Of a stretch of 64,000 nucleotides of DNA, positions 1 to 64,000 are shown in pieces. The translations under genes were made by a program, and so were the position numbers. Source of the stretch: Pseudomonas laurentiana (lineage in GTDB: Bacteria; Pseudomonadota; Gammaproteobacteria; Pseudomonadales; Pseudomonadaceae); the NCBI RefSeq assembly GCF_014648275.1, contig NZ_BMQU01000012.1:1-64000 (forward strand). Reading direction: 5' to 3'. Every line of letters begins with the position of its first letter. The first letter of the stretch is position 1. The notes under the pieces were generated by a model that saw nothing but the letters and a program-made list of their open reading frames with translations, made no database searches and was not told the origin of the DNA.

Positions 1-63
1 GTACGGAACCGTACGCACGGTGGTGTGAGAGGACGGCGGGTGTGAACTCGCCTCCTACTCGAT
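1..63 (+). mobile_element. 3' end of a group II intron (domains V-VI), body outside window
   Basis: The first bases contain a stem-loop (GTACG, loop, CGTAC at 1-14) followed by ACGGT, as in the distal part of domain V. Then comes a domain VI-like helix: GAG/CTC, AGGA/TCCT and GGCG/CGCC pairs, with one unpaired A at position 57. That A would be the branch-point adenosine, seven nucleotides from a likely 3' splice site after ...CGAT (63). Domain arrangement and branch A are established features of bacterial group II introns. The 5' half of domain V and any reverse transcriptase gene lie upstream of the window, so the call rests on this short piece. The intron end sits about 30 bp before the hscC start. 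Confidence 0.6.
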
Positions 64-93
64 TCTCATTCCCGCTGCTCAGGAAGAGTCCCC

Positions 94-1785
94 ATGATGC
101 AGGATGCAAGCACCCCCCGTACGCCCTTGCTGGGCATCGATCTGGGTACGACCAATAGCCTGATTGCCGTCTGGCAGGACGGGCGAGCGCAATTGATCCC
201 CAATGCCCTTGGCGAATGGCTTACCCCTTCGGCAGTCAGCATCGATGAAGATGGCAGTATTCTGATTGGCCAGGCGGCTCGCTCCCGGCTGACCACGCAC
301 CCGGAGCGAAGCGCAGCCGCGTTCAAACGCTTTATGGGCAGTGAAAAACGTCTGGAACTTGCTGGCCAGACCTTCAGCCCCGAAGAGTTGTCCGCGCTGG
401 TGCTCGGTGCGCTCAAGCAGGACGCAGAAGCCTGGCTAGGGTGTTCGGTAAGCGAGGCGGTGATTTCAGTGCCGGCTTACTTCAGTGATGAACAGCGTAA
501 ACGCACCTGTTTTGCTGCTGAGCTGGCCGGGCTCAAGGTACAACGCCTGATCAACGAGCCTACCGCTGCCGCCATGGCGTATGGTCTGCATGAGCAGAAA
601 TTCGAGCGCACGCTGATTTTCGACCTGGGGGGCGGCACCTTCGATGTGACGGTACTGGAATACGCCTTGCCGCTGATCGAGGTGCATGCCTCTACCGGCG
701 ACAACTACTTGGGTGGCGAGGATTTTACCCATGCATTGGTGCAGGCTTGCCTCAAGGACCTGCAACTGGCGACCGACAGTGTTGAGCCGCAAGCCCTGGC
801 TTCACTGTACGACGGTCTGGAGCAGATCAAGCGCAAGCTCAACGAAGGCCCGCAACAGTTGCAGTGGCGGTGTGCCGGTGAAATGCGTGAGTGGTCGTTG
901 GATGAAGGACGTGCGCAAAAGATCTGGGAGCCTTTGCTGGCCCGCCTGCGTGCTCCGGTGGAACAGGCGTTGCGTGATGCGCGGCTGAATCCGCGTGACC
1001 TCGATAGCCTGGTGCTGGTGGGGGGCGCCACGCGTATGCCGGTGGTCCAGCAGATGGTTGCTACCTTGTTTGGGCGTTTGCCCTACCGGCACCTTGATCC
1101 TGACACCATCGTTGCCTTGGGGGCTGCCAGCCAGGCCGCGTGCAGGGCACGTGACCAGGCCATCGAAGAACTGATCCTGACCGATGTCTGCCCCTATACC
1201 CTGGGTATTGCAGCCGTCCGCGGTGAAAGCCGGCGCCAAGCGTTCGTGCCGATCATCGAGCGAAATACGGTGATCCCGACTTCACGGGTAGAGCGCTTTC
1301 ATAGCACGCATCCCGAACAGAAAACCGTGCGCATCGAGGTCTATCAGGGGGAGCGGCCCTGGGTGAGTGACAACATCTTCATCGATGCATTCGATATCGA
1401 GTTACCGCAGGCCGACCGGATTCAGTCCATGGATGTGCGTTTCAGTTACGACATCAATGGCCTGCTGGAAGTGGATGTTGCCCTGGAAGGGGGCGAGCGT
1501 CACAGTCATGTGATCGACCGCAGCCCCGCCGGGCTTGACGATGCCGCCCGGGCGGCCAGCCATGGTCGGTTGGCGGCGTTGAAGATTCACCCGCGCGATG
1601 CGCTGCCCAACCGTGCACTGTTGGCGCGTCTGGAGCGCGCCTGGATGCAAAGCCTGGGTGAACAGCGTGATCAGGTTGGTCAGTGGCTTGAGGCCTTCAC
1701 TGCCGTGTTGGGTAACCAGCATGCGCAGGACATCAACAGTACTCGCCAGCGCCTGAATACAGCGCTGGACGAGCAGGGGCTCTGA
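94..1785 (+). CDS. hscC: Hsp70-family chaperone HscC
   Basis: A DnaK-like ATPase chaperone of 563 residues, close to the length of E. coli HscC and shorter than DnaK (about 640). The Hsp70 nucleotide-binding signatures are all present: GIDLGTTNS near residue 14, IFDLGGGTFDVTVLE near 178, and LVGGATRMP near 309. The substrate-binding domain follows from about residue 365, and the C-terminal lid is short. AGGAAG at 81-86 supports the ATG at 94 (a second ATG follows at 97). It converges on a gene for a J-domain protein, a natural partner; HscC is known to work with dedicated J proteins (DjlB/DjlC in E. coli). The substrate is unknown. The upstream intron end may have separated the gene from its original promoter. 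Confidence 0.9.
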   Translation: MMQDASTPRTPLLGIDLGTTNSLIAVWQDGRAQLIPNALGEWLTPSAVSIDEDGSILIGQAARSRLTTHPERSAAAFKRFMGSEKRLELAGQTFSPEELSALVLGALKQDAEAWLGCSVSEAVISVPAYFSDEQRKRTCFAAELAGLKVQRLINEPTAAAMAYGLHEQKFERTLIFDLGGGTFDVTVLEYALPLIEVHASTGDNYLGGEDFTHALVQACLKDLQLATDSVEPQALASLYDGLEQIKRKLNEGPQQLQWRCAGEMREWSLDEGRAQKIWEPLLARLRAPVEQALRDARLNPRDLDSLVLVGGATRMPVVQQMVATLFGRLPYRHLDPDTIVALGAASQAACRARDQAIEELILTDVCPYTLGIAAVRGESRRQAFVPIIERNTVIPTSRVERFHSTHPEQKTVRIEVYQGERPWVSDNIFIDAFDIELPQADRIQSMDVRFSYDINGLLEVDVALEGGERHSHVIDRSPAGLDDAARAASHGRLAALKIHPRDALPNRALLARLERAWMQSLGEQRDQVGQWLEAFTAVLGNQHAQDINSTRQRLNTALDEQGL

Positions 1786-1789
1786 GCCG

Positions 1790-4453
1790 TTAGGCGTTCA
1801 GGCGGCGCAGGGCGGCTTGCAGGCCGCCTTCCAGCGCATGCTTTTCGCCACCGGGTGGCACGCCATAGCGATTCGGCAGGCTGTCGCCGGGCAAGACCAG
1901 CAGCACCAATGGCATGAACGGCAGGACGATGGTCAGGGCCATGCCAATCAGCAGCATGGCCACGCCAAACCCGATGTCATGCAGCCGCCGCAGGATGATG
2001 CTCATCTGCACCAGCACGGTGATGGCCACGATCCCCAGCGCTACCTGTGCATTGCCGCTGGCCAGGCTCAGGAAGATGGCCAGCCCTTGGCACATCAGGC
2101 TCTGCTGGGCGCAGGCGACACGTCCCAGGCGGCTGTTCAGGCTCAACATGTTCCATTCTGATACCGGTTGGCTGCCTGATTTGGCCAGCGTCAGGCGTTC
2201 GCTCCAGGACAACAGCGCTGCCAAGGCCAGGCGCAGGCCCGGTCCATGGCGCGGATCATCCTTGGCCTGCTGCAATTGGCGCAAAACCTTGGTGCGTGGC
2301 ACGGCAGTACGGTTTTCCATCACCAGCCTGCGCAGGGTATCGATGCCGAGATAGAACGCGCTGCTGTCGATGCCTTGCTGCTCTTCGAGGATCTCCCGGG
2401 GCGGGCGTACCGGTTCGCCCTTGATCAAGCCGTCTCGGAATGACTCGAACCAGGCATCGGAGCAGGCGATTCCGGAGATAGTGTTCAACAATACACGGTG
2501 CTGCTCGGCATCCAGTGTCGGGTCCTGATAGAGCACCCCACAGAGCAGCATCAAACCCAGCAGATCATCGCCGAAGGTGTCGTAATCGTTCACGACGCAG
2601 TCGTACAGGCGTGTGTTGCTCGGCAGCTTGGCACTGCCCAGTGCCTGAGGCACGGTGAGCAGGTTCAGTGCGATGTCGTTTTGTACGGGCTCCTCTTCTG
2701 ACAGCCAGCCCAGTAAACCGTTGAAGTGACCTTCCTGTTGATGCACGCGCTGCAACAGCGGCAACACGCGCGACAGCGGATGCCCCGTGTCGGCGCGCAT
2801 GCTGTGAAGCAGTGCAGGGGAAATCAGCGTCAGCCAGCGCAGCGGGTTGGACATCAGGGCAATGAAGAACAGCGCTTGGCGGTGCCATTCCCACAGTCGT
2901 TCACCGTCAGGTTGGGGCGGCAATACGACGCCCTCGCGATTGAGGAGCGCGAGCATCTTTACCCCAAACGGTAGCGAGGCGATGAGCTCCTGCTCAAAGG
3001 CGCTGTCCAGGCGCGCCCATTGCTCCGTACTGAGGGCCATGAGCCGGCGCAGCCAATGTTGAGTGACGTCCAGTGCCAGGTCCTGACCCAGCAGCGGGTT
3101 CAGTTGTACGCCGTCATCAGGGGCGTTGATAAAGGCCGTCAACGCCTGTGGAATGGGAGCATGCTGCAGCCAGTACAGGTGTTGTTCGGCCTGTACCTTG
3201 AGGCCTTCGAGCACCAGTGTATCGAGCACATCGTTACTGTCGGGTTCCGCTAGCAGGCGTTCCAGCAGGGCGGTGTCGCCACGGTGCAATGCCCAGGCCT
3301 GGCGATACAGGTTCGTTAACCCCGGGTCGTCAGGCTCATCGAGCAGTAACGCCACCAATGGCAGTTCATCGCCGTCCAGGCGCCAGTTCACATAAGCCCC
3401 CGCAAGGCCTCCCAGGTTCTGGCGGCCTGCGTTGAGCCAACGGGTCAGTGTCTCCGGGCGTTGCGCCGGGCTGCCCCACGCCTGGGCAGGGTCACTCAGG
3501 TTGTTTGGCCAGTCGCGGAAATGCTCGCGGCGGTCGAAGGCTTGAATCAGCAGCGGCAAGCGCTGTGGCTGGTGTTTACCGCACAACTCGAGCAGCCACT
3601 GTGCGGCCTGCGGATGCTGGTGCTCGCGCCACAGACGCACCCAGGCGCTCAGGGCTTGCTCCTCCAGGCCGAGGGCACTGCACTGGCGAGCGAGCAGGTA
3701 CAGCCAGTCGACATCATCCGGTGCATCTCGATGTTTTTCAGCACACAGCGCGTAGAGGGTCTTGCTCGCAACATCAGCTTGAGTGAGTTGTACCAGCAGG
3801 CGCTGCAACCAGGCGTCGTCGTTCGGCAGTGGCAGGCAGGTAGGCTGGTTGACGAAGTCACGGAACTCGTCCAGCGGCCGCTCCTGATAGAGGTGCTCCA
3901 GGGTGTTCACGTACCAGAGGGTTTCGATCTGCGCCGGAGGTGGCCAGGACGAGATCGTTGCGGTATCGAAGAGGTCGGGCTGTGCGATGCGTTCGATAAA
4001 CGCCTCGACTTGCTCGACATTGTCGATACGCAGCAGGTGCCCCTGCCAGTCCAGCCGCTCGGCCAGCAGGCGTGCGCAATTGTTGGAGATCGGCCCGCTG
4101 TCGATCAGCCGCTCCAGCAGGGGCCAGCGCAGCGCCTCGACAACCTCAAGGGAGACGCTGTCGAGACGCTCGATATAGCCACGCCAGGCCGCTGGGTCGA
4201 AGCGCTGTGCGCCATCGCTGAACAGTTCATCGAATGCGTCCAGCAGGTCGCGGGCCGGACTTTGCTCATCGCCGGCGTGTGCGGGCTCGACGCTACGGGC
4301 TTCCTTCAGTGCGGCCTCGTAGGCTTCACGCAAGGCCTGGAAACCCTGTGGGTCGGTTTCCGGATGATGCTGTGGCAGGCGCGTACGGTAGGCGCTGCGG
4401 ATGGCGTCCTGATCGCGGGTAGGCTCGATGCCCAAGGATATCCAGCAGCTCAT
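1790..4453 (-). CDS. J-domain protein with DUF805-like membrane C-terminus (DjlB/DjlC type)
   Basis: An 887-residue protein. The N-terminal 50 residues read as a J domain (LGIEPTRDQDAIRSAYRTRL, then HPETD). The canonical HPD tripeptide that activates Hsp70 is here HPE, a conservative D-to-E change. A long alpha-helical, repeat-like middle follows. Near residues 795-880 there are hydrophobic segments with RRLHDIG and NRYG, which resemble the DUF805 membrane family. It converges with hscC, leaving four bases between stops, and its ATG overlaps the stop of the DUF1266 gene (ATGA, 4450-4453), so the two are probably translationally coupled. The inferred role is a membrane-anchored co-chaperone of HscC; whether HPE still stimulates ATPase activity is open. 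Confidence 0.8.
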   Translation of the reverse strand: MSCWISLGIEPTRDQDAIRSAYRTRLPQHHPETDPQGFQALREAYEAALKEARSVEPAHAGDEQSPARDLLDAFDELFSDGAQRFDPAAWRGYIERLDSVSLEVVEALRWPLLERLIDSGPISNNCARLLAERLDWQGHLLRIDNVEQVEAFIERIAQPDLFDTATISSWPPPAQIETLWYVNTLEHLYQERPLDEFRDFVNQPTCLPLPNDDAWLQRLLVQLTQADVASKTLYALCAEKHRDAPDDVDWLYLLARQCSALGLEEQALSAWVRLWREHQHPQAAQWLLELCGKHQPQRLPLLIQAFDRREHFRDWPNNLSDPAQAWGSPAQRPETLTRWLNAGRQNLGGLAGAYVNWRLDGDELPLVALLLDEPDDPGLTNLYRQAWALHRGDTALLERLLAEPDSNDVLDTLVLEGLKVQAEQHLYWLQHAPIPQALTAFINAPDDGVQLNPLLGQDLALDVTQHWLRRLMALSTEQWARLDSAFEQELIASLPFGVKMLALLNREGVVLPPQPDGERLWEWHRQALFFIALMSNPLRWLTLISPALLHSMRADTGHPLSRVLPLLQRVHQQEGHFNGLLGWLSEEEPVQNDIALNLLTVPQALGSAKLPSNTRLYDCVVNDYDTFGDDLLGLMLLCGVLYQDPTLDAEQHRVLLNTISGIACSDAWFESFRDGLIKGEPVRPPREILEEQQGIDSSAFYLGIDTLRRLVMENRTAVPRTKVLRQLQQAKDDPRHGPGLRLALAALLSWSERLTLAKSGSQPVSEWNMLSLNSRLGRVACAQQSLMCQGLAIFLSLASGNAQVALGIVAITVLVQMSIILRRLHDIGFGVAMLLIGMALTIVLPFMPLVLLVLPGDSLPNRYGVPPGGEKHALEGGLQAALRRLNA

Positions 4454-5130
4454 GACCAGTTGAACTCCACCAGCGAATCAGGTTTTTGTGGCAGGTTGAG
4501 TGGCAGGTCCCAAGGCAGCTCGGCAAACAGTTCGGTGGCATCCTGGGCGAGGGCACGAGCGCTGCAGCGACTCCAGTAGGCATAGCCTTCTCGGTCCAGG
4601 GCGTGGCCGAGCTCTTCGTCTGCACTGTCCAGGCAGCACCAGTACATGCGGCCGGTCATGTAGCCGCCCAGGTAGGTGCTCCAACTGGTGTAGTAATGAC
4701 GTGCTCTCAAGGCCAGCCGGCTATGTAGCCAGAGACTTTCATCAAGGTTGAGCCAGCCGCTGCGCAGGCCGTTGCGCAGCAGGAAACCCATGCGCCCCAG
4801 GTCCCAGGCACGAATGCCGCCGTGGCCACATTCGCTGAAGGTCCGGCTGGCAAATTCATGGAGCGCGCGTTGCCGTGGGGCGAGGCTGTCGAGCAGGGTC
4901 GACCATTCACTGGGCAGGCAACGCTGCCAGTTCCAGTAGGCATCGACCATCCCGCTGGCATGACCGCGGTCGGCCATGTAGAGCATTTCGAGCAACTGCT
5001 GGCGATTGCTGATGCCCCAGCCGTCCTGCAGGTCCATCTCGATGTAGTCCGGGGCGGTGTAGCTGGAACCGTTGAGGGCTGCCATGGGGGCAGAAAGGGC
5101 GTACAGCCAGCGCTGTTCTATCTCTTCCAT
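4450..5130 (-). CDS. DUF1266 domain protein (YbeR/YbeU-like)
   Basis: A 226-residue protein of unknown function, rich in Trp, Tyr and Leu, with no signal peptide. Its pattern (GWGISNRQQLLEML, AWDLGRMGFLLRNG, GYMTGRMYW) matches the DUF1266 family, whose E. coli members YbeR and YbeU lie beside hscC and its J proteins. I chose the ATG at 5130 over longer in-frame starts because GGAG lies about nine bases upstream and family similarity begins here; the upstream extension reads as low-quality sequence. It is followed with a 4-bp overlap by the J-protein gene. A role with the HscC chaperone is inferred from this conserved neighbourhood only. Confidence 0.8.
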   Translation of the reverse strand: MEEIEQRWLYALSAPMAALNGSSYTAPDYIEMDLQDGWGISNRQQLLEMLYMADRGHASGMVDAYWNWQRCLPSEWSTLLDSLAPRQRALHEFASRTFSECGHGGIRAWDLGRMGFLLRNGLRSGWLNLDESLWLHSRLALRARHYYTSWSTYLGGYMTGRMYWCCLDSADEELGHALDREGYAYWSRCSARALAQDATELFAELPWDLPLNLPQKPDSLVEFNWS

Positions 5131-5323
5131 GAAAAATGCTCCTGAGCCGACGGGAAAATGGAAAGCGCCGGCACTCATCGGCGCGAATTGTAGAGATCCG
5201 GCAGGTGAGCGGCAAACTGCAGCCTTCAGTGCCTGCCTCGCACTGGTGCGAGTTGTTCCGCAATGGTGCGTCGCCACCGCTGCGGTGTTGGTTTGAAGCC
5301 GCAGATGACGGGGTATTGCAGTT

Positions 5324-5339
5324 TGGCGCGGCCCTTGCT
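5324..5339 (+). promoter_or_regulatory. Sigma-54 promoter of the nasA unit
   Basis: TGGCGCG-N4-TTGCT fits the RpoN -24/-12 consensus (TGGCACG-N4-TTGCW) with one mismatch and correct spacing. Transcription should start near 5350, just before the hexaloop leader. Nitrogen-controlled sigma-54 promoters with NtrC are expected for nitrate assimilation. The rest of the 5131-5468 intergenic region (5131-5323) shows no further clear signal; NtrC sites would be expected there but I could not identify a convincing pair. Confidence 0.75.
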
Positions 5340-5354
5340 TTGGCGTGTTCATCA

Positions 5355-5446
5355 GGCAATCAACGCAGATTGCTCTATTCACGACAAAGGCGCCGTGTCG
5401 CTCCCGCTTGCAACGCAAGCAGGGGCGGCAGGGCGCCTTTTTGTTT
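5355..5446 (+). promoter_or_regulatory. NasT/ANTAR-type antitermination leader of nasA
   Basis: Two stem-loops with six-base loops precede an intrinsic terminator. P1 has stem GCAATC/GATTGC and loop AACGCA (5362-5367). P2 has stem CACG-A-C/G-C-CGTG with one A-C mismatch and loop AAAGGC (5386-5391). Both loops have A at position 1 and G at position 4, the known hallmark of ANTAR-protein RNA targets. The 3' side of P2 overlaps the 5' arm of the terminator, AAAGGCGCC (5386-5394), which pairs with GGCGCCTTT (5432-5440) and runs into TTTTTGTTTT. P2 and terminator are therefore mutually exclusive. NasT released from NasS by nitrate or nitrite would stabilise P1-P2 and let RNA polymerase into nasA. 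Confidence 0.8.
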
Positions 5447-5468
5447 TGCCTAAGCAGGAGATCGGGTG

Positions 5469-8400
5469 ATGACCCAGACATCCGTGCGCAGCGTCTGCCC
5501 CTATTGTGGCGTCGGCTGCGGCATTGTCATGACCGTGGCCGAAAACCGGGTAATCAAGGTCAGCGGTGACAAACAGCACCCGAGCAACTTCGGGCGGCTT
5601 TGCACCAAAGGACAGACCTGCCATCAACCACTGCGCGAGTCGGGACGCATGGAACAGGCCTTTGTCCGTCACCAGCGTCAGCGCGACCCCGTGCAGACCG
5701 CGATCGACCTGGCGATCGACGAGGCAGCCCAGCGCCTGAAGGCCATCCTCATCGAGCATGGCCCGGATGCCCTGGCGTTTTACGTTTCCGGGCAGTTGTC
5801 GCTGGAAGCCCAATACCTGATCAACAAACTGGCCAAAGGCTTTGTGCGCAGTCGGCATATCGAGTCCAACTCACGGCTGTGCATGGCCAGCGCCAGCAGT
5901 GGCTACAAACTCTCGCTGGGCGCGGATGGGCCGCCGGGCAGCTATGAGGACTTCGACCGCAGCGAACTGTTCTTTGTCATTGGCGCCAACATGGCGGACT
6001 GTCATCCGATCCTGTTTCTTCGCCTGCTTGACCGACGCAAGGCCGGTGCCCGGCTGATTGTGGTCGATCCCCGGCGTACTGCGACAGCGGAAAAGGCCGA
6101 CCTGTTCCTGCAGATCAAGCCCGGTACCGACCTGGCGCTGCTCAACGGTTTACTGCACCTGTTGTTGGTCAACGGTGCGGTTGATACGGCGTTCATTGAA
6201 CGTTTCACCGAGGGCTGGGAGGCCATGCCGGACTTCCTGCAGGACTATGCACCGGCACAGGTGGCGCAGGTGACCGGTCTGGCCGAAGCCGATATCCGCA
6301 AGGCTGCCGAGTGGATCGGCCAAGCGCCAGAGTGGCTCAGTTGCTGGACCATGGGCTTGAACCAGAGTATTCACGGCACCTGGCAGACCAATGCGCTGTG
6401 CAACCTGCACCTGGCCACCGGGGCGATCTGTCGCCCTGGCAGCGGGCCGTTCTCCCTGACGGGGCAGCCCAATGCCATGGGCGGACGCGAGATGGGCTAC
6501 ATGGGGCCGGGTTTACCCGGCCAGCGTTCGGCACTGGTAGAGGCCGACCGGCATTTCGTTGAGGACCTCTGGCAGGTGCCGCGTGGCAGTCTGCGGGCCG
6601 CGGCCGGAGACGGTACCGTAGCCGTGTTCGAGGGCATGGCCGCCGGGCATATCAAGGCCTGCTGGATCATCTGCAGTAACCCGGTGGCCAGTGTCGCCAA
6701 CCGTCAGCAGGTGATCGACGGCCTGCAAACGGCTGAACTGGTCATCACCCAGGACGCGTTTCTCGATACCGAAACCAATCGCTACGCCGACATTCTTCTG
6801 CCCGCGGCGCTTTGGGCCGAAGCCGATGGGGTAATGGTCAACTCCGAGCGTAACCTTAGCCTCACCGAACAGGCCGTCGAACCTCCGGGCGCGAGCCTGC
6901 CGGATTGGCAGCTCATCGCCCGAATGGCCTGTGCCATGGGCTATGAGGCAGCGTTCAGTTATACCTGTGCCGAGCAGATTTTCGATGAGCTGCGTCAGGC
7001 CTGGAACACCGACACCGGTTACGACCTGCGCGGTATCAGTTACCCCTTGTTGCGCCAGGCACCACGGCAATGGCCCTGCGCACCCGGTCAGGCGGATACA
7101 CGGCACCCGCAACGCTACCTGAATGATGGCGTCAGTCAGCGCTTGCACACAGATGCTCAGGGCCAGTGCCCGCCGCTCGCCTTTCCAACGCCTGGCGGTA
7201 AAGCCCGCTTCTTTGCTCGGCCCTACCTGCCTCCCGCGGAGCTACCGGACGAAGCCTACCCGTTGGTGCTCAATACCGGGCGGGTTCAGCACCACTGGCA
7301 CACCCTGACCAAGACCGGCAAGGTCGCCGTGTTGAATGCGCTGGAGCCTGGCCCGTACCTGGAAATTCACCCCGAAGATGCCCGGCAACTGGGCATTACT
7401 GAGCACGATCAGGTGCAGGTGCGCTCCCGGCGTGGAGAGGCGTTGTTGCCGGCGCGCTTGAGTGAGCGGGTACTGCCGGGCAACTGCTTCGCCCCGTTTC
7501 ACTGGAATGATGCCTATGGCGAGCGTTTGGCGATCAACGCGCTGACCAGTGATGCCATTGACCCGGTTTCCCTGCAACCGGCGTTCAAATACTGCGCAGT
7601 GGCCCTGAGCCGTGTCGCGGGTGAACGTATTGCCGCTGTTGAACTACCGGCCCACACGCTTCAGGAGTCCGCGACCATGCCGATCGACACACTCAGCCAA
7701 CTGCTCGGCCTGAACAACCGCGTTGAACTGGCGTTGGCCGAGGATGAACACCTGTATATGCAGGGCTATTTGCTGGGCCTGCGTAACAGCCATCTGGACG
7801 GCGTGCCGAGTTTGCCGGTCAGTGCGCCACTGGCACCGGCGCGGCGCCTGTTGGTTGAAGGTCTGCTGGCGGGCCTGTTTTCGCGCAGTACGCCGGTACA
7901 GGCCCCTGCCATCCAGGCTATGGAGCCTGTCGAAGCCAGCCGCCATTGGCTGCTTTGGGCGTCCCAGACCGGTAACGGCCAGGCGCTGGCGCAACATTGT
8001 GCGCAGCGCTTGCGAGAGGCTGGCCTGGCAGTTCAGGTAAGCAGCATGGAGCAGGTCAGCCTTGAGCAGGTGAGCAACGCTGCCAGCCTGTTGCTGGTGG
8101 CGAGCACGTTTGGCGATGGTGAGGCACCGGACTGCGCCAAGGCCTTTTGGCAGGCCCTGCAGGCCGCGTCCGCCCGCCGCTGCACCGGGCTGCGTTACGC
8201 GGTATTGGCCTTGGGAGACTCCAGTTACGCCGAGTTCTGTGGTTTCGGTCGCAAGCTGGACCAGCGTCTGGCTGAGCTTGGTGGTGTGCGCCTGCTGGAG
8301 CGGGTCGAGTGTGAGCCCGACTTTGACGAGCCGGCTGAGCAGTGGCTGGGCACGTTGGTCACGGCCCTTGGGCAGGCTTCAATGGCGGCTGCGCCAGCGG

Positions 8401-9533
8401 TCGCGCTTCAAGCGGCGACCGTGCCAACCTTCAGCAAGCAGCAGCCGTTGCACGTCAGGGTGGTGGAAAACCGTCTGCTCAACGCACCCGGTGCCGCCAA
8501 GGAAACCCGGCAAGTGGTGTTTGATCTTGCGGACAGCGGCCTGACGTATCAGGCGGGTGATGCCCTGGGCGTCTGGCCGCGCAATTGTCCGGCACTGGTC
8601 GAAGAGCTGCTCAGTGCCATGAAGCTTGATGGAGAGGTGAGTGTCAGCCTCAAGGGCCAGCCACCCATGCCGTTGCGTAGCGCACTGCGCGAGCGGCTGG
8701 AGATCGCTCGAATCACTCCGGCCATACTCGAACAGGTTGCCCGCTGCAGCGCTGATCCTGAGTTGCAACGCCTGCTGGACCCGGTGCACAAAAACGAGTT
8801 GCAGGGCTGGCTATGGGGGCGGCAACTGGTCGATCTGCTGCAGCAGTTTCCCGTAAGCATGACGCTCGATACCTGGCTGCGCCTGCTCAAACCCTTGCAG
8901 CCGCGCTTGTACTCCATTAGCTCAAGCCCGTTGTTGCACCCGCAGCAGGTTCACCTGACGGTGTCGACGGTGCGCTACCGCCAGCGTAAAGGGGTGTGCT
9001 CGACCTTCCTTGCTGACCGTGCCGAAGCCGGGCAGGTGGGGATCTTTGTACAGCCCTCGGCTGATTTCCACTTGCCGAGCGATGATACGGCACCGGTGAT
9101 CATGGTCGGGCCCGGGACGGGGATCGCACCGTTCCGGGCGTTTCTTCAGGAACGCCAGGCGCGCGGCGCCAGTGGGCGCAACTGGCTGCTGTTTGGCGAG
9201 CAGCGCGCTGACAGTGATTTTTACTACCGTGACGAACTGCTGGCCTGGCAACGCGATGGCCACCTGACGCGGCTCGACACGGCCTTCTCCCGTGACCAGG
9301 CAGACAAGGTCTATGTGCAGCAGCGCATGCTGGAGCAGGGCGCCGAGTTGTGGCACTGGCTGGAGGCGGGCGCGTACTTCTACGTTTGTGGCGATGCCGG
9401 ACGCATGGCGCGGGATGTGGACGCGGCGCTCCAGCAGGTGGTGGCGGAGCACGGTGGAATGAGCGCCGAGCAGGCCAGTGATTATGTTGCGGGGCTAGGT
9501 CGGGCCAAACGCTACCGGCGAGATGTGTACTGA
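5469..9533 (+). CDS. nasA: Assimilatory nitrate reductase fused to a CysJ-like flavoprotein reductase
   Basis: A 1354-residue fusion that should take electrons from NADPH to nitrate in one chain. Residues 1-710 form a molybdopterin (bis-MGD) nitrate reductase: a 4Fe-4S motif CPYCGVGCG near residue 10 with a further Cys in RLCTKGQ, then the MopB core and a molybdopterin-dinucleotide-binding domain (from about 595). After a linker come a flavodoxin domain (ASQTGNGQALAQ, about 837), an FAD domain (RLYSISSSP, about 1145) and an NAD(P)-binding domain (GPGTGIAPFRAF, about 1214), ending AKRYRRDVY as in sulfite reductase flavoproteins. The ATG at 5469 has AGGAG eight bases upstream; a GTG at 5466 is possible. 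Such fusions are known in Pseudomonas. The protein is cytoplasmic. Confidence 0.93.
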   Translation: MTQTSVRSVCPYCGVGCGIVMTVAENRVIKVSGDKQHPSNFGRLCTKGQTCHQPLRESGRMEQAFVRHQRQRDPVQTAIDLAIDEAAQRLKAILIEHGPDALAFYVSGQLSLEAQYLINKLAKGFVRSRHIESNSRLCMASASSGYKLSLGADGPPGSYEDFDRSELFFVIGANMADCHPILFLRLLDRRKAGARLIVVDPRRTATAEKADLFLQIKPGTDLALLNGLLHLLLVNGAVDTAFIERFTEGWEAMPDFLQDYAPAQVAQVTGLAEADIRKAAEWIGQAPEWLSCWTMGLNQSIHGTWQTNALCNLHLATGAICRPGSGPFSLTGQPNAMGGREMGYMGPGLPGQRSALVEADRHFVEDLWQVPRGSLRAAAGDGTVAVFEGMAAGHIKACWIICSNPVASVANRQQVIDGLQTAELVITQDAFLDTETNRYADILLPAALWAEADGVMVNSERNLSLTEQAVEPPGASLPDWQLIARMACAMGYEAAFSYTCAEQIFDELRQAWNTDTGYDLRGISYPLLRQAPRQWPCAPGQADTRHPQRYLNDGVSQRLHTDAQGQCPPLAFPTPGGKARFFARPYLPPAELPDEAYPLVLNTGRVQHHWHTLTKTGKVAVLNALEPGPYLEIHPEDARQLGITEHDQVQVRSRRGEALLPARLSERVLPGNCFAPFHWNDAYGERLAINALTSDAIDPVSLQPAFKYCAVALSRVAGERIAAVELPAHTLQESATMPIDTLSQLLGLNNRVELALAEDEHLYMQGYLLGLRNSHLDGVPSLPVSAPLAPARRLLVEGLLAGLFSRSTPVQAPAIQAMEPVEASRHWLLWASQTGNGQALAQHCAQRLREAGLAVQVSSMEQVSLEQVSNAASLLLVASTFGDGEAPDCAKAFWQALQAASARRCTGLRYAVLALGDSSYAEFCGFGRKLDQRLAELGGVRLLERVECEPDFDEPAEQWLGTLVTALGQASMAAAPAVALQAATVPTFSKQQPLHVRVVENRLLNAPGAAKETRQVVFDLADSGLTYQAGDALGVWPRNCPALVEELLSAMKLDGEVSVSLKGQPPMPLRSALRERLEIARITPAILEQVARCSADPELQRLLDPVHKNELQGWLWGRQLVDLLQQFPVSMTLDTWLRLLKPLQPRLYSISSSPLLHPQQVHLTVSTVRYRQRKGVCSTFLADRAEAGQVGIFVQPSADFHLPSDDTAPVIMVGPGTGIAPFRAFLQERQARGASGRNWLLFGEQRADSDFYYRDELLAWQRDGHLTRLDTAFSRDQADKVYVQQRMLEQGAELWHWLEAGAYFYVCGDAGRMARDVDAALQQVVAEHGGMSAEQASDYVAGLGRAKRYRRDVY

Positions 9534-9625
9534 AATGCCCCAGAACGGGTAGCGCTGCACCAGGATGGCGCCGCTGGGGCGTGGTGTTTGCCGCGATGCC
9601 CTTGGCTATCCGGGGCTTGCACAGT

Positions 9626-9641
9626 TGGCACGGTATCTGCT
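9626..9641 (+). promoter_or_regulatory. Sigma-54 promoter of nirBD
   Basis: TGGCACG-N4-CTGCT, a perfect -24 element and a one-mismatch -12 element at the RpoN spacing. Transcription is expected to start near 9652, leaving a leader of about 150 nt before nirB. It lies about 90 bp after the nasA stop, so nirBD is its own unit. Confidence 0.78.
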
Positions 9642-9657
9642 GAAGACAGATTACAAC

Positions 9658-9752
9658 GTCCAGGGGTGATCAACGGCGATCCGCCCCACGGACCACGATT
9701 ATGAACGACCAGGCAAAGGCGCCTGGAGCTTCGGCTCCAGGCGCCTTTTTTT
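9658..9752 (+). promoter_or_regulatory. NasT/ANTAR-type antitermination leader of nirBD with intrinsic terminator
   Basis: P1 is an interrupted stem (GTCC/GGAC, GGGG/CCCC, GATC/GATC) closing on the six-base loop AACGGC (9672-9677). P2 is a perfect stem CCAGGC/GCCTGG with loop AAAGGC (9715-9720). Both loops have A1 and G4, as in established ANTAR targets. The right arm of P2 is part of the left arm of a very strong terminator: AAAGGCGCCTGGAGC (9715-9729), loop TTCG, GCTCCAGGCGCCTTT (9734-9748), then further Ts to 9752. P2 and terminator compete for the same bases. This duplicates the nasA leader in logic and in the second loop sequence. Confidence 0.85.
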
Positions 9753-9799
9753 GTGGGTGTTTTTCCGGCCGCCGTGATCGGCCAGAGTGAGGAAACGCT

Positions 9800-12358
9800 A
9801 TGAGCGCTCAAGCGACCATCGAGCAACGGGAACGTCTGATCATCGTCGGCAACGGCATGGTGGGCCATCACTGCGTCGAACAACTGATCGAGCGCGGCGC
9901 CTTGGCCCGCCTCGATCTGCGGGTGTTCGGCGAGGAGCGTCAGCGTGCCTACGACCGTGTGCACCTGTCGGAGTATTTCAGTGGCAGCGATGCTGAAACA
10001 CTGGCATTGGGTGATGCGCAATTGTATGCCGAACACGGTGTGCGCCTGCACTTGGCAGAGGCAGTCGTCGAGATCGACCGCGAGGCCGGTGAAGTGGTGA
10101 CGGCGCAAGGCCGCTACCCCTTTGATCGGTTGATCCTGGCTACCGGCTCCTATCCCTTCGTACCGCCGATTCCCGGTCCGGACGGTGCGGCGCGATTGGT
10201 CTATCGAACCCTGGACGACCTGGATGCGATTCGTGCGGCGGCCTATGGCGCACAGCGTGGCGTGGTCATCGGCGGTGGTCTGCTGGGCCTGGAAGCAGCC
10301 AACGCTCTCAAATCCCTGGGGCTTGAAGCTCATGTAGTGGAATTCGCGCCGCGCCTGATGCCAGTACAACTGGATGCTGAAGGCGGTGCGGCCCTGCGTG
10401 CACAAATCGAGGCACTGGGTGTCGGTGTACACCTGTCTCGCGCCACCCAGAGCATTGTTGAAGGCCGCGACTTCCGCTACCGGATGAATTTCGATGGCGA
10501 GCAGTTCCTGGAAACCGACCTGATCGTGTTTTCGGCGGGCATTCGCCCGCAGGACAGCCTGGGCCGTAGTTGTGGCCTGGAAATCGCACCACGGGGCGGG
10601 GTCGTGATCGATGGCGAATGCCGCACCAGCGACCCACGGATTTTTGCCATCGGCGAGTGTGCCTCGTGGAACGGCAGCGTCTTCGGCCTGGTGGCCCCGG
10701 GTTACAGCATGGCCCGTAACCTGGCTTCAGCCTTGTCGGGGGAACCATTCGAGGCCTTCGCCGGTGCCGACATGTCGACCAAGCTCAAGCTGCTGGGCGT
10801 GGATGTCGGTTCCATCGGCGATGCACACGCGGCGACCCCCGGTGCCCGCAGCTACCGCTTTATCGACGAGGCCGGCAGCGCCTACCGACGCCTGGTGATC
10901 GACGCCGAGGGCAAGCGCGTCCTGGGGGCGGTTCTGGTCGGTGATAACAGTTACTACGACACCCTGTTGCAGTATGTGCAGAACGCCATTGCCCTGCCAG
11001 CGGACCCCGCCGGCTTGATCCTGCCCTTGGGCAGCGCCGCGCCAGCACTGGGTGCGGATGCCTTGCCAGACGCGGCAACCATCTGCTCTTGCCACAACGT
11101 CAGCAAGGGCGCGATCTGTGCTGCCATCGACGGTGGTTGCAGCGACCTGGCGCAACTCAAGGGCCAGACCAAGGCCTGCACGGGGTGCGGTGGCTGCGCC
11201 GCCTTGCTCAAGCAGGTCTTCGAGCATGAGCTGAGCGCCCGCGGTGTGGCGGTGGACAAGAGCCTTTGCGAGCACTTTGCCTTCACCCGTCAGGAGCTTT
11301 ATGCGCTGGTGCGCGTCGAGGGCATTACGACGTTTGAAGACCTGCACGCCTGTCATGGTCGCGGTCAACTGGGCTGCGATGTCTGCAAACCGACGGTAGG
11401 TTCGATCCTCGCGTCCTGCTGGAACCAGCCGATCATGGATGCCGCGCTGGTGCCCTTGCAGGACACCAACGACACCTTCATGGCCAACATGCAGAAGAAC
11501 GGCACATATTCTGTGGTGCCGCGTATTCCGGGTGGGGAAATCACACCGGACAAGCTGATTGTGATTGGTCAGGTGGCGAAGAAGTACGACCTCTACACTA
11601 AGATCACCGGCGGCCAGCGCATCGACCTGTTCGGCGCGCAGTTGCATGAATTGCCGGAGATCTGGTCCGAGTTGATCGCCGCTGGCTTTGAGACCGGGCA
11701 TGCCTATGGCAAATCCACCCGCACGGTGAAGTCCTGCGTCGGCAGCACCTGGTGCCGCTATGGCGTGCAGGACAGCGTGGCCATGGCGCTCACCCTGGAA
11801 GACCGCTACAAGGGCCTGCGTTCGCCACACAAACTCAAGTTCGCGGTGTCCGGCTGTACCCGCGAATGCGCCGAGGCGCAAAGCAAGGACATCGGCGTGA
11901 TAGCCACCGAGAAGGGCTGGAACCTTTATGTCTGTGGTAATGGCGGCATGCGTCCACGCCACGCCGAGCTGTTCGCCACCGACCTGGATGATGCCGGGCT
12001 GATCCGTACCATCGACCGCGTATTGATGTTCTACATCCGCACCGCCGACAAACTGCAGCGCACTTCGGTCTGGCGCGAGCAGTTGGAGGGTGGGCTGGAT
12101 TACCTCAAGGCGGTAATCCTCGGGGACAGCCTGGGCCTGGGCGCCGAGCTGGAGGCGCAGATGCAGCAGGTGGTCGATCGCTACGAGTGCGAGTGGGCCA
12201 ATGCCCTGAAAGATCCCGAGAAGCTCAAGCGCTTCCGTACCTTCGTCAATGATCACCGTCCGGATCCGGCGATTCACTTCGTCAAGGAGCGCGGCCAGCG
12301 CCGACCGGTGGGCAACGCCGAGCTTCACCTGATCCCGACCACTGAAGAGGTGCTGTGA
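9800..12358 (+). CDS. nirB: Nitrite reductase (NAD(P)H) large subunit
   Basis: An 852-residue cytoplasmic enzyme reducing nitrite to ammonium. Domains in order: an FAD/NAD(P)H pyridine-nucleotide oxidoreductase (VGNGMVGHH near residue 14, VIGGGLLGLEAAN near 155), a BFD-like 2Fe-2S domain with paired Cys motifs (CSCHNVSKG near 430, CTGCGGC near 459), and the sulfite/nitrite reductase half-domain plus the siroheme/4Fe-4S region (SCVGSTWCRYG near 642, SGCTRECAEAQ near 682). The ATG at 9800 has GAGGAAA upstream. It overlaps nirD by one base. It acts directly after NasA in nitrate assimilation and shares its type of regulation. Confidence 0.95.
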   Translation: MSAQATIEQRERLIIVGNGMVGHHCVEQLIERGALARLDLRVFGEERQRAYDRVHLSEYFSGSDAETLALGDAQLYAEHGVRLHLAEAVVEIDREAGEVVTAQGRYPFDRLILATGSYPFVPPIPGPDGAARLVYRTLDDLDAIRAAAYGAQRGVVIGGGLLGLEAANALKSLGLEAHVVEFAPRLMPVQLDAEGGAALRAQIEALGVGVHLSRATQSIVEGRDFRYRMNFDGEQFLETDLIVFSAGIRPQDSLGRSCGLEIAPRGGVVIDGECRTSDPRIFAIGECASWNGSVFGLVAPGYSMARNLASALSGEPFEAFAGADMSTKLKLLGVDVGSIGDAHAATPGARSYRFIDEAGSAYRRLVIDAEGKRVLGAVLVGDNSYYDTLLQYVQNAIALPADPAGLILPLGSAAPALGADALPDAATICSCHNVSKGAICAAIDGGCSDLAQLKGQTKACTGCGGCAALLKQVFEHELSARGVAVDKSLCEHFAFTRQELYALVRVEGITTFEDLHACHGRGQLGCDVCKPTVGSILASCWNQPIMDAALVPLQDTNDTFMANMQKNGTYSVVPRIPGGEITPDKLIVIGQVAKKYDLYTKITGGQRIDLFGAQLHELPEIWSELIAAGFETGHAYGKSTRTVKSCVGSTWCRYGVQDSVAMALTLEDRYKGLRSPHKLKFAVSGCTRECAEAQSKDIGVIATEKGWNLYVCGNGGMRPRHAELFATDLDDAGLIRTIDRVLMFYIRTADKLQRTSVWREQLEGGLDYLKAVILGDSLGLGAELEAQMQQVVDRYECEWANALKDPEKLKRFRTFVNDHRPDPAIHFVKERGQRRPVGNAELHLIPTTEEVL

Positions 12359-12720
12359 TGAACCCGTCGAATCAAGCGGTACGTGTTGACCTGCAAGACT
12401 GGCAGGCGGTCTGCAGTCGCCATGACCTGGTGCCCTATTCGGGGGTGGTGGCCCGTGTGGGGGATGCTCAGGTGGCCCTGTTCTATCTGCCGGAGGCTGC
12501 CCAGGCGCTCTATGCCGTAGACAACCATGACCCGCAGTCCGGAGCCAATGTGATCGGGCGGGGCATCATTGGCAGCCTCAAGGGGCAGCCGGTCGTGGCG
12601 GCCCCCCTGTATAAACAGCACTTCAGTTTGCTCGACGGACGCTGCCTGGAGGATCCGCAGCAGGTAGTGCGGGTATGGGCTGTGCGTTTCAATGGCGACC
12701 AGGTCGAGGTAGCGGTTTAG
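12358..12720 (+). CDS. nirD: Nitrite reductase small subunit
   Basis: A 120-residue protein with the Rieske-like fold of NirD, which assembles with NirB. The positions of the Rieske ligands lack cysteines (around NHDPQSG and PLYKQHFSL only His remains). That is normal for NirD, which does not hold a cluster. The ATG at 12358 shares its A with the nirB stop (TGATG), indicating translational coupling. A GTG three bases earlier is possible but less likely. Confidence 0.93.
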   Translation: MNPSNQAVRVDLQDWQAVCSRHDLVPYSGVVARVGDAQVALFYLPEAAQALYAVDNHDPQSGANVIGRGIIGSLKGQPVVAAPLYKQHFSLLDGRCLEDPQQVVRVWAVRFNGDQVEVAV

Positions 12721-12811
12721 GCTCAGGCCAGTCACGGCGGCTTGTGCTGCGGTGGGCGGTGGCGGCTCAAGGCAGTCGCCGCCTGCTCGGCAGGCCGTTA
12801 CACTGTCGGGC

Positions 12812-13738
12812 ATGAACCTCGACACCCGCATTAAATACCGCCACTTGCTGTGCTTCCTGGAAATCGCCCGGCAGGGCAGTTTCGCCAAGGCGGCCGATGT
12901 CTTGGCAATCAGCCAGCCCGCAACGTCCAAAACCCTCAAGGAACTGGAGGATTTGCTGCAGGCGCGTTTGTTCGAGCGTGGCAAGCAGGGCGTTGAACTG
13001 ACCCCGGCCGGGTTTCGTTTCATGCGTTACGCAGGCCCTAGCGTGCAGGCCCTGCGCGAGGGCGTGAGCAGTGTACGCGGCGAGGAACACGCGCCACCGC
13101 AGGTGCGTGTCGGGGTGCTGTCCACGGTCGAAAGCCTGTTGATGCCTGAAGCGCTCTGCCGTTTGCATCAGCGCCATGAGGCACTGGTGGTCAGTGTCGC
13201 CACCGGGCCCAGTGCCTATCTGCTGGCGCAGTTGCACGTTGGCGAGCTGGATCTGGTCATTGGCCGGATGACCGACAGCCCGCAAATCCAGGGCCTGATC
13301 TTCGAGCACCTGTACAGCGAGTCAATGGCCCTGGTAGTGCGTCCGGGGCATCCATTGCTCAAGCGTCAGCCATTGGAGCGTAACCGTGTCGGGGCCTACC
13401 CATTGGTACTGCCGCTGGCCGGTACCACCATTCGCAAGCATGCCGACAGCTTGTTCGTGCAGTGCGCCATAGAGCAGCCGCTGCAGCGCCTTGAAACCCT
13501 GTCTCCGGCCTTGAGCCGCCGTTATGTCCTGGGCAGTGATGCCGTCTGGGTCGCGCCACGGGATGCGGTACGGGTCGATCTTGACGCTGGCGAACTGTGC
13601 GAACTGGACCTTGGTGTCAGCGAACCGGGCGGTTCGGTCGGTATTTGCAGCAATGCCGCGTTGCCTCGGTCACTACCGGCACAGTGGTTGTGCGAGGTAT
13701 TGCGCGAGGTCGCCGGAGCCTACCGCACTGAGCGATAG
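12812..13738 (+). CDS. pcaQ: LysR-family regulator, PcaQ-like
   Basis: A 308-residue LysR-type regulator. The N-terminal winged HTH spans residues 5-65 (HLLCFLEIARQGSFAKAADV, then SQPATSKTLKELE). The effector-binding domain follows from about residue 90. The N-terminus (NLDTRIKYRHLLCFLE) closely matches the PcaQ family, which activates protocatechuate-catabolism genes. No pca gene is in the window, so the target must be distant or the family name may not reflect function. The ATG at 12812 is chosen because LysR similarity starts there; a longer frame upstream has no support. The nirBD genes just upstream belong to a different unit. Confidence 0.68.
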   Translation: MNLDTRIKYRHLLCFLEIARQGSFAKAADVLAISQPATSKTLKELEDLLQARLFERGKQGVELTPAGFRFMRYAGPSVQALREGVSSVRGEEHAPPQVRVGVLSTVESLLMPEALCRLHQRHEALVVSVATGPSAYLLAQLHVGELDLVIGRMTDSPQIQGLIFEHLYSESMALVVRPGHPLLKRQPLERNRVGAYPLVLPLAGTTIRKHADSLFVQCAIEQPLQRLETLSPALSRRYVLGSDAVWVAPRDAVRVDLDAGELCELDLGVSEPGGSVGICSNAALPRSLPAQWLCEVLREVAGAYRTER

Positions 13739-13891
13739 CGGCCATTGGCTGTCATCTGGATGAAGAAGGTTTTATCTGGCTGAACTTATCCCTGTTTTCT
13801 CGCTCTCATGCCGGTAGCCATTGGTCGTGGCGGCCTGATAAGCTCGCGGCTTTACTCGATTGCCCTATTGGCGCATGAACAAGGAAATAGC

Positions 13892-14614
13892 ATGAAACAG
13901 CATCGGTTGGCGGCTGCGGTTGCCCTGGTTGGCCTGGTACTGGCGGGTTGCGATTCGAAGACCAGCGTCGAGCTGAAAACTCCGGCACAGAAAGCCTCCT
14001 ACGGTATCGGCCTGAACATGGGCAAGAGCCTGGCTCAGGAAGGCATGGACGACCTCGATTCCAAGGCTGTCGCACAAGGCATCGAAGATGCTGTCGGCAA
14101 GAAAGAGCAGAAAATCAAGGACGAGGAGCTGGTTGAAGCCTTCGCTGCACTGCAGAAGCGTGCTGAAGAGCGTCTGGTCAAGATGAGCGAAGAGTCGGCG
14201 GCTGCCGGCAAGAAGTTCCTCGAAGAAAACGGCAAGAAGCCAGGTGTTGTCACCACCGCTTCCGGCCTGCAGTACGAAGTCGTGAAGAAGGCCGATGGCG
14301 CTCAGCCCAAGCCGACCGACGTGGTCACTGTTCATTACGAAGGCAAGCTGATCGACGGCAAGGTCTTCGACAGCTCGGTTGAGCGTGGCAGCCCGATTGA
14401 CCTGCCGGTCAGCGGCGTGATCCCAGGTTGGGTCGAAGGCCTGCAACTGATGCACGTTGGCGAGAAGTACAAGCTGTACATCCCGTCCGACCTGGCATAC
14501 GGCGCACAGAGCCCAAGCCCGATGATTCCGGCCAACTCCGTGCTGGTATTCGATCTGGAACTGCTGGGCATCAAGGATCAGCCGAAGCCAGAAGCTGAAG
14601 CTGACGCCAAGTAA
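13892..14614 (+). CDS. FKBP-type peptidyl-prolyl isomerase lipoprotein
   Basis: A 240-residue FkpA/FklB-type isomerase. The first 20 residues are a lipoprotein signal ending in LVLAGC, so the mature protein should be lipid-anchored in the envelope. Residues 30-130 form the FKBP N-terminal dimerisation region, rich in charged helices. From about residue 150 comes the catalytic FKBP domain, with VTVHYEGKLIDGKVFDSS, GVIPGWVEGLQLM and IPSDLAYG. The ATG at 13892 follows AAGGAAATAG. It is monocistronic with a terminator 15 bp downstream. The inferred role is folding of periplasmic or outer-membrane proteins. Confidence 0.92.
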   Translation: MKQHRLAAAVALVGLVLAGCDSKTSVELKTPAQKASYGIGLNMGKSLAQEGMDDLDSKAVAQGIEDAVGKKEQKIKDEELVEAFAALQKRAEERLVKMSEESAAAGKKFLEENGKKPGVVTTASGLQYEVVKKADGAQPKPTDVVTVHYEGKLIDGKVFDSSVERGSPIDLPVSGVIPGWVEGLQLMHVGEKYKLYIPSDLAYGAQSPSPMIPANSVLVFDLELLGIKDQPKPEAEADAK

Positions 14615-14628
14615 GTTTACCGCTGTAC

Positions 14629-14663
14629 CGACGACGCCCCGTTCTCACGGGGCGTTGTCGTTT
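14629..14663 (+). terminator. Intrinsic terminator after the FKBP gene
   Basis: CGACGACGCCCC (14629-14640) pairs with GGGGCGTTGTCG (14649-14660) with a single G-T pair; a TTT run follows. Confidence 0.8.
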
Positions 14664-14843
14664 CTGGGGCCGGGCAGCATTTCCCTGTACCATCAGGCAC
14701 ATACCATGCGACGTCTGAATCGCTGAACCTGTTGACGCGGCACTCAAACAATTGCGCATTTAAACAGGTGTGTAAAAAACGCCCGATTTGAGTAAAGCCC
14801 TTGCGCTGCGGGCACCCTGGGCCCTAAAAGCGGCTCTGTTCAC

Positions 14844-14874
14844 AAGGTTATCCACAATAACTGTGGATAACCTT
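14844..14874. promoter_or_regulatory. Inverted pair of perfect DnaA boxes
   Basis: AAGGTTATCCACA (14844-14856) and TGTGGATAACCTT (14862-14874) form a perfect 13-bp inverted repeat with five bases between. Each arm contains TTATCCACA, the consensus DnaA box. The pair lies 25 bp upstream of the ykvA-like start, where it could repress or activate that gene or simply titrate DnaA. No AT-rich unwinding region or further boxes are seen, so this is not an origin. Confidence 0.7.
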
Positions 14875-14899
14875 CCCTGACACATTGGTAGGAGGCTGC

Positions 14900-15340
14900 A
14901 TGAAAGCTCCGTGGAATTTCACTCGTTTCCTGCCTTTGGCCGAGCGCTTGCTCAGCCGTGGGCGGCTCCCTGCACTGATTTTTGCTGTGGCTCGCAAAGG
15001 TCCGCAATTGGGCAAGCTCAAAGATGACGTGCGCCTGTTGCAGGCGTTGTGTCTGGCCTGGTGGCGCGGCGAGTACCGGGCAATCAGCCCCAAGGCCATG
15101 GTCACTGTCGTGGCGGGGCTGTTGTACTTTGTCAGCCCTCTGGATGCGATTCCAGACTGGTTGTTGGGGGTAGGCCTGCTGGATGACATCGCGGTGCTGG
15201 CTTGGGTGCTCAAGACGGTGGGTGATGAACTGGCGGCGTTTCGCGCCTGGCGTGATCGGCAGGCGCCGGAGAAGCTGCGTGTTGTAGAGCGTTTGCCGGA
15301 TTCGCCTGAGGCATTGTGCCTGGAGCATAAAAAAAGCTGA
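14900..15340 (+). CDS. YkvA-family (DUF1232) protein
   Basis: A 146-residue protein with the DUF1232/YkvA core: a hydrophobic stretch then YFVSPLDAIPDWLLGVGLLDD, shown here in part as SPLDAIPDWLLG near residue 80. This is typical of small membrane-associated proteins of unknown function. The ATG at 14900 follows a strong AGGAGG; a TTG at 14885 is less likely. It ends 88 bp before the HTH gene. The inverted DnaA boxes directly upstream are its most unusual context. No enzymatic role can be assigned. Confidence 0.8.
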   Translation: MKAPWNFTRFLPLAERLLSRGRLPALIFAVARKGPQLGKLKDDVRLLQALCLAWWRGEYRAISPKAMVTVVAGLLYFVSPLDAIPDWLLGVGLLDDIAVLAWVLKTVGDELAAFRAWRDRQAPEKLRVVERLPDSPEALCLEHKKS

Positions 15341-15366
15341 CGCCGCACGTTTCCGTTGGCTGGTAA

Positions 15367-15390
15367 TATAATTGGCATAAGGATTATGCC
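15367..15390 (+). promoter_or_regulatory. -10 element and palindromic operator before the HTH gene
   Basis: TATAAT (15367-15372) is a perfect -10 hexamer. Immediately downstream, across the expected start of transcription, GGCATAA-GGA-TTATGCC (15374-15390) is a perfect 7-bp inverted repeat. A palindrome in this place fits autorepression by the HTH protein encoded next. The -35 is weak. Confidence 0.55.
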
Positions 15391-15428
15391 TACCGATTAC
15401 ATGCGAGTTGTCCTACAAGGGGGTTGTA

Positions 15429-15779
15429 ATGGGTATTCAGGTCATCAGCCGGGACGGCCAACCCGAGTATGCGGTCGTACCTTGGGAGCAGTATCAGGCC
15501 CTGCTCAAGGCAGCAGGTCAACCTGCGGCGAATTCAATGGGGCAACCGGCCACGTGCGAGCCGGTTGTCGAACCCTCGGCGGCTCGGGTTCCGAGCTTGA
15601 GTGAGCTGGCCCAGTTGCGTCAGGCCAAGGGTCTGGCACCTGAGCAGTTGGCGCGTACCGTGGGTATCAGCCCGGCCTACCTGGCCATGATCGAGTCCGG
15701 TGAGCGCCAGCCCGATGCGGCGATTCGCCGTAGCTTGGCGTGGGAGCTCGGTGTGCCTGGCTGGAGTGAGCCATCGTGA
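15429..15779 (+). CDS. HTH (XRE-type) regulator with Phd/YefM-like N-terminus
   Basis: A 116-residue protein. The first 35 residues (VISRDGQPEYAVVPWEQYQA) resemble the beginning of Phd/YefM antitoxins. Residues 62-115 are an XRE helix-turn-helix: LRQAKGLAPEQLA, then GISPAYLAMIESGERQPD. The ATG at 15429 is preceded by AAGGGGGTTGT. The next gene starts inside its stop codon (GTGA), so both are made from one message. With the palindrome over the promoter, this is the layout of an autoregulated antitoxin-type operon. The same position next to prc and an EAL gene in other pseudomonads suggests a core gene, which weakens a toxin-antitoxin reading. Confidence 0.75.
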   Translation: MGIQVISRDGQPEYAVVPWEQYQALLKAAGQPAANSMGQPATCEPVVEPSAARVPSLSELAQLRQAKGLAPEQLARTVGISPAYLAMIESGERQPDAAIRRSLAWELGVPGWSEPS

Positions 15780-16150
15780 GCAGCGTGCGGATCAGCCGCC
15801 AGCAGTGGGAAAGCCTGTTGGGCGAGCTGGACGTTGCGCGTCGGCAGCGCCATCTGCTGACCTACCGGGCCTTGCTTGAGCGTCTGCAACTGCCGACCCC
15901 GGCCATGCAGACCCTCACGGCAGCGCTGGAGTACCTGGCTGTGCTTGATGCCCGTGCCGAGCAGCCACTACGCAGCTCGTTGGTGATCAGCCAAGGCGCC
16001 AGTCGCCTGCCACGCACTGGTTTTTTCGAGTGTGTCGAGCGCCTGGGGCGTTTTTCCGGGCCGTCCGATGGTATGGCTGCTGCGTCCTGGCATGCGTCAG
16101 AAGTGGTCCGGGTGTTCGAGTACAGTTACCCGGCAGAGGCTGAGGTCTGA
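15776..16150 (+). CDS. Small protein of unknown function, coupled to the HTH gene
   Basis: A 124-residue cytoplasmic protein beginning at a GTG that overlaps the HTH stop by four bases. It is mostly helical by eye in the first half (RQQWESLLGELDVARRQRHL), then has a basic-acidic C-terminus ending EYSYPAEAEV. I recognise no family and no catalytic motif. Its 3' end overlaps the convergent EAL gene by 25 bp. Tight coupling suggests it works with the HTH protein, either as a partner or as a toxin-like effector; neither is shown by the sequence. Confidence 0.7.
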   Translation: MSSVRISRQQWESLLGELDVARRQRHLLTYRALLERLQLPTPAMQTLTAALEYLAVLDARAEQPLRSSLVISQGASRLPRTGFFECVERLGRFSGPSDGMAAASWHASEVVRVFEYSYPAEAEV

Positions 16151-17904
16151 GCCAGCTCGGCGGTCTCGATCACGTAAACGCTATAGCCCTTGACGTCCTT
16201 GGCGTGATGCTTGGCCTTGGAGGCCAGTTCCGCCAGCTGCCCGGCAGTGAGCTGTGCGCCTGCCTGTGCGTGTAGCTGCACCACGCCGATGGACAACGAC
16301 AGCAGCTCAAAGGACTGTTGCCGGCCCTGTCGGTCGTGCCCAGTGAAACATCCGGCCTCCAGATGTTCGGCGCGGTAGAAGCGCCTGCACTGTTTCTGAA
16401 AATCTTCCAGTAACAGCTTCAAGCGTGCGTGCCAGTCACTGGCACTGAGCACCAGCATGAAATCGTCACCGCCGATATGCCCGACAAAGTCGCGGCTGGG
16501 GTCGACCCGCTCACTCAGGCACTGCGCCAGGCACAGTAGCACCTCATCACCCCGGGCGTAGCCGTAGATGTCATTGAACGGCTTGAAGTTATCGATATCC
16601 ACATAGCAGATCGCCGCCTCACGCTGCTGCTGCAACAGGTGTGTCAGGCATTGCTGGATCGGTACGTTGCCTGGCAGCAAGGTCAGGGGGTTGGCGTACC
16701 GGGCCTGCTGGATTTTTTGCTCGGTGATCAACTTGAGCACATCGATGACCCGCCCCAGGCCCAGGTATTGCCCGTTCTGGGTAATGATGAAGTCTTCCTC
16801 GATGCGTTGGCGCGCCCGGCTGGTCAGCAGTCGGCTGACCTGTTGCAGAGACTGGCTGAGCTCCACGGCGAGAAAGTCTTCACTCATTAGCCGGCTGATC
16901 GGCTTGCGTGCAAACAGGTCGGTGGCGAAGGGTTTGAGCAGGGCGTCGGAAAACGCATGCCGGTGCACGATGCCACACGGTCGTAGATTGGCATCCAGCA
17001 CGGCCAGTGAGTTCAGGTTGGCCTGGCGGCGAAACGATTCCAGTACCAGCGCAGTAGGGGTATCGCCAATCACGGCTGACTGCTCAATCAACAGCGCTTG
17101 AAGGTCGCTACTCTCTTCGCTGAGGATTTGGCTGACGGCTGTCTGGTTTGGCAGTACGTTCTGGATGTCTCGCGGCGGCTGTTCTTGAGGACGGCCCAGC
17201 AGGTAGCCCTGAACCAGGTCTACCCCCATTTCAGTGAGTACCTTGAGCTCTTCGGCCAACTCGATGCCTTCGGCAATCACTTGTGCCCGAGAGGCTTTGG
17301 CGATTTGCAGAATAGAGCCGACAAACTCGCGTTTGACCGCGTCCAGATGGATTCCGTCGATAAAGTGGCGGTCAATCTTCACGTAGTCCGGGCGCAGTTC
17401 CGACCACAAGCGCAGGCTTGAGTAACCGGCGCCGAGGTCGTCCAGGGCAATGGAAAACCCCATGTCGCGGTAGTGGTGCAACGCGTTGAACAACAGTTGG
17501 AAGTCATCGGTGGGTGTCTGTTCGGTCAACTCAATGACCACCCGGCTCGGTGACAGGCCCATGTCTTCCAGCATTTTCAGGGTGCGTCCCGACTGATACT
17601 GCGGTTCCAGCAACGACTCCGGCGAGACGTTGAGGAACAGCTTGCCCTCCAGTTTTTGCTGACTGAAGCGACGACAGGCACTCTCTCGGCAGGCAACTTC
17701 CAGCTCGGTCAGTCGACCGGCCTGACGGGCCACGGCAAACAGGTTGATGGGGGAGTGCAGTGGGCTGTTGGACGGGCCGCGGCTTAAGGCTTCATAACCG
17801 AGAATACGCCGTTCTGATAGGCAGACGATGGGTTGGAACAGGCTGTGCAAGCCGCTTTGAGCCAGGATGGAGCTCAGCGCGCTAAGCTGTTCGGTCACGG
17901 TCAT
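16126..17904 (-). CDS. EAL - CBS pair - GGDEF cyclic-di-GMP protein
   Basis: A 592-residue soluble protein with the reversed order EAL (about 15-255), two CBS-like modules (about 270-400) and GGDEF (about 420-580). The EAL domain keeps its key motifs: YEALSRG, ELTEQTP, DDLGAGYSSL, KIDRHFID, AEGIE and QGYLLGRP. It is therefore likely an active c-di-GMP phosphodiesterase. The GGDEF motif is GGDDF, with Asp in place of the Glu, and no RxxD inhibitory site is seen just upstream, so cyclase activity is doubtful; it may bind GTP as a regulatory site. The CBS pair could sense adenine nucleotides. A terminator from prc lies just upstream, so it needs its own promoter. Confidence 0.9.
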   Translation of the reverse strand: MTVTEQLSALSSILAQSGLHSLFQPIVCLSERRILGYEALSRGPSNSPLHSPINLFAVARQAGRLTELEVACRESACRRFSQQKLEGKLFLNVSPESLLEPQYQSGRTLKMLEDMGLSPSRVVIELTEQTPTDDFQLLFNALHHYRDMGFSIALDDLGAGYSSLRLWSELRPDYVKIDRHFIDGIHLDAVKREFVGSILQIAKASRAQVIAEGIELAEELKVLTEMGVDLVQGYLLGRPQEQPPRDIQNVLPNQTAVSQILSEESSDLQALLIEQSAVIGDTPTALVLESFRRQANLNSLAVLDANLRPCGIVHRHAFSDALLKPFATDLFARKPISRLMSEDFLAVELSQSLQQVSRLLTSRARQRIEEDFIITQNGQYLGLGRVIDVLKLITEQKIQQARYANPLTLLPGNVPIQQCLTHLLQQQREAAICYVDIDNFKPFNDIYGYARGDEVLLCLAQCLSERVDPSRDFVGHIGGDDFMLVLSASDWHARLKLLLEDFQKQCRRFYRAEHLEAGCFTGHDRQGRQQSFELLSLSIGVVQLHAQAGAQLTAGQLAELASKAKHHAKDVKGYSVYVIETAELAQTSASAG

Positions 17905-17921
17905 GGCAGGCGTTCCTTACG

Positions 17922-17954
17922 AAAAAAGGGCTGCGTACCCTTGGTACGCAGCCC
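17922..17954 (-). terminator. Intrinsic terminator of prc
   Basis: GGGCTGCGTACC (17928-17939) pairs perfectly with GGTACGCAGCCC (17943-17954). Read on the minus strand, the hairpin is followed by six Ts (17927-17922), about 75 bp after the prc stop and just before the EAL gene. Confidence 0.85.
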
Positions 17955-18027
17955 CTTATTTCACGACAGATAAATGACTGTTTGATGACGCGCCAGCGTC
18001 CAGCCATATTATTTCGCCATTAGTGCC

Positions 18028-20109
18028 TCAATGCTTGGCCACCGCTGAGTTCAGACTCAGGTAGTCCAGCAGGATGCGCCCGGTTTCAGCCAGGTAGGCG
18101 TCATCCTCGGGTTTGGTGTCATCCGGCTCGGCCGGCAATGCATCCTCGTCTTCTTTTTTCAGTTCCTTGAGCGGTTCCTCGCCCTTGGCTTTACGCCGGG
18201 TGTTCTCCAGCGCCAGTTGTTTGCCTTCGATAGTGGCGTGCTGGGCACGACGCTCGGTTTCGTTCAGGCTCACGGATTTTTCGTTCATCAGCTTCTGGGT
18301 CAGGGCCAGACGATCGCGGATGTAGACGAACTCCGGATCCTTGGCGCTGCGCTCGTCATGACGCGCCTTGAGCTGAGCCAGGAACGGTTTGAACGGATCG
18401 CTCGCCGGCTTGATCGCCGGACGAATGGTGTCCCATGGCATCGCCTCGGGCAGGGCGCTCTCGCCGATTTCCTTGGTGTCGATCACCGACGGGTAGTCGA
18501 TGTCTGGCAGTACGCCCTGATGCTGGGTGCTCTGGCCAGAAACACGGTAGAACTTGGCCAGGGTCAGCTTCAATTCGCCGTGGTTCAGCGGCTGAATGGT
18601 CTGCACGGTGCCTTTACCGAAGGTCTGGCCACCGATGATCAGTGCGCGGTGGTAGTCCTGCATGGCGCCTGCAAAGATCTCAGAGGCGGAGGCCGACAGG
18701 CGGTTGACCAGCAAGGCCATCGGGCCTTTGTAGAAGGCACCGCTGTTTTCGTCTTCAAGCACATCGACACGACCATCGCTGTTGCGCACCAACACGGTAG
18801 GACCGTTGTCGATGAACAGGCTGGTCAACTCGGTGGCTTCCTGCAAGGAACCGCCGCCGTTGTTGCGCAGGTCGATGACCACGCCGTCGACTTTTTCCTT
18901 CTGCAGCTCGGTCAGCAGCTTTTTCACGTCACGGGTGGTGCTCTTGTACTCTGGATCGCCAGCGCGGAAGGCCTTGAAGTCCAGGTAGAAGGCCGGGATC
19001 TCGATGATGCCCAGCTTGTAGTCGCGGCCATCCTGCTTGAGCTTGAGCACCGACTTTTTCGCGGCCTGCTCTTCCAGCTTCACCGCTTCACGGGTGATGG
19101 AGACGATCTTGCTGGTCTGGTCGTTCGGTGCATTGCTGGCTGGAATCACTTCCAGGCGAACCACGGAACCTTTCGGGCCGCGGATCAGCTTGACCACTTC
19201 GTCCAGGCGCCAGCCGATCACATCGACCATTTCCTTGTCACCCTGGGCCACGCCGACGATCTTGTCGGCAGGCGCGACTTGCTTGGTCTTGGCGGCAGGG
19301 CCAGCCGGTACCAGGCGAACGATCTTGACCTGGTCATTGTCGCTTTGCAGGACGGCGCCGATACCTTCGAGCGACAGGCTCATGTTGATATCGAAGTTCT
19401 CTGCGTTGTCAGGCGACAAGTAGTTGGTGTGCGGGTCGTAGGATTGGGCGAACGTGTTGATGTAGGCCTGGAAAATATCCTCGGCACGGGTCTGGTCCAG
19501 GCGCGTCAGCTGGTTCTTGTAGCGCTTGGTCAACAGTTCCTGAATGGCCTTGGGGTCCTTGCCGGCGATCTTCAGACGCAACACTTCGTCCTTCAGGCGC
19601 TTGCGCCAGAGGTCGTCGAGTTCGGCTTCGTTTTTCAGCCAGGCGGCGTCCTTGCGGTCGACCAGCAAGGTTTCCTGGGTGTTGAAGTCGATGCTGTCGA
19701 CGCCCTTGTCCAATTGCGCGAGGGTGAAGTCCAGGCGCGATTTCACCCGGTTCAGGTAGCGCTTGTAGATCGTGAAGCCGGGATCGAGATTGCCGCTCTT
19801 GAGGAAGTCATCGAACTGAGTCTTCCACTTGTCGAATTCGGCGATGTCGCTGGCCAGGAAATAGCTGCGAGCCGGATCGAGCAGCTTCAGGTAGCTGTCA
19901 TAGATGATGACTGAGCGAGCGTCATTGAGCGGCGGTTTGCTGTAGTGATGGCGCTTGAGCAGCTCGACCACGTTCAGGCTGGCGACCACTTCGTCACGGT
20001 CGGGTTGCAGTTTGTCCCAACTGTTGGCGGCAGAAGCATTGCCCGCCAGCGGTAGGCTGCCAAGGCCGATCAACAGTGCGAGGGCGGTACTGGGCAGAAA
20101 ATGCTTCAT
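18028..20109 (-). CDS. prc: Tail-specific carboxy-terminal protease Prc (Tsp)
   Basis: A 693-residue periplasmic serine protease of the S41 family, which degrades tagged or misfolded envelope proteins. A signal peptide covers residues 1-28 (LALLIGLGSLPLAGNASA). A PDZ domain lies near 235-320 (GIGAVLQSDNDQVKIVRLVPAGP). The catalytic region near 440-490 shows NRLSASASEIFAGA (Ser) and GGQTFGKGTVQ (Lys), the Ser-Lys dyad of the family. The C-terminal domain is charged and helical. The ATG at 20109 gives a proper signal peptide; an in-frame ATG at 20142 would add 11 basic residues. It is divergent from the quinone oxidoreductase gene and monocistronic. Confidence 0.94.
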   Translation of the reverse strand: MKHFLPSTALALLIGLGSLPLAGNASAANSWDKLQPDRDEVVASLNVVELLKRHHYSKPPLNDARSVIIYDSYLKLLDPARSYFLASDIAEFDKWKTQFDDFLKSGNLDPGFTIYKRYLNRVKSRLDFTLAQLDKGVDSIDFNTQETLLVDRKDAAWLKNEAELDDLWRKRLKDEVLRLKIAGKDPKAIQELLTKRYKNQLTRLDQTRAEDIFQAYINTFAQSYDPHTNYLSPDNAENFDINMSLSLEGIGAVLQSDNDQVKIVRLVPAGPAAKTKQVAPADKIVGVAQGDKEMVDVIGWRLDEVVKLIRGPKGSVVRLEVIPASNAPNDQTSKIVSITREAVKLEEQAAKKSVLKLKQDGRDYKLGIIEIPAFYLDFKAFRAGDPEYKSTTRDVKKLLTELQKEKVDGVVIDLRNNGGGSLQEATELTSLFIDNGPTVLVRNSDGRVDVLEDENSGAFYKGPMALLVNRLSASASEIFAGAMQDYHRALIIGGQTFGKGTVQTIQPLNHGELKLTLAKFYRVSGQSTQHQGVLPDIDYPSVIDTKEIGESALPEAMPWDTIRPAIKPASDPFKPFLAQLKARHDERSAKDPEFVYIRDRLALTQKLMNEKSVSLNETERRAQHATIEGKQLALENTRRKAKGEEPLKELKKEDEDALPAEPDDTKPEDDAYLAETGRILLDYLSLNSAVAKH

Positions 20110-20248
20110 GCTGATTCGACGTAAGGGCAATTGATCACGCATATTAGGCCGTCTTTGAATTCGCCGGTTCCATAAAAACCGGACGCATACTGCAAAAAGC
20201 CCGACGCATTTGCACTCGGGCTCGTGATAACACAACTATGGAGGCACT

Positions 20249-21211
20249 GTGAAGGCATTGCAAGGCGTTGACGGACATGTGGAGTGGGTTACGACGACAA
20301 GTCCAACCTGCGATGTAGGTCAAGTACGAATCCGTGTTGCGGCTGCGGGCCTCAATCGGGCCGATTTGTTGCAAAAAGCCGGGCTCTATCCGCCACCTCC
20401 TGGCGCGAGCGAGTATCTGGGCCTGGAATGTTCCGGGGTGATCGTTGAAGTCGGTCCAGGCGCTTCCTGGCAGGTCGGTGATCGGGTCTGCGCGTTGTTG
20501 TCCGGTGGCGGCATGGCCGAAGAAGTGGTGGTCGATGCCCGCCACGTGCTCCCCGTGCCTGAAGGCCTGAGCCTGCACGAAGCGGCGGCGATCCCTGAAG
20601 TGTATGCCACCGCCTGGCTCAACCTGTTCCAGTTGGGGGCGCTCAAGCCGGGCGAGAAGGTGCTGTTGCATGCAGGTGCCAGTGGTGTCGGCTCGGCGGC
20701 AATCCAGCTGTGCAAGGCGTTTGGTAGCCCATGCTGGGTTAGTGTGGGCTCGGCCGATCGGCTGGCTTACTGTCAGGGCCTCGGCGCCACAGGTGGTGTG
20801 GTGCGTGGTGAAGACCTGGAAAGCCTGAGCGATTTCGCCCCGTTTGATGTGATTCTCGATCCGGTCGGGGCCAATTACGCTGCGCTGAACCTCAAGGTAC
20901 TGGCACGTGATGGACGCTGGGTGATCATTGGCCTGATGGGCGGTCGCAAGGCTGAGCTGGACCTGGCCCAGTTGCTGGCCAAGCGGGTGCAGGTGACTGG
21001 TTCGACCTTGCGTAACCGTGATGATCAGTTCAAGGCCGACCTGCTCAGTGATCTTGGCCAGCAGGTCTGGCCGTTGTTCACTGAAGGGCGGCTTAAGCCG
21101 CAATTGGTCGGTCGTTACCCGATCAAGGATGCAGAGGCTGCATTTGCCGAGCTGGCGGGGAACCAGGTGTCGGGCAAGCTGGTGCTGGTGATTGACGAGA
21201 GCCTGGTGTAA
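20249..21211 (+). CDS. NAD(P)H quinone oxidoreductase, PIG3/QOR family
   Basis: A 320-residue zinc-free medium-chain dehydrogenase. It has the N-terminal GroES-like fold (RIRVAAAGLNRADLLQKAG, PPPPGAS) and the quinone oxidoreductase cofactor loop LLHAGASGVGSAAIQL near residue 140. The catalytic zinc ligands of alcohol dehydrogenases are absent. The PIG3 group reduces quinones with NADPH in one-electron steps. The start is a GTG at 20249, five bases after a clear GGAGG. It is followed by a region without genes. Confidence 0.88.
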   Translation: MKALQGVDGHVEWVTTTSPTCDVGQVRIRVAAAGLNRADLLQKAGLYPPPPGASEYLGLECSGVIVEVGPGASWQVGDRVCALLSGGGMAEEVVVDARHVLPVPEGLSLHEAAAIPEVYATAWLNLFQLGALKPGEKVLLHAGASGVGSAAIQLCKAFGSPCWVSVGSADRLAYCQGLGATGGVVRGEDLESLSDFAPFDVILDPVGANYAALNLKVLARDGRWVIIGLMGGRKAELDLAQLLAKRVQVTGSTLRNRDDQFKADLLSDLGQQVWPLFTEGRLKPQLVGRYPIKDAEAAFAELAGNQVSGKLVLVIDESLV

Positions 21212-21350
21212 TCCCTGACGGGCTGAAGTATCGCTGACGGGTCGGCCCCTGGAGGTAATGTCGTTCATTCAAGGAAACGGCATAGCCTGAGTCGGCCTTG
21301 TCGGCGATGTGTTTTCATACGCTGAGCCTGCTGGCACCGCCAGATGGCGT

Positions 21351-21476
21351 CGCAAACGGATATGCCTGCTGTCATCAGTGGCTGTTGGCATTCACCTTGT
21401 GAGCATATCCATTCCCTGCGTCGGCACCACCGGCTGGTTTCGCCCTTTACGGCGACCCACTTTTGATAGGGCGCAA
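21351..21476. repeat. Direct repeat, left copy (about 126 bp)
   Basis: Begins CGCAAACGGATATGCCTG and ends GGCGACCCACTTTTG..GGGCGCAA. It shares nearly its whole length with the copy at 21922-22063, which has about 16 extra bases near position 30. Inside, GGATATG and CATATCC form an inverted pair about 45 bp apart, so each copy can fold back on itself. Confidence 0.85.
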
Positions 21477-21921
21477 AAGTGGGCAAAACGCCCTGTCCCG
21501 ACATCCGGCCCTACGCTGCGCTTCGGGTGCCTTCCTTACGCCATCGCTCCCGTGTGGACGCGCCGACGGGCCATCCATGGCCCATCAGCACTTGCGAGGC
21601 CTCCCTGCCTCGCACCCCACTCCGCGATGACTCCACTCTGCCTTCTGAAGGGACGTCCTGCGGCGCCTGACATTCCGCGCACTGAAAAGCAGAGCACTCG
21701 CAGACGCTCGCGGCTTCGCTTGTCCGCGAAGGTGCTGGGCTTTTCGACGTTGCTTTTTCATCCGCTGAACTTGCAGGCGCTGCCAAATTGTCCCTTCAGG
21801 AGGTCGAACGCAGGCGGTGCGTAGCTGGGTGTCAGGCAAGGATGCCTGGCAAGGGCTGAGGGCCAGGAAGGCCCTTCAGCACGGCTTCAGCGGGAGCACT
21901 GCCGGAGTGAGAGAACCCGCA
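21477..21921. other. Structured non-coding segment between direct repeats
   Basis: No supported gene; short open frames have low-complexity Arg/Ser/Pro composition and no ribosome-binding sites. The segment is full of perfect inverted repeats: GGGCCATCCATGGCCC (21568-21583); TGCGAGGC-CTCCCT-GCCTCGCA (21593-21614); a long-range pair CTGAAGGGAC (21645-21654) with GTCCCTTCAG (21790-21799); CAGGCAAGGATGCCTG near 21835; and GCTGAGGGCC/GGCCCTTCAGC near 21858-21885. I recall similar sequence widely scattered in Pseudomonas genomes, often carrying spurious small ORF calls. It looks like a dispersed structured element or non-coding RNA, not a decayed gene. Confidence 0.55.
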
Positions 21922-22063
21922 CGCAAACGGATATGCCTGCCGTCATCAGGGGCGACGCATGTTTGTGGCTATTGGCACTCACCTCGTGAACATATCCATT
22001 CCCTGCAGCGGCACCACCGGCTGGTTTCGCCTTTTACGGCGACCCACTTTTGAAAGGGCGCAA
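21922..22063. repeat. Direct repeat, right copy (about 142 bp)
   Basis: Second copy of the flanking sequence, same orientation as 21351-21476, with the same ends, the same GGATATG/CATATCC inverted pair and a small insertion. It ends 50 bp before the stop of the HAD gene. Confidence 0.85.
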
Positions 22064-22113
22064 GGTTGCTTGAGCGCATCAAGCACTCCAAGGGCCTAAG
22101 TGAGCCTCACGGG

Positions 22114-22767
22114 TCAGCGCCAACTCAGGATTGGCCAGCCGTGTTGCTCGGCGTGCTCGCGCAGTACCGGGTCGGGGTTCACTACGACGGGGTGGTCGAC
22201 CTTGAGCAGCAGCGGCAAGTCGTTGCGCGAGTCGGAGTAGAAACTGGCACCCTCCAGGTTCTCTTCTTCCTGATCCAGCCATTCCAGCAAGCGGGTGATC
22301 TTGCCTTCGCGGTAAGTCAGTACGCCCCGGGTATTGCCGGTGTACACACCCTTCACGACCTCAAGATCAATGGCAAGAAATTCGTCGATACCCAGTCGCG
22401 CCGCAATCGGTGCCACCAGGTGGGCGCCGGAGGCCGATATCACCAGCACCCGGTCGCCACGCTTTCGGTGCTCGGCGATCCGTTTGCAGGCTTCGCTGAA
22501 GATGATCGGCTCAATGATGTTCTCGACCCACGGCTCCACCAGGTGCTGCACCTCTTCCGGGGTTCGCCCGGCGATGGGTTCCAGGCTGAAGACCATGTAG
22601 TCCTCCATGGCCAGGTGGCCACGGCCATACGCGTCCATCAACTCACGGTCGCGGCGCAGAAACGGCTCCCCGTCGACCCAGCCCAGGCGGGCCATTTCTT
22701 CACTCCACAGCGAAGCGCAGTCACCATGGATCAAGGTTTCGTCCAGATCGAAAATCGCTAAAGCCAT
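22114..22767 (-). CDS. HAD-family phosphatase (SerB-like, HAD-IB)
   Basis: A 217-residue hydrolase. Motif I is FDLDETLIHGD at residues 5-15, with the nucleophile Asp and the second Asp two residues on. Motif II is the Ser in VISASG (about 115). Motif III comprises a Lys near KITR and an acidic SDSRNDLPLL. A helical cap lies between motifs I and II, as in SerB and related phosphomonoesterases. The ATG at 22767 is chosen since motif I follows at once; the longer frame adds seven residues without a better ribosome site. It lies 24 bp after the ABC ATPase gene, so it is probably the last gene of that operon and may dephosphorylate a product of the imported substrate. Confidence 0.88.
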   Translation of the reverse strand: MALAIFDLDETLIHGDCASLWSEEMARLGWVDGEPFLRRDRELMDAYGRGHLAMEDYMVFSLEPIAGRTPEEVQHLVEPWVENIIEPIIFSEACKRIAEHRKRGDRVLVISASGAHLVAPIAARLGIDEFLAIDLEVVKGVYTGNTRGVLTYREGKITRLLEWLDQEEENLEGASFYSDSRNDLPLLLKVDHPVVVNPDPVLREHAEQHGWPILSWR

Positions 22768-22791
22768 TTCACTCAAACTCCTGTGCAACCC

Positions 22792-23781
22792 TCAGGCAAC
22801 TTCGCAGAGGGCGGTGGGATCGATCGACAAGGATACCCGTTGGCCGTTGGGATGCAGATCGGCAGACGAGCGATTCAGCACATCGACCAGCAACTCCACC
22901 CCCCGAGCCTCGACCCGGTAACGGATCACATTGCCCAACAGGCTGTGACTGCGTACCAGACCTTCCAGTTCGCCATTCAGGCTCAGGGTGATGGCCTCCG
23001 GACGAATGGCCAGTCGGCTGCTGACCGGGCGTTGCAGCAAGCGACTGGCACTGTCGGCATCGAGCAGGTTGTAGTTGCCGATAAAGCCGGCAGCGAACGC
23101 ATCGGCGGGGGCGGTGTAGAGGGTTTCGGCATCGCCGCTCTGGACGATACGCCCTTGGTTCATCAGGAAAATGCGGTCCGACAGGATCAGCGCTTCCTCC
23201 TGGTCATGGGTCACAAAAATGGTGGTCAGGCCCAACTCACGCTGGATGTTTCGGATCTGTTCGCGCAGGTGCTTGCGGATGCGTGCATCCAGGGCCGACA
23301 GCGGTTCGTCGAGCAGCAACAGGCGTGGCCGGGTCACCAGCGAACGGGCCAGAGCCACGCGTTGGCACTGGCCCCCTGAAAGTTGGTGCGGGTAGCGGCT
23401 GGCAAGGTCCTGCAATTCGACCAGTTGCAGCACTTCAAGCACGCGGCTGCGGCTTTCTTCGTTGGCGACCTTCTGCATGCGCAGGCCAAAGGCGACGTTT
23501 TGTTCCACGGTCATGTTGGGGAACAGGGCATAGCTTTGAAACACCATGCCAATCCCGCGTTTTTGCGGGGTCAGTGGTACCAGGTCTTGCCCGTCCAGAA
23601 GGATCTTGCCGCTGTCTACTGCCGTCAGCCCGGCAATGCAGCGCAGCAGGGTGGATTTACCGCAGCCGGAAGGGCCGAGCAGGGTGACGAACTCGCCGCG
23701 TTCGATGTGGCAGTTGATGTCATTGAACACCGTGCTGCCGGCATAGCTTTTCTGCAGGTTTTGCACACTGACGAAACTCAT
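22792..23781 (-). CDS. ABC importer ATP-binding protein (Fe3+/spermidine/phosphonate type)
   Basis: A 329-residue ATPase. It has Walker A GPSGCGKST (about 36-44), Q-loop VFQSYALFPNM, ABC signature LSGGQCQRVALARSL (about 133), Walker B LLLDEPLSALD and switch His in FVTHDQEEA. A C-terminal TOBE-type domain from about residue 240 is typical of importers in the PotA/FbpC/PhnT group. It is the fifth gene of the operon, one base past the second permease. It drives uptake of the compound bound by the periplasmic protein encoded at 26329-27393. Confidence 0.92.
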   Translation of the reverse strand: MSFVSVQNLQKSYAGSTVFNDINCHIERGEFVTLLGPSGCGKSTLLRCIAGLTAVDSGKILLDGQDLVPLTPQKRGIGMVFQSYALFPNMTVEQNVAFGLRMQKVANEESRSRVLEVLQLVELQDLASRYPHQLSGGQCQRVALARSLVTRPRLLLLDEPLSALDARIRKHLREQIRNIQRELGLTTIFVTHDQEEALILSDRIFLMNQGRIVQSGDAETLYTAPADAFAAGFIGNYNLLDADSASRLLQRPVSSRLAIRPEAITLSLNGELEGLVRSHSLLGNVIRYRVEARGVELLVDVLNRSSADLHPNGQRVSLSIDPTALCEVA

Positions 23782-23782
23782 A

Positions 23783-24580
23783 TCACGACTTGTCCTTGTT
23801 CAGGCGGTTGGCTGCCCAGGTCAGCACCAGCACGAAGAGGAAATAGGAAATCACCAGGGCGCTGTTGAAATGGCCGCTGCTGTTGCGCATGTTGTTGAGG
23901 TACACCTGCAGGGTTTCATAACGTGTGCCGACCAACAGGTTGGCGAAGACGAACTCGCCAAACAGGAATGAGAACGACAGCAGCAAGGCGACCAACAGGC
24001 CTTTGCGCAGGTTGGGCAGCACCACCAGAAACGCAGCCTGAAAGGTACTGGCGCCAAGCAGTTGGGCCGCGTCCATCAGGTCACGCAAGTTGATGGCCTG
24101 CAGGTTGTTGGTGATTGCCCGGTACATGAACGGCAACGCCACGGTGAAATAGCAACCGATCAGAATCCAGGGTGTGCCGACCATCGCCAGTGGCCCCGAG
24201 CCATAGAGCTGCAGCAGGCCCACCGAGGACACCACCGGCGGTACCGCGAAGGGCAGCAGGATGAGGATATTCATCAGCGCATCGAGCCGCGGGAAGTGGT
24301 AGTGAACCACGAACAGCAATGGAAGGATCAGCAGTACCGAGAGTATCAACGCTCCCACACATACCAGCAGCGATTGGCCGAAGGCGTTCAGAAAACGCGG
24401 GTCGCTCCACAGTGCCAGGTACCACTTGATGGTCAGCCCGCTGGGCAGGATGCTTGCCGACCAACTGGTGGCCAGGGAGTAGAGCAGGGTGCCGGCCAAG
24501 GGCAGCAGCAACAGCAGAAACAGGACGTAGACCACCAGCCGATGATAGAGGCGGGTCGAGCCGGGTTCAGCGCGCGACAT
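23783..24580 (-). CDS. ABC importer permease 2
   Basis: A 265-residue inner-membrane protein with about six hydrophobic segments (for example LLLLLPLAGTLLYSLA near 20). It has the permease coupling loop near residues 165-185 (DAAQLLGASTFQAAFLVVLP), the EAA-type motif that contacts the ATPase. The ATG at 24580 overlaps the end of the first permease gene by 14 bases, so the two are coupled. Together they form the heterodimeric channel of the importer. Confidence 0.9.
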   Translation of the reverse strand: MSRAEPGSTRLYHRLVVYVLFLLLLLPLAGTLLYSLATSWSASILPSGLTIKWYLALWSDPRFLNAFGQSLLVCVGALILSVLLILPLLFVVHYHFPRLDALMNILILLPFAVPPVVSSVGLLQLYGSGPLAMVGTPWILIGCYFTVALPFMYRAITNNLQAINLRDLMDAAQLLGASTFQAAFLVVLPNLRKGLLVALLLSFSFLFGEFVFANLLVGTRYETLQVYLNNMRNSSGHFNSALVISYFLFVLVLTWAANRLNKDKS

Positions 24581-25409
24581 GGTAACTCCTCTTCAGCAGC
24601 CATTGGTGGACCAGGGTGACCAGCGTCATCAAGCCGACCAGGATCATGGCCAGTGCACTGGCCAGGTTTGGGTCCAGGGAGATGTCGCCTGCGACCAGCG
24701 CGGCGATGCGGATCGGCAGTACGTTGAAGTTGCCGGTGGTCAGGGCATACACCGTGGCGTACGCCCCCAGGGCGTTGGCCAGCAGGATCACGAAGGTGCC
24801 GAGCAGTGCCGGGGTCAGCACCGGCAGGCCGATGTGCCGCCAGTACTGCCAGGCGTTGGCACCGAGCAACTCGGCGGACTCGCGCCAGTCCTCACGCAGG
24901 GCGTCGAATGCCGGGTAGAGCAGCAACACACCCAGCGGTATCTGGAAGTAGGTGTAGAGGATGATCAACCCGCTTTTGGAGTACAGGTTGAAGTCTTCGA
25001 TGATCCCGGTTTGCTTGAGCAGCATGGTCAGGGCACCGTTGAAGCCAAGCAGGATGATGAAGGCAAAGGCCAGTGGCACCCCGGCGAAGTTGCTGGTCAT
25101 GTTGGCGAAGGCGTTGACGAAGTCGCGCAGCCGCGAATCGACCCGGCGCAGCGAGTAGCTGCCGAGAATGGCGATCACGATGCCAAACAGACTCGACCAG
25201 AAACTGATCTCCAGGCTGTGCTGGATAGCCTGGCGGTAGAACTTCGAGTTGAACACCTTGCTGAAGTTGTCCAGGCCCCAGCCGCTCTCGGCCTGAACAC
25301 TGTGTACGGCCACCCAGGCCAGCGGGGCAATTTGAAAGACCAGGAAAAAGACCGCAAAGGGCAGCAGGCAGAGCAGGGCTAGGTATTTACCGCGAGTCAG
25401 CGCGTTCAC
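24567..25409 (-). CDS. ABC importer permease 1
   Basis: A 280-residue membrane protein (about six segments) of the binding-protein-dependent permease family. The EAA-like loop is seen as ESAELLGANAWQYWRHIGLP near residue 180. I place the start at the GTG (25409-25407), which overlaps the stop of the preceding phosphodiesterase gene in a GTGA arrangement; a GTG 18 bases further upstream is possible. It pairs with permease 2. Confidence 0.87.
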   Translation of the reverse strand: MNALTRGKYLALLCLLPFAVFFLVFQIAPLAWVAVHSVQAESGWGLDNFSKVFNSKFYRQAIQHSLEISFWSSLFGIVIAILGSYSLRRVDSRLRDFVNAFANMTSNFAGVPLAFAFIILLGFNGALTMLLKQTGIIEDFNLYSKSGLIILYTYFQIPLGVLLLYPAFDALREDWRESAELLGANAWQYWRHIGLPVLTPALLGTFVILLANALGAYATVYALTTGNFNVLPIRIAALVAGDISLDPNLASALAMILVGLMTLVTLVHQWLLKRSYHVAR

Positions 25410-26212
25410 GTAAGTAGCTCCCGGCACACCGGCTTGTCATGGGCAATGCCCATCAGCTCGCAGATCGTCCCGCACAACTCGGTTTGCAGGGGCTTGGCGG
25501 CAGGGTCGAGGCTGAAGGCATCGCCAAACACGAACAGCGGCACTTCGCGCTCTTCAGGCAGCAGGCCATTGTGCGAGTGGTCGTTGTTCATGCCGTGGTC
25601 AGCGGTGACGAGTACCTGATAGCCACTGTCGAGCCAGCCTTGCAGGTAGTCGGCCAGCAGGATGTCGGCGCTACGCGCACTGTTGCGGTACTGATGGCTG
25701 TCCAGGCCATGGCGATGGCCAGCATCGTCAATATTCATCGGGTGGACGAGCAGGAAGTTCGGCGTGTACTTGCGTCGCAGGTACTCGGCGTCGGTAAACA
25801 GGTGCGAGTCCGGGTAGTGGTCGACGTAATAAAACAGGCCGTGTTGAATCGGCAGTTTCGGCGAGTGGGTGTGGCGATCGCGCAACGGATCGAACGGTGA
25901 GCGGTTGTACAGTTCGCTGACCCAGTGGTAGGCCGCTGCCGCCGTGCTCAGCCCGGCTTCGTGGGCGTAATGAAAGATGCTGCGCTGCGTGGACAGGCGC
26001 GTGACGTTGTTGTGAACGATGCCACTGTCGATGGGGGCTACGCCGGTAAGGATGCATTCGTACAGTGGTCGGGACAGTGCCGGCAGTTCGCATTCGAGGC
26101 GGTACAAGGCTGCACGGTCGGCTTCGACATAGGCGTGCAGGTGGCCCATGGCGTGGTGCGCAACCTGATAGTTGAGCCCATCGAGCAAGACCAGAATGAC
26201 GTTGTGGTTCAT
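25406..26212 (-). CDS. Alkaline phosphatase/nucleotide pyrophosphatase-family enzyme
   Basis: A 268-residue protein of the type I phosphodiesterase/alkaline phosphatase superfamily. It begins NVILVLLDGLNYQVAHH with the first metal-binding Asp. It then has a nucleophile-like Ser/Thr region near 45-55 (ALSRPLYECILTG), HPMNIDDAGHRHG (Asp/His ligands, about 160) and TADHGMNND (about 208). No signal peptide, so it should act in the cytoplasm on an imported substrate. Family members include phosphonoacetate hydrolase and nucleotide pyrophosphatases. The ATG at 26212 has GGAG upstream. It sits between the binding protein and the permeases, which ties its activity to the transporter's ligand. Confidence 0.82.
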   Translation of the reverse strand: MNHNVILVLLDGLNYQVAHHAMGHLHAYVEADRAALYRLECELPALSRPLYECILTGVAPIDSGIVHNNVTRLSTQRSIFHYAHEAGLSTAAAAYHWVSELYNRSPFDPLRDRHTHSPKLPIQHGLFYYVDHYPDSHLFTDAEYLRRKYTPNFLLVHPMNIDDAGHRHGLDSHQYRNSARSADILLADYLQGWLDSGYQVLVTADHGMNNDHSHNGLLPEEREVPLFVFGDAFSLDPAAKPLQTELCGTICELMGIAHDKPVCRELLT

Positions 26213-26239
26213 GACTTCTCCGAAGTACGCGGGGGCTTT

Positions 26240-26294
26240 ATCGCTGGCAAGCCAGCGCCCACATGAGCCTTGTGGGAACTGGCTTGCCAGCGAT
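26240..26294. repeat. REP doublet between binding protein and phosphodiesterase genes
   Basis: ATCGCTGGCAAGCCAG (26240-26255) and CTGGCTTGCCAGCGAT (26279-26294) are perfect inverted repeats, and each arm is itself palindromic, with TGTGGGA beside it. This is the Pseudomonas REP layout. Inside the operon it could stop 3' decay and raise binding-protein mRNA over downstream genes. Confidence 0.85.
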
Positions 26295-26328
26295 TGGGCG
26301 ACACGGTTTCCCGGTCGGGCCCAATGCC

Positions 26329-27393
26329 TCACTCCATCTCGATGATCACTTGCTCTTGCCACATCTGTGGCAGTTTCTTCGAGGTGGCTTCCCAGGCCGC
26401 AGCATCCTTGATCGGCTGAGCGGCCTTGTACTGCGCGTTGGGCAGCAGCTTGGCTTGTACATCGGCAGGCAGTTTCAGGTGCTCGGCACGAATCGGCCGG
26501 GCGTTGCCGCGGGCGAGGTTGGTTTGCCCGGCATCACTGAAAATGTACTCGCGGGTCAGTTTTGCGGCATTGGGGTTCTTGGCGTATTTGTTGATGATGG
26601 TGGTGTAACCCGAAATCACCGAGCCATCTGCCGGGATCAAGACCTCAAAGCGTTTTGGATCGATCTGTTCGCGGTAGCTCAGGCCGTTGAAGTCCCAGAC
26701 CACACCGACTTCCACTTCGCCCTTCTCCAGGGTCTGGATGGTGGGGTTGGCCAGCGACAGACGCTTCTGCTGCGCCAGTTTGGTGAACAGTTGCAGGCCC
26801 GGCTCGAGATTTTTCTCGTCGCCCTTGTAGGCGATCGCGGCGGCCAGCACGCCGTTGGCGGCTTGGGCAGCCGTGCCGACATCACCGATGGCGACCTTGT
26901 ACTTGCCCTTTTCCAGGTCATGCCAGGTTTTTGGCATGTCGGCTTCCTTCACCAACTGCTTGTTGATGATGAAGGCGATGGTGCCGGTATAGGCCAGGGC
27001 CCAATGGCCATCTTTGTCTTTGGCCCACGCAGGCACCTGGTCCCAGGTACTCGGCTTGTAGGGCTGGGTCACGCCTTTGGCAGTGGCAATCGGGCCGAAA
27101 GCAGCACCAACGTCGCCGATATCAGCACTGGCGTTATCTTTTTCCGCCTCGAACTTGGCCACCTCCTGGGCCGAACTCATGTCGGTGTCCATGTGCTTGA
27201 GACCATACTTGCTGGCCAGGTCTTCCCAGGTTTCTTTCCAGTTGGCCCAGGCATCGGGCATGCCGACGCTGTTGACCGCACCCTCTTTACGAGCGGCGTC
27301 CTCCAGGGCTTTCAAGTCGGTACCTGCAGCCATCGCCGCGGTACACAGGGCGATGGTAGAACCTAACAGTGACGCCAGGAAAAGCTGTTTCAT
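26329..27393 (-). CDS. ABC importer periplasmic substrate-binding protein
   Basis: A 354-residue protein with a signal peptide at residues 1-22 (FLASLLGSTIALCTAAMAA). It follows the type II binding-protein pattern of the AfuA/PhnS/PotD group (YTGTIAFIINKQ, GVVWDFNGLSYREQI, RGNARPIRAEHLKLP). The ATG at 27393 follows AAGGAGC. First gene of the six-gene operon. The ligand cannot be read from sequence. Together with a phosphodiesterase-family enzyme, a HAD phosphatase and a HutC-type regulator, a phosphonate, phosphoester or similar compound is likely. Confidence 0.9.
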   Translation of the reverse strand: MKQLFLASLLGSTIALCTAAMAAGTDLKALEDAARKEGAVNSVGMPDAWANWKETWEDLASKYGLKHMDTDMSSAQEVAKFEAEKDNASADIGDVGAAFGPIATAKGVTQPYKPSTWDQVPAWAKDKDGHWALAYTGTIAFIINKQLVKEADMPKTWHDLEKGKYKVAIGDVGTAAQAANGVLAAAIAYKGDEKNLEPGLQLFTKLAQQKRLSLANPTIQTLEKGEVEVGVVWDFNGLSYREQIDPKRFEVLIPADGSVISGYTTIINKYAKNPNAAKLTREYIFSDAGQTNLARGNARPIRAEHLKLPADVQAKLLPNAQYKAAQPIKDAAAWEATSKKLPQMWQEQVIIEME

Positions 27394-27454
27394 CCGAAGC
27401 TCCTTTTTGGTGCCTTGCAAAACGCATGGGTGTTGGACGTTGTTGCGATTCGGT

Positions 27455-27466
27455 TGGTCTAGGTCA
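27455..27466. promoter_or_regulatory. Candidate GntR operator before the ABC operon
   Basis: TGGTCTAGGTCA is an imperfect dyad centred on CTAG, 62 bp upstream of the binding-protein start. It matches the perfect palindrome before the regulator gene (TGGACTAGTCCA) at 9 of 12 positions. CTAG-centred dyads fit HutC-type GntR operators. The remaining 27467-27719 divergent region shows no other clear signal. Confidence 0.4.
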
Positions 27467-27719
27467 GCAATACCTGAGCCAAGGTAGGCCGGGTGCATGA
27501 CATTTTGATGTCGCTGCGGGCTGCTCCGGCATGGCAGCTGGCTCTGAAAATACAGCGTAGACCAGATTCAAGTGCTTGATCCGCAACGGCTGGAGGCCTT
27601 GATCGACAGGGTTTTGATGACCGTTGAGCGGTAATGTCATCTGGCGTTCATCTGCATTGCCTAGGCTTGAAGTATTCCCGTGCGCCCCTTTCTGAGCGTT
27701 TTACTGCCCAGTATTGGCG

Positions 27720-27733
27720 CTGGACTAGTCCAG
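27720..27733. promoter_or_regulatory. Perfect palindrome before the GntR gene
   Basis: CTGGACTAGTCCAG is a perfect 14-bp palindrome ending 14 bases before the GntR start codon, where binding would block its own translation start or promoter. It is probably the autoregulatory operator. Confidence 0.55.
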
Positions 27734-27747
27734 ATAGGTAACCTTTG

Positions 27748-28461
27748 ATGCGTCCACTGCCACCGCGCGCAGTAACAGCCATATGCCAGGCGTTGCAGGA
27801 ACAGATCGAGCATGGCCTGCTGGCCGCAGGCTGCAAGTTGCCGGCCGAGCGCAAGCTCAGCGAGGTGTTCGATACGACGCGTATTACCCTGCGCGAAGCC
27901 CTGGTGCAGCTTGAAGCCTTGGGGGTGATCTATCGCGAGGAGCGCCGTGGTTGGTTCGTTGCTCCCGAACGATTGACCTATGACCTGATCGAGCGTAGCC
28001 ACTTTCACGCCATGGTGCGTGCCCAGGGGCGGGTACCGGCTACCGAGTTATTGTCGGCACGCCTTCAACCAGCGCCCGCCGCAATCTGTGCGCGTTTGCA
28101 ACTGTCGCCGCTGTCCAGCGTGATTCAGATCTGTCGGTTACGGCGTATCGACGGGCGTGCAGTGCTGTATGCCGAGCACTACCTGAACCCCGATTACTTT
28201 CCGGATATCCTCAGCTTCGACCTGGGCCAGTCTCTGACCGAGTTGTACGCCGAGCATTACGGGATCCAGTACGGTCGGGTGTGCTTTGAGATTCTGCCTA
28301 CGGCATTGCCCGTCGCCGCTGGCATGGCCCTGAAAGTGTCGTCAGGTAGCCCCGGGCTACAGATCACCCGGGTCAACAGCGACCAGCACGGGCGCTTGAT
28401 CGACTGTGACCTTGAGTATTGGCGGCATGACGCGATTCGCATTCGTGTCGATGCCGGTTAA
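27748..28461 (+). CDS. GntR-family (HutC/UTRA) regulator of the ABC operon
   Basis: A 237-residue regulator. The N-terminal winged HTH spans residues 10-72 (GLLAAGCKLPAERKLSEVF, TRITLREALVQLEALGVI), the GntR signature. The UTRA effector domain is at about 85-232 (ICRLRRIDGRAVLYAEHYL; TRVNSDQHGRLIDCDLEYW). It is divergent from the ABC operon, with a perfect palindrome just before its ATG at 27748 (a TTG at 27745 is less likely). It probably represses the transporter until its ligand, or a product of it, binds the UTRA domain. It converges with the mscS remnant, overlapping by four bases. Confidence 0.88.
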   Translation: MRPLPPRAVTAICQALQEQIEHGLLAAGCKLPAERKLSEVFDTTRITLREALVQLEALGVIYREERRGWFVAPERLTYDLIERSHFHAMVRAQGRVPATELLSARLQPAPAAICARLQLSPLSSVIQICRLRRIDGRAVLYAEHYLNPDYFPDILSFDLGQSLTELYAEHYGIQYGRVCFEILPTALPVAAGMALKVSSGSPGLQITRVNSDQHGRLIDCDLEYWRHDAIRIRVDAG

Positions 28462-30616
28462 GCATTGTTGCCCTCGGCACCACCACCGGCTGTGATCACC
28501 TGCACCGACAGGCGCGGAGTGGCCAGGTCCAGGCCGGCTTCATCGAGCTCGCGCTTGAGCGCCAGGTTGAACGCCCTTGAAACCTCCCACTGCTTGATCG
28601 GTGCGGTCTTGAATCGCGCCCGCAGGATCGCCGAGCCGGACTCGAAGCTTTCCACCCCTTGCAGCTCCAGCGGCGACCAGATACTGCGCCGTTGCAGCGG
28701 GTCATTGCGCAGCTTCTGGCCAACATCGCGAACCAGGTCGATGGCCTGGTCGATGTTCATGCTGTGGGGAATGGCGATGCGGAAGATCGCGTAACCGAAC
28801 TCCCGCGAGTAGTTCTTGATGCTTTTGATCTCGCTGAACGGAATGGTATGGACGATGCCATCGATATCGCGCAGGCGTACGGTACGGATAGTCAGGCCTT
28901 CAACGGTCCCCAGGTGGCCGCCGACATCGACATAGTCGTCGATGGCCAGGGAGTCTTCGATGATGATGAACAAGCCGGTGATCAAATCGGCTACCAGCGA
29001 TTGCGCGCCAAAACCGATGGCCAGGCCGATGACCCCGGCACCGGCCAGCAGCGGTGTGACGTTCATGCCCATGTTGGCCAGGGCGACGATCACCGCGATG
29101 ATGAAAATGGTCACGAACAACACGTTGCGGATCAGCGGCATCATGGTTTGTGCGCGGGCATTGGCGGCCCCTTTACGCGAGCGCGTCAAGGCATGATGCA
29201 CGGCGGTGTCGCTGAGTATCCACACCAGCCACGCCGCAAGCAGTGTGCCGCTCAGGCCGAACAGGCGCATGGCGGCTTCATGGCCGTCGCCCTCGGCAAA
29301 ACCGATCAGCGACAAGCCCCAGACCCGAAGCCCCAATTCGATGAACAGCAACCAGATCGTCAGGTATAGCCAAAGCTTTTCAGGCGTTCGTAGTACAGCG
29401 GCTGACGGCGGTTGCTGCGGTGTGGTTTTGCAGCATGGCGACGGACCAGGCCGTTGATCACGATGCACAGCACCAGCAGCACCGCGCACATCAGCGACTG
29501 ACGTAGCGCAGTGCTGGTGTCACCTGCCGAAATGAATGTGGCAAACAGTGAGACAGCCACCAACACCAACGCCGGCAGGTACCAGAGACTGCCGAGAATC
29601 TCGATGGTGTCGCTCAGGGCCCGGCGGGTCAGACGCCGCGACAGGGGTTGGTTACGAATCAGGTGGGCAATAGGACGCCGGAATCGCAGTATGAACAGCC
29701 CGCTGGAAATGGCCGCCAACACATTGGCCAGTGTGGCCAGGCTATGCGCCAGGTGAGTGCCTAGTGCAACGGCCAGGCGCGGGTCGTTCATCGCCTCGCC
29801 GAAGGCGGCAAAACTGCCGATCAGCCACAGCGGACGAAAAGCGCGACGCCGCAGAATGTGCAGGGCGTGATGGCGGTGAGGGCCATCGAGCAGGGAAAAG
29901 GCAATCACGCAGATGGCCGAGAAACAGGTACCGACCACCAGTGCATAGGCCAGCACCATGGCCATGGATTTGCCCAGTGAAGAGGGCAGTGCAAAGCTCA
30001 GGTACACGGTGATGATCAGTGCTACCAGCCAAGGGCCGAGCTTGCGCAAGGCGAAGAGCACCAGGTCCCAGGTCTTGGGATGCTGGGGTAGCTCTTCGGT
30101 CAGACCAAAGCGCAGTCGCACCCGATGCCCGACCCAGATAAACCCGTAGGCCAACAGGCTCCAGAGGGCGATGACCGCCGCAAAGCCGAACAGAATGGCG
30201 GGTAACTCCTGTGCCGGCACCTTCAAGGCCGCCAACTCATCCTGGGCTTGGTCCAGCTCTTGCGACCAGAGGGTGAAGGGGCTGGCGTCACCACTGAACT
30301 GCTTTTCCAGGCTGGCCACGGTATTGCCGATCACGCCCAGTACACCTTGCTCTACCGATGGCTGCGCCTGTTTGGTGCTGTCGCGCAACTTCTTCAGATC
30401 GGCCAGCAAATTGGCGCGTTGCTGATCGTTTTCCAGGCGCTTGATGACTTCGTCCAGGGACTGGCTCAGCGGCTCGGTGGCCTCGGGTTGGGCCTTGCTG
30501 CCGCCGAGCAAGCCCGGCAAGCCTGCCGCCTGGGCCAGGCCGACGGGCGCCAGAAAAATCAGAAACAGCGCGAAAAAGCGGAAAAAGGCGGGCACTGGCA
30601 GATCAACCTCAGGCAA
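28458..30616 (-). pseudogene. MscS-family mechanosensitive channel (YbiO-like), frameshifted
   Basis: Two overlapping frames make one MscS-type protein of about 719 residues. The first (30616 to 29360) has a signal peptide (LFLIFLAPVGLAQA), a coiled region and several membrane segments, and stops after ERLKSFGYT. The second continues with LTIWLLFIELGLRVWG and holds the MscS pore and beta domain: ANMGMNVTPLLAGAGVIGLA, GFGAQSLVADLITG and a vestibule region. Adding one G (one C on the coding strand) at 29363-29364 restores ...FGYT-LTIWLL..., so the likely lesion is loss of one base in a short run. The gene is either broken or the base is a sequencing error. The start is uncertain: TTG 30616 or GTG 30595, the latter with GAGG upstream. 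Confidence 0.8.
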
Positions 30617-30642
30617 TCAATCGCCCGAGTGTAGTGTATTTG

Positions 30643-30807
30643 TCAGTTCAGTTTCTCAAGGATCTTCCAGGCCATGATACCGATCATGCCCAGCGTACCG
30701 ATCCACATCATCAGCACCCCGATATTGCGCTCACGCATGTTGAAGCCGACGGTCAACAGGATCAGGCCGGCGATCACCGGGAGGAACATCATCTGGAACT
30801 CTGACAT
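30643..30807 (-). CDS. Small inner-membrane protein
   Basis: A 54-residue protein with two predicted membrane segments (MMFLPVIAGLILLTVGF and VLMMWIGTLGMIGIMAW) joined by a short charged loop (NMRERN). I recognise no named family. The ATG at 30807 has AAGG upstream; the longer frame to 30897 has no ribosome site. It lies just upstream of the MscS-type gene (27 bp to its possible start) and may share its transcript. Confidence 0.7.
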   Translation of the reverse strand: MSEFQMMFLPVIAGLILLTVGFNMRERNIGVLMMWIGTLGMIGIMAWKILEKLN

Positions 30808-30927
30808 GCGCAAGGACCTTCTCAAGGCTCGGAAATTCATGGGGCAAGCATAGGCCGGAATCGTCAAGCCAGGGTTGATGGAGATCAGCGCCGGCACGGC
30901 CCGTGCTGATTCTAACAGCAGAGAAAC

Positions 30928-30958
30928 TTCCTACATCAATATCAGACCGCGTCTGATA
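30928..30958. promoter_or_regulatory. TTCCTACA box and palindrome upstream of the secreted-protein gene
   Basis: TTCCTACA (30928-30935) resembles one half of the EvgA/BvgA-type response-regulator box. Four bases later TATCAGAC-CGC-GTCTGATA (30940-30958) is a perfect 8-bp inverted repeat. Both lie about 120 bp before the start of the next gene in an otherwise gene-free stretch (30808-31074). Confidence 0.4.
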
Positions 30959-31074
30959 CAGCGCCCAAGGCTTCCTGCCGACTGGTTAAAAGCGTCATGA
31001 GCGATTGATGAATCGCCCTGACGCGGACATGTAGCAACAGCTGTGTGTCATTAACCTTTGAAAGGATGTCGCGA

Positions 31075-31512
31075 ATGAAAAATATCAAGAAGGTGCTGTT
31101 GGGTTCTTTTGTGGTGTTGGGGTGCTCGGTGGGTGGGGCGGTACAGGCAGCTAATCTGGCAACTGTTACGGTTGTAAATGAAACCAGTGCAGAGGCGGTG
31201 TACGGCTATGAATATTTTTCTGGAAGTTTAAATACCCCGCCTACCAATATTGTACAGAATTCCAGTATTGGTTTTATTCATACCAGCGGAAGTGATATTG
31301 CGTCCGGTATGCGATTTACTTACGCAGTGGGCTCGAAAAAATGCCGGTTCTCGGCATCGCACTTGGTTGAAATTCATCTGGGCGGATACCTGCCTAGCTG
31401 GAAAAAAGATGCAGTGTCTATTGGTTCGAGCCGTGCAACCTGTACCGCGACATTGGTAAAAGCGGACTCGAATCTTCCCTTCAATTACACCGTGCAGTTC
31501 TCTATTAAATAG
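31075..31512 (+). CDS. Small secreted protein of unknown function
   Basis: A 145-residue protein with a clear Sec signal peptide (basic start MKNIKK, hydrophobic core, VQAA cleavage near residue 25). The mature part is rich in Ser, Thr, Val and Gly, suggesting beta structure, with two cysteines (KKCRFS and ATCTAT) that could form a disulfide. I know no family. Base composition is visibly lower in GC than the flanking core genes. ATG 31075 has AAAGGATG upstream. It is 60 bp ahead of the four-gene array, separated by a strong hairpin, and probably arrived with it. Confidence 0.75.
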   Translation: MKNIKKVLLGSFVVLGCSVGGAVQAANLATVTVVNETSAEAVYGYEYFSGSLNTPPTNIVQNSSIGFIHTSGSDIASGMRFTYAVGSKKCRFSASHLVEIHLGGYLPSWKKDAVSIGSSRATCTATLVKADSNLPFNYTVQFSIK

Positions 31513-31514
31513 TC

Positions 31515-31550
31515 ATGCAGCTAGGCACTTGAAGAAGTGCCTCGCTGCAT
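31515..31550. other. Strong hairpin between the secreted-protein gene and the array
   Basis: ATGCAGC-T-AGGCACTT, loop GAAG, AAGTGCCT-C-GCTGCAT: fifteen base pairs with one mismatch. There is no T-run on either strand, so it is not a standard intrinsic terminator. It may be an mRNA-stability or processing element. It ends 22 bases before the first array gene. Confidence 0.7.
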
Positions 31551-31572
31551 TGGAACGGTTGGAGGAAGCAAT

Positions 31573-32310
31573 ATGAAAATAGGCGCAATTCCATCATCGG
31601 TAGCTATTGTTAGAACGCCACCAAAACCAGAACCGACAGAAGAAGCTTCAACCTCAAGCACGAAGGAAAGTGTAAGTCTTTCAGTCGAGGGATTGAAATT
31701 GAGCGCCAGCATGGCGCAGGTCGATGCCCAGAATGATCAAGCCAGGGATAAATACGAAAGAATTTACGGTGCCCATGGCCTTGGTAAAACAGCCTTTTTA
31801 CGGGTGAGTATGTATGGCGCAGAAGCTTTCAAACAGCCCGAGGTGTCGGCAGATTGTTCACCTGAACAACTGTCCCGAAAGCAGATGTCCTTTGATTTTC
31901 TACTGTCTATTCATGAGGGAAGGGGTAAACCGGCTAACCCGTTTGCAGGGCTATCCCGGCCAGAGCTTGCTGCGATCGTGGAAGACGAAAGCGGTGAATA
32001 TACGGATGAAGAGCGCTATGTGGCGCTTCATGCAAAAAGTGACCTGGACTTCGAGTGTTTTCAGGTAGTAGCCAGCTTTATTTCCTCTGGAGGTGATGCT
32101 CGCCCTGCTTATCGCAGCTATATAGAGTTACTGGATAGCCTCAGCCCTGTAGAGCGTTTTCGATATCCGGCGGGTGATCGCGAGATTGCTGAACGTCTTC
32201 TCGCCCAGGAAGAACAGCGCCTCGGCAAACTCCCAGCCGAGTTCTCTATCTGGGAACTTATGGCTCAGGAGGGGCGCGGCCTGAACAAGGAAATACCAGC
32301 AGCGGGTTGA
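31573..32310 (+). CDS. Tandem paralog 1, unknown function
   Basis: A 245-residue soluble protein without signal peptide or membrane segment. It has a Pro/Ser/Thr-rich, probably disordered start (to about residue 30), then VSLSVEGLKLSASMAQVDAQ and a helical body. Shared motifs are NPFAGLSRPELAAIVEDESG (about 122-141), SPVERFRYPAGDRE (about 191-204) and LGKLPAEFSIWELMAQ near the end. GGAGG six bases before the ATG (31573) is stronger than in the other copies, and its upstream flank is unlike the 97-bp spacers, so this is the promoter-proximal, possibly founding, end of the array. I recognise no characterised family. Confidence 0.8.
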   Translation: MKIGAIPSSVAIVRTPPKPEPTEEASTSSTKESVSLSVEGLKLSASMAQVDAQNDQARDKYERIYGAHGLGKTAFLRVSMYGAEAFKQPEVSADCSPEQLSRKQMSFDFLLSIHEGRGKPANPFAGLSRPELAAIVEDESGEYTDEERYVALHAKSDLDFECFQVVASFISSGGDARPAYRSYIELLDSLSPVERFRYPAGDREIAERLLAQEEQRLGKLPAEFSIWELMAQEGRGLNKEIPAAG

Positions 32311-32407
32311 TGTGTTTCAGTGATTGGCACTGTACGCGTCGGTCGGGATTACGCTAGGTCGTTGCTACCGACTGCGTAATGGTATTCGCCAGGTTAGGGA
32401 GAACAAC

Positions 32408-33145
32408 ATGAAAATAGGCACCGTTCCATCATCGGCAACTATTGTTAGAACACCACCAAAGCCAGTGCCGACAGAAGAAGCTTCAACCCCAAGCACGAAA
32501 GAAAGTGTAAGTCTTTCAGCTGAGGGGTTGAAGTTGAGCGCCAGCATGGCGCAGGTCGATGCCCAGAGTGATCAAGCCAGGGATAAATACGAAAGAATTT
32601 ACGGTGCCCACGGCCTTGGTAAAACAGCCTTTTTACGGGTGAGGATGTATGGCGCAGAGGCTTTCAAGCAGCCCAAGGTGTCGGCAGATTGTTCACCTGA
32701 ACAACTGTCTCGAAAGCAGAAGTCCTTTGATTTTCTACTGTCTATTCATGAGGAAAGGGGTAAACCGGCTAACCCGTTTGCAGGGCTGTCCCGTCCGGAG
32801 CTTGCAGCGATCGTGGAGGACGAAAGCGGTGAATATACGGATGAAGAGCGTTATGTGGCGCTTCATGCCAAAAGTGACTTGGATTTCGAGTATTTTCAGG
32901 CTTCAACCAGCTTTATTTTTCCAGGGGGCGATGCTCGCCCTTTTTACCGTAGCTACATAGAGTTACTGGACAGCCTCAGCCCTGTAGAGCGTTTTCGATA
33001 TCCGGCGGGTGATCGCGAGAAAGTTGAGCGCCTGCTTGCCCAAGAAGAACAACGCTTCGGCAAACTCCCTGCCGAGTTCTCCATTTGGGAACTTATGGCG
33101 CAGGAGGGGCATCGTCTGGACAAGGAAATGCCAACAGAGGGTTGA
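32408..33145 (+). CDS. Tandem paralog 2, unknown function
   Basis: A 245-residue paralog, close to copy 1 through residue 160 (KYERIYGAHGLGKTAFLRVR, SADCSPEQLSRKQ) and differing mainly at FEYFQASTSFIFPGGDARPFY. Its tail (GDREKVERLL ... EGHRLDKEMPTEG) groups with copy 4, while copies 1 and 3 share a different tail. The ATG at 32408 follows AGGGAGAACAAC, a weaker ribosome site carried by the repeated spacer. No catalytic motif is evident. Confidence 0.8.
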   Translation: MKIGTVPSSATIVRTPPKPVPTEEASTPSTKESVSLSAEGLKLSASMAQVDAQSDQARDKYERIYGAHGLGKTAFLRVRMYGAEAFKQPKVSADCSPEQLSRKQKSFDFLLSIHEERGKPANPFAGLSRPELAAIVEDESGEYTDEERYVALHAKSDLDFEYFQASTSFIFPGGDARPFYRSYIELLDSLSPVERFRYPAGDREKVERLLAQEEQRFGKLPAEFSIWELMAQEGHRLDKEMPTEG

Positions 33146-33242
33146 TGCGTTTCAGTGGTTGACACTGTATGCGTCGGCCGGGATTGCGGTAGTTCGTGGC
33201 TGCCGACTGCGTAATGGTATTCGCTAGGTTAGGGAAAACAAC

Positions 33243-33971
33243 ATGAAAATAGGCACCGTTCCATCATCGGCAACTATTGTTAGAGCGCCACCAAAGCCAG
33301 CGCCGACAGAAGACCTTTCAACCTCAAATACGAAGGAGAGCGTAAGCCTCTCGGCGGAGGGGTTGAAGTTGAGCGCCAGCATGGCGCAGGTCGATAGCCA
33401 GAATGATCAAGCCAGGGATAAATACGAGCGTATCTATGGTCGTTACAATTTTGGAGACAAGCTGTGGGCGCAAATCAGGACGCAAGGTAGGGACACGCCG
33501 GTCATACCTGAGTCTCCCAATGATTACTCTGATGAGCAGTTGACCCAGATAAAAAAGTCGTTTGAATTTCTACTGATTATCAATGAGCAGCGAAAAATTA
33601 CGGACAATCCATTTGCAGGGTTGTCACGCTCAGAGCTTGTCGCCATTGTTGAAGATGAAACTGGACGATACACCGACGTAGAGCGTTATACAGCGGAGTA
33701 TGCAAAAAGTGCACTGGACTTTAATTACTTTAGCGCAGCCATGAATTTTGGTAACGATGGACGTCCCCTGTCTCGCGCTTACATCGATTTTCTGGACAGT
33801 CTCAGCCCTGCAGAGCGCTTACGATTCCCTGCGGGTGATCGTGAAATGAGCGAGCGCCTTCTCGCCCAGGAAGAGCAACGCCTCGGCAAACTCCCAGCTG
33901 AGTTCTCTATTTGGGAACTTATGGCTCAGGAGGGGCGCAGCCTGAACAAGGAAATACCAGCAGCGGGTTGA
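33243..33971 (+). CDS. Tandem paralog 3, divergent middle
   Basis: A 242-residue paralog. Residues 1-63 and the last 50 are close to the other copies, but the middle is strongly changed (YGRYNFGDKLWAQIRTQG, PVIPESPNDYSDEQLTQIKK, SALDFNYFSAAMNFGNDGRP). The landmark NPFAGLSRSELVAIVEDETG is kept. Conserved ends with a variable centre suggest recombination or diversifying change at a recognition surface. The tail (WELMAQEGRSLNKEIPAAG) is almost the same as in copy 1. The ATG at 33243 follows AGGGAAAACAAC. Function unknown. Confidence 0.8.
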   Translation: MKIGTVPSSATIVRAPPKPAPTEDLSTSNTKESVSLSAEGLKLSASMAQVDSQNDQARDKYERIYGRYNFGDKLWAQIRTQGRDTPVIPESPNDYSDEQLTQIKKSFEFLLIINEQRKITDNPFAGLSRSELVAIVEDETGRYTDVERYTAEYAKSALDFNYFSAAMNFGNDGRPLSRAYIDFLDSLSPAERLRFPAGDREMSERLLAQEEQRLGKLPAEFSIWELMAQEGRSLNKEIPAAG

Positions 33972-34068
33972 TGCGTTTCAGTGATTGGCACTGTACGCGT
34001 CGGTCGGGATTACGGTAGGTCGTTGCTACCGACTGCGTAATGGTATTCGCCAGGTTAGGGAGAACAAC

Positions 34069-34806
34069 ATGAAAATAGGCACCGTTCCATCATCGGCAAC
34101 TATTGTTAGAACACCACCAAAGCCAGTGCCGACAGAAGAAGCTTCAACCCCAAGCACGAAGGAAAGTGTAAGTCTTTCAGTCGAGGGATTGAAGTTGAGC
34201 GCTAGCATGGCGCAGGTCGATGCCCAGAATGATCAAGCCAGGGATAAATACGAAAGAGTTTACGGTACCCATGGCCTTGGTAAAACGGCTTGGTTGCGGG
34301 TGAGGATGTATGGCGCAGAGGCTTTCAAACAGTCAGAGGTATCGGCAGAGAACTCGCCTGAGCAACTGTCTCGAAAGCAGAAGTCCTTTGAGTTCCTACT
34401 GTCCATTCATGAAGGAAGGGGTAGGCCGGATAATCCATTTGCAGGGCTATCCCGTTCGGAGCTTGCGGCGATCGTAGAGGACGAAAGCGGTGAATATACG
34501 GATGAAGAGCGTTATGTAGCGGATTATGCAAAGGATGGGCTGGATTTCGAGTGTTTTCAGACAGCAGCCAGCTTTATTTTTTCTGCGGGTGATGCGCGCC
34601 CGGTTTATCGCGGCTACATAGAGTTACTGGACGGCCTCAGCCCTGTAGAGCGTTTTCGATATCCGGCGGGTGATCGCGAGAAAGTTGAGCGCCTGCTTGC
34701 CCAAGAAGAACAACGCCTCGGCAAACTCCCTGCCGAGTTCTCTATCTGGGAGTTTATGGCGCAGAAGGGGCAGCGTATGGACACGGATGTACCAGAAGAG
34801 GGTTGA
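34069..34806 (+). CDS. Tandem paralog 4, unknown function
   Basis: A 245-residue paralog whose first 60 residues and upstream 97 bp nearly match copy 2 and its spacer. The body differs moderately (YGTHGLGKTAWLRVRM, VSAENSPEQLS, DYAKDGLDFECFQTAASF). The tail is WEFMAQKGQRMDTDVPEEG. It is the last copy; a short piece of spacer follows before sequence unrelated to the array. It converges on apeB, 105 bp away. It has no signal peptide, membrane segment or recognisable catalytic motif. Confidence 0.8.
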   Translation: MKIGTVPSSATIVRTPPKPVPTEEASTPSTKESVSLSVEGLKLSASMAQVDAQNDQARDKYERVYGTHGLGKTAWLRVRMYGAEAFKQSEVSAENSPEQLSRKQKSFEFLLSIHEGRGRPDNPFAGLSRSELAAIVEDESGEYTDEERYVADYAKDGLDFECFQTAASFIFSAGDARPVYRGYIELLDGLSPVERFRYPAGDREKVERLLAQEEQRLGKLPAEFSIWEFMAQKGQRMDTDVPEEG

Positions 34807-34845
34807 TGCCTTTCAGCGGTTGGCCCAGTACAAGGTAGCATCACA

Positions 34846-34906
34846 GGCAAGCCTTGCTCCCTCGGGGGCTGTTCAAATCCCCCGGCAAGGCCTGCCTCTG
34901 CAGGCC
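34846..34906. other. Hairpin cluster between the array and apeB
   Basis: GGCAAG..GGGGG pairs with CCCCC-GGCAAGGCCTGCC (34846-34895), overlapping a perfect hairpin GGCCTGC-CTCT-GCAGGCC (34889-34906). No T-run is present. It may act as a bidirectional barrier or REP-like element between convergent genes. Confidence 0.5.
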
Positions 34907-34911
34907 GGGTG

Positions 34912-36201
34912 TTACGGCAGGTCGCGGCTGCGGTAGAACGCCGTCAGTACTTTCACCAGGTGCGCCAGATCATGGCTGCCGCACAGCTCGCGAATTGAGT
35001 GCATGGCAAAGGTCGGCAGGCCGATGTCGACGGTGCGCACGCCCAGGTGGCTCGCGGTAATCGGGCCGATGGTCGAGCCGCAACCCATGTCGCTGCGCAC
35101 CACGAAACTCTGTACCGGCACTTCCTCGGCCATGCACAGATGGCGGAAGAAACCGGCGGTTTCGCTGTTGGTGGCGTAACGCTGGTTGTTGTTGACCTTG
35201 ATGACCGGGCCGGCGTTGAGCTTGGGACCGTGGTTGCCGTCATGCTTGTCGGCGTAGTTCGGGTGTACGCCGTGGGCGTTGTCGGCCGACACCAGCAGCG
35301 AGCGCTGAATGGTCCGGACGAAGTCGTCGCCGTCAGGCAGCAGGCGGCGCAGGGTTTGTTCCAGCATCGGGCCATCGGCCCCGCAGGCTGAGGAAGAACC
35401 GACTTCCTCATGGTCATTGCATACCAGCACGCAGGTTTCGTCACTGTCGGCAGCCAATAGCGCTTGCAGACCGGCATAGCAGGACAGCAGGTTGTCCAGC
35501 CGCGCACCGGCGATGAAGTCGCCGTTCAGGCCAACCAGCGCGGCGGTCTGGGTGTCGTAGAAGCTCAGTTCGTAATCCAGCACCACATCGGCGTTCAGGC
35601 CGTGTTCGCGGGCCAGTTGATCCGTCAGCAGGGCGCGAAAATCAACGCGCTCATCGCCAGCTACCTGAGCCAGAATGGGCGGCAGCTCGGTCTGGGCGTT
35701 GATCGCCCAGCCCTCGTTGGCAGTGCGGTTGAGGTGGATCGCCAGGTTTGGGATCACCGCAATCGGCAGCTTGAAGTCGATCAGTTGGCTTTCAACCTTG
35801 CCATCGCGACGGAAGGTTACCCGCCCGGCCAGGGACAGGTCTCGGTCGAACCACGGTGCCAGCAGCGCACCGCCGTAGACTTCCACGCCCAGTTGCAAGA
35901 AGCCCTGGCGTTGCAGCTCCGGTTGCGGCTTGACCCGCAGGCATGGGCTGTCGGTGTGGGCGCCGACCAGGCGGATGCCGTCGATCAAGGGCGAGTGCCG
36001 ACCGAGCTTGAAAGCGATGATCGAGGAGTCGTTTCGGGTCAGGTAGTAGCGGCCGCCAGCGGTGGTGGCCCAACTGTCGCGCTCGTCCAGGCGCTGGAAC
36101 CCCGCCGCTTCGAGGCGTAGAGCGAGGCCGGTGGTGGCATGGAACGGCGTGGGGGAGGCCTTCAGAAAATCGATCAGGCCTTGATTCAGGGCATCGCGCA
36201 T
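34912..36201 (-). CDS. apeB: M18-family aminopeptidase
   Basis: A 429-residue cytosolic zinc aminopeptidase of the aspartyl/M18 family. Metal-binding and catalytic signatures are LVGAHTDSP (about 79), [15 protein letters not shown] (about 261), [11 protein letters not shown] (about 303) and the C-terminal [13 protein letters not shown] (about 400). It removes N-terminal residues from peptides and probably works as a large oligomer. ATG at 36201. Its gene marks the return from the accessory array to core genome. Confidence 0.94.
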
Positions 36202-36337
36202 AAGTCACTCCAGACAGCAGTGGCGCGAGTTTAACGTATTGCTTGGGGATTGGGGTGGCTCGAATCGCCGACAAGGCCAGCGCCAACAAGGGTTCTGCAG
36301 GCGCTGGCCATGCCGCTGATAGCGGTGTTGCCATTCA

Positions 36338-36973
36338 TCAGAACGGCGCTGGGCACTCGAAGCGCAACCGCTCACCGGTCACCGGATGAGTGAAGCTCAA
36401 CATGCTCGCGTGCAGGCACAGCCGTTCATGGGCGGCCAGCGCCTCGGGGTTGGCGTACAGGCGATCACCCAGCAGCGGATGGCCGATGGAGAGCATATGC
36501 ACGCGCAACTGGTGCGAGCGGCCGGTAATCGGCGTCAGCTCAACCCGGCAGTGGTCGCCACACCGCTCGACGATACGCCAGAAGGTCAGCGCATGCTTGC
36601 CCTGCTCATGGTCCACCACATGCCGTGGCTTGGTCGGCGGGTCGTAGCGCAGTGGCAGGTCGATACTGCCGCTGTCCAGTTCCGGTTGTCCCCAGCACAG
36701 CGCGGTGTAGGCCTTCTCGGTTTCCCGGTCATGGAACTGGCGGGACAGCTCGCGGTGGCTGTCGGCATCACGCGCCAGGAGGATGATCCCGGAGGTTTCC
36801 CAATCCAGGCGATGGACGATGCGGGCTTCCGGATAACCGTTTTCCTGCAGGCGGGTAATCAGGCAGTCGCGGTTGTCCTCGGCGCGGCCGGGGACGGACA
36901 GCAGCAGGGTCGGTTTGTTGACCACCAGGACGGCGGCATCCTGGTGCAGGATATGGACGTTGGACAGCGGCAT
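36338..36973 (-). CDS. rluA: RluA-family pseudouridine synthase (23S rRNA/tRNA)
   Basis: A 211-residue enzyme with the RluA catalytic motif HRLDWETSGI (about 54-63), whose Asp attacks the uracil ring, plus the family blocks VVNKPTLLLSVPG and TGRSHQLRVHM. Length and lack of an S4 domain fit RluA itself, which modifies U746 of 23S rRNA and U32 of some tRNAs, instead of RluC/RluD. ATG at 36973. It lies between apeB and minE, as in other pseudomonads. Confidence 0.9.
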   Translation of the reverse strand: MPLSNVHILHQDAAVLVVNKPTLLLSVPGRAEDNRDCLITRLQENGYPEARIVHRLDWETSGIILLARDADSHRELSRQFHDRETEKAYTALCWGQPELDSGSIDLPLRYDPPTKPRHVVDHEQGKHALTFWRIVERCGDHCRVELTPITGRSHQLRVHMLSIGHPLLGDRLYANPEALAAHERLCLHASMLSFTHPVTGERLRFECPAPF

Positions 36974-37063
36974 TGCATGCTCTCTGTAAACACCAACGGC
37001 GACCGTCGAACCCTCGCAATGCGAAGGCCCGGCGGTCGCCGTGGTGGCTTGCCCGGCTGCCTG

Positions 37064-37318
37064 TCAGCGGTCGGGCAGGGTGATGTTGAGTTCCAGGATC
37101 GAGCAGCTGCCCTGGTTTTCCAGAGCGACCTGCACATCATCGTTGCCGATGTTGACGTACTTGCGGATCACCTCCACCAGCTCCTTCTGCAAGGCTGGCA
37201 GGTAGTCCGGGGTACTGCGCTGACCGCGCTCGTGCGCCACGATGATCTGTAGACGCTCTTTCGCAACCGAGGCGGTACTTACTTTTTTGCTGGCACGAAA
37301 GAAGTCAAAAAGGTTCAT
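37064..37318 (-). CDS. minE: Cell division topological factor MinE
   Basis: An 84-residue protein. The N-terminal part ([28 protein letters not shown]) contains the amphipathic membrane-binding start and the helix that displaces MinC and triggers MinD ATPase. The C-terminal part ([18 protein letters not shown]) is the dimerisation and topological-specificity domain. Three bases after the minD stop, last gene of minCDE. Makes the Min system oscillate so that division occurs at midcell. Confidence 0.96.
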
Positions 37319-37321
37319 TGA

Positions 37322-38134
37322 TTAGTTGCCTCCAAACAGGCGCTCGAAGAATCCCTTCTTCTGTACATCGAGGAAACGATGTTCCACGGTTTTACCCAGC
37401 AAACGGTCAACGGTATCGCTGTACGCCTGGCCGGCGTCGCTCTGGTCATCGAGGATGACGGGAACGCCCTGGTTGGATGCCTTGAGCACCGCCTGGGATT
37501 CAGGGATAACGCCCAGCAGGGCAACGGCGAGAATTTCCTTCACGTCTTCGACACCGAGCATTTCGCCCTTGCTCACGCGCTCTGGATGGTAGCGGGTGAT
37601 CAGCAGGTGTTCCTTGATCGGGTCTTCGCCTTTCTCGGCGCGGCGCGATTTGCTCGCCAGCAGGCCCAGCATGCGGTCGGAGTCGCGTACCGAGGACACT
37701 TCCGGGTTGGTCACGACGATCGCCTCATCAGCGAAGTACATGGCCAGGTGGGCACCTTTCTCGATGCCGGCCGGTGAGTCGCAGACCACGTAGTCGAAGG
37801 TGTCCTTGAGTTCCATCAGGACTTTCTCGACGCCTTCCTGGGTCAGCGCGTCCTTGTCGCGGGTCTGGCTGGCCGCCAGCACGTAAAGGTTTTCAAGGCG
37901 CTTGTCCTTGATCAGGGCTTGTTGCAGGTTGGCTTCGCCATTCACGACGTTGACGAAGTCATAGACCACGCGGCGTTCGCAGCCCATGATCAGGTCAAGA
38001 TTACGCAGGCCGACGTCGAAGTCGACGATGACTGTCTTGTGGCCACGCAGAGCGAGGCCGGTACCGATAGCGGCGCTGGTGGTGGTCTTACCCACACCAC
38101 CCTTGCCGGATGTAACCACGAGAATCTTGGCCAA
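37322..38134 (-). CDS. minD: Septum site-determining ATPase MinD
   Basis: A 270-residue ParA/Mrp-type ATPase with the deviant Walker A KGGVGKTTT (residues 11-19, signature lysine retained), switch region DFDVGLRNLDLIMG and Walker B CDSPAGIE. The C-terminus (VQKKGFFERLFGG) is the amphipathic membrane-targeting helix. It recruits MinC to the membrane and is released by MinE. ATG at 38134, 96 bp after minC. Confidence 0.97.
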   Translation of the reverse strand: MAKILVVTSGKGGVGKTTTSAAIGTGLALRGHKTVIVDFDVGLRNLDLIMGCERRVVYDFVNVVNGEANLQQALIKDKRLENLYVLAASQTRDKDALTQEGVEKVLMELKDTFDYVVCDSPAGIEKGAHLAMYFADEAIVVTNPEVSSVRDSDRMLGLLASKSRRAEKGEDPIKEHLLITRYHPERVSKGEMLGVEDVKEILAVALLGVIPESQAVLKASNQGVPVILDDQSDAGQAYSDTVDRLLGKTVEHRFLDVQKKGFFERLFGGN

Positions 38135-38230
38135 GGTGTATCACCCCTAAAGAAAAAAGGACGTTCAGTCCCAAAAAATACAAAACGGCAACGTCGAAAA
38201 AAGTTGCGCGGAAAATGGCGGCAGTATCCG

Positions 38231-38971
38231 TTAAAGACGGGTGATGTTCAACACGTCACCGGACAGGCTGACCTGCACCCCGGCCCCCCACAGCGGATCG
38301 CGGCGCAGGTCTTCGGAGACCTTGTATTGCCCGGCGATCGAGACCAGTTCAGCGGTCATTTGCTGGCAGAAAATCCGTGCCTTGGTGTTGCCCTTGATCC
38401 CGGCCAGGGCGCGCCCACGCATCGCCCCGTACACATGGATATTGCCGTCGGCAAGAAGTTCCGCCCCCGGGCTGACCGACGAGATCACGACCAGGTCGCC
38501 GCCCTGAGCATAGATCTGCTGGCCGCCACGTACAGGTGAGGTGATGATTTTGGTCGGTTTTACCGCAGGTTCTGCCGGTGGCTCGGGTTTTTTCTTCTCG
38601 ACCACTGGCTCTGGCAGCTCCACGGGCCGCTCGCGGGCGCCGGAGGGCGGCAATACGGGCAGGTCGATGGCGATGGCGGCCGCAATGTCCTCGATCCGGC
38701 TGGCGCGAATCGCCAGGGTGCGCAGGCCGTGTTGACGGCAGACCCGCATCAGGCCCGGCAGGTCCACGGCGCCTTCGCTGGGCGGCAACTTGTCCAGGGC
38801 CAGCACCAACGGGGTATTGCTGAAGAAGTTGGGGGCCTGGGCAACCTTGGCGGCCAATTGCCGATCCAGGCCCTCAAGGTTGTTTTGCGCAAGCTCAAGC
38901 ACGGTAATGGCGAGCATGCTGCCCTTGAGCTGGAACACGGGTTCTTGGTCGGGCGTCTGAGTTTGGCTCAT
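38231..38971 (-). CDS. minC: Septum site-determining protein MinC
   Basis: A 246-residue inhibitor of FtsZ assembly. The N-terminal domain (residues 10-110, [25 protein letters not shown]) acts on FtsZ. A proline/charged linker ([16 protein letters not shown]) leads to the C-terminal beta-helix (from about 145: [33 protein letters not shown]), which dimerises and binds MinD. ATG 38971 is preferred; ATG 38980 would add three residues. Neither has a strong Shine-Dalgarno. First gene of minCDE, divergent from the acyltransferase gene. Confidence 0.95.
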
Positions 38972-39091
38972 GGTCTGCATCGGGCGACTTGTTACGAAAA
39001 AGTGCCCAGACTTATAACGAGATCGTACGTTAGCCGCAACCCGCACCGAACCGTTGTAGAATGCGCGGCCTTTGTCTTTCCGGAATCTTGA

Positions 39092-40024
39092 ATGGATCGC
39101 CCGCGCTTTCGTCCCTATTTTTTGCACCCGCGCTTCTGGCCATTGTGGCTGGGCCTGGGCGTGCTCTGGCTGATCGTACAGCTGCCTTACCGGGTATTGC
39201 TGGCAATCGGTCGTGGCCTCGGGTTAGCCATGTACCGTGTTGCAGGCGAGCGTCGGCGCATTGCCGCACGCAATCTAGAGCTGTGCTTCCCTGAGCTGTC
39301 GTCCGACGAGCGGACCCGCCTGCTCAAGGAAAATTTCGCCTCCACCGGCATCGCCTTCTTCGAAATGGCCATGAGCTGGTGGTGGCCAAAAGCCCGTCTG
39401 GCGCGTCTGGCGCATATCGAAGGGCTGGAACACCTGCAGGCCGCCCAGCGTGATGGCCAGGGCGCCATCCTGATGGCGTTGCATTTCACCACGCTGGAGA
39501 TCGGTGCAGCCTTGCTCGGCCAGAAACACACCATCGATGGCATGTACCGCGAGCACAAGAACCCGTTGTTCGACTTTGTACAGCGCCAGGGGCGCGAGCG
39601 GCATAACCTCGACTCGCTGGCCGTGGAGCGTGAGGACGTGCGCGGCATGCTCAAGCTGCTGCGTGCCGGCCGGGCGATCTGGTATGCGCCAGACCAGGAC
39701 TATGGCGCCAAGCAGAGCCTGTTCGTGCCGCTGTTCGGCATCGACGCCGCGACAGTCACGGCAACCACCAAGTTTGCCCGCCTGGGCAAGGCCAGGGTGA
39801 TCCCCTTTACCCAACAGCGCCTGGCCGATGGCAGCGGTTACCGGCTGGTGATCCACCCTCCGCTGGCCGACTTCCCGGGGGAGACCGAAGAGGACGACTG
39901 CCTGCGTATCAATCAGTGGGTCGAGGCATCGATCCGTGAATGCCCTGAGCAGTACCTGTGGGCGCATCGACGCTTCAAGTCGCGGCCGCCAGGAGCACCG
40001 AAGCTTTACGAAAAACGGCGTTAG
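39092..40024 (+). CDS. lpxL: Lipid A late acyltransferase (LpxL/HtrB family)
   Basis: A 310-residue inner-membrane enzyme that adds a secondary acyl chain to lipid A precursors on the cytoplasmic face. One N-terminal membrane segment (residues 15-35) is followed by the acyltransferase domain. Its catalytic H(X4)E motif is visible as LHFTTLEIG near residue 130, with [10 protein letters not shown] and PDQDYG as further family blocks. ATG at 39092, 120 bp from divergent minC. Pseudomonads have more than one paralog, so the exact acyl chain and position are not certain. Confidence 0.9.
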
Positions 40025-40066
40025 TCCATATACGGGCTTTCCAGCAAGTACTCAGGGAGCAACAGC

Positions 40067-41218
40067 ATGGCAGCAGCAGAACCGGTTACCGGTCTGATCC
40101 TTTCCGGCGGCGGTGCCCGTGCCGCTTATCAAGTCGGGGTGTTGGCCGGGATTGCCGATCTGTTGCCAGCGGGTGCTGCCAATCCCTTTCCGGTGATTGT
40201 CGGCACCTCCGCCGGGGCTATCAACGCCGTTACCCTGGCCAGCGGCGCCATGCAGTTTTCCGAGACCATTCACCGGCTCACCGAGCTTTGGCAGGGCTTT
40301 CGCAGCAGCCAGGTGTTGCGCAGTGACTGGCCAGGGGTGGTGCGTCAAGCCGCGCGCTTTGTCTTTCACAACCTGTTGGGGCTGGGTGGCCCCGTGCCGG
40401 TTGCGTTGCTCGACAGCTCGCCGTTGCGCGGCCTGCTCAACACGCACTTGAACCTGAACGGGATTACCACGGCGATCGAGCAGAAACACCTGCACGCCGT
40501 GGCGGTGACCGCCTTCGGTTACGAGTCGGGACAGGCCGTGACCTTCTACCAGGGGCGTGGCGCTATCGACCCTTGGTTGCGCCACCGGCGAATTGGCATG
40601 CCCACGCACTTGACCATCGAGCACCTGCTGGCCAGCTCGGCGATTCCCTTGCTTTTTGCTCCGGTGATGCTGGGGAAAGAGTTCTTCGGTGATGGTGCGG
40701 TGCGCCAGTCGGCGCCGATCAGCCCGGCGTTGCACCTGGGGGCGAACCGGGTGCTGGTGGTCGGGGTCAGTGGTAACCCTCATCACCCGTCGGAGCTCCT
40801 CCCGCATCAGCGCAGCTTCAGTGGTCAGCACCCAAGCCTTGCGCAAATTGGCGGGCACATGCTCAACAGTACCTTCATCGACAGCCTGGAGGACGATCTG
40901 GAATTACTGCAGCGGCTTAACCACCTGAGTCACCTGTTGCCGCCCGAGCGACGCCCCAAACACCTGGGGCTGACACCGGTGGAGGTGCTGGTGGTCGCAC
41001 CCAGCCAGCCGCTGGATGAAATCGCCGCCCGTCACCGGCGGGAGTTGCCAGCGGCGTTGCGCCTGTTCCTGCGCGGGCCGGGGGCGACCAAAACCAGCGG
41101 CGCCGGGGTGCTCAGCTACCTGCTGTTCGAGGCCAGCTACTGCAGTGAGCTGATTGAACTGGGACGACGCGATGCCCTGGCCAAGCGTTCACAGCTCAGC
41201 CGGTTTCTCGGGCTTTGA
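40067..41218 (+). CDS. Patatin-like phospholipase
   Basis: A 383-residue patatin-family protein with all three elements of the Ser-Asp dyad fold: the oxyanion loop SGGGARAAYQVG (residues 13-24), nucleophile GTSAG (about 45-49) and DGAVRQ (about 208) with the catalytic Asp. No signal peptide; probably cytoplasmic or membrane-associated. Likely hydrolyses acyl esters of phospholipids, but the substrate is unknown. ATG 40067 follows AGGGAGCAAC. 42 bp after lpxL on the same strand, so the two may be co-transcribed. Confidence 0.9.
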   Translation: MAAAEPVTGLILSGGGARAAYQVGVLAGIADLLPAGAANPFPVIVGTSAGAINAVTLASGAMQFSETIHRLTELWQGFRSSQVLRSDWPGVVRQAARFVFHNLLGLGGPVPVALLDSSPLRGLLNTHLNLNGITTAIEQKHLHAVAVTAFGYESGQAVTFYQGRGAIDPWLRHRRIGMPTHLTIEHLLASSAIPLLFAPVMLGKEFFGDGAVRQSAPISPALHLGANRVLVVGVSGNPHHPSELLPHQRSFSGQHPSLAQIGGHMLNSTFIDSLEDDLELLQRLNHLSHLLPPERRPKHLGLTPVEVLVVAPSQPLDEIAARHRRELPAALRLFLRGPGATKTSGAGVLSYLLFEASYCSELIELGRRDALAKRSQLSRFLGL

Positions 41219-41269
41219 TCCGACCAGCCTTCGCGATGTCGTCTTCCGTAGGGTCGGGTCAGTACCTCG

Positions 41270-42055
41270 TCATTCGTTGATCTGCAGTTGCCGTGCTGCC
41301 GTGTAGACGTAACGCACCTTCTCATACTCGAATGGCGAGTTCGTCTGGCCATAGCGGAAGCTGGTGGTGTAGCGCTTGTCGACCGCGCGTAGCGCGACCA
41401 GTTCAGGGTGATTGCTGCTGACTTCAGCAACGTTGAGGAAGTTGATCTGCGTCTCGCCGCGGTAGTCCACCACCAGCCCTCCGGTGTCCCGCAGGTTGGA
41501 CGGGCCGAGGATCGGCAGCATCAGGTAAGGGCCTTCGGGCACACCATAGAAACCCAGTGTCTGGCCGAAGTCTTCGCTTTGATGCGGAATGCCCATTTTG
41601 GTGGCCGGGTCCCACAAGCCTGCGACCCCAATCGTGGTGTTCAACAGCAGACGCGCGGTGACCTCCATCGAACGCTTGCCCTTGAGTTGCAGCAGGCTGT
41701 TTAACAGGTTCGGCACATCGCCCAGGTTGCTGAAGAAGTTGCTCACGCCGCTGCGGACAAAGCCGGGGGTAATCGCCTGGTAGCCATTGACCACCGGCAG
41801 GAACACCCACTCATCGAAGCGGTAGTTGAAGTGGTACACCCGGCGATTCCAGGACTCCCATGGGTCATAGACGTTCAGGGCGGTCAAGGTCGAGCGCTCA
41901 AACTCGCGTTGATCCAGGCCAGGGTTGAACTTCAGGGACTTGAGTGGCTGGGTAAAACCATCGGCGTCCGCCGTGGGGGCCTGAGGTGGGGTGTCGTCGG
42001 CCTGAGCCAGGCCGGCGGTGAGCAGCGCCGCAACGAAGAGAAGTTTTTTAACCAC
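41270..42055 (-). CDS. mlaA: Outer-membrane lipid asymmetry protein MlaA (VacJ)
   Basis: A 261-residue member of the MlaA/VacJ family, which removes misplaced phospholipids from the outer leaflet and hands them to the Mla pathway. A signal peptide at the start (KKLLFVAALLTAGLAQA) ends in Ala instead of a lipobox Cys, so this member seems secreted without lipid anchor. Family blocks: NVYDPWESWNRRVYHFNY, SNLGDVPNLLNSLLQ and EDFGQTLGFYGVPEGPYLMLP. The GTG at 42055 has GGAG upstream and overlaps the preceding gene by eight bases. Other mla genes are not in the window. Confidence 0.9.
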   Translation of the reverse strand: MVKKLLFVAALLTAGLAQADDTPPQAPTADADGFTQPLKSLKFNPGLDQREFERSTLTALNVYDPWESWNRRVYHFNYRFDEWVFLPVVNGYQAITPGFVRSGVSNFFSNLGDVPNLLNSLLQLKGKRSMEVTARLLLNTTIGVAGLWDPATKMGIPHQSEDFGQTLGFYGVPEGPYLMLPILGPSNLRDTGGLVVDYRGETQINFLNVAEVSSNHPELVALRAVDKRYTTSFRYGQTNSPFEYEKVRYVYTAARQLQINE

Positions 42056-43346
42056 GGAAAAACTCCAGCATAGCGTCGCTGTTGACGCGGTAATTGATGT
42101 TGCCGCAATGGCCACCGTGCGGGTAAAGCGTCAGGCGGTCGCCAAAGGTACTGCGCAGAAAACCGATATCGCCAGGGCCGAGGATGACGTCGTCCGCGTT
42201 GTGCATCACGGCGATTTTCGAGCTGCCCTTGAGGTAGTCCTTCAAGGCATACAGGCTCACCTGATCGACCAGTTGCAACAGGCTGCCGCCGTCACTGCGG
42301 GCTCGCCACATCGGGATGACCTGCTCGGTCAGGTAGCAGTCGAAGTCACACTGCAAGGCGCGCTTGAAAAAGGGCGTCAGGCTGCTGCCTTCGGTGATCG
42401 GGTACTTGGGCGGGGTGATCAGGCCGCGGCGGTTGATCAGGTCTGAGGTGAAGGCAATATCGGCAGCGGAAAAACGGAACGAAGTACCAATCACCATGGC
42501 CATCTGTTCGTTGGATAAATGCTGACGCGACTGCTGGAAGTCGTAGAGCAGGGCGTCATTGAGGTCAATGTAGCCCTTCTGCTGGAAGTAACGGGTCAGC
42601 TTGCCCAGCACCAGTTCGTAGAATGTGGTGCTGTTGTTGATGCCCTTGACCTGCGTCTGCACCAGCTTGTCGAGGTTGCTGACGGAGGTGTAGAGGTTCA
42701 CCGGCGGGTTGAGCAGCAGTACGCGCTTGAAGTTGAAGCTGTGGCGGGTTTCATCCAGATGGCTGACAAACGCAGCATCCAGCGCGCCCAGGCTGTAACC
42801 GGTGAGGTAGAAGTCAGTGATTGCCAAATGAGGGTGCTGGGCCCTTACCGCTTGCATCACCCGGTACATGTCTTCGGCGTCTTCCTTGGAAACGCCGGGA
42901 GTGGCGAAGCGCGAAGCCGAGGTCATGAAGTCGAAGCTGGTAGGCGATGACAACTGCACCACATGGTAACCCGCCTTGTAGTAAAGCTTCTTCAGGTACT
43001 CGTTGAGGCTGCTGTTGTACGGCGCACCGGTACCGGCAATGAGGAAAATCAGCGGTGCGGGGTGGTCCTGGCGGGCCATCCGGTAGCGCAGCTTCTTCAC
43101 GGGCCAAAAATTGTCGGGCAGGCTGAACGCTCGCTCAGGCCGCAGGTTCAGGTTGTAATCAGACTGGTTGATCTCTTCATCACTGGGCAGTTCAGGGCGC
43201 AGCTCGGGCGGGGTCGAGGCGATGGTCGCTTCAAAGGGATTGGTCAGTGGGTAACCGTAGCTGGCAGCATCAATATCTGCCGCCAAGGTGCACGCACTCA
43301 GCAGGAGGCCACCCAACAAGGTGGCAAGGCGCAGTGATCGAAGCAT
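42048..43346 (-). CDS. Alpha/beta-hydrolase lipoprotein
   Basis: A 432-residue protein with a signal peptide and a possible lipobox (LLLSAC, residues 14-19). It has the hydrolase nucleophile elbow TGYSLGALDA (about 185) and a late His in PHGGHCGNINY. An oxyanion-type stretch LIFLIAGTGAPYNS is seen near 98. It should act in the envelope as an esterase or lipase-like enzyme. It is directly upstream of and overlaps mlaA; the pairing recurs in Pseudomonas. This suggests a link with phospholipid handling at the outer membrane, but no activity is established here. Confidence 0.75.
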   Translation of the reverse strand: MLRSLRLATLLGGLLLSACTLAADIDAASYGYPLTNPFEATIASTPPELRPELPSDEEINQSDYNLNLRPERAFSLPDNFWPVKKLRYRMARQDHPAPLIFLIAGTGAPYNSSLNEYLKKLYYKAGYHVVQLSSPTSFDFMTSASRFATPGVSKEDAEDMYRVMQAVRAQHPHLAITDFYLTGYSLGALDAAFVSHLDETRHSFNFKRVLLLNPPVNLYTSVSNLDKLVQTQVKGINNSTTFYELVLGKLTRYFQQKGYIDLNDALLYDFQQSRQHLSNEQMAMVIGTSFRFSAADIAFTSDLINRRGLITPPKYPITEGSSLTPFFKRALQCDFDCYLTEQVIPMWRARSDGGSLLQLVDQVSLYALKDYLKGSSKIAVMHNADDVILGPGDIGFLRSTFGDRLTLYPHGGHCGNINYRVNSDAMLEFFRG

Positions 43347-43583
43347 GACGAGTCCCCGGAAAATACAAGCGAAATGCGCAGGTTAGGACAACCCTGAGGC
43401 TGGCAAAGTTGCCAAGCGTCGTTGCATTCATCGCAATCGATAGTGCCGTTACGGTAACTGTTGCTGCAACAACGGGTTCGATTTGTCGTATTGGGTAAAG
43501 TAGCTCACACAGGCGCTTTCGCCTTGCATAGACGGCTTGGACGATTATGCTGGGTGCCGATTTTGAAGATTCTGGAGTTGCGC

Positions 43584-43955
43584 ATGCCCCGCTTGTTACC
43601 GTTTGTCGCTTTGCTGGTTTTGCTGCCGTTGTGGCTGGCCGGTAGCTACGGCGTGCGTTATGTGTTGATGGAAGACCCTCAGTGGGTTGGCGTATGCCTG
43701 GAACAGGCGACGGCCTGGTCGTGTCAGGTGCGTTCGATGTTGGGTTTGATGATCCACTGGCGGGTCCTGGCCTGGACGGCGCTGGGCCTGGCACTGCTCG
43801 CGATGTGTGTGCCCGGTCGTGCCGGCTGGCGCGTTGCGGTAATGGCACTGCTGTTCGGGATCCCGGCACTGGTCTTGTACACCGCCAGTATGGCCGTGTT
43901 TGCCGTGGTGCTGGCGGCGTTGCGCCTGGTTAGGCAGGCGCCGCGTACTCTCTGA
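43584..43955 (+). CDS. Small membrane protein of unknown function
   Basis: A 123-residue protein with about three hydrophobic segments (LLPFVALLVLLPLWLAGSYG; VLAWTALGLALLAMCVPG; VMALLFGIPALVLYTASMAV) and a loop holding two Cys (GVCLEQATAWSCQ), probably periplasmic. No family recognised. The ATG at 43584 has TGGAG six bases upstream. It lies alone between the divergent hydrolase gene and a REP cluster. Confidence 0.75.
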   Translation: MPRLLPFVALLVLLPLWLAGSYGVRYVLMEDPQWVGVCLEQATAWSCQVRSMLGLMIHWRVLAWTALGLALLAMCVPGRAGWRVAVMALLFGIPALVLYTASMAVFAVVLAALRLVRQAPRTL

Positions 43956-43970
43956 GACCGTGTTGGGCCT

Positions 43971-44049
43971 ATCGCAGGCGAGCCTGCTCCTACAGAAAAT
44001 GCAGAGTACTGCGCAGACCCCTGTGGGAGTTGGCTTGCCAACGATGCAG
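43971..44049. repeat. REP doublet, first copy
   Basis: ATCGCAGGCGAGCCTGCTCC opens and GGGAGTTGGCTTGCCAACGAT closes an inverted pair of Pseudomonas-type REP sequences, about 79 bp in all. It is repeated almost exactly at 44083-44161. Confidence 0.85.
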
Positions 44050-44082
44050 CTGCCGCGTACCTACTGGCACCGCGCTGATGCC

Positions 44083-44161
44083 ATCGCAGGCGAGCCTGCT
44101 CCTACAGAAAATGCAGTGTACTGCGCAGATCCCTGTGGGAGTTGGCTTGCCAACGATGCAG
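44083..44161. repeat. REP doublet, second copy
   Basis: Same orientation and nearly the same sequence as 43971-44049 over 79 bp (two or three differences), 33 bp away. Tandem REP doublets between convergent genes. The flanking text GACTCACTGAGACCGTGT also echoes CTCTGAGACCGTGT before the first copy, so the duplicated unit is larger than the REP itself. Confidence 0.85.
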
Positions 44162-44233
44162 GCGCCGCGGACTCACTGAGACCGTGTGAGCCTATCCGGG
44201 TTCAGCAAGGCCGGGCATTACGCTTGTTCTACG

Positions 44234-45784
44234 TTACTGACGCACCCTCAAACTCCGCCACAATCCCACCACCATCACCGCACTGACCACCGCCCAGCCC
44301 CACGCTTGCTGGTTGCCCAAACCCTCACCGAACAGTTGCGGCGCGATGCCAGCGCCGATGATAAACGTCAGCATCCCGACCTCCGCCCGTGGCGCACGTA
44401 CCGGCCGCAGGGCATAGACCAATGCTGGCAACACCAAGGCCACACTCGGAAAACTGCGGTAACGCGGGTCAAAGACCAGTGCCAGCATGCTTACCGCTGC
44501 CGCAAAGCCGGCCGCCACCAGCCACCATCCCGCCCGGGCGTTCAGCCAGTTGAAGGCGCGTTCACGCCAGCCTTTACGTGTCGCCAGTGCCAGGGCCGCA
44601 TAGGCCAGTACCAGCAGGTTCAGACCGACCAGCAGGCCCGCCCACAACCACTCACCGGCAAACCGGCTGTTGACCCGCGCCAGTTCACCCCACAACCCAA
44701 CGCTGCCGGCACCGGTCGCGGCCAGCAACGGCAGCAGCAAGGCCGAGCGGGTGCCACGCACCGGGCCGGCAAGCCACAGCGTGATCAGGAACAGTGCAGC
44801 ACTGACGCTCAGCCACTGCGGCCAGAGCGGCAGGTTCGACACCGGCCCTTCAAGCACGCCCTTGTCCTGACGGTCTGCGTCGTACAGGCCCCAGTAACCG
44901 CCAACGGCGCCTTCGCTGGCGCGTTTCCACGGCTGGTCAAAGGCTTCTATCAGGTTGTAGTGCCAGCCCTGCTGCTCGGCCATGGCCACGAAACCACGAA
45001 TGAAGCGTGCCTCGTTGACCCGGCTGGGAAGGGCGGTTTCGCGCTGGCGACCTTCGCTGGGCCAGCCGGTTTCACCGATCAGGATGTCCTTGGGCGCGAA
45101 GCGGTTGCCGAATACCTGGCGGATTTCGCCGACATGGGCAAGGGCGTCGTCGATACGTTTAGGATCGTCTTCCCAGTACGGCAACAGGTGGATGGTCAGG
45201 AAATCCACGGCCGGGGCAATCTCCGGATGCTTCAGCCAGAACTCCCAGACATCGGCATAGGTTACCGGTACGCTGACCTGGCTTTTCACCCGGGCGATCA
45301 GGCCGGCCAGTTGCGGGCCAGTCACTTCCTTGCGCAGCAGCGCCTCATTGCCAACGATCACCGCACGAACGACGTCCTTGTTGGCATTGGCCGAGGCGAT
45401 CAGTGCCTGGATTTCCTTCTCGGTGTCTATCGGGTTGCTGTTGATCCAGGCGCCGAGCATCACTTTCAGGCCGTGCTTGCGGGCCAGTTCAGGGATCGCC
45501 TCAAGGCCGGTCATTGAATAGGTGCGAATGCACTCGAAGCGCTTGGCCAACAGCGCCAGGTCAGCATCCATGCGCGCCGGGCGGAGTTGAAAAGGCTGGT
45601 CGAACGGCGACTGGTCTTTATCGAACGGCGTATAGGACGCGCACTGCAGTTTGTGTGTGGCGCTGGCCGCATCGGGCAGCACCACCGGTTTCCCCAGTCC
45701 ATACCAGAGCCCGGCAAGGGCCAGCAGGCCGAGCAGGCAGGCAAACAGGTAAGGCAGCGTGGGGAAGCGGGCGGTGGAGGACAT
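44234..45784 (-). CDS. Membrane-anchored glycoside hydrolase family 17 protein
   Basis: A 516-residue protein. After a single N-terminal membrane segment (10-30), residues 45-320 form a GH17-type (beta/alpha)8 domain. Candidate acid/base glutamate is in VIVGNEALLRKEV (about 144) and nucleophile in GETGWPSEGRQ (about 237), the pattern of beta-1,3-glucanases. From about 330 to the end come seven or so membrane segments. Such proteins are thought to act on beta-1,3 (cyclic) glucans in the periplasm together with NdvB-type synthases; no synthase gene is seen here. Confidence 0.83.
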   Translation of the reverse strand: MSSTARFPTLPYLFACLLGLLALAGLWYGLGKPVVLPDAASATHKLQCASYTPFDKDQSPFDQPFQLRPARMDADLALLAKRFECIRTYSMTGLEAIPELARKHGLKVMLGAWINSNPIDTEKEIQALIASANANKDVVRAVIVGNEALLRKEVTGPQLAGLIARVKSQVSVPVTYADVWEFWLKHPEIAPAVDFLTIHLLPYWEDDPKRIDDALAHVGEIRQVFGNRFAPKDILIGETGWPSEGRQRETALPSRVNEARFIRGFVAMAEQQGWHYNLIEAFDQPWKRASEGAVGGYWGLYDADRQDKGVLEGPVSNLPLWPQWLSVSAALFLITLWLAGPVRGTRSALLLPLLAATGAGSVGLWGELARVNSRFAGEWLWAGLLVGLNLLVLAYAALALATRKGWRERAFNWLNARAGWWLVAAGFAAAVSMLALVFDPRYRSFPSVALVLPALVYALRPVRAPRAEVGMLTFIIGAGIAPQLFGEGLGNQQAWGWAVVSAVMVVGLWRSLRVRQ

Positions 45785-46119
45785 AAATCGACGCCGTCTG
45801 GTAACAAAGCCGCCAATAGTACCCGCAAAAGCCGCCCACTAACGCCTTGGCATGCAAAGTTCGGGCGTAACCGACAGCCGTTCGAGCCAAGCCCCGCGTT
45901 ACTGGCCTTGTGATGTCGTTTCTCGCTGTTTCGGGGTCGCTGCCAGAGCAGGATCGAGGGGAGTGTCGGTTGATGATGCGGTGTATCAGTACTCCGCTGA
46001 TGCTTCGGTTGTCCTGGTAAGCGGGCGTGACGGGGGCGCCATGCACCAAACCATAACGTGACGATGCTCGACCATTGTCGGGCGCTGCACTTTCCGTGAA
46101 GTAACGAGGGGAAGCTTTG
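45785..46119. other. Divergent intergenic region (335 bp)
   Basis: Separates the GH17 gene from betX. I see no gene, perfect palindrome or strong promoter pair. It should hold the betX promoter; GbdR control of betaine-binding proteins is known in Pseudomonas, but I could not identify a site with confidence. Confidence 0.5.
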
Positions 46120-46968
46120 ATGAAAATGCGACGACTCCTGGGGGCGGCCTCCGCCCTGGTACTGGCAATGGGCGCCACACAGGCGATGGCCAAGGAAGTG
46201 AGCATCGGCTACGTCGATGGCTGGTCGGACAGCGTCGCGACGACGTTTGTCGCGGCACAAGTGATCAAGGAAAAACTGGGCTACGACGTCAAGCTGATGC
46301 CCGTTGCGACCGGCATCATGTGGCAAGGGGTCGCCACTGGCAAACTGGACGCCATGCTCTCCGCCTGGTTGCCAGTCACTCACGGCGAGTACTGGAACAA
46401 GAACAAAGACAGCGTGGTCGACTACGGTCCTAACTTCAAGGACGCCAAGATCGGCCTGATCGTTCCGGATTACGTCAAGGCTGTTTCCCTGGCCGATTTG
46501 AAGACCGATGACAGCTTCAAGAAAAAGATCGTGGGTATCGATGCCGGCTCCGGTGTGATGCTCAAGACCGATCAAGCAATCAAGGACTACGACCTGACCG
46601 GCTACAAGTTGCAGGCCAGTTCCGGCGCGGCGATGACCGCTGAACTGGGGCGTGCCTATGCCAAGCAGCAGTCGATTGCGGTCACTGGCTGGGTGCCGCA
46701 CTGGATGTTCGCCAAGTGGAAATTGCGCTTCCTTGAAGACCCAAAAGGGGTGTACGGCGCTGCTGAAACCGTCAACAGCATTGGCAGCAAAGAGCTGGCG
46801 ACCAAGGCGCCAGAAGTCGCGACGTTCCTGAAAAAATTCTCCTGGCAGTCGAAAGACGAAATCGGCGAGGTCATGCTTGCGATTCAGGAGGGCGCCAAGC
46901 CTGAGGCCGCCGCCAAGGACTGGGTTGCCAAACACCCTGAGCGCGTCGCGGAGTGGACCGCCAAGTAA
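46120..46968 (+). CDS. betX: Orphan glycine betaine-binding protein (BetX-like)
   Basis: A 282-residue periplasmic binding protein of the OpuAC type. Signal peptide at residues 1-25 (ending TQAMA). Binding-domain blocks include GYVDGWSDSVATTFVAAQV, ATGIMWQGVATGKLDAMLSAW and TGWVPHWMFAKWKLRF, whose Trp residues are the kind that cage quaternary ammonium groups. No permease or ATPase gene is adjacent. In P. aeruginosa the orphan BetX sits at the same place beside yjcH-actP and feeds betaine to the Cbc transporter; synteny supports the name. ATG 46120 with GAGGGGAAG upstream. Confidence 0.82.
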   Translation: MKMRRLLGAASALVLAMGATQAMAKEVSIGYVDGWSDSVATTFVAAQVIKEKLGYDVKLMPVATGIMWQGVATGKLDAMLSAWLPVTHGEYWNKNKDSVVDYGPNFKDAKIGLIVPDYVKAVSLADLKTDDSFKKKIVGIDAGSGVMLKTDQAIKDYDLTGYKLQASSGAAMTAELGRAYAKQQSIAVTGWVPHWMFAKWKLRFLEDPKGVYGAAETVNSIGSKELATKAPEVATFLKKFSWQSKDEIGEVMLAIQEGAKPEAAAKDWVAKHPERVAEWTAK

Positions 46969-46997
46969 CCTTTAACACGGCCGCCTCTGCCTCCCGA

Positions 46998-47033
46998 GGG
47001 CTGCATGAGTTTTTGCGATCATGCAGCCCTTTT
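46998..47033 (+). terminator. Intrinsic terminator of betX
   Basis: GGGCTGCATGA (46998-47008) pairs perfectly with TCATGCAGCCC (47019-47029) and is followed by TTTT, 30 bp after the betX stop. Confidence 0.88.
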
Positions 47034-47160
47034 CATTCGTGGCTGTTACAGAAACTGCAAAAGAGTTTTACATATAAGACTAAGGTCGTCTGGAGTGCGT
47101 CCCAAGGCAGCATAAAGTAGCGGTGAGTTCTATCTACTCTGTGCTGCGAGGACAAAAACA

Positions 47161-47472
47161 ATGAACGACAGCATTTACCTCTCGATACAAAACAGCCCGC
47201 GGTTCAAGGAGCTTGTTTCGAAACGGGAGCGGTTCGCCATGATTCTATCGGCGATCATGCTTGGGCTTTACACCGGCTTCATTCTGCTTATCGCCTATGG
47301 TCCCCAGATTCTGGGCACCAAGGTCAGTCCTGAGAGTTCGATTACGTGGGGCATTCCCGTGGGTGTCGGCATTATTGTCGCAGCCTTCATTCTCACCGGG
47401 ATCTACGTGCGTCGTGCGAACGGTGAGTTCGACGATCTGAACAACGCGATTCTCAAGGAGGCTCAGCAATGA
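47161..47472 (+). CDS. yjcH: DUF485 membrane protein YjcH
   Basis: A 103-residue inner-membrane protein with two hydrophobic segments ([20 protein letters not shown] and [20 protein letters not shown]) and the DUF485 pattern around [15 protein letters not shown]. It always precedes the acetate permease gene and overlaps it by four bases (ATGA). It probably assists ActP, but its role is not known. Confidence 0.92.
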
Positions 47473-49127
47473 TCCGGCGTTTACTGGCAACACTGGCCTT
47501 CGGCGTATTCGCGCCGGCCGTCTGGGCGGGAGAGGCCCTGACCGGTGAGGTCCACAAACAACCGCTGAACATTTCTGCCATTGCAATGTTCGTGGTTTTC
47601 GTTGGCGCCACCCTGTGCATTACCTACTGGGCATCCAAGCGCAACAACTCGGCAGCGGATTACTATGCTGCGGGTGGTCGTATCACGGGCTTCCAGAACG
47701 GTCTGGCAATCGCCGGTGACTACATGTCCGCGGCGTCCTTCCTGGGTATTTCCGCACTGGTGTACACCTCTGGCTATGATGGATTGATCTATTCGATCGG
47801 CTTCCTGGTCGGCTGGCCAATCATCCTGTTCCTGATCGCCGAGCGGTTGCGTAACCTGGGCAAATACACCTTTGCCGACGTTGCTTCCTATCGTCTGAAG
47901 CAGAAGGAAATCCGCACCCTGTCGGCCTCTGGCTCGCTGGTGGTGGTAGCGTTCTACCTGATCGCACAGATGGTCGGTGCAGGTAAGCTGATCCAACTGC
48001 TGTTCGGTCTGGACTACCACGTTGCGGTGATCCTGGTCGGTATCCTGATGGCGCTGTACGTGTTGTTCGGCGGCATGCTGGCAACCACCTGGGTACAGAT
48101 CATCAAGGCTGTGCTGTTGCTGTCTGGTGCCAGTTTCATGGCGCTGATGGTCATGAAGCACGTTAACTTCGACTTCAACCTGCTGTTCTCCGAATCGATC
48201 AGCGTTCACCCTAAAGGTGAAGCGATCATGAGCCCTGGTGGCCTCGTGAAAGATCCGGTTTCGGCGTTCTCGCTGGGCCTGGCACTGATGTTCGGTACCG
48301 CTGGCCTGCCGCACATCCTGATGCGCTTCTTCACCGTAAGCGACGCCAAGGAAGCGCGTAAGAGCGTGCTGTATGCGACTGGCTTCATCGGTTACTTCTA
48401 CATCCTGACCTTCATTATCGGCTTCGGCGCGATCCTGCTGGTCAGCACCAACCCGGACTTCAAGGACGCGGCTGGCGCGCTGTTGGGCGGTAACAACATG
48501 GCCGCTATCCACCTGGCCAAAGCGGTGGGCGGTAGCATCTTCCTCGGCTTCATCTCGGCGGTGGCGTTCGCGACCATCCTGGCAGTGGTTGCAGGCCTGA
48601 CCCTGGCCGGTGCCTCGGCAGTGTCCCACGACCTGTATGCCAGCGTGTTCCGTAAAGGCCGCGCCAACGAGAAGGACGAGATCCGCGTTTCGAAGATCAC
48701 CACGATCGCTCTGGCGGTACTGGCAATCTTCCTGGGGATCCTGTTCGAGAAGCAGAACATCGCGTTCATGGTAGGTCTGGCGTTCTCCATCGCTGCCAGC
48801 TGCAACTTCCCAGTACTGCTGCTGTCGATGTACTGGAAGAAGCTGACCACCCGTGGCGCCATGATCGGCGGCTGGATGGGCCTGGTCAGTGCAGTAGGCC
48901 TGATGGTTCTCGGCCCAACCATTTGGGTACAGATCCTCGGTCACGAGAAAGCGATCTACCCGTACGAGTACCCAGCGCTGTTCTCGATGCTGATTGCCTT
49001 CGTCGGTATCTGGTTCTTCTCGATCACCGACAAGTCCAAAGCAGCTGATGAAGAACGTGCACTGTTCTACCCGCAGTTCGTACGTTCGCAAACCGGCCTG
49101 GGCGCCAGCGGTGCGGTAGCGCACTAA
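47469..49127 (+). CDS. actP: Cation/acetate symporter ActP
   Basis: A 552-residue member of the sodium:solute symporter family with a cleavable N-terminal signal ([15 protein letters not shown]) and about 13 membrane segments. Family signatures include [20 protein letters not shown] (near 61) and the later block [15 protein letters not shown] (near 275). It takes up acetate and other short monocarboxylates. It is translated with yjcH; acetate genes in Pseudomonas are usually controlled by a CrbS/R-type two-component system, whose site I could not locate. Confidence 0.94.
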
Positions 49128-49150
49128 TACGCTGAGCGGTTAAGCCACAG

Positions 49151-49183
49151 AAAAATGCCAGTCAATCGACTGGCATTTTTTTT
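49151..49183 (+). terminator. Intrinsic terminator of yjcH-actP
   Basis: AAAAATGCCAGTC, loop AATC region, GACTGGCATTTTTTTT: a perfect stem flanked by A and T runs, 24 bp after the actP stop; it could work in both directions. Confidence 0.92.
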
Positions 49184-49351
49184 GGCCTTTTGCGTCGTGA
49201 GCGTGGGCTGGATCGCCTTTCGCGCCTCGGCGCTTCAAGGCCACGCCATTCATTTAGCCTGCGCCATTCAGCAACCTGATGGAGGGTGGGGCGGTGCCGT
49301 GCCTTCGCTACACTCGCCGAACGTATCCATGGTTGAACGAGGCTTCCGTCT

Positions 49352-50167
49352 ATGCAAAACCGCATGATGATCACTGGCGCTGGTTCGGGGCTGGGCCGAG
49401 AAATGGCGTTGCGTTGGGCCCGTGAGGGATGGCAGCTGGCGCTCGCCGATGTCAATGAGGCCGGATTGAGAGACACACTGGCCCTGGTGCGCGAGGCGGG
49501 GGGAACGGGCTTCATTCAACGCTGTGATGTGCGTGACTACAGTCAACTGACAGCATTGGCGCAGTCCTGTGAAGAGCATTTCGATGGGGTTGATGTGATC
49601 GTCAACAACGCGGGTGTTGCCTCTGGCGGCTTTTTCGCCGAGTTGTCGCTGGAGGACTGGGATTGGCAACTGGCAATCAACCTGATGGGCGTGGTCAAGG
49701 GCTGCAAGGCGTTCTTGCCTCTGCTGACCCGCAGCAAAGGACGAATCATCAACATCGCATCGATGGCGGCCTTGATGCAGGGCCCGGCCATGAGCAACTA
49801 CAACGTGGCCAAGGCGGGCGTGCTGGCCTTGTCGGAAAGCTTGCTGGTGGAGCTACGCCAACAGGAGGTTGCGGTACATGTGGTGTGCCCGTCCTACTTT
49901 CAGACCAACCTGCTGGACTCGTTCCGCGGGCCGACACCAGCGATGAAAGCACAAGTGGGCAAGTTGCTGGAAAGCTCGCCGATTACCGCGAGTGAAATCG
50001 CCGACTACATCTACCAGCATGTCGCGCAAGGCGAATTCTTGATCCTCCCTCACGAACAAGGCCGTCAGGCCTGGCAGCTCAAGCAGCAACACCCTCAGGC
50101 GCTGTATGACGAGATGGCCACAATGGCTGAGAAAATGCGCAGCAAGGCGCGTCCGGCGCAGGCTTGA
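49352..50167 (+). CDS. Short-chain dehydrogenase/reductase
   Basis: A 271-residue classical SDR. It has the cofactor motif [10 protein letters not shown] at residues 8-17, NNAGVASG (about 88), catalytic Ser in INIASMAA (about 138) and YNVAK (about 151-155) with Tyr and Lys. Asp in LADVNEAG after beta strand 2 favours NAD(H). The substrate cannot be told; the C-terminal extension ([20 protein letters not shown]) is charged and helical. ATG at 49352. The gap between it and the actP terminator is short, so it is its own unit. Confidence 0.88.
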
Positions 50168-50222
50168 GCGTTTGCCTCAGGTATTCTGGGCACCTTTGCT
50201 TAACAACCCAAGGTGCTCTGGC

Positions 50223-50555
50223 GTGATCAATTACTTCTGGTTCTTCCTGGCTGCAGTCTTCGAGATCGGCGGATGCTATGCCTTCTATCTCTGGCTAAGG
50301 CTGGGCAAGAGCGCCTGGTGGATCGCGCCAGCGCTTGTCAGCCTGACCTTGTTCGGGTTGATCCTGACCCGGGTCGAGGCTGCTTATGCCGGCCGCGCTT
50401 ACGCCGCCTATGGCGGTATCTATATTGTCACCTCGTTGATCTGGCTGGCGTTTGTTGAGCGTGCCAAGCCGTTGGGCAGTGACTGGATCGGTGCGCTGCT
50501 CTGTGTGCTGGGTGCCAGCATCATTGTGTTGGGGCCGCGTTTACAAAGCGCTTGA
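50223..50555 (+). CDS. YnfA-family (UPF0060) membrane protein
   Basis: A 110-residue protein with four membrane segments, starting at a GTG (50223) after AAGGTG. The pattern [35 protein letters not shown] and [18 protein letters not shown] is that of YnfA, a small-multidrug-resistance-like family whose substrates are poorly known. 55 bp after the SDR gene and possibly co-transcribed. Confidence 0.92.
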
Positions 50556-50690
50556 AGGCCTCTTTTTTAAGTTAATTTGTAGGGAAATTCCGAACACATG
50601 GTGGGAAACGCCTAAATCTCGCTCGCAGCGTTGATGGCACCTTGCCCATGCCGCAGTCTCCAGATTCGCCAAGAGCTGGAGGAAAAAGAG

Positions 50691-50879
50691 ATGCTGGTTA
50701 TAGGACGTGAGGTAGGTGAGGTGATCGCCATTGATGGGCAGATCAGGATCGAAGTGTTGTCCGTGGAGGGCGGCACCGTTCGTTTCGGTATCAGCGCTCC
50801 ACGGCATATCGAGGTACACCGGGCGGAAGTCTACCGGCGTATCGTCGAGCAGGCCGGCAAGAAGACGAGCGCGGACTGA
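50691..50879 (+). CDS. CsrA/RsmA-family RNA-binding regulator (RsmI-like paralog)
   Basis: A 62-residue CsrA-family protein. It keeps the core beta strands and the essential Arg44 in VHRAEVYRRI, and GISAPRHIEVHR matches the RNA-binding C-terminal strand. The first strand is MLVIGREVGEVI instead of the usual MLILTRRVGE, so residues 3-7 that contact RNA differ. This, together with an isolated location, points to the RsmI-type paralog and not RsmA or RsmE. It binds GGA motifs in mRNA leaders to control translation. Strong ribosome site GGAGGAAAAAG upstream, itself containing GGA, which would allow self-control. Confidence 0.88.
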   Translation: MLVIGREVGEVIAIDGQIRIEVLSVEGGTVRFGISAPRHIEVHRAEVYRRIVEQAGKKTSAD

Positions 50880-50880
50880 T

Positions 50881-51108
50881 TCAGCCCAGCAGCTCCCGAG
50901 GGACTTCGTGTTTGGGTAGCAACTGGCACTGCTGGCTTTCCAGGTCGAAAAGGATAAAGGCCTGGCCTTTGAGCAGCGCCTGGCGAACCCGCAGTACACG
51001 GGTTTCGAGTGGGGTTTCGTCACCGTTGTCGGTGCCGTCGCGGGTGACGAAGTCCTCGATCAGGCGGGTCAGGGTTTCAGCTTCCAGTTGGTCGTAAGGA
51101 ATCAGCAT
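50881..51108 (-). CDS. YheU-family protein (UPF0270)
   Basis: A 75-residue cytoplasmic protein matching the YheU/UPF0270 family (MLIPYDQLEAETLTRLIEDF ... REGTD-like acidic loop). Structure-only family of unknown function. Its stop lies two bases past the convergent csrA paralog stop. 59 bp after mnmC on the same strand, so it may share the mnmC transcript. Confidence 0.88.
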   Translation of the reverse strand: MLIPYDQLEAETLTRLIEDFVTRDGTDNGDETPLETRVLRVRQALLKGQAFILFDLESQQCQLLPKHEVPRELLG

Positions 51109-51167
51109 AAAAAGACTTGGACGTAGTTAAGATTCTCCACATCCTACGCGAATCGTCACCGGCTGGC

Positions 51168-53159
51168 TTAGCCCTGTCGGTGCTTGCCGCGTACCAGTTC
51201 ACGCAACATGAAGCGGTTCGGATGGCAGGCCTCGGCGACCGCCCGAGGCAATGGCAAGGGGGCGCCGTCAACCCAGGCGGCAATCAACTCGCCTGACAGT
51301 GGCGCGGTGATCAACCCTCGTGACCCATGGCCGCTGTTGATGTACAAGCCCTCAAGCCAAGGGCAGGGCGTATCGGGCTGTTGTCGGGCGTCTCTGGCGA
51401 GCACCGCATAGGCCTGGGTGAACGCTTCGCGGTCAGCCAACGGGCCAACGATTGGCAGGTAGTCTGGGCTGGTACAGCGGAATGCCGCCCGGCCTTCAAG
51501 CACGTCGGGGTCGAGTTGATCCGCGCCCAGGCGTGCTGCCAGGTCGTTGGAGATTTCCTCTAGCAACGCCAGGTTGCCTTGGTGCTCGGCGGCAGTAGGC
51601 GTCAGATCGGTGGCCGTGAAGTCGAAGCTGGCGCCGAGGGTGTGTTCACCCAGGCGCGGCGGTGCAACGTAGCCATCGGCGCAGACCACGGTGCTCAGGG
51701 CTGAACTCTGCTCGGTGACCGGCAGGCGGGTGATTTGTCCTCGGATGCGTTTTAGTGGCAACCCGCTACAACCTTCAAAACGCTGGATTTCTGCAGCACA
51801 GGCGAGCACCACAAGCGGCGCATTGGCTAGCAGGCGCTCGCCCTCCCAGGCCTGCCACTGGTCATCGACCTTGCGCAGTTCCAGCACCTGATGATGCATC
51901 AGCAGGCGGATGTTCGGATGTTCGGCTTGCCAGGCGCACAGCGCCGGTGGGTGAACCCAACCACCTTCGGGGTAGAACAGGCCGCCGCTGGCCAGGCCAA
52001 TGCCCGCCACGGCTTCGGCGTCGGTGCGGTTCAGGCGTTGCAGCAACGTTGCATCAAAGGCTTCGGCCAGTTTGGCCTGACGCTGATCTTCCTTGTCGTC
52101 GAAGGCCAGTTGCAAGACACCGCAGGCGTCCCAGTCACGGCCACGTTGCAACTGTTCCAGCAAGCGCCGGGTGTAACCGAAGCCGCTGATGATCAGCCGC
52201 GACAGGGCGGTGCCGTGGGCTGAGAGCTTCAGGTAGAGCACACCTTGCGGGTTGCCCGAGGCCTCGCTGGCCGGTTGTGCATGGCGCTCCAGCAGGCTGA
52301 CCTGCCAGCCACGTGCGGCCAGGCTTGCGGCTGTCGCGCAGCCAGCCAGGCCAGCGCCAATCACCAGTGCCTGGCGTGGGCCAGGCAGGGCCGGCGGGCG
52401 GGCGTACCAGGGCGCGACAACTGCCGGGGCTGCCGGCTCGGGCGGGCAGCCTTCATAGACCCCGCGCACGATTTCCCATTTCTTGCCGATCCCCGGGATC
52501 TTTTTCAACGTGAAACCGGCAGCCATCAGGCCGCGACGAACCCAGCCGGTGCTGGTAAAGGTGCCGAGTGTGGCCTGTTCGGCCGAGAGCCTGGCCAGTT
52601 GAGCGAACAGCTCCGGGGTCCACATTTCCGGGTTTTTCGCCGGGGCAAAGCCGTCGAGGAACCAGGCGTCTACCCGGGCGTCGAGTTGTGGCAACTGCTC
52701 CAGCGCATCGCCCACCATCAAGGTCAGGGTGATACGGCCCTGCTCGAAGACAAACTGCTGGAAGCCTTCATGCACCGCCACATACTCGGCCAACAGGGCA
52801 TTGCCGAAAGGTGCCAGCTCCGGCCACAGGGCCAAAGCCTTGGCCAGGTCGGCGCGGCTCAGGGGGTATTTCTCGACCGTCACGAAATGCAGGCGCGCCC
52901 CAGGCGCCGCGCATTCGGCGAACAGTTGCCAGGCGCAAAGAAAGTTCATCCCGGTACCAAACCCGGTTTCGCCGATCACCAGGCACTGGTTCTCCTGCAG
53001 AGCGCTGAAGCGCTGACGCAGGTTGTTCTGTTCAATGAACACATGACGGGTTTCCTCAAGGCCCTGTTCCTTGGAGAAATACACGTCATCGTACTGCCGC
53101 GAATGCGGGCGTCCCTGGTCGTCCCAGTCGATCTGGGCATAATTGGTTACGTCGGTCAT
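51168..53159 (-). CDS. mnmC: Bifunctional tRNA (mnm5s2U34) methyltransferase/FAD oxidoreductase MnmC
   Basis: A 663-residue two-domain enzyme finishing the wobble uridine modification of tRNAs. Residues 1-245 are the SAM-dependent methyltransferase (GETGFGTGMNFLCAW near 63, DAWFLDGFAPAKNPEMW near 160). Residues 268-660 form the FAD-dependent oxidase with dinucleotide motif IGAGLAGCATAASLAARGW (about 271) and GSRGLITAPLSGE near the end. The oxidase removes the carboxymethyl group and the methyltransferase adds methyl. ATG at 53159. Confidence 0.95.
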   Translation of the reverse strand: MTDVTNYAQIDWDDQGRPHSRQYDDVYFSKEQGLEETRHVFIEQNNLRQRFSALQENQCLVIGETGFGTGMNFLCAWQLFAECAAPGARLHFVTVEKYPLSRADLAKALALWPELAPFGNALLAEYVAVHEGFQQFVFEQGRITLTLMVGDALEQLPQLDARVDAWFLDGFAPAKNPEMWTPELFAQLARLSAEQATLGTFTSTGWVRRGLMAAGFTLKKIPGIGKKWEIVRGVYEGCPPEPAAPAVVAPWYARPPALPGPRQALVIGAGLAGCATAASLAARGWQVSLLERHAQPASEASGNPQGVLYLKLSAHGTALSRLIISGFGYTRRLLEQLQRGRDWDACGVLQLAFDDKEDQRQAKLAEAFDATLLQRLNRTDAEAVAGIGLASGGLFYPEGGWVHPPALCAWQAEHPNIRLLMHHQVLELRKVDDQWQAWEGERLLANAPLVVLACAAEIQRFEGCSGLPLKRIRGQITRLPVTEQSSALSTVVCADGYVAPPRLGEHTLGASFDFTATDLTPTAAEHQGNLALLEEISNDLAARLGADQLDPDVLEGRAAFRCTSPDYLPIVGPLADREAFTQAYAVLARDARQQPDTPCPWLEGLYINSGHGSRGLITAPLSGELIAAWVDGAPLPLPRAVAEACHPNRFMLRELVRGKHRQG

Positions 53160-53299
53160 GTTCGGCTCGGAAACGGCAAGACCGGCATTTTAGCCGATCG
53201 GTTGAAGGCTGTTTGATTTGGCGCATGGTACTGATTTTTCTGCCGACAAAGACCGCTCTGATCCGCTAGTCTTGCTTATCAACCAAGGGAGCCTGGTAC

Positions 53300-54793
53300 A
53301 TGTTCGAATCTGCTGAAATTGGTCACGCCATCGACAAGGACACCTATGACGCTGAAGTCCCGGCGTTGCGAGAAGCGTTACTCGAAGCACAGTTCGAACT
53401 CAAGCAACAGGCGCGCTTCCCGGTCATTGTGTTGATCAACGGTGTCGAAGGTGCAGGCAAGGGCGAGACGGTCAAGCTGCTTAACGAATGGATGGATCCG
53501 CGACTGATCGAAGTGCGCACGTTCGATCAGCAAAGCGACGAGGAGCTTGCCCATCCACCAGCCTGGCGTTATTGGCGGGCGTTGCCGGCCAAGGGGCGGA
53601 TGGGCATCTTCTTCGGCAACTGGTACAGCCAGATGCTGCAGGGGCGGGTTCATGGCGTGTTCAAGGACGCCGTGCTCGACCAGGCGATCAGCGGCGCCGA
53701 GCGTCTGGAACAGATGCTCTGTGATGAAGGTGCATTGATCTTCAAGTTCTGGTTCCACCTGTCCAAGAAACAGATGAAAGCTCGCCTCAAGTCCCTGCAG
53801 GACGACCCGTTGCACAGTTGGCGGATCAGTCCGCTGGACTGGCAACAGTCACAAACCTATGACCGCTTTGTGCGCTTTGGTGAGCGGGTGTTGCGCCGTA
53901 CCAGCCGAGACTATGCGCCATGGCACGTCATCGAGGGTGTCGATCCCTATTACCGCAGCCTGGCCGTCGGGCGCATTTTGCTTGAAGGCTTGCAGAACGC
54001 GTTGAAGGCCGAGGGCCGAGTCGTGCGTCCGAGTAACATCGCGCCGCTGAACCAGAGCATTGATCAGCGCAGCTTGTTGGGCAGCCTGGATTTAAGCAAG
54101 CAACTGGGCAAGGACGAATACCAGGAACAACTGATTACCGAGCAGGCACGCCTGGCAGGGCTGTTGCGTGATAAACGCATGCGCCGCCATGCCTTGCTGG
54201 CCGTGTTCGAAGGTAATGACGCGGCAGGCAAGGGCGGTGCGATCCGTCGCGTTGCCGCCGCACTGGACCCGCGTCAGTACCGTATCGTGCCGGTTGCCGC
54301 CCCGACCGAGGAAGAGCGTGCTCAGCCTTACCTCTGGCGGTTCTGGCGGCACATCCCGGGGCGCGGCAAGTTCACCGTGTTCGACCGCTCCTGGTACGGT
54401 CGGGTACTGGTGGAGCGGGTCGAGGGCTTTTGCCAGCAGGCAGACTGGATGCGTGCCTATGGCGAGATCAATGATTTTGAAGAGCAGTTGAATAACGCTG
54501 GCGTGGTAGTGGTCAAGTTTTGGCTGGCGATTGACCAGCAGACCCAACTGGAGCGTTTCCAGGAGCGTGAGCAGATTCCCTTCAAACGCTTCAAGATCAC
54601 CGAAGAAGATTGGCGAAACCGTGACAAGTGGCCGCAATACGCTGAGGCAGTGGGTGACATGGTTGACCGTACCAGCACTGAAATTGCGCCCTGGACCCTG
54701 ATCGAAGCCAATGACAAACGCTGGGCCCGGGTGAAAGTGCTGCGCACCCTCAACGAAGCGCTTGAAGCAGCGTTCAAGAACGACAAGAAGTAA
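53300..54793 (+). CDS. pap: Polyphosphate:AMP phosphotransferase (two-domain PPK2)
   Basis: A 497-residue class II polyphosphate kinase made of two fused PPK2 domains, as in the Pap enzyme that makes ADP from AMP and polyphosphate. Walker A-like motifs are NGVEGAGKGETV (about 49-60, N domain) and EGNDAAGKGGAI (about 303-314, C domain). The lid motif in the C domain is FDRSWYGRVLVERV, while the N domain has the altered FFGNWYSQML, typical of the inactive first half. ATG 53300 with AAGGGAG upstream; monocistronic with REP sequences downstream. Confidence 0.93.
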   Translation: MFESAEIGHAIDKDTYDAEVPALREALLEAQFELKQQARFPVIVLINGVEGAGKGETVKLLNEWMDPRLIEVRTFDQQSDEELAHPPAWRYWRALPAKGRMGIFFGNWYSQMLQGRVHGVFKDAVLDQAISGAERLEQMLCDEGALIFKFWFHLSKKQMKARLKSLQDDPLHSWRISPLDWQQSQTYDRFVRFGERVLRRTSRDYAPWHVIEGVDPYYRSLAVGRILLEGLQNALKAEGRVVRPSNIAPLNQSIDQRSLLGSLDLSKQLGKDEYQEQLITEQARLAGLLRDKRMRRHALLAVFEGNDAAGKGGAIRRVAAALDPRQYRIVPVAAPTEEERAQPYLWRFWRHIPGRGKFTVFDRSWYGRVLVERVEGFCQQADWMRAYGEINDFEEQLNNAGVVVVKFWLAIDQQTQLERFQEREQIPFKRFKITEEDWRNRDKWPQYAEAVGDMVDRTSTEIAPWTLIEANDKRWARVKVLRTLNEALEAAFKNDKK

Positions 54794-54831
54794 TCACTCA
54801 CTCTGTAACGCACAGGCACCCCGCCGACGCC

Positions 54832-54894
54832 ATCGCAGGCAAGCCTGCTCCAACAAAAGCCGAACAGCCTGTGGGAGCGGGTCTTGCCCGCGAT
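54832..54894. repeat. REP doublet after pap
   Basis: ATCGCAGGCAAGCCTGCTCC and GGGAGCGGGTCTTGCCCGCGAT form an inverted pair of Pseudomonas REP sequences with a 20-bp spacer, between pap and the EamA gene. Confidence 0.85.
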
Positions 54895-55052
54895 ACAGGC
54901 GCCGCCTACCTACAGGCATCCCGCGGCTATCCAGGCGTATCCGAGCTCATGGAATAAGATGCTGAATTCTTTTCCCTATCTGTAACTGTGTAAGTCGCTG
55001 TTACCGCCGTAGAATCAAACCTCCCCCCACCACAGGGTTTTTCGAGGCGGTC

Positions 55053-56009
55053 ATGCATATTTCTTCCGGACGCTGGGTCTATGGTCTGTTCCTGGCGTTG
55101 TTGACAGCCGTGCTCTGGGGCATCCTTCCGATCAAGCTCAAGCAGGTGTTGCTGGTGATGGACCCCGTCACCGTCACCTGGTATCGCCTGTTGGTTTCCG
55201 GTGGCCTGCTGCTGGCGTTTCTTGGCGCCACGCGGCGTTTGCCTTCCGTGCGAACCCTTGGCCGTAATGGACGTTTTCTGTTGTTGCTGTGTGTAGGCGG
55301 GCTGATCGGTAACTATGTGCTCTACCTGATCGGCCTGAACATGCTCAGTCCCGGTACTGCGCAGTTGATGATTCAGATGGGGCCGGTGCTGCTGTTGATT
55401 GGCAGTGTGGTGGTTTTCAAGGAGCGCTTCAGCCTGGGGCAGGGGATTGGTCTGGCCATTCTGCTGATTGGCTTCGGTCTGTTTTTCAATCAACGCCTGG
55501 ACGAGCTGCTGACTTCCCTGGGGGCCTACACCAAGGGCGTTCTGATTATCCTGCTGGCCGCTGCAGTGTGGACCTTCTATGCCTTGGGCCAGAAGCAATT
55601 GCTCACCGTATGGAGCTCGCCACAGGTGATGATGGTGATCTACCTGATCTGTGCCTTGATCCTGACGCCTTGGGCGCACCCGTTGGAGGCGCTGCAACTG
55701 AGCCCGCTGCAAGGCTGGTTGCTGTTGGCCTGTTGCCTGAACACGCTGGTGGCCTACGGTGCCTTTGCTGAAGCGTTGGCCCACTGGGAGGCTTCACGCG
55801 TCAGCGCGACCCTGGCGATCACACCGTTGGTGACGTTCGGTTGTGTTGCCCTGGCGGCCGTGCTCTGGCCTGGTTATGTGCAACCTGAGCAGATCAATGG
55901 CCTGGCCTACATTGGCGCGGTGATCGTGGTGCTCGGCTCGGCACTGATCGCGCTGGGGCCGTCACTGATTGCCGGTTGGCGTGCCAGACGCGTGCGCCTG
56001 GCACGCTGA
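55053..56009 (+). CDS. EamA-family (DMT) transporter
   Basis: A 318-residue inner-membrane protein with ten hydrophobic segments arranged as two EamA repeats. The first begins AVLWGILPIKLKQVLLVMDP with the usual YRLLVSGGLLLAF, the second near residue 160 (GVLIILLAAAVWTFYALGQK). The substrate of this drug/metabolite transporter is unknown; many export amino acids or metabolites. ATG 55053. Converges with fumC, one base between stops. Confidence 0.88.
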   Translation: MHISSGRWVYGLFLALLTAVLWGILPIKLKQVLLVMDPVTVTWYRLLVSGGLLLAFLGATRRLPSVRTLGRNGRFLLLLCVGGLIGNYVLYLIGLNMLSPGTAQLMIQMGPVLLLIGSVVVFKERFSLGQGIGLAILLIGFGLFFNQRLDELLTSLGAYTKGVLIILLAAAVWTFYALGQKQLLTVWSSPQVMMVIYLICALILTPWAHPLEALQLSPLQGWLLLACCLNTLVAYGAFAEALAHWEASRVSATLAITPLVTFGCVALAAVLWPGYVQPEQINGLAYIGAVIVVLGSALIALGPSLIAGWRARRVRLAR

Positions 56010-56010
56010 C

Positions 56011-57405
56011 TCAATCGTTGTCGCCCGCGTTGAGCATGTGTTCGGGGCGTACCCACTGGTCAAACTGCTGGTCGCTGACATACCCCAGCGCCAACGCGGC
56101 TTCGCGTAAGGTGCTGCCTTCGGCATAGGCTTTCTTGGCAATTTCGGCGGCCTTGTCGTAACCGATGTGCGGGTTCAGCGCCGTCACCAGCATCAGGCCG
56201 CGTTCCAGATGGGCGGCCATCTGCTGGCTATCCGGCTCAAGCCCGGCAATACAGTGCTGCTGGAAGTTATGGCAGCCGTCCGCCAGCAGCTCGATCGACT
56301 GCAGCAGGTTATGGATGATCACCGGCTTGAACACGTTGAGCTGAAGGTGACCCTGGCTGGCGGCAAAGCTGATCGTCGCGTCGTTGCCCAGTACCTGGCA
56401 GGCCAGCATCGACAGCGCCTCGCATTGGGTCGGGTTGACCTTGCCGGGCATGATCGAACTGCCCGGCTCATTGGCCGGCAAACGCACTTCAGCCAGCCCG
56501 GCGCGAGGACCAGAACCGAGCAAGCGCAAGTCGTTGGCCAGTTTCATCAGGGTGACAGCCAGGGTTTTCAGCGCCCCGGCAAGTAGGGTCAGTGGTTCAT
56601 GCCCGGCCAGTGCGGCGAATTTGTTCGGTGCGGTGACGAAGGGCAGCCCCGCCAGGGCCGCGAGCTCTGCGGCGATGGCTTCGGCAAAGCCTTTCGGGGC
56701 GTTCAGGCCGGTACCGACGGCCGTCCCTCCCTGAGCCAGCTCGTAGACTGCCGGCAATGCCGAACGGATTGCCCGCTGTGCATAGTCAAGTTGGGCGACA
56801 TAGGCAGACAACTCCTGACCAAAGGTCATCGGCGTGGCGTCCATCAGGTGGGTGCGCCCGGTCTTCAATAGATGCTGGTGGCGTACGGCCTGTTCGGCCA
56901 GGCCTGCAGCCAGTTCGCTGATCGCAGGCAGTAGCCGTGCGTGCACCGTCTGTGCTGTGGCGATGTGCATGGCGGTAGGGAAACAGTCGTTGGAGCTCTG
57001 CGAGCGGTTGACGTGGTCGTTGGGGTGGACAGGGCTTTTGCCCCCACGGCCCTTGCCGGCGAGTTCGTTGGCGCGACCGGCAATTACCTCGTTGACGTTC
57101 ATGTTGCTTTGGGTGCCGCTACCGGTCTGCCAGACCTTCAGCGGAAATTGCTCGTCGTGTTGCCCGGCCAGCACCTCGTCGGCGGCTTGCTCGATCAGTT
57201 GCGCAATGTCGGTTGGCAGGTTGCCGACGCGCACGTTGACCCGCGCTGCGGCCTTCTTGATCAGGGCCAGGGCATGCAGTACCGCCAGCGGCATCCGTTC
57301 CTTGCCAATCGCGAAGTTAATCAGCGAGCGCTGCGTTTGGGCGCCCCAGTAGGCCTGATCTGGAACTTCGACCGTCCCCAGGCTGTCTGTTTCATTACGG
57401 CTCAT
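56011..57405 (-). CDS. fumC: Class II fumarate hydratase
   Basis: A 464-residue iron-free fumarase of the fumarase/aspartase superfamily, converting fumarate to malate. Signature [12 protein letters not shown] (about 318-329) contains the catalytic loop serine; earlier blocks are [13 protein letters not shown] (about 94), [15 protein letters not shown] (about 126) and [10 protein letters not shown]. It is independent of oxygen-sensitive clusters, so it is often used in iron limitation or oxidative stress. ATG at 57405. No sodA or fag-type neighbour is seen in the window. Confidence 0.95.
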
Positions 57406-57559
57406 GCTGCGGTCACTCCTTTGTCGTCTGATTCCGCAGTTTAGGTCCTGATTCGACAGGGCGATCTATTGCTTGTCGATCCACTTGAGCGCTCAGCCCT
57501 ACTCGGCGCAGAATGCTCTCCTCTGAGGTGCCACCTCTTCCGACAATTAAGGATTTCCG

Positions 57560-58084
57560 ATGACCCGTCTTCGCGCCCTTTGCACCGCAGTTGTACTGGT
57601 TTGTGCCAGCGGCCAGGTGCTTGCCGATACTGCCAGCCACAATGCCAGCGCCGAAGCCTTCCTTAAGCTGGCGCACGCCGACAAGCTCGGAACCCCGGTC
57701 TACATGCAGGTGCAGCAGATGTTTGCCCAGCGCTTCGAACAGACCAAGGCACCCGCTTCGAAAAAGGCCGTGCTGGACAGCTACCAGGCCAAGGCCAATG
57801 CTGCCCTTGACCAGGCTATCGGCTGGAACAAGCTCAAGCCTGATATGGTTCAGCTCTACACCAGCACCTTCAGCGAAAGCGAGCTGAAAGACCTGGTGAA
57901 GTTCTATGAGTCGCCACTGGGCAAGAAAGTCCTGGAAAAAATGCCCATGGTCACCCAGCAATCGGCTCAGTTGACCCAGCAGAAACTGGAAAGCGCAGTA
58001 CCGGTGGTCAACAAGTTGCTGTCGGACATGACCAACGAACTGGACCCGTCCGCGGGCAAGGCCGCACCGGCCAAGAAGCCGTAA
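57560..58084 (+). CDS. DUF2059 secreted protein
   Basis: A 174-residue protein with a signal peptide (CTAVVLVCASGQVLA, cleavage near residue 23). The DUF2059 domain covers about 85-145 (FSESELKDLVKFYESPLGKK is its diagnostic block). The C-terminus is Lys/Ala/Pro rich. It is a periplasmic protein of unknown function. ATG 57560 follows AAGGA. It precedes the bolA gene by 12 bp, so the two form an operon. Confidence 0.9.
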   Translation: MTRLRALCTAVVLVCASGQVLADTASHNASAEAFLKLAHADKLGTPVYMQVQQMFAQRFEQTKAPASKKAVLDSYQAKANAALDQAIGWNKLKPDMVQLYTSTFSESELKDLVKFYESPLGKKVLEKMPMVTQQSAQLTQQKLESAVPVVNKLLSDMTNELDPSAGKAAPAKKP

Positions 58085-58096
58085 GCGGAGCCCGTC

Positions 58097-58396
58097 ATGT
58101 CGATGCAGCAACGAATTGAGCAAAGCCTGGCCGCGCTCGCCCCACAGCACCTTGAAGTGCTGGACGAGAGCCACATGCACAGCCGTGGCCTGGAGACCCA
58201 CTACAAGGCGATCCTGGTTAGTGAACAGTTCGATGGCCTGAGCAGCGTCAAACGCCACCAGAAGGTGTATGCCACCTTGGGTGAGCTGATGAGCCAGTTC
58301 CATGCTCTGGCATTGCATACCTACACGCCGCAGGAGTGGGAAAAGGTCGGCGCAGCCCCGGCTTCGCCAACCTGTGCCGGTGGTAGCAAACACTGA
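58097..58396 (+). CDS. BolA-family protein
   Basis: A 99-residue BolA homolog. The family core is VLDESHMHSRGLETHYKAILVSEQFDGLS and VKRHQKVYATLGELM, with the invariant C-terminal His in FHALALHTYTPQEW that can help bind a 2Fe-2S cluster with a monothiol glutaredoxin. BolA proteins link iron-sulfur traffic, cell shape and transcription. It overlaps no gene and ends 30 bp before a terminator. Confidence 0.93.
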   Translation: MSMQQRIEQSLAALAPQHLEVLDESHMHSRGLETHYKAILVSEQFDGLSSVKRHQKVYATLGELMSQFHALALHTYTPQEWEKVGAAPASPTCAGGSKH

Positions 58397-58415
58397 TTTT
58401 GCTGCCGGGTTTTTG

Positions 58416-58454
58416 TTAGAATGTGCAACGCGCCGCTCGTCGGCGCGTTTTTTT
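58416..58454 (+). terminator. Terminator after bolA, with a possible trhO promoter across it
   Basis: AACGCGCCG-CTCGT-CGGCGCG followed by eight Ts (58426-58454) ends the DUF2059-bolA unit. A -10-like TAGAAT at 58416-58421 would start transcription right at the base of the hairpin, which would then become a leader attenuator for trhO, whose ATG is 50 bp downstream. The -35 is poor. Confidence 0.75.
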
Positions 58455-58503
58455 TGACACCTGGTTCGTCCTTTGCGAGGACAGCCACCCGGAGATTCAA
58501 GGC

Positions 58504-59442
58504 ATGACCCAAGCTATCGTCGTGGCGGCGCTGTACAAATTCGTCACCCTCGAAGATTACATTGAGCTGCGTGAACCGCTGCTCGAGTCGATGACCGCCA
58601 ATGGCATCAAAGGCACCCTGTTGCTGGCTGAAGAAGGCATCAACGGCACGGTGTCCGGTACCCGCGAAGGTATCGATGGCCTGTTGGCCTGGTTGCGCAG
58701 CGATGCGCGCCTGGTAGACATCGACCACAAAGAGTCCTACTGCGATGAACAACCGTTCTACCGCACCAAGGTCAAGTTGAAGAAAGAGATCGTTACCCTG
58801 GGTGTGCCGGGTGTCGACCCGAACAAGAAGGTCGGTACCTACGTCGAGCCTAAAGACTGGAACGCGCTGATCAGCGATCCCGAGGTGCTGCTGATCGACA
58901 CCCGTAACGATTACGAAGTGTCCATTGGCACCTTTGAAGGGGCTATCGACCCGAAAACCACGACTTTCCGTGAGTTTCCCGACTACATCAAGGCCAACTT
59001 CGACCCAAGCCGCCACAAGAAAGTCGCCATGTTCTGCACCGGCGGCATTCGCTGTGAAAAAGCCTCCAGCTACATGCTCGGCGAGGGATTCGAAGAGGTC
59101 TATCATCTCAAGGGCGGTATCCTCAAATACCTTGAGGAAGTACCGCAGGAAGAAAGCCGCTGGGAAGGCGATTGCTTCGTCTTCGACAACCGGGTCACCG
59201 TTCGTCATGACCTGAGCGAAGGCGATTACGACCAGTGCCACGCCTGCCGTACGCCGATCAGTGCGCAAGACCGGGCTTCGGAACACTATTCGCCAGGTAT
59301 CAGTTGCCCGCATTGCTGGGACAGCCTGAGCGAGAAGACGCGCCGCAGCGCCATCGATCGGCAAAAGCAGATCGAACTGGCCAAGGCCCGTAACCAACCG
59401 CACCCGATTGGCCATAATTACCGCAAAGCTGCCGAGGTTTGA
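58504..59442 (+). CDS. trhO: tRNA uridine(34) hydroxylase TrhO (rhodanese family, YceA)
   Basis: A 312-residue enzyme that hydroxylates the wobble uridine of tRNA to ho5U with molecular oxygen. An N-terminal UPF0176-type domain ([18 protein letters not shown] near 41) precedes a rhodanese domain with active-site Cys in [13 protein letters not shown] (about 178). The C-terminal part has Cys pairs (CHACRTP, CPHCWD near 250-285) that may hold zinc. ATG 58504 is supported by GGAG and family similarity; the longer frame runs through the terminator. It overlaps the DsbA-family gene by one base. Confidence 0.93.
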
Positions 59443-60077
59443 TGATGTCCGCTCGCCTGCTCTATGTGATGGACCCGATGTGCTCCTGGTGCTGGGGGTT
59501 TGCACCAGTGGCCGAGGCCCTGATCGCCCAGGCGCAGGCAGCGGGCGTGCCGACCCATCTGGTGGTCGGTGGCTTGCGTAGCGGTAGCAGCCCACTGGAT
59601 GCGTCTACCCGACGTTATATCCTTGAGCACTGGCAGGCCGTGCATGAGGCGACGGGCCAGTCGTTTCGTATTGAAGGGGCGATGCCCGAGGGTTTCGTCT
59701 ACGATACCGAACCGGCTTGCCGCGCCCTGGTTACCGCACGCAGCCTTGACCCGGCACGGGCCTGGGCCTTGCTCAAATTGATCCAGCAGGCCTTCTATGA
59801 GCGCGGCGAAGATGTCACCCGTGCGCCACAACTGGTAGAGCTGGCCACCCAGGCAGGCTTTGAGCGTGCCGCGTTCTCCGAGCGCTTTACCAGCGCTGAG
59901 CAACGTCAGGCCACCGCAGCGGATTTCGTCTGGGTGCAGGACTTGGGTATCGCGGGTTTCCCGACCTTGCTGGCTGAGCGCAATGGCCAGTTGGCCTTGC
60001 TGACCAATGGCTATCAGGCGCTGGACGCGTTGTCCCCGTTGCTCGGCCGTTGGCTGGAGCGCGCCGTTCATGCTTGA
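59442..60077 (+). CDS. DsbA-family thioredoxin-fold protein
   Basis: A 211-residue cytoplasmic protein (no signal peptide) of the DsbA/FrnE-like group, with the redox motif CSWC at about residue 15 (MDPMCSWCWG) and the cis-proline region AGFPTLL near 180. Helical insertion between. It probably acts on thiols or as an isomerase, but the substrate is unknown. It starts within the trhO stop (TGATG); an ATG three bases later is equally good. It overlaps the following ABC gene by eight bases. Confidence 0.86.
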   Translation: MMSARLLYVMDPMCSWCWGFAPVAEALIAQAQAAGVPTHLVVGGLRSGSSPLDASTRRYILEHWQAVHEATGQSFRIEGAMPEGFVYDTEPACRALVTARSLDPARAWALLKLIQQAFYERGEDVTRAPQLVELATQAGFERAAFSERFTSAEQRQATAADFVWVQDLGIAGFPTLLAERNGQLALLTNGYQALDALSPLLGRWLERAVHA

Positions 60078-61902
60078 CCTGCCGGGGTCACCCGACCCGG
60101 TGCCGGGGTCACCGGCAGGTCATGTCGATCGTCTGAGCTGGGCTGAAATTCGTCGCTTGGCCTTGCAGCACAAAAAAGCCCTGTGGATCGCCAATGGCGT
60201 TGCTGTGCTGGCGGCGCTATGCAGTGTGCCGATCCCGCTGTTACTGCCGCTGCTGGTCGACGAAGTGTTGCTGGGGCATGGTGACGCTGCGCTGAAGTGG
60301 ATGAATCAGTTCCTGCCACAAGGCTGGCAGGTGGCTGCCGGCTACATTGGCCTGATGCTTCTGGCGACCTTGTGCCTGCGGGTATGCGCCCTGACATTCA
60401 ACGTGATTCAGGCCAGGTTGTTTGCCGGCCTGGCCAAGGACATTGTCTACCGCTTGCGTATCCGCCTGATCGAGCGGCTCAAGCGAATTTCCCTGAGCGA
60501 GTACGAAAGCCTCGGCAGTGGAACGGTCACGACGCACTTGGTGACGGACCTCGACACCCTGGACAAGTTTGTCGGTGAAACACTCAGCCGTTTCCTCGTA
60601 GCGGTGCTGACCTTGACCGGAACTGCCGGGATTCTGATCTGGATGCACTGGCAGTTGGCGCTGTTGATCCTGCTGTTTAACCCGTTGGTGATTTTTGCCA
60701 CCGTGCAGTTGGGCAAACGGGTCAAGCACCTGAAAAAGCTGGAAAACGACAGCACCTCGCGGTTTACCCAGGCGTTGGCTGAGACACTGGATGCGATTCA
60801 GGAGATTCGTGCGGGTAACCGCCAGGGCTACTTCCTGGGGCGGCTGGGTTTACGGGCCCAGGAGGTGCGTAACTATGCCGTTGCTTCGCAGTGGAAGAGT
60901 GACGCCAGTGGGCGGGCCAGTGGCCTGTTGTTCCAGTTTGGTATCGATATCTTCCGTGCGGCGGCAATGCTCACCGTGCTGTTCTCCGACCTTTCCATCG
61001 GCCAGATGCTGGCCGTGTTCAGCTACCTGTGGTTCATGATCGGGCCGGTAGAGCAATTATTGAACCTGCAGTACGCCTACTACGCCGCAGGCGGTGCGCT
61101 GACGCGAATCAATGAGCTGCTGGCGCGTGACGACGAGCCGCAGTTTGCCGGCGGCGTCGATCCGTTCAAGGGGCGTGACACGGTTGGCATCGACGTGCGC
61201 GGCCTGCGTTTCGCCTATGGCGAGGAGCCGGTGCTCGACCAACTCAACCTGTCGATTGCGCCCGGCGAGAAGGTCGCGATTGTCGGGGCCAGCGGGGGCG
61301 GCAAGAGCACCTTGGTGCAATTACTGCTGGGGCTCTATACCCCGCAAGCCGGGACGATCCGCTTCGGTGGCGCGACCTTGCAGGAAATTGGCCTGGAAAC
61401 CCTGCGTGAGCAGGTGGCCGTGGTGTTGCAGCATCCGTCCCTGTTCAACGACACGGTGCGCGCCAACCTGACCATGGGCCGCGATTGTTCAGACGAGGCG
61501 TGCTGGCAGGCGTTGGGCATTGCCCAGCTGGAGGCCACCATTGCTGCGCTGCCTCAGGGGCTGGACAGTGTGGTAGGGCGTTCCGGCGTACGCCTGTCCG
61601 GTGGGCAGCGCCAACGTCTGGCCATTGCCCGGATGGTGCTGGCCGAACCCAAGGTGGTTATCCTCGATGAAGCCACGTCAGCCCTGGACGCAGCGACCGA
61701 GTACAACCTGCATCAGGCCCTGGCCCGTTTCCTCAGTGCCCGCACGACCTTGATCATCGCCCACCGTCTGTCGGCAGTGAAGCAGGCAGACCGTGTTCTG
61801 GTGTTCGACGGCGGTCATGTTGCCGAAGACGGTTGTCATCAGCAGTTAATCGCTGACGGCGGTTTGTACGCCAAACTGTATGGTCATTTGCAACAAAGTT
61901 GA
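60070..61902 (+). CDS. ABC exporter (fused membrane and ATPase domains)
   Basis: A 610-residue half-transporter. Six membrane segments in residues 40-330 (type I exporter fold). ATPase domain from about 375 with Walker A VGASGGGKST (about 423), signature RLSGGQRQRLAIARM (about 527), Walker B VVILDEATSALDA and H-loop IIAHRLSAV. It resembles MsbA/MDR-type exporters and should work as a homodimer. The ATG at 60070 overlaps the DsbA-family gene by eight bases; shared transcription may mean linked function, perhaps thiol or peptide related, but the cargo is unknown. Confidence 0.9.
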   Translation: MLDLPGSPDPVPGSPAGHVDRLSWAEIRRLALQHKKALWIANGVAVLAALCSVPIPLLLPLLVDEVLLGHGDAALKWMNQFLPQGWQVAAGYIGLMLLATLCLRVCALTFNVIQARLFAGLAKDIVYRLRIRLIERLKRISLSEYESLGSGTVTTHLVTDLDTLDKFVGETLSRFLVAVLTLTGTAGILIWMHWQLALLILLFNPLVIFATVQLGKRVKHLKKLENDSTSRFTQALAETLDAIQEIRAGNRQGYFLGRLGLRAQEVRNYAVASQWKSDASGRASGLLFQFGIDIFRAAAMLTVLFSDLSIGQMLAVFSYLWFMIGPVEQLLNLQYAYYAAGGALTRINELLARDDEPQFAGGVDPFKGRDTVGIDVRGLRFAYGEEPVLDQLNLSIAPGEKVAIVGASGGGKSTLVQLLLGLYTPQAGTIRFGGATLQEIGLETLREQVAVVLQHPSLFNDTVRANLTMGRDCSDEACWQALGIAQLEATIAALPQGLDSVVGRSGVRLSGGQRQRLAIARMVLAEPKVVILDEATSALDAATEYNLHQALARFLSARTTLIIAHRLSAVKQADRVLVFDGGHVAEDGCHQQLIADGGLYAKLYGHLQQS

Positions 61903-62011
61903 GCGAAAAAAACGAATTTTGAGGTAAAGGCCGTTTGCCCGGCTGGCAAATATCCTAGTCTGTTGTAGGTTTAGACTCATACGGCTCTGCAACTCTGCAA
62001 CAAGGGACCTC

Positions 62012-64000
62012 ATGAAGGGAAATCGGACTCTCGAAGCGCCAAGGTTGCTGGGCATCATTTGGCCATTTGTCGCAGTCGTGCTGTTTCAGGCGTTGCTGGG
62101 CAGCATCAGCCTGTACGCGCTGTCGGCTGTGCGGGGTTATGTGGGGGGCGAAAGCCTCTGGTCCAAGGGACAGAAGGACGCTATTTACTACCTTACGCTG
62201 TATGCCGACAGTGGCGATCAGGCGGCGTTTGAGAAGTATCAGCGGGCTATTGCCGTGCCCATGGGCGGTCATGACCTGCGCACTGCGCTGGATTTGCCGA
62301 CACCGGACATCGCCGCCGCTCGCAGGGGGATGTTGCAGGGCGGCAACCACCCCGATGACGTCTCCAGTGTGATCTGGTTGTACCTGAATTTCCGTCATGT
62401 CAGTTACCTGGAAAAGGCGATTCAACTGTGGGCCGTTGGCGATGGCTTCGTGCAGCAAATCGACAGTCTTGCCCAGGAAATACGCCAAGGCTTTGCGCGC
62501 GGTAAGGCTTCGGCCAAAAAGGTGGCCGACTGGAAGGCCAGGATTGCGGCGATCAACGAGGGAGTGGCCCCGGCCGCCAGTGCGTTCAGCGATGCCTTGA
62601 GTGAGGGCTCGCGGGTGCTCCTGCGCCTGTTGCTGGTTACCAACCTGGCGACTGCATTGTTCCTGATTGCCCTGGCCTGGATGCGCTCGCACAAGCTGCT
62701 GGCGCAGCGTCAAGCGTTTGCCAGTGCGCTACAGGCTGAAAAAGAGCGAGCGCAAGTGACCTTGGCATCGATCGGCGATGGTGTGATGACCACCGACGTC
62801 GATGGCTGTATTACCTACATGAACCCGGCCGCTGAGCAGTTGACCCACTGGGATGCTCAGCAGGCGCAGGGTTTGCCTCTGGCGGCACTGTTCAATCTGC
62901 TTGATGACAATGCCGAGAAGGACAGCCTGACGCTGATTGAGCACATCCTCAGTGGCACCCTGCATGAAGGCGGTGAGCATGCCAAGCTGATTCAGCGCCT
63001 TGATGGCAGCACCGTTTCCGTTGCTCTGGTAGGTGCACCGATTCTGAGCGAAGGGCGTGTCAGTGGCGTTGTGGTGGTATTGCATGACATGACGCAGGAG
63101 CGCCAGTACATCGCCAACCTGTCCTGGCAGGCGACCCATGATGCCCTGACGGGGTTGGCCAACCGCCGGGAGTTCGAGTACCGCCTGGAGCAAGCGCTCG
63201 CAGGCCTGAGTCGAAATGCGGCTCGCCATTCATTGCTGTTTCTGGATCTGGATCAGTTCAAGCTGGTCAACGATACCTGTGGCCACGCAGCGGGCGACGA
63301 GCTACTTCGGCACATTTGTGCAGTGCTCCAGGGCGGGCTGCGAGAAGGCGACACCTTGGCGCGCCTGGGGGGCGATGAGTTCGGCATCCTGCTGGAAAAC
63401 TGCCCGCTGGAGCAAGCCGAGCGGATTGCCGAGAACCTTCGCCAGATGGTGCAGAGCCTGCACTTTGTCTGGAAAGGGCGCCCTTTCATGACGACGGTCA
63501 GTATTGGCCTGGTGCACCTCAGCCAGCAACCCTCCACGTTGGAGGCATCGCTGCGGGCCGCTGATATGGCCTGCTACATGGCCAAGGAGAAGGGGCGCAA
63601 CCGCGTTCAGGTCTACCACGCCGATGACACCGAACTGTCCATGCGTTTCGGCGAAATGGCCTGGATTCAGCGTTTGCACGTCGCATTGGAAGAAAATCGC
63701 TTTTGCCTTTACTCCCAGGAAATTGCAGCGCTGGGTGAGTCGGGCAATGCCGGTGGGCATCTTGAGATTCTTTTGCGGCTGCACGATGAGAGCGGACGCG
63801 TCATTCTGCCTGACAGCTTTATTCCGGCGGCCGAGCGATACGGGCTGATGACCGCACTGGACCGCTGGGTCGTGCGTAACGTTTTCCAGGTCATTCGCCA
63901 GAGCCTGGATGAGCCGCATCAAGGGCCGTTGGCCATGTGTGCAATCAACCTGTCCGGTAGCAGCATTGGTGACGACAATTTCCTTGATTACCTGCATCGC
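62012..64000 (+). CDS. Membrane PAS-GGDEF-EAL cyclic-di-GMP protein (3' end beyond window)
   Basis: An open frame of at least 663 codons, cut by the window edge. It has membrane segment 1 (about 11-37), a periplasmic sensor region to about 205, membrane segment 2 (about 206-224), then a PAS domain (about 245-365, ASIGDGVMTTDVDG). The GGDEF domain (about 375-535) has an intact LARLGGDEFGILL and an RxxD inhibitory site (REGD) five residues before it. The start of an EAL domain follows from about 550, with first motif EILLRL instead of EALLR; the glutamate is kept. It is thus a likely active cyclase with product inhibition and possibly a phosphodiesterase. ATG 62012 follows AAGGGACCTC. Confidence 0.9.
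   Translation, partial: MKGNRTLEAPRLLGIIWPFVAVVLFQALLGSISLYALSAVRGYVGGESLWSKGQKDAIYYLTLYADSGDQAAFEKYQRAIAVPMGGHDLRTALDLPTPDIAAARRGMLQGGNHPDDVSSVIWLYLNFRHVSYLEKAIQLWAVGDGFVQQIDSLAQEIRQGFARGKASAKKVADWKARIAAINEGVAPAASAFSDALSEGSRVLLRLLLVTNLATALFLIALAWMRSHKLLAQRQAFASALQAEKERAQVTLASIGDGVMTTDVDGCITYMNPAAEQLTHWDAQQAQGLPLAALFNLLDDNAEKDSLTLIEHILSGTLHEGGEHAKLIQRLDGSTVSVALVGAPILSEGRVSGVVVVLHDMTQERQYIANLSWQATHDALTGLANRREFEYRLEQALAGLSRNAARHSLLFLDLDQFKLVNDTCGHAAGDELLRHICAVLQGGLREGDTLARLGGDEFGILLENCPLEQAERIAENLRQMVQSLHFVWKGRPFMTTVSIGLVHLSQQPSTLEASLRAADMACYMAKEKGRNRVQVYHADDTELSMRFGEMAWIQRLHVALEENRFCLYSQEIAALGESGNAGGHLEILLRLHDESGRVILPDSFIPAAERYGLMTALDRWVVRNVFQVIRQSLDEPHQGPLAMCAINLSGSSIGDDNFLDYLHR

Follow-up and report, generated by a model that had tools for sequence, protein, structure and literature searches.

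The four tandem paralogous genes of the window, the 64,000-nucleotide stretch of Pseudomonas laurentiana DNA analysed here, are together with the small gene that precedes them part of a frequent, mobile and so far unnamed two-gene module of many Pseudomonas. An earlier note on this DNA had singled out the four-gene array; that observation was real, and the object is larger than stated, the array being one end of the module. We use FAM as a working name for the family of the four tandem proteins, and SEC for the small, predicted secreted protein encoded directly upstream (Table 1).

The suggestion that the upstream secreted protein belongs with FAM is borne out by our strongest result. Sixty regions around SEC matches (E 1.2e-23 or better; the match in G295:C13 was left out) were fetched regardless of FAM. 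In these, FAM is the next gene downstream on the same strand for 60 of the 61 SEC genes; 59 of the 61 have the two genes within 300 bp of each other, with a median gap of 84 bp. The sole exception, L108, has an exporter directly after SEC and no FAM. Distances among SEC proteins also follow those among FAM proteins, with a Mantel r of 0.92 over 74 pairs (permutation maximum 0.19) and of 0.89 over 42 less similar pairs (permutation maximum 0.39), values to which species descent contributes and in which it is still included. The number of FAM copies per SEC is four in the window, three at L037 and two in 6 of the 60 regions, one of which (L078) also has two SEC genes.

The reverse tie is weaker. 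SEC was present in 12 of 16 regions first fetched for FAM, and absent from L046, L048, L049 and L051. A later set of 18 regions consisted mostly of odd FAM relatives (long ORFs and group D, by which we mean relatives of about 240 aa without a long disordered start, such as L048) and included two chosen for weak SEC. FAM was found in 16 of these 18, accompanied by SEC in 2, by SEC2 in 4 and by neither in 10; SEC2 and FAM2 denote another secreted protein and another partner-like one that stand beside some FAM relatives. For six weaker SEC relatives, FAM adjoins one (L141), a permease, SEC2 and FAM2 stand beside two (L168, L169), and none of the partners FAM, SEC2 and FAM2 was found at L144, L146 and L176, the last of which has an exporter.

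The array and its upstream neighbour

Table 1. Features of the SEC-FAM locus, in window coordinates.
Feature	Position	Strand	Basis or remark
TTCCTAC-N6-ATCAGAC, then inverted repeat ATCAGAC-CGC-GTCTGAT	30928..30957		seen by eye
SEC, small Sec-type secreted protein (predicted)	31075..31512	+	ORF, alignments, model, fold match
Stem-loop between SEC and first FAM gene	31515..31550	+	folding of 60-nt gap
FAM copy 1	31573..32310	+	intact ORF, 245 aa
FAM copy 2	32408..33145	+	intact ORF, 245 aa
FAM copy 3	33243..33971	+	intact ORF, 242 aa; divergent centre, codons about 64-190
FAM copy 4	34069..34806	+	intact ORF, 245 aa

The description of the array as four tandem paralogs with conserved ends holds: all four ORFs are intact. 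Identity to copy 1 is 89% for copy 2, 68% for copy 3 and 83% for copy 4, and conservation is highest at the start (about 63 aa) and at the end. A four-paralogue block at such identity is not due to chance, and the copies seem too different from one another for a simple assembly repeat. The three spacers between them are 97 bp each and mutually alike, and a plausible ribosome site was seen by eye before each gene. A variable centre, most extreme in copy 3, had been attributed to all four proteins. This applies to copy 3, which in 30-codon windows over codons 61-190 shares 42-73% of its nucleotides with the other three, but not to copies 1, 2 and 4, which are 80-94% identical among themselves over the same codons. 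Hydropathy agrees with the claim that the four proteins lack a membrane segment, since none has a transmembrane-like stretch; within the family, 1 of 93 members passes the threshold and 92 remain below it. FAM is predicted to be soluble and helical, its start being disordered. Model and alignment led us to consider whether the conserved YDxSGxFTxxER helix-loop-helix is an EF-hand; we rejected this, since an acidic residue is missing from the first ligand position.

The proteins had been taken for an undescribed family, and neither the four window FAM copies nor SEC matched any Pfam or NCBIfam model at E up to 1; specifically, MACPF, Toxin_10 and three-domain Cry domains were not found in the four FAM copies (Pfam, E up to 1). 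Three other FAM proteins matched no Pfam family at 0.5, and the SEC of L044 gave only two weak unrelated Pfam rows. Among the PDB sequences, copy 3 gave one chance-level row and the FAM and SEC profiles gave none. In PHROG, three scanned proteins yielded one weak row (copy 3, E 0.17). A role in anti-phage defence and a phage origin were both rejected: PADLOC had no match for the six FAM and SEC proteins scanned, and a search of 50,697 phage records with FAM copy 1 gave none at E 0.01. Our literature search found no description that we recognised as the SEC-FAM pair. PIP-47Aa of P. mosselii, a protein of 295 aa according to the accessible part of PMC5787824, was considered from its description.

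The SEC precursor has 145 aa and two conserved Cys. The start in Table 1 is our choice (AAGGA before the ATG); the longest ORF begins at 31045. A Sec-type signal and a disulfide are predicted; the start is hydrophobic in 74 of 81 aligned SEC sequences, and one Cys of the pair is kept in 80 and the other in 79 of them. From the structure model and its fold match, a beta-sandwich like that of aegerolysins and Cry34 is predicted. At the sequence level, the window SEC does not match PF06355 (Aegerolysin) at E up to 1. No relation to two Pseudomonas aegerolysins emerged when 12 SEC rows were compared with them by hhalign (7 columns aligned, probability 0.1), a point of difference from RahU, the aegerolysin of Pseudomonas aeruginosa. 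PF06355 occurs in 3 of 149 genomes of the genus and is thus much rarer than SEC.

The 60 nt that separate SEC from FAM copy 1 fold into a strong hairpin (-25.7 kcal/mol, z -4.1), which P. defluvii also has (z -4.5); the spacers between FAM genes are not outstanding (z -0.6 to -1.6). For SEC-FAM gaps of 40-200 nt, z averages -2.47 (52 gaps), and for control gaps between predicted ORFs on the same strand -1.44 (103 gaps; Mann-Whitney p 2e-5, which is too small because the sequences are related). The TTCCTAC/ATCAGAC element upstream of SEC is a possible operator, and may serve the divergent ORF at 30643-30897 rather than SEC. Of 76 SEC genes, 7 are preceded by the pair TCCTAC/TCAGAC without mismatch, each of them at a site of the window type; no common regulatory element was found upstream of the 76 genes, TTCCTAC/ATCAGAC being limited to that type of site.

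To the left of SEC, on the opposite strand, lie ORFs of 84 aa, of 418 aa (no Pfam match) and of the MscS type, and to the right of the array an M18 aminopeptidase. P. defluvii WCHP16 shares these surroundings and has two FAM copies, not four, with its SEC; the long aligned blocks are 90.7% (left, running into the array) and 94.2% (right) identical in DNA. On the minus strand at 28458-30616 the window has two overlapping ORFs (343 aa, MscS-type channel; 418 aa) in place of the single 722-aa ORF of P. defluvii (L052), which may represent a split gene in the window or a sequence error.

Evolution, distribution and mobility

The earlier note saw central diversification in the array and proposed a test for positive selection; our comparisons do not support diversification by selection. 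Nei-Gojobori estimates were made in three regions for the 15 pairs formed by the four window copies and the two P. defluvii copies. Wherever dS was computable, dN stayed below it, and positive selection in the centre was rejected. In five pairs involving the copy 3 centre dS was not computable: against all others, the synonymous sites of this centre are saturated (dN 0.38-0.42), while the ends of copy 3 are not (dS 0.21-0.73). The copies are mosaics. Over most of its length the copy 4 centre shares 98-100% of its nucleotides with the centre of P. defluvii copy 2 (dS 0.047), whereas the two starts share only 81-82% (dS 0.51), the copy 4 start being close to that of window copy 2 (dS 0.10). This pattern suggests that ends are homogenised within a genome and centres kept or exchanged. 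On the evidence of these alignments, gene conversion and mosaic formation, and not positive selection, have shaped the array.

Relatives of FAM copy 1 occur in 88 of 399 Pseudomonas genomes (E 0.01), and the SEC profile matches 97 of the 399 at E 0.001 and about 60, counted by eye, at 1e-20 or better. Broader profiles found neither protein at E 1e-4 in 320 other gammaproteobacterial genomes. Among 72,556 plasmid records FAM was found in 4 (copy 1 as query, E 1e-3), and a FAM relative from the same genome retrieved 5 records at 1e-5. The plasmids with FAM are two from Shewanella, an IncP plasmid from biosolids, one from Rahnella and one from Citrobacter freundii. With the window SEC as query, the two Shewanella plasmids were matched; on these, SEC, FAM and a shorter FAM have transposases of ISPa33 and Tn3 as neighbours. 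Their SEC is identical letter for letter to that of the Pseudomonas locus L043, and their first FAM differs from that of L043 by one letter (by eye). The identity of the SEC proteins indicates that the module moves. Two further genes (241 and 155 aa) stand upstream of SEC at L043 (11049-12249) and L147 (6337-7537), and travel with it between the Pseudomonas chromosome and the Shewanella plasmids. The IncP plasmid (L150, MN366361.1, 3041-7079) has a Tn3 transposase, FAM, SEC and a 791-aa FAM-FAM-FAM2 fusion protein, its FAM2 part recognised by eye. The Rahnella plasmid (L149, CP042359.1) encodes a SEC2-like protein, an ABC ATPase, a FAM piece, a permease, TolC and HlyD, and after this exporter a lysozyme-domain protein (phage lysozyme, weak pesticin match).

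SEC2 and FAM2 occur with FAM at the group D loci L134, L137 and L138, and at L131, where SEC2 is present, part of FAM is fused with FAM2. Neither SEC2 as a diverged SEC nor FAM2 as a diverged FAM found support in hmmsearch and hhalign. Their profiles gave no further case in the window, L036-L057 and L066-L125.

A full exporter set (LolD-like ATPase, MacB/FtsX permease, TolC-like and HlyD-like proteins) is present in 17 of the 60 SEC regions, and the ATPase alone in 3 more. Twelve sets lie directly after FAM, four on the upstream side of SEC and one at L108, which has no FAM. The window locus itself has no MacB-type set. The same genome has one on contig C24, next to a second, distant FAM-SEC-FAM set (L044, G000:C24 49608-51848) from which it diverges. 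The L044 ATPase matched, among other LolD-like models, those of DarD (the darobactin exporter ATPase) and of a lactococcin 972-type ABC transporter, with scores below the curated cut-offs. The permease family is wider than the module, occurring in 126 of 369 genomes (E 1e-40), and of 18 permease loci that were read, 14 lack both SEC and FAM. In a tree of 93 FAM rows, 27 of them exporter-linked, linkage needs 7 changes; the figure for shuffles is 23.5, and not one of 500 shuffles came down to 7, a low count that near copies among the rows help to produce. Some of these genes have flagellar neighbours. In G335 a FAM-FAM ORF (L129, 6992-8488) lies between chemotaxis-like and flgB-like genes, in G018 an exporter set with a secreted protein adjoins flgBCD-like genes, and in G051 an exporter is near a flagellin-like gene; the flagellar and chemotaxis names at L129, L177 and L176 are what we take the sequence starts to indicate. 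Such locations may reflect an insertion hot spot or a functional link.

A tentative model and its rivals

Our preferred reading, to which we give a probability of about 0.37, is that the array supplies the variable half of a secreted system of two genes, in which SEC docks and FAM is its cognate partner. SEC would cross the inner membrane by Sec, leave the cell through a MacB-type tripartite exporter in the manner reported for the enterotoxin STII and MacAB-TolC, and, judging from its predicted fold, attach to a target membrane by binding a lipid or receptor there. FAM would reach the outside without Sec, by an exit that we infer, and act where SEC has docked; the several copies would be interchangeable versions sharing the ends needed for docking, and the stem-loop after SEC would cause SEC to be made in excess over FAM. 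Stated more widely, and tentatively, this would be an undescribed, widespread and mobile Pseudomonas secretion system, composed of an aegerolysin-fold, lipid-docking SEC and swappable helical partners (FAM or, at related loci, the unrelated FAM2 with its own SEC2) with shared ends and recombining centres.

The model was built on two analogies, drawn from the parts of PMC9505663 and PMC5985334 available to us. The first is with aegerolysin two-part toxins. In Cry34Ab1/Cry35Ab1, AfIP-1A/1B, and ostreolysin or pleurotolysin A with PlyB, a small beta-sandwich protein has a fold like that predicted for SEC, and the gene of a larger partner adjoins, as FAM does at 60 of the 61 SEC genes; the genes of AfIP-1A/1B and of the Bacillus and Clostridium pairs lie in one direction or one operon (PMC9505663, in the part consulted). 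Unlike these aegerolysins, SEC has a predicted Sec-type signal and two conserved Cys, and unlike their partners FAM is predicted to be helical, has about 27 kDa, often occurs in several copies and showed no known pore-forming domain in the Pfam searches. The second analogy is with STII, which SEC would resemble as a small protein with a predicted Sec-type signal and Cys pair, with a MacB-type tripartite exporter in 17 of the 60 regions. SEC is larger than STII, FAM has no counterpart there, the ATPase and permease are separate genes at SEC loci, in contrast to MacAB-TolC, and the export of SEC is a proposal. STII itself uses Sec and then MacAB-TolC (accessible text of PMC5985334).

Somewhat unlikely, in our estimate, is a reading in which SEC acts as a secreted toxin or bacteriocin while FAM stays in the cytosol as its partner for immunity, chaperoning or dosage control, with tandem copies as an immunity array against SEC variants. 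The recurrence of several FAM genes with one SEC fits this, as does the cytosolic look of the FAM sequences; the stem-loop would then give much product and little partner, and FAM genes without SEC could be orphan immunity genes. However, a protein with neither signal peptide nor membrane segment would be badly placed against a toxin acting from outside, and it is FAM that varies, in its centre and between conserved ends, whereas SEC is present once.

We consider it unlikely that the pair handles surface lipids, SEC binding a surfactant or envelope lipid, FAM regulating or scaffolding, and the exporter handling the lipid. Aegerolysins do bind lipids, RahU being reported to bind rhamnolipid weakly (in the available part of PMC7985367), and MacB-type pumps also export siderophores (PMC5985334, likewise in part). 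Module or exporter parts inside flagellar clusters (L129, L176, L177), which may be an insertion hot spot, and FAM without SEC at some loci would also suit such a system, but patchy distribution, plasmids with transposases and changing copy number are unlike housekeeping.

It is improbable that FAM is a flagellar type III export substrate that uses its disordered start as FlgM does, with SEC as an independent secreted protein. The strain's FlgM has a Ser/Thr-rich start and a block GETVHLSQEAQQLQ like the KESVSLSVEGLKLS of FAM, the strict motif occurs in 13 of 93 FAM against 1 of 327 other proteins, and the unrelated C-terminal domain of FAM2 follows the same kind of start, but the motif is short, absent from 80 of the 93, could simply be a common helix cap, and leaves the linkage to SEC unexplained. 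The VSLS.EGLKLSAS block resembles the start of FlgM, and is a lead, no more, to a possible docking or export segment. FAM2, unrelated to FAM by hhalign, nevertheless has a V[ST][IL]S-type block before its own C-terminal domain. The 155-aa protein upstream of SEC has a similar start block, SVKISMAGL.

SEC occurs in about a quarter of the sampled Pseudomonas species, yet the SEC and FAM of the window have no Pfam or NCBIfam model. Their pairing makes a direct prediction, namely that two small soluble proteins bind each other, with strains of one to four copies at hand, and a common group of MacB-type exporters gains SEC as a candidate substrate. Should SEC dock on membranes, as its predicted fold suggests, FAM would add a new class to the partners of aegerolysins, and the tandem copies would form a natural series for asking which part of the partner sets the target.
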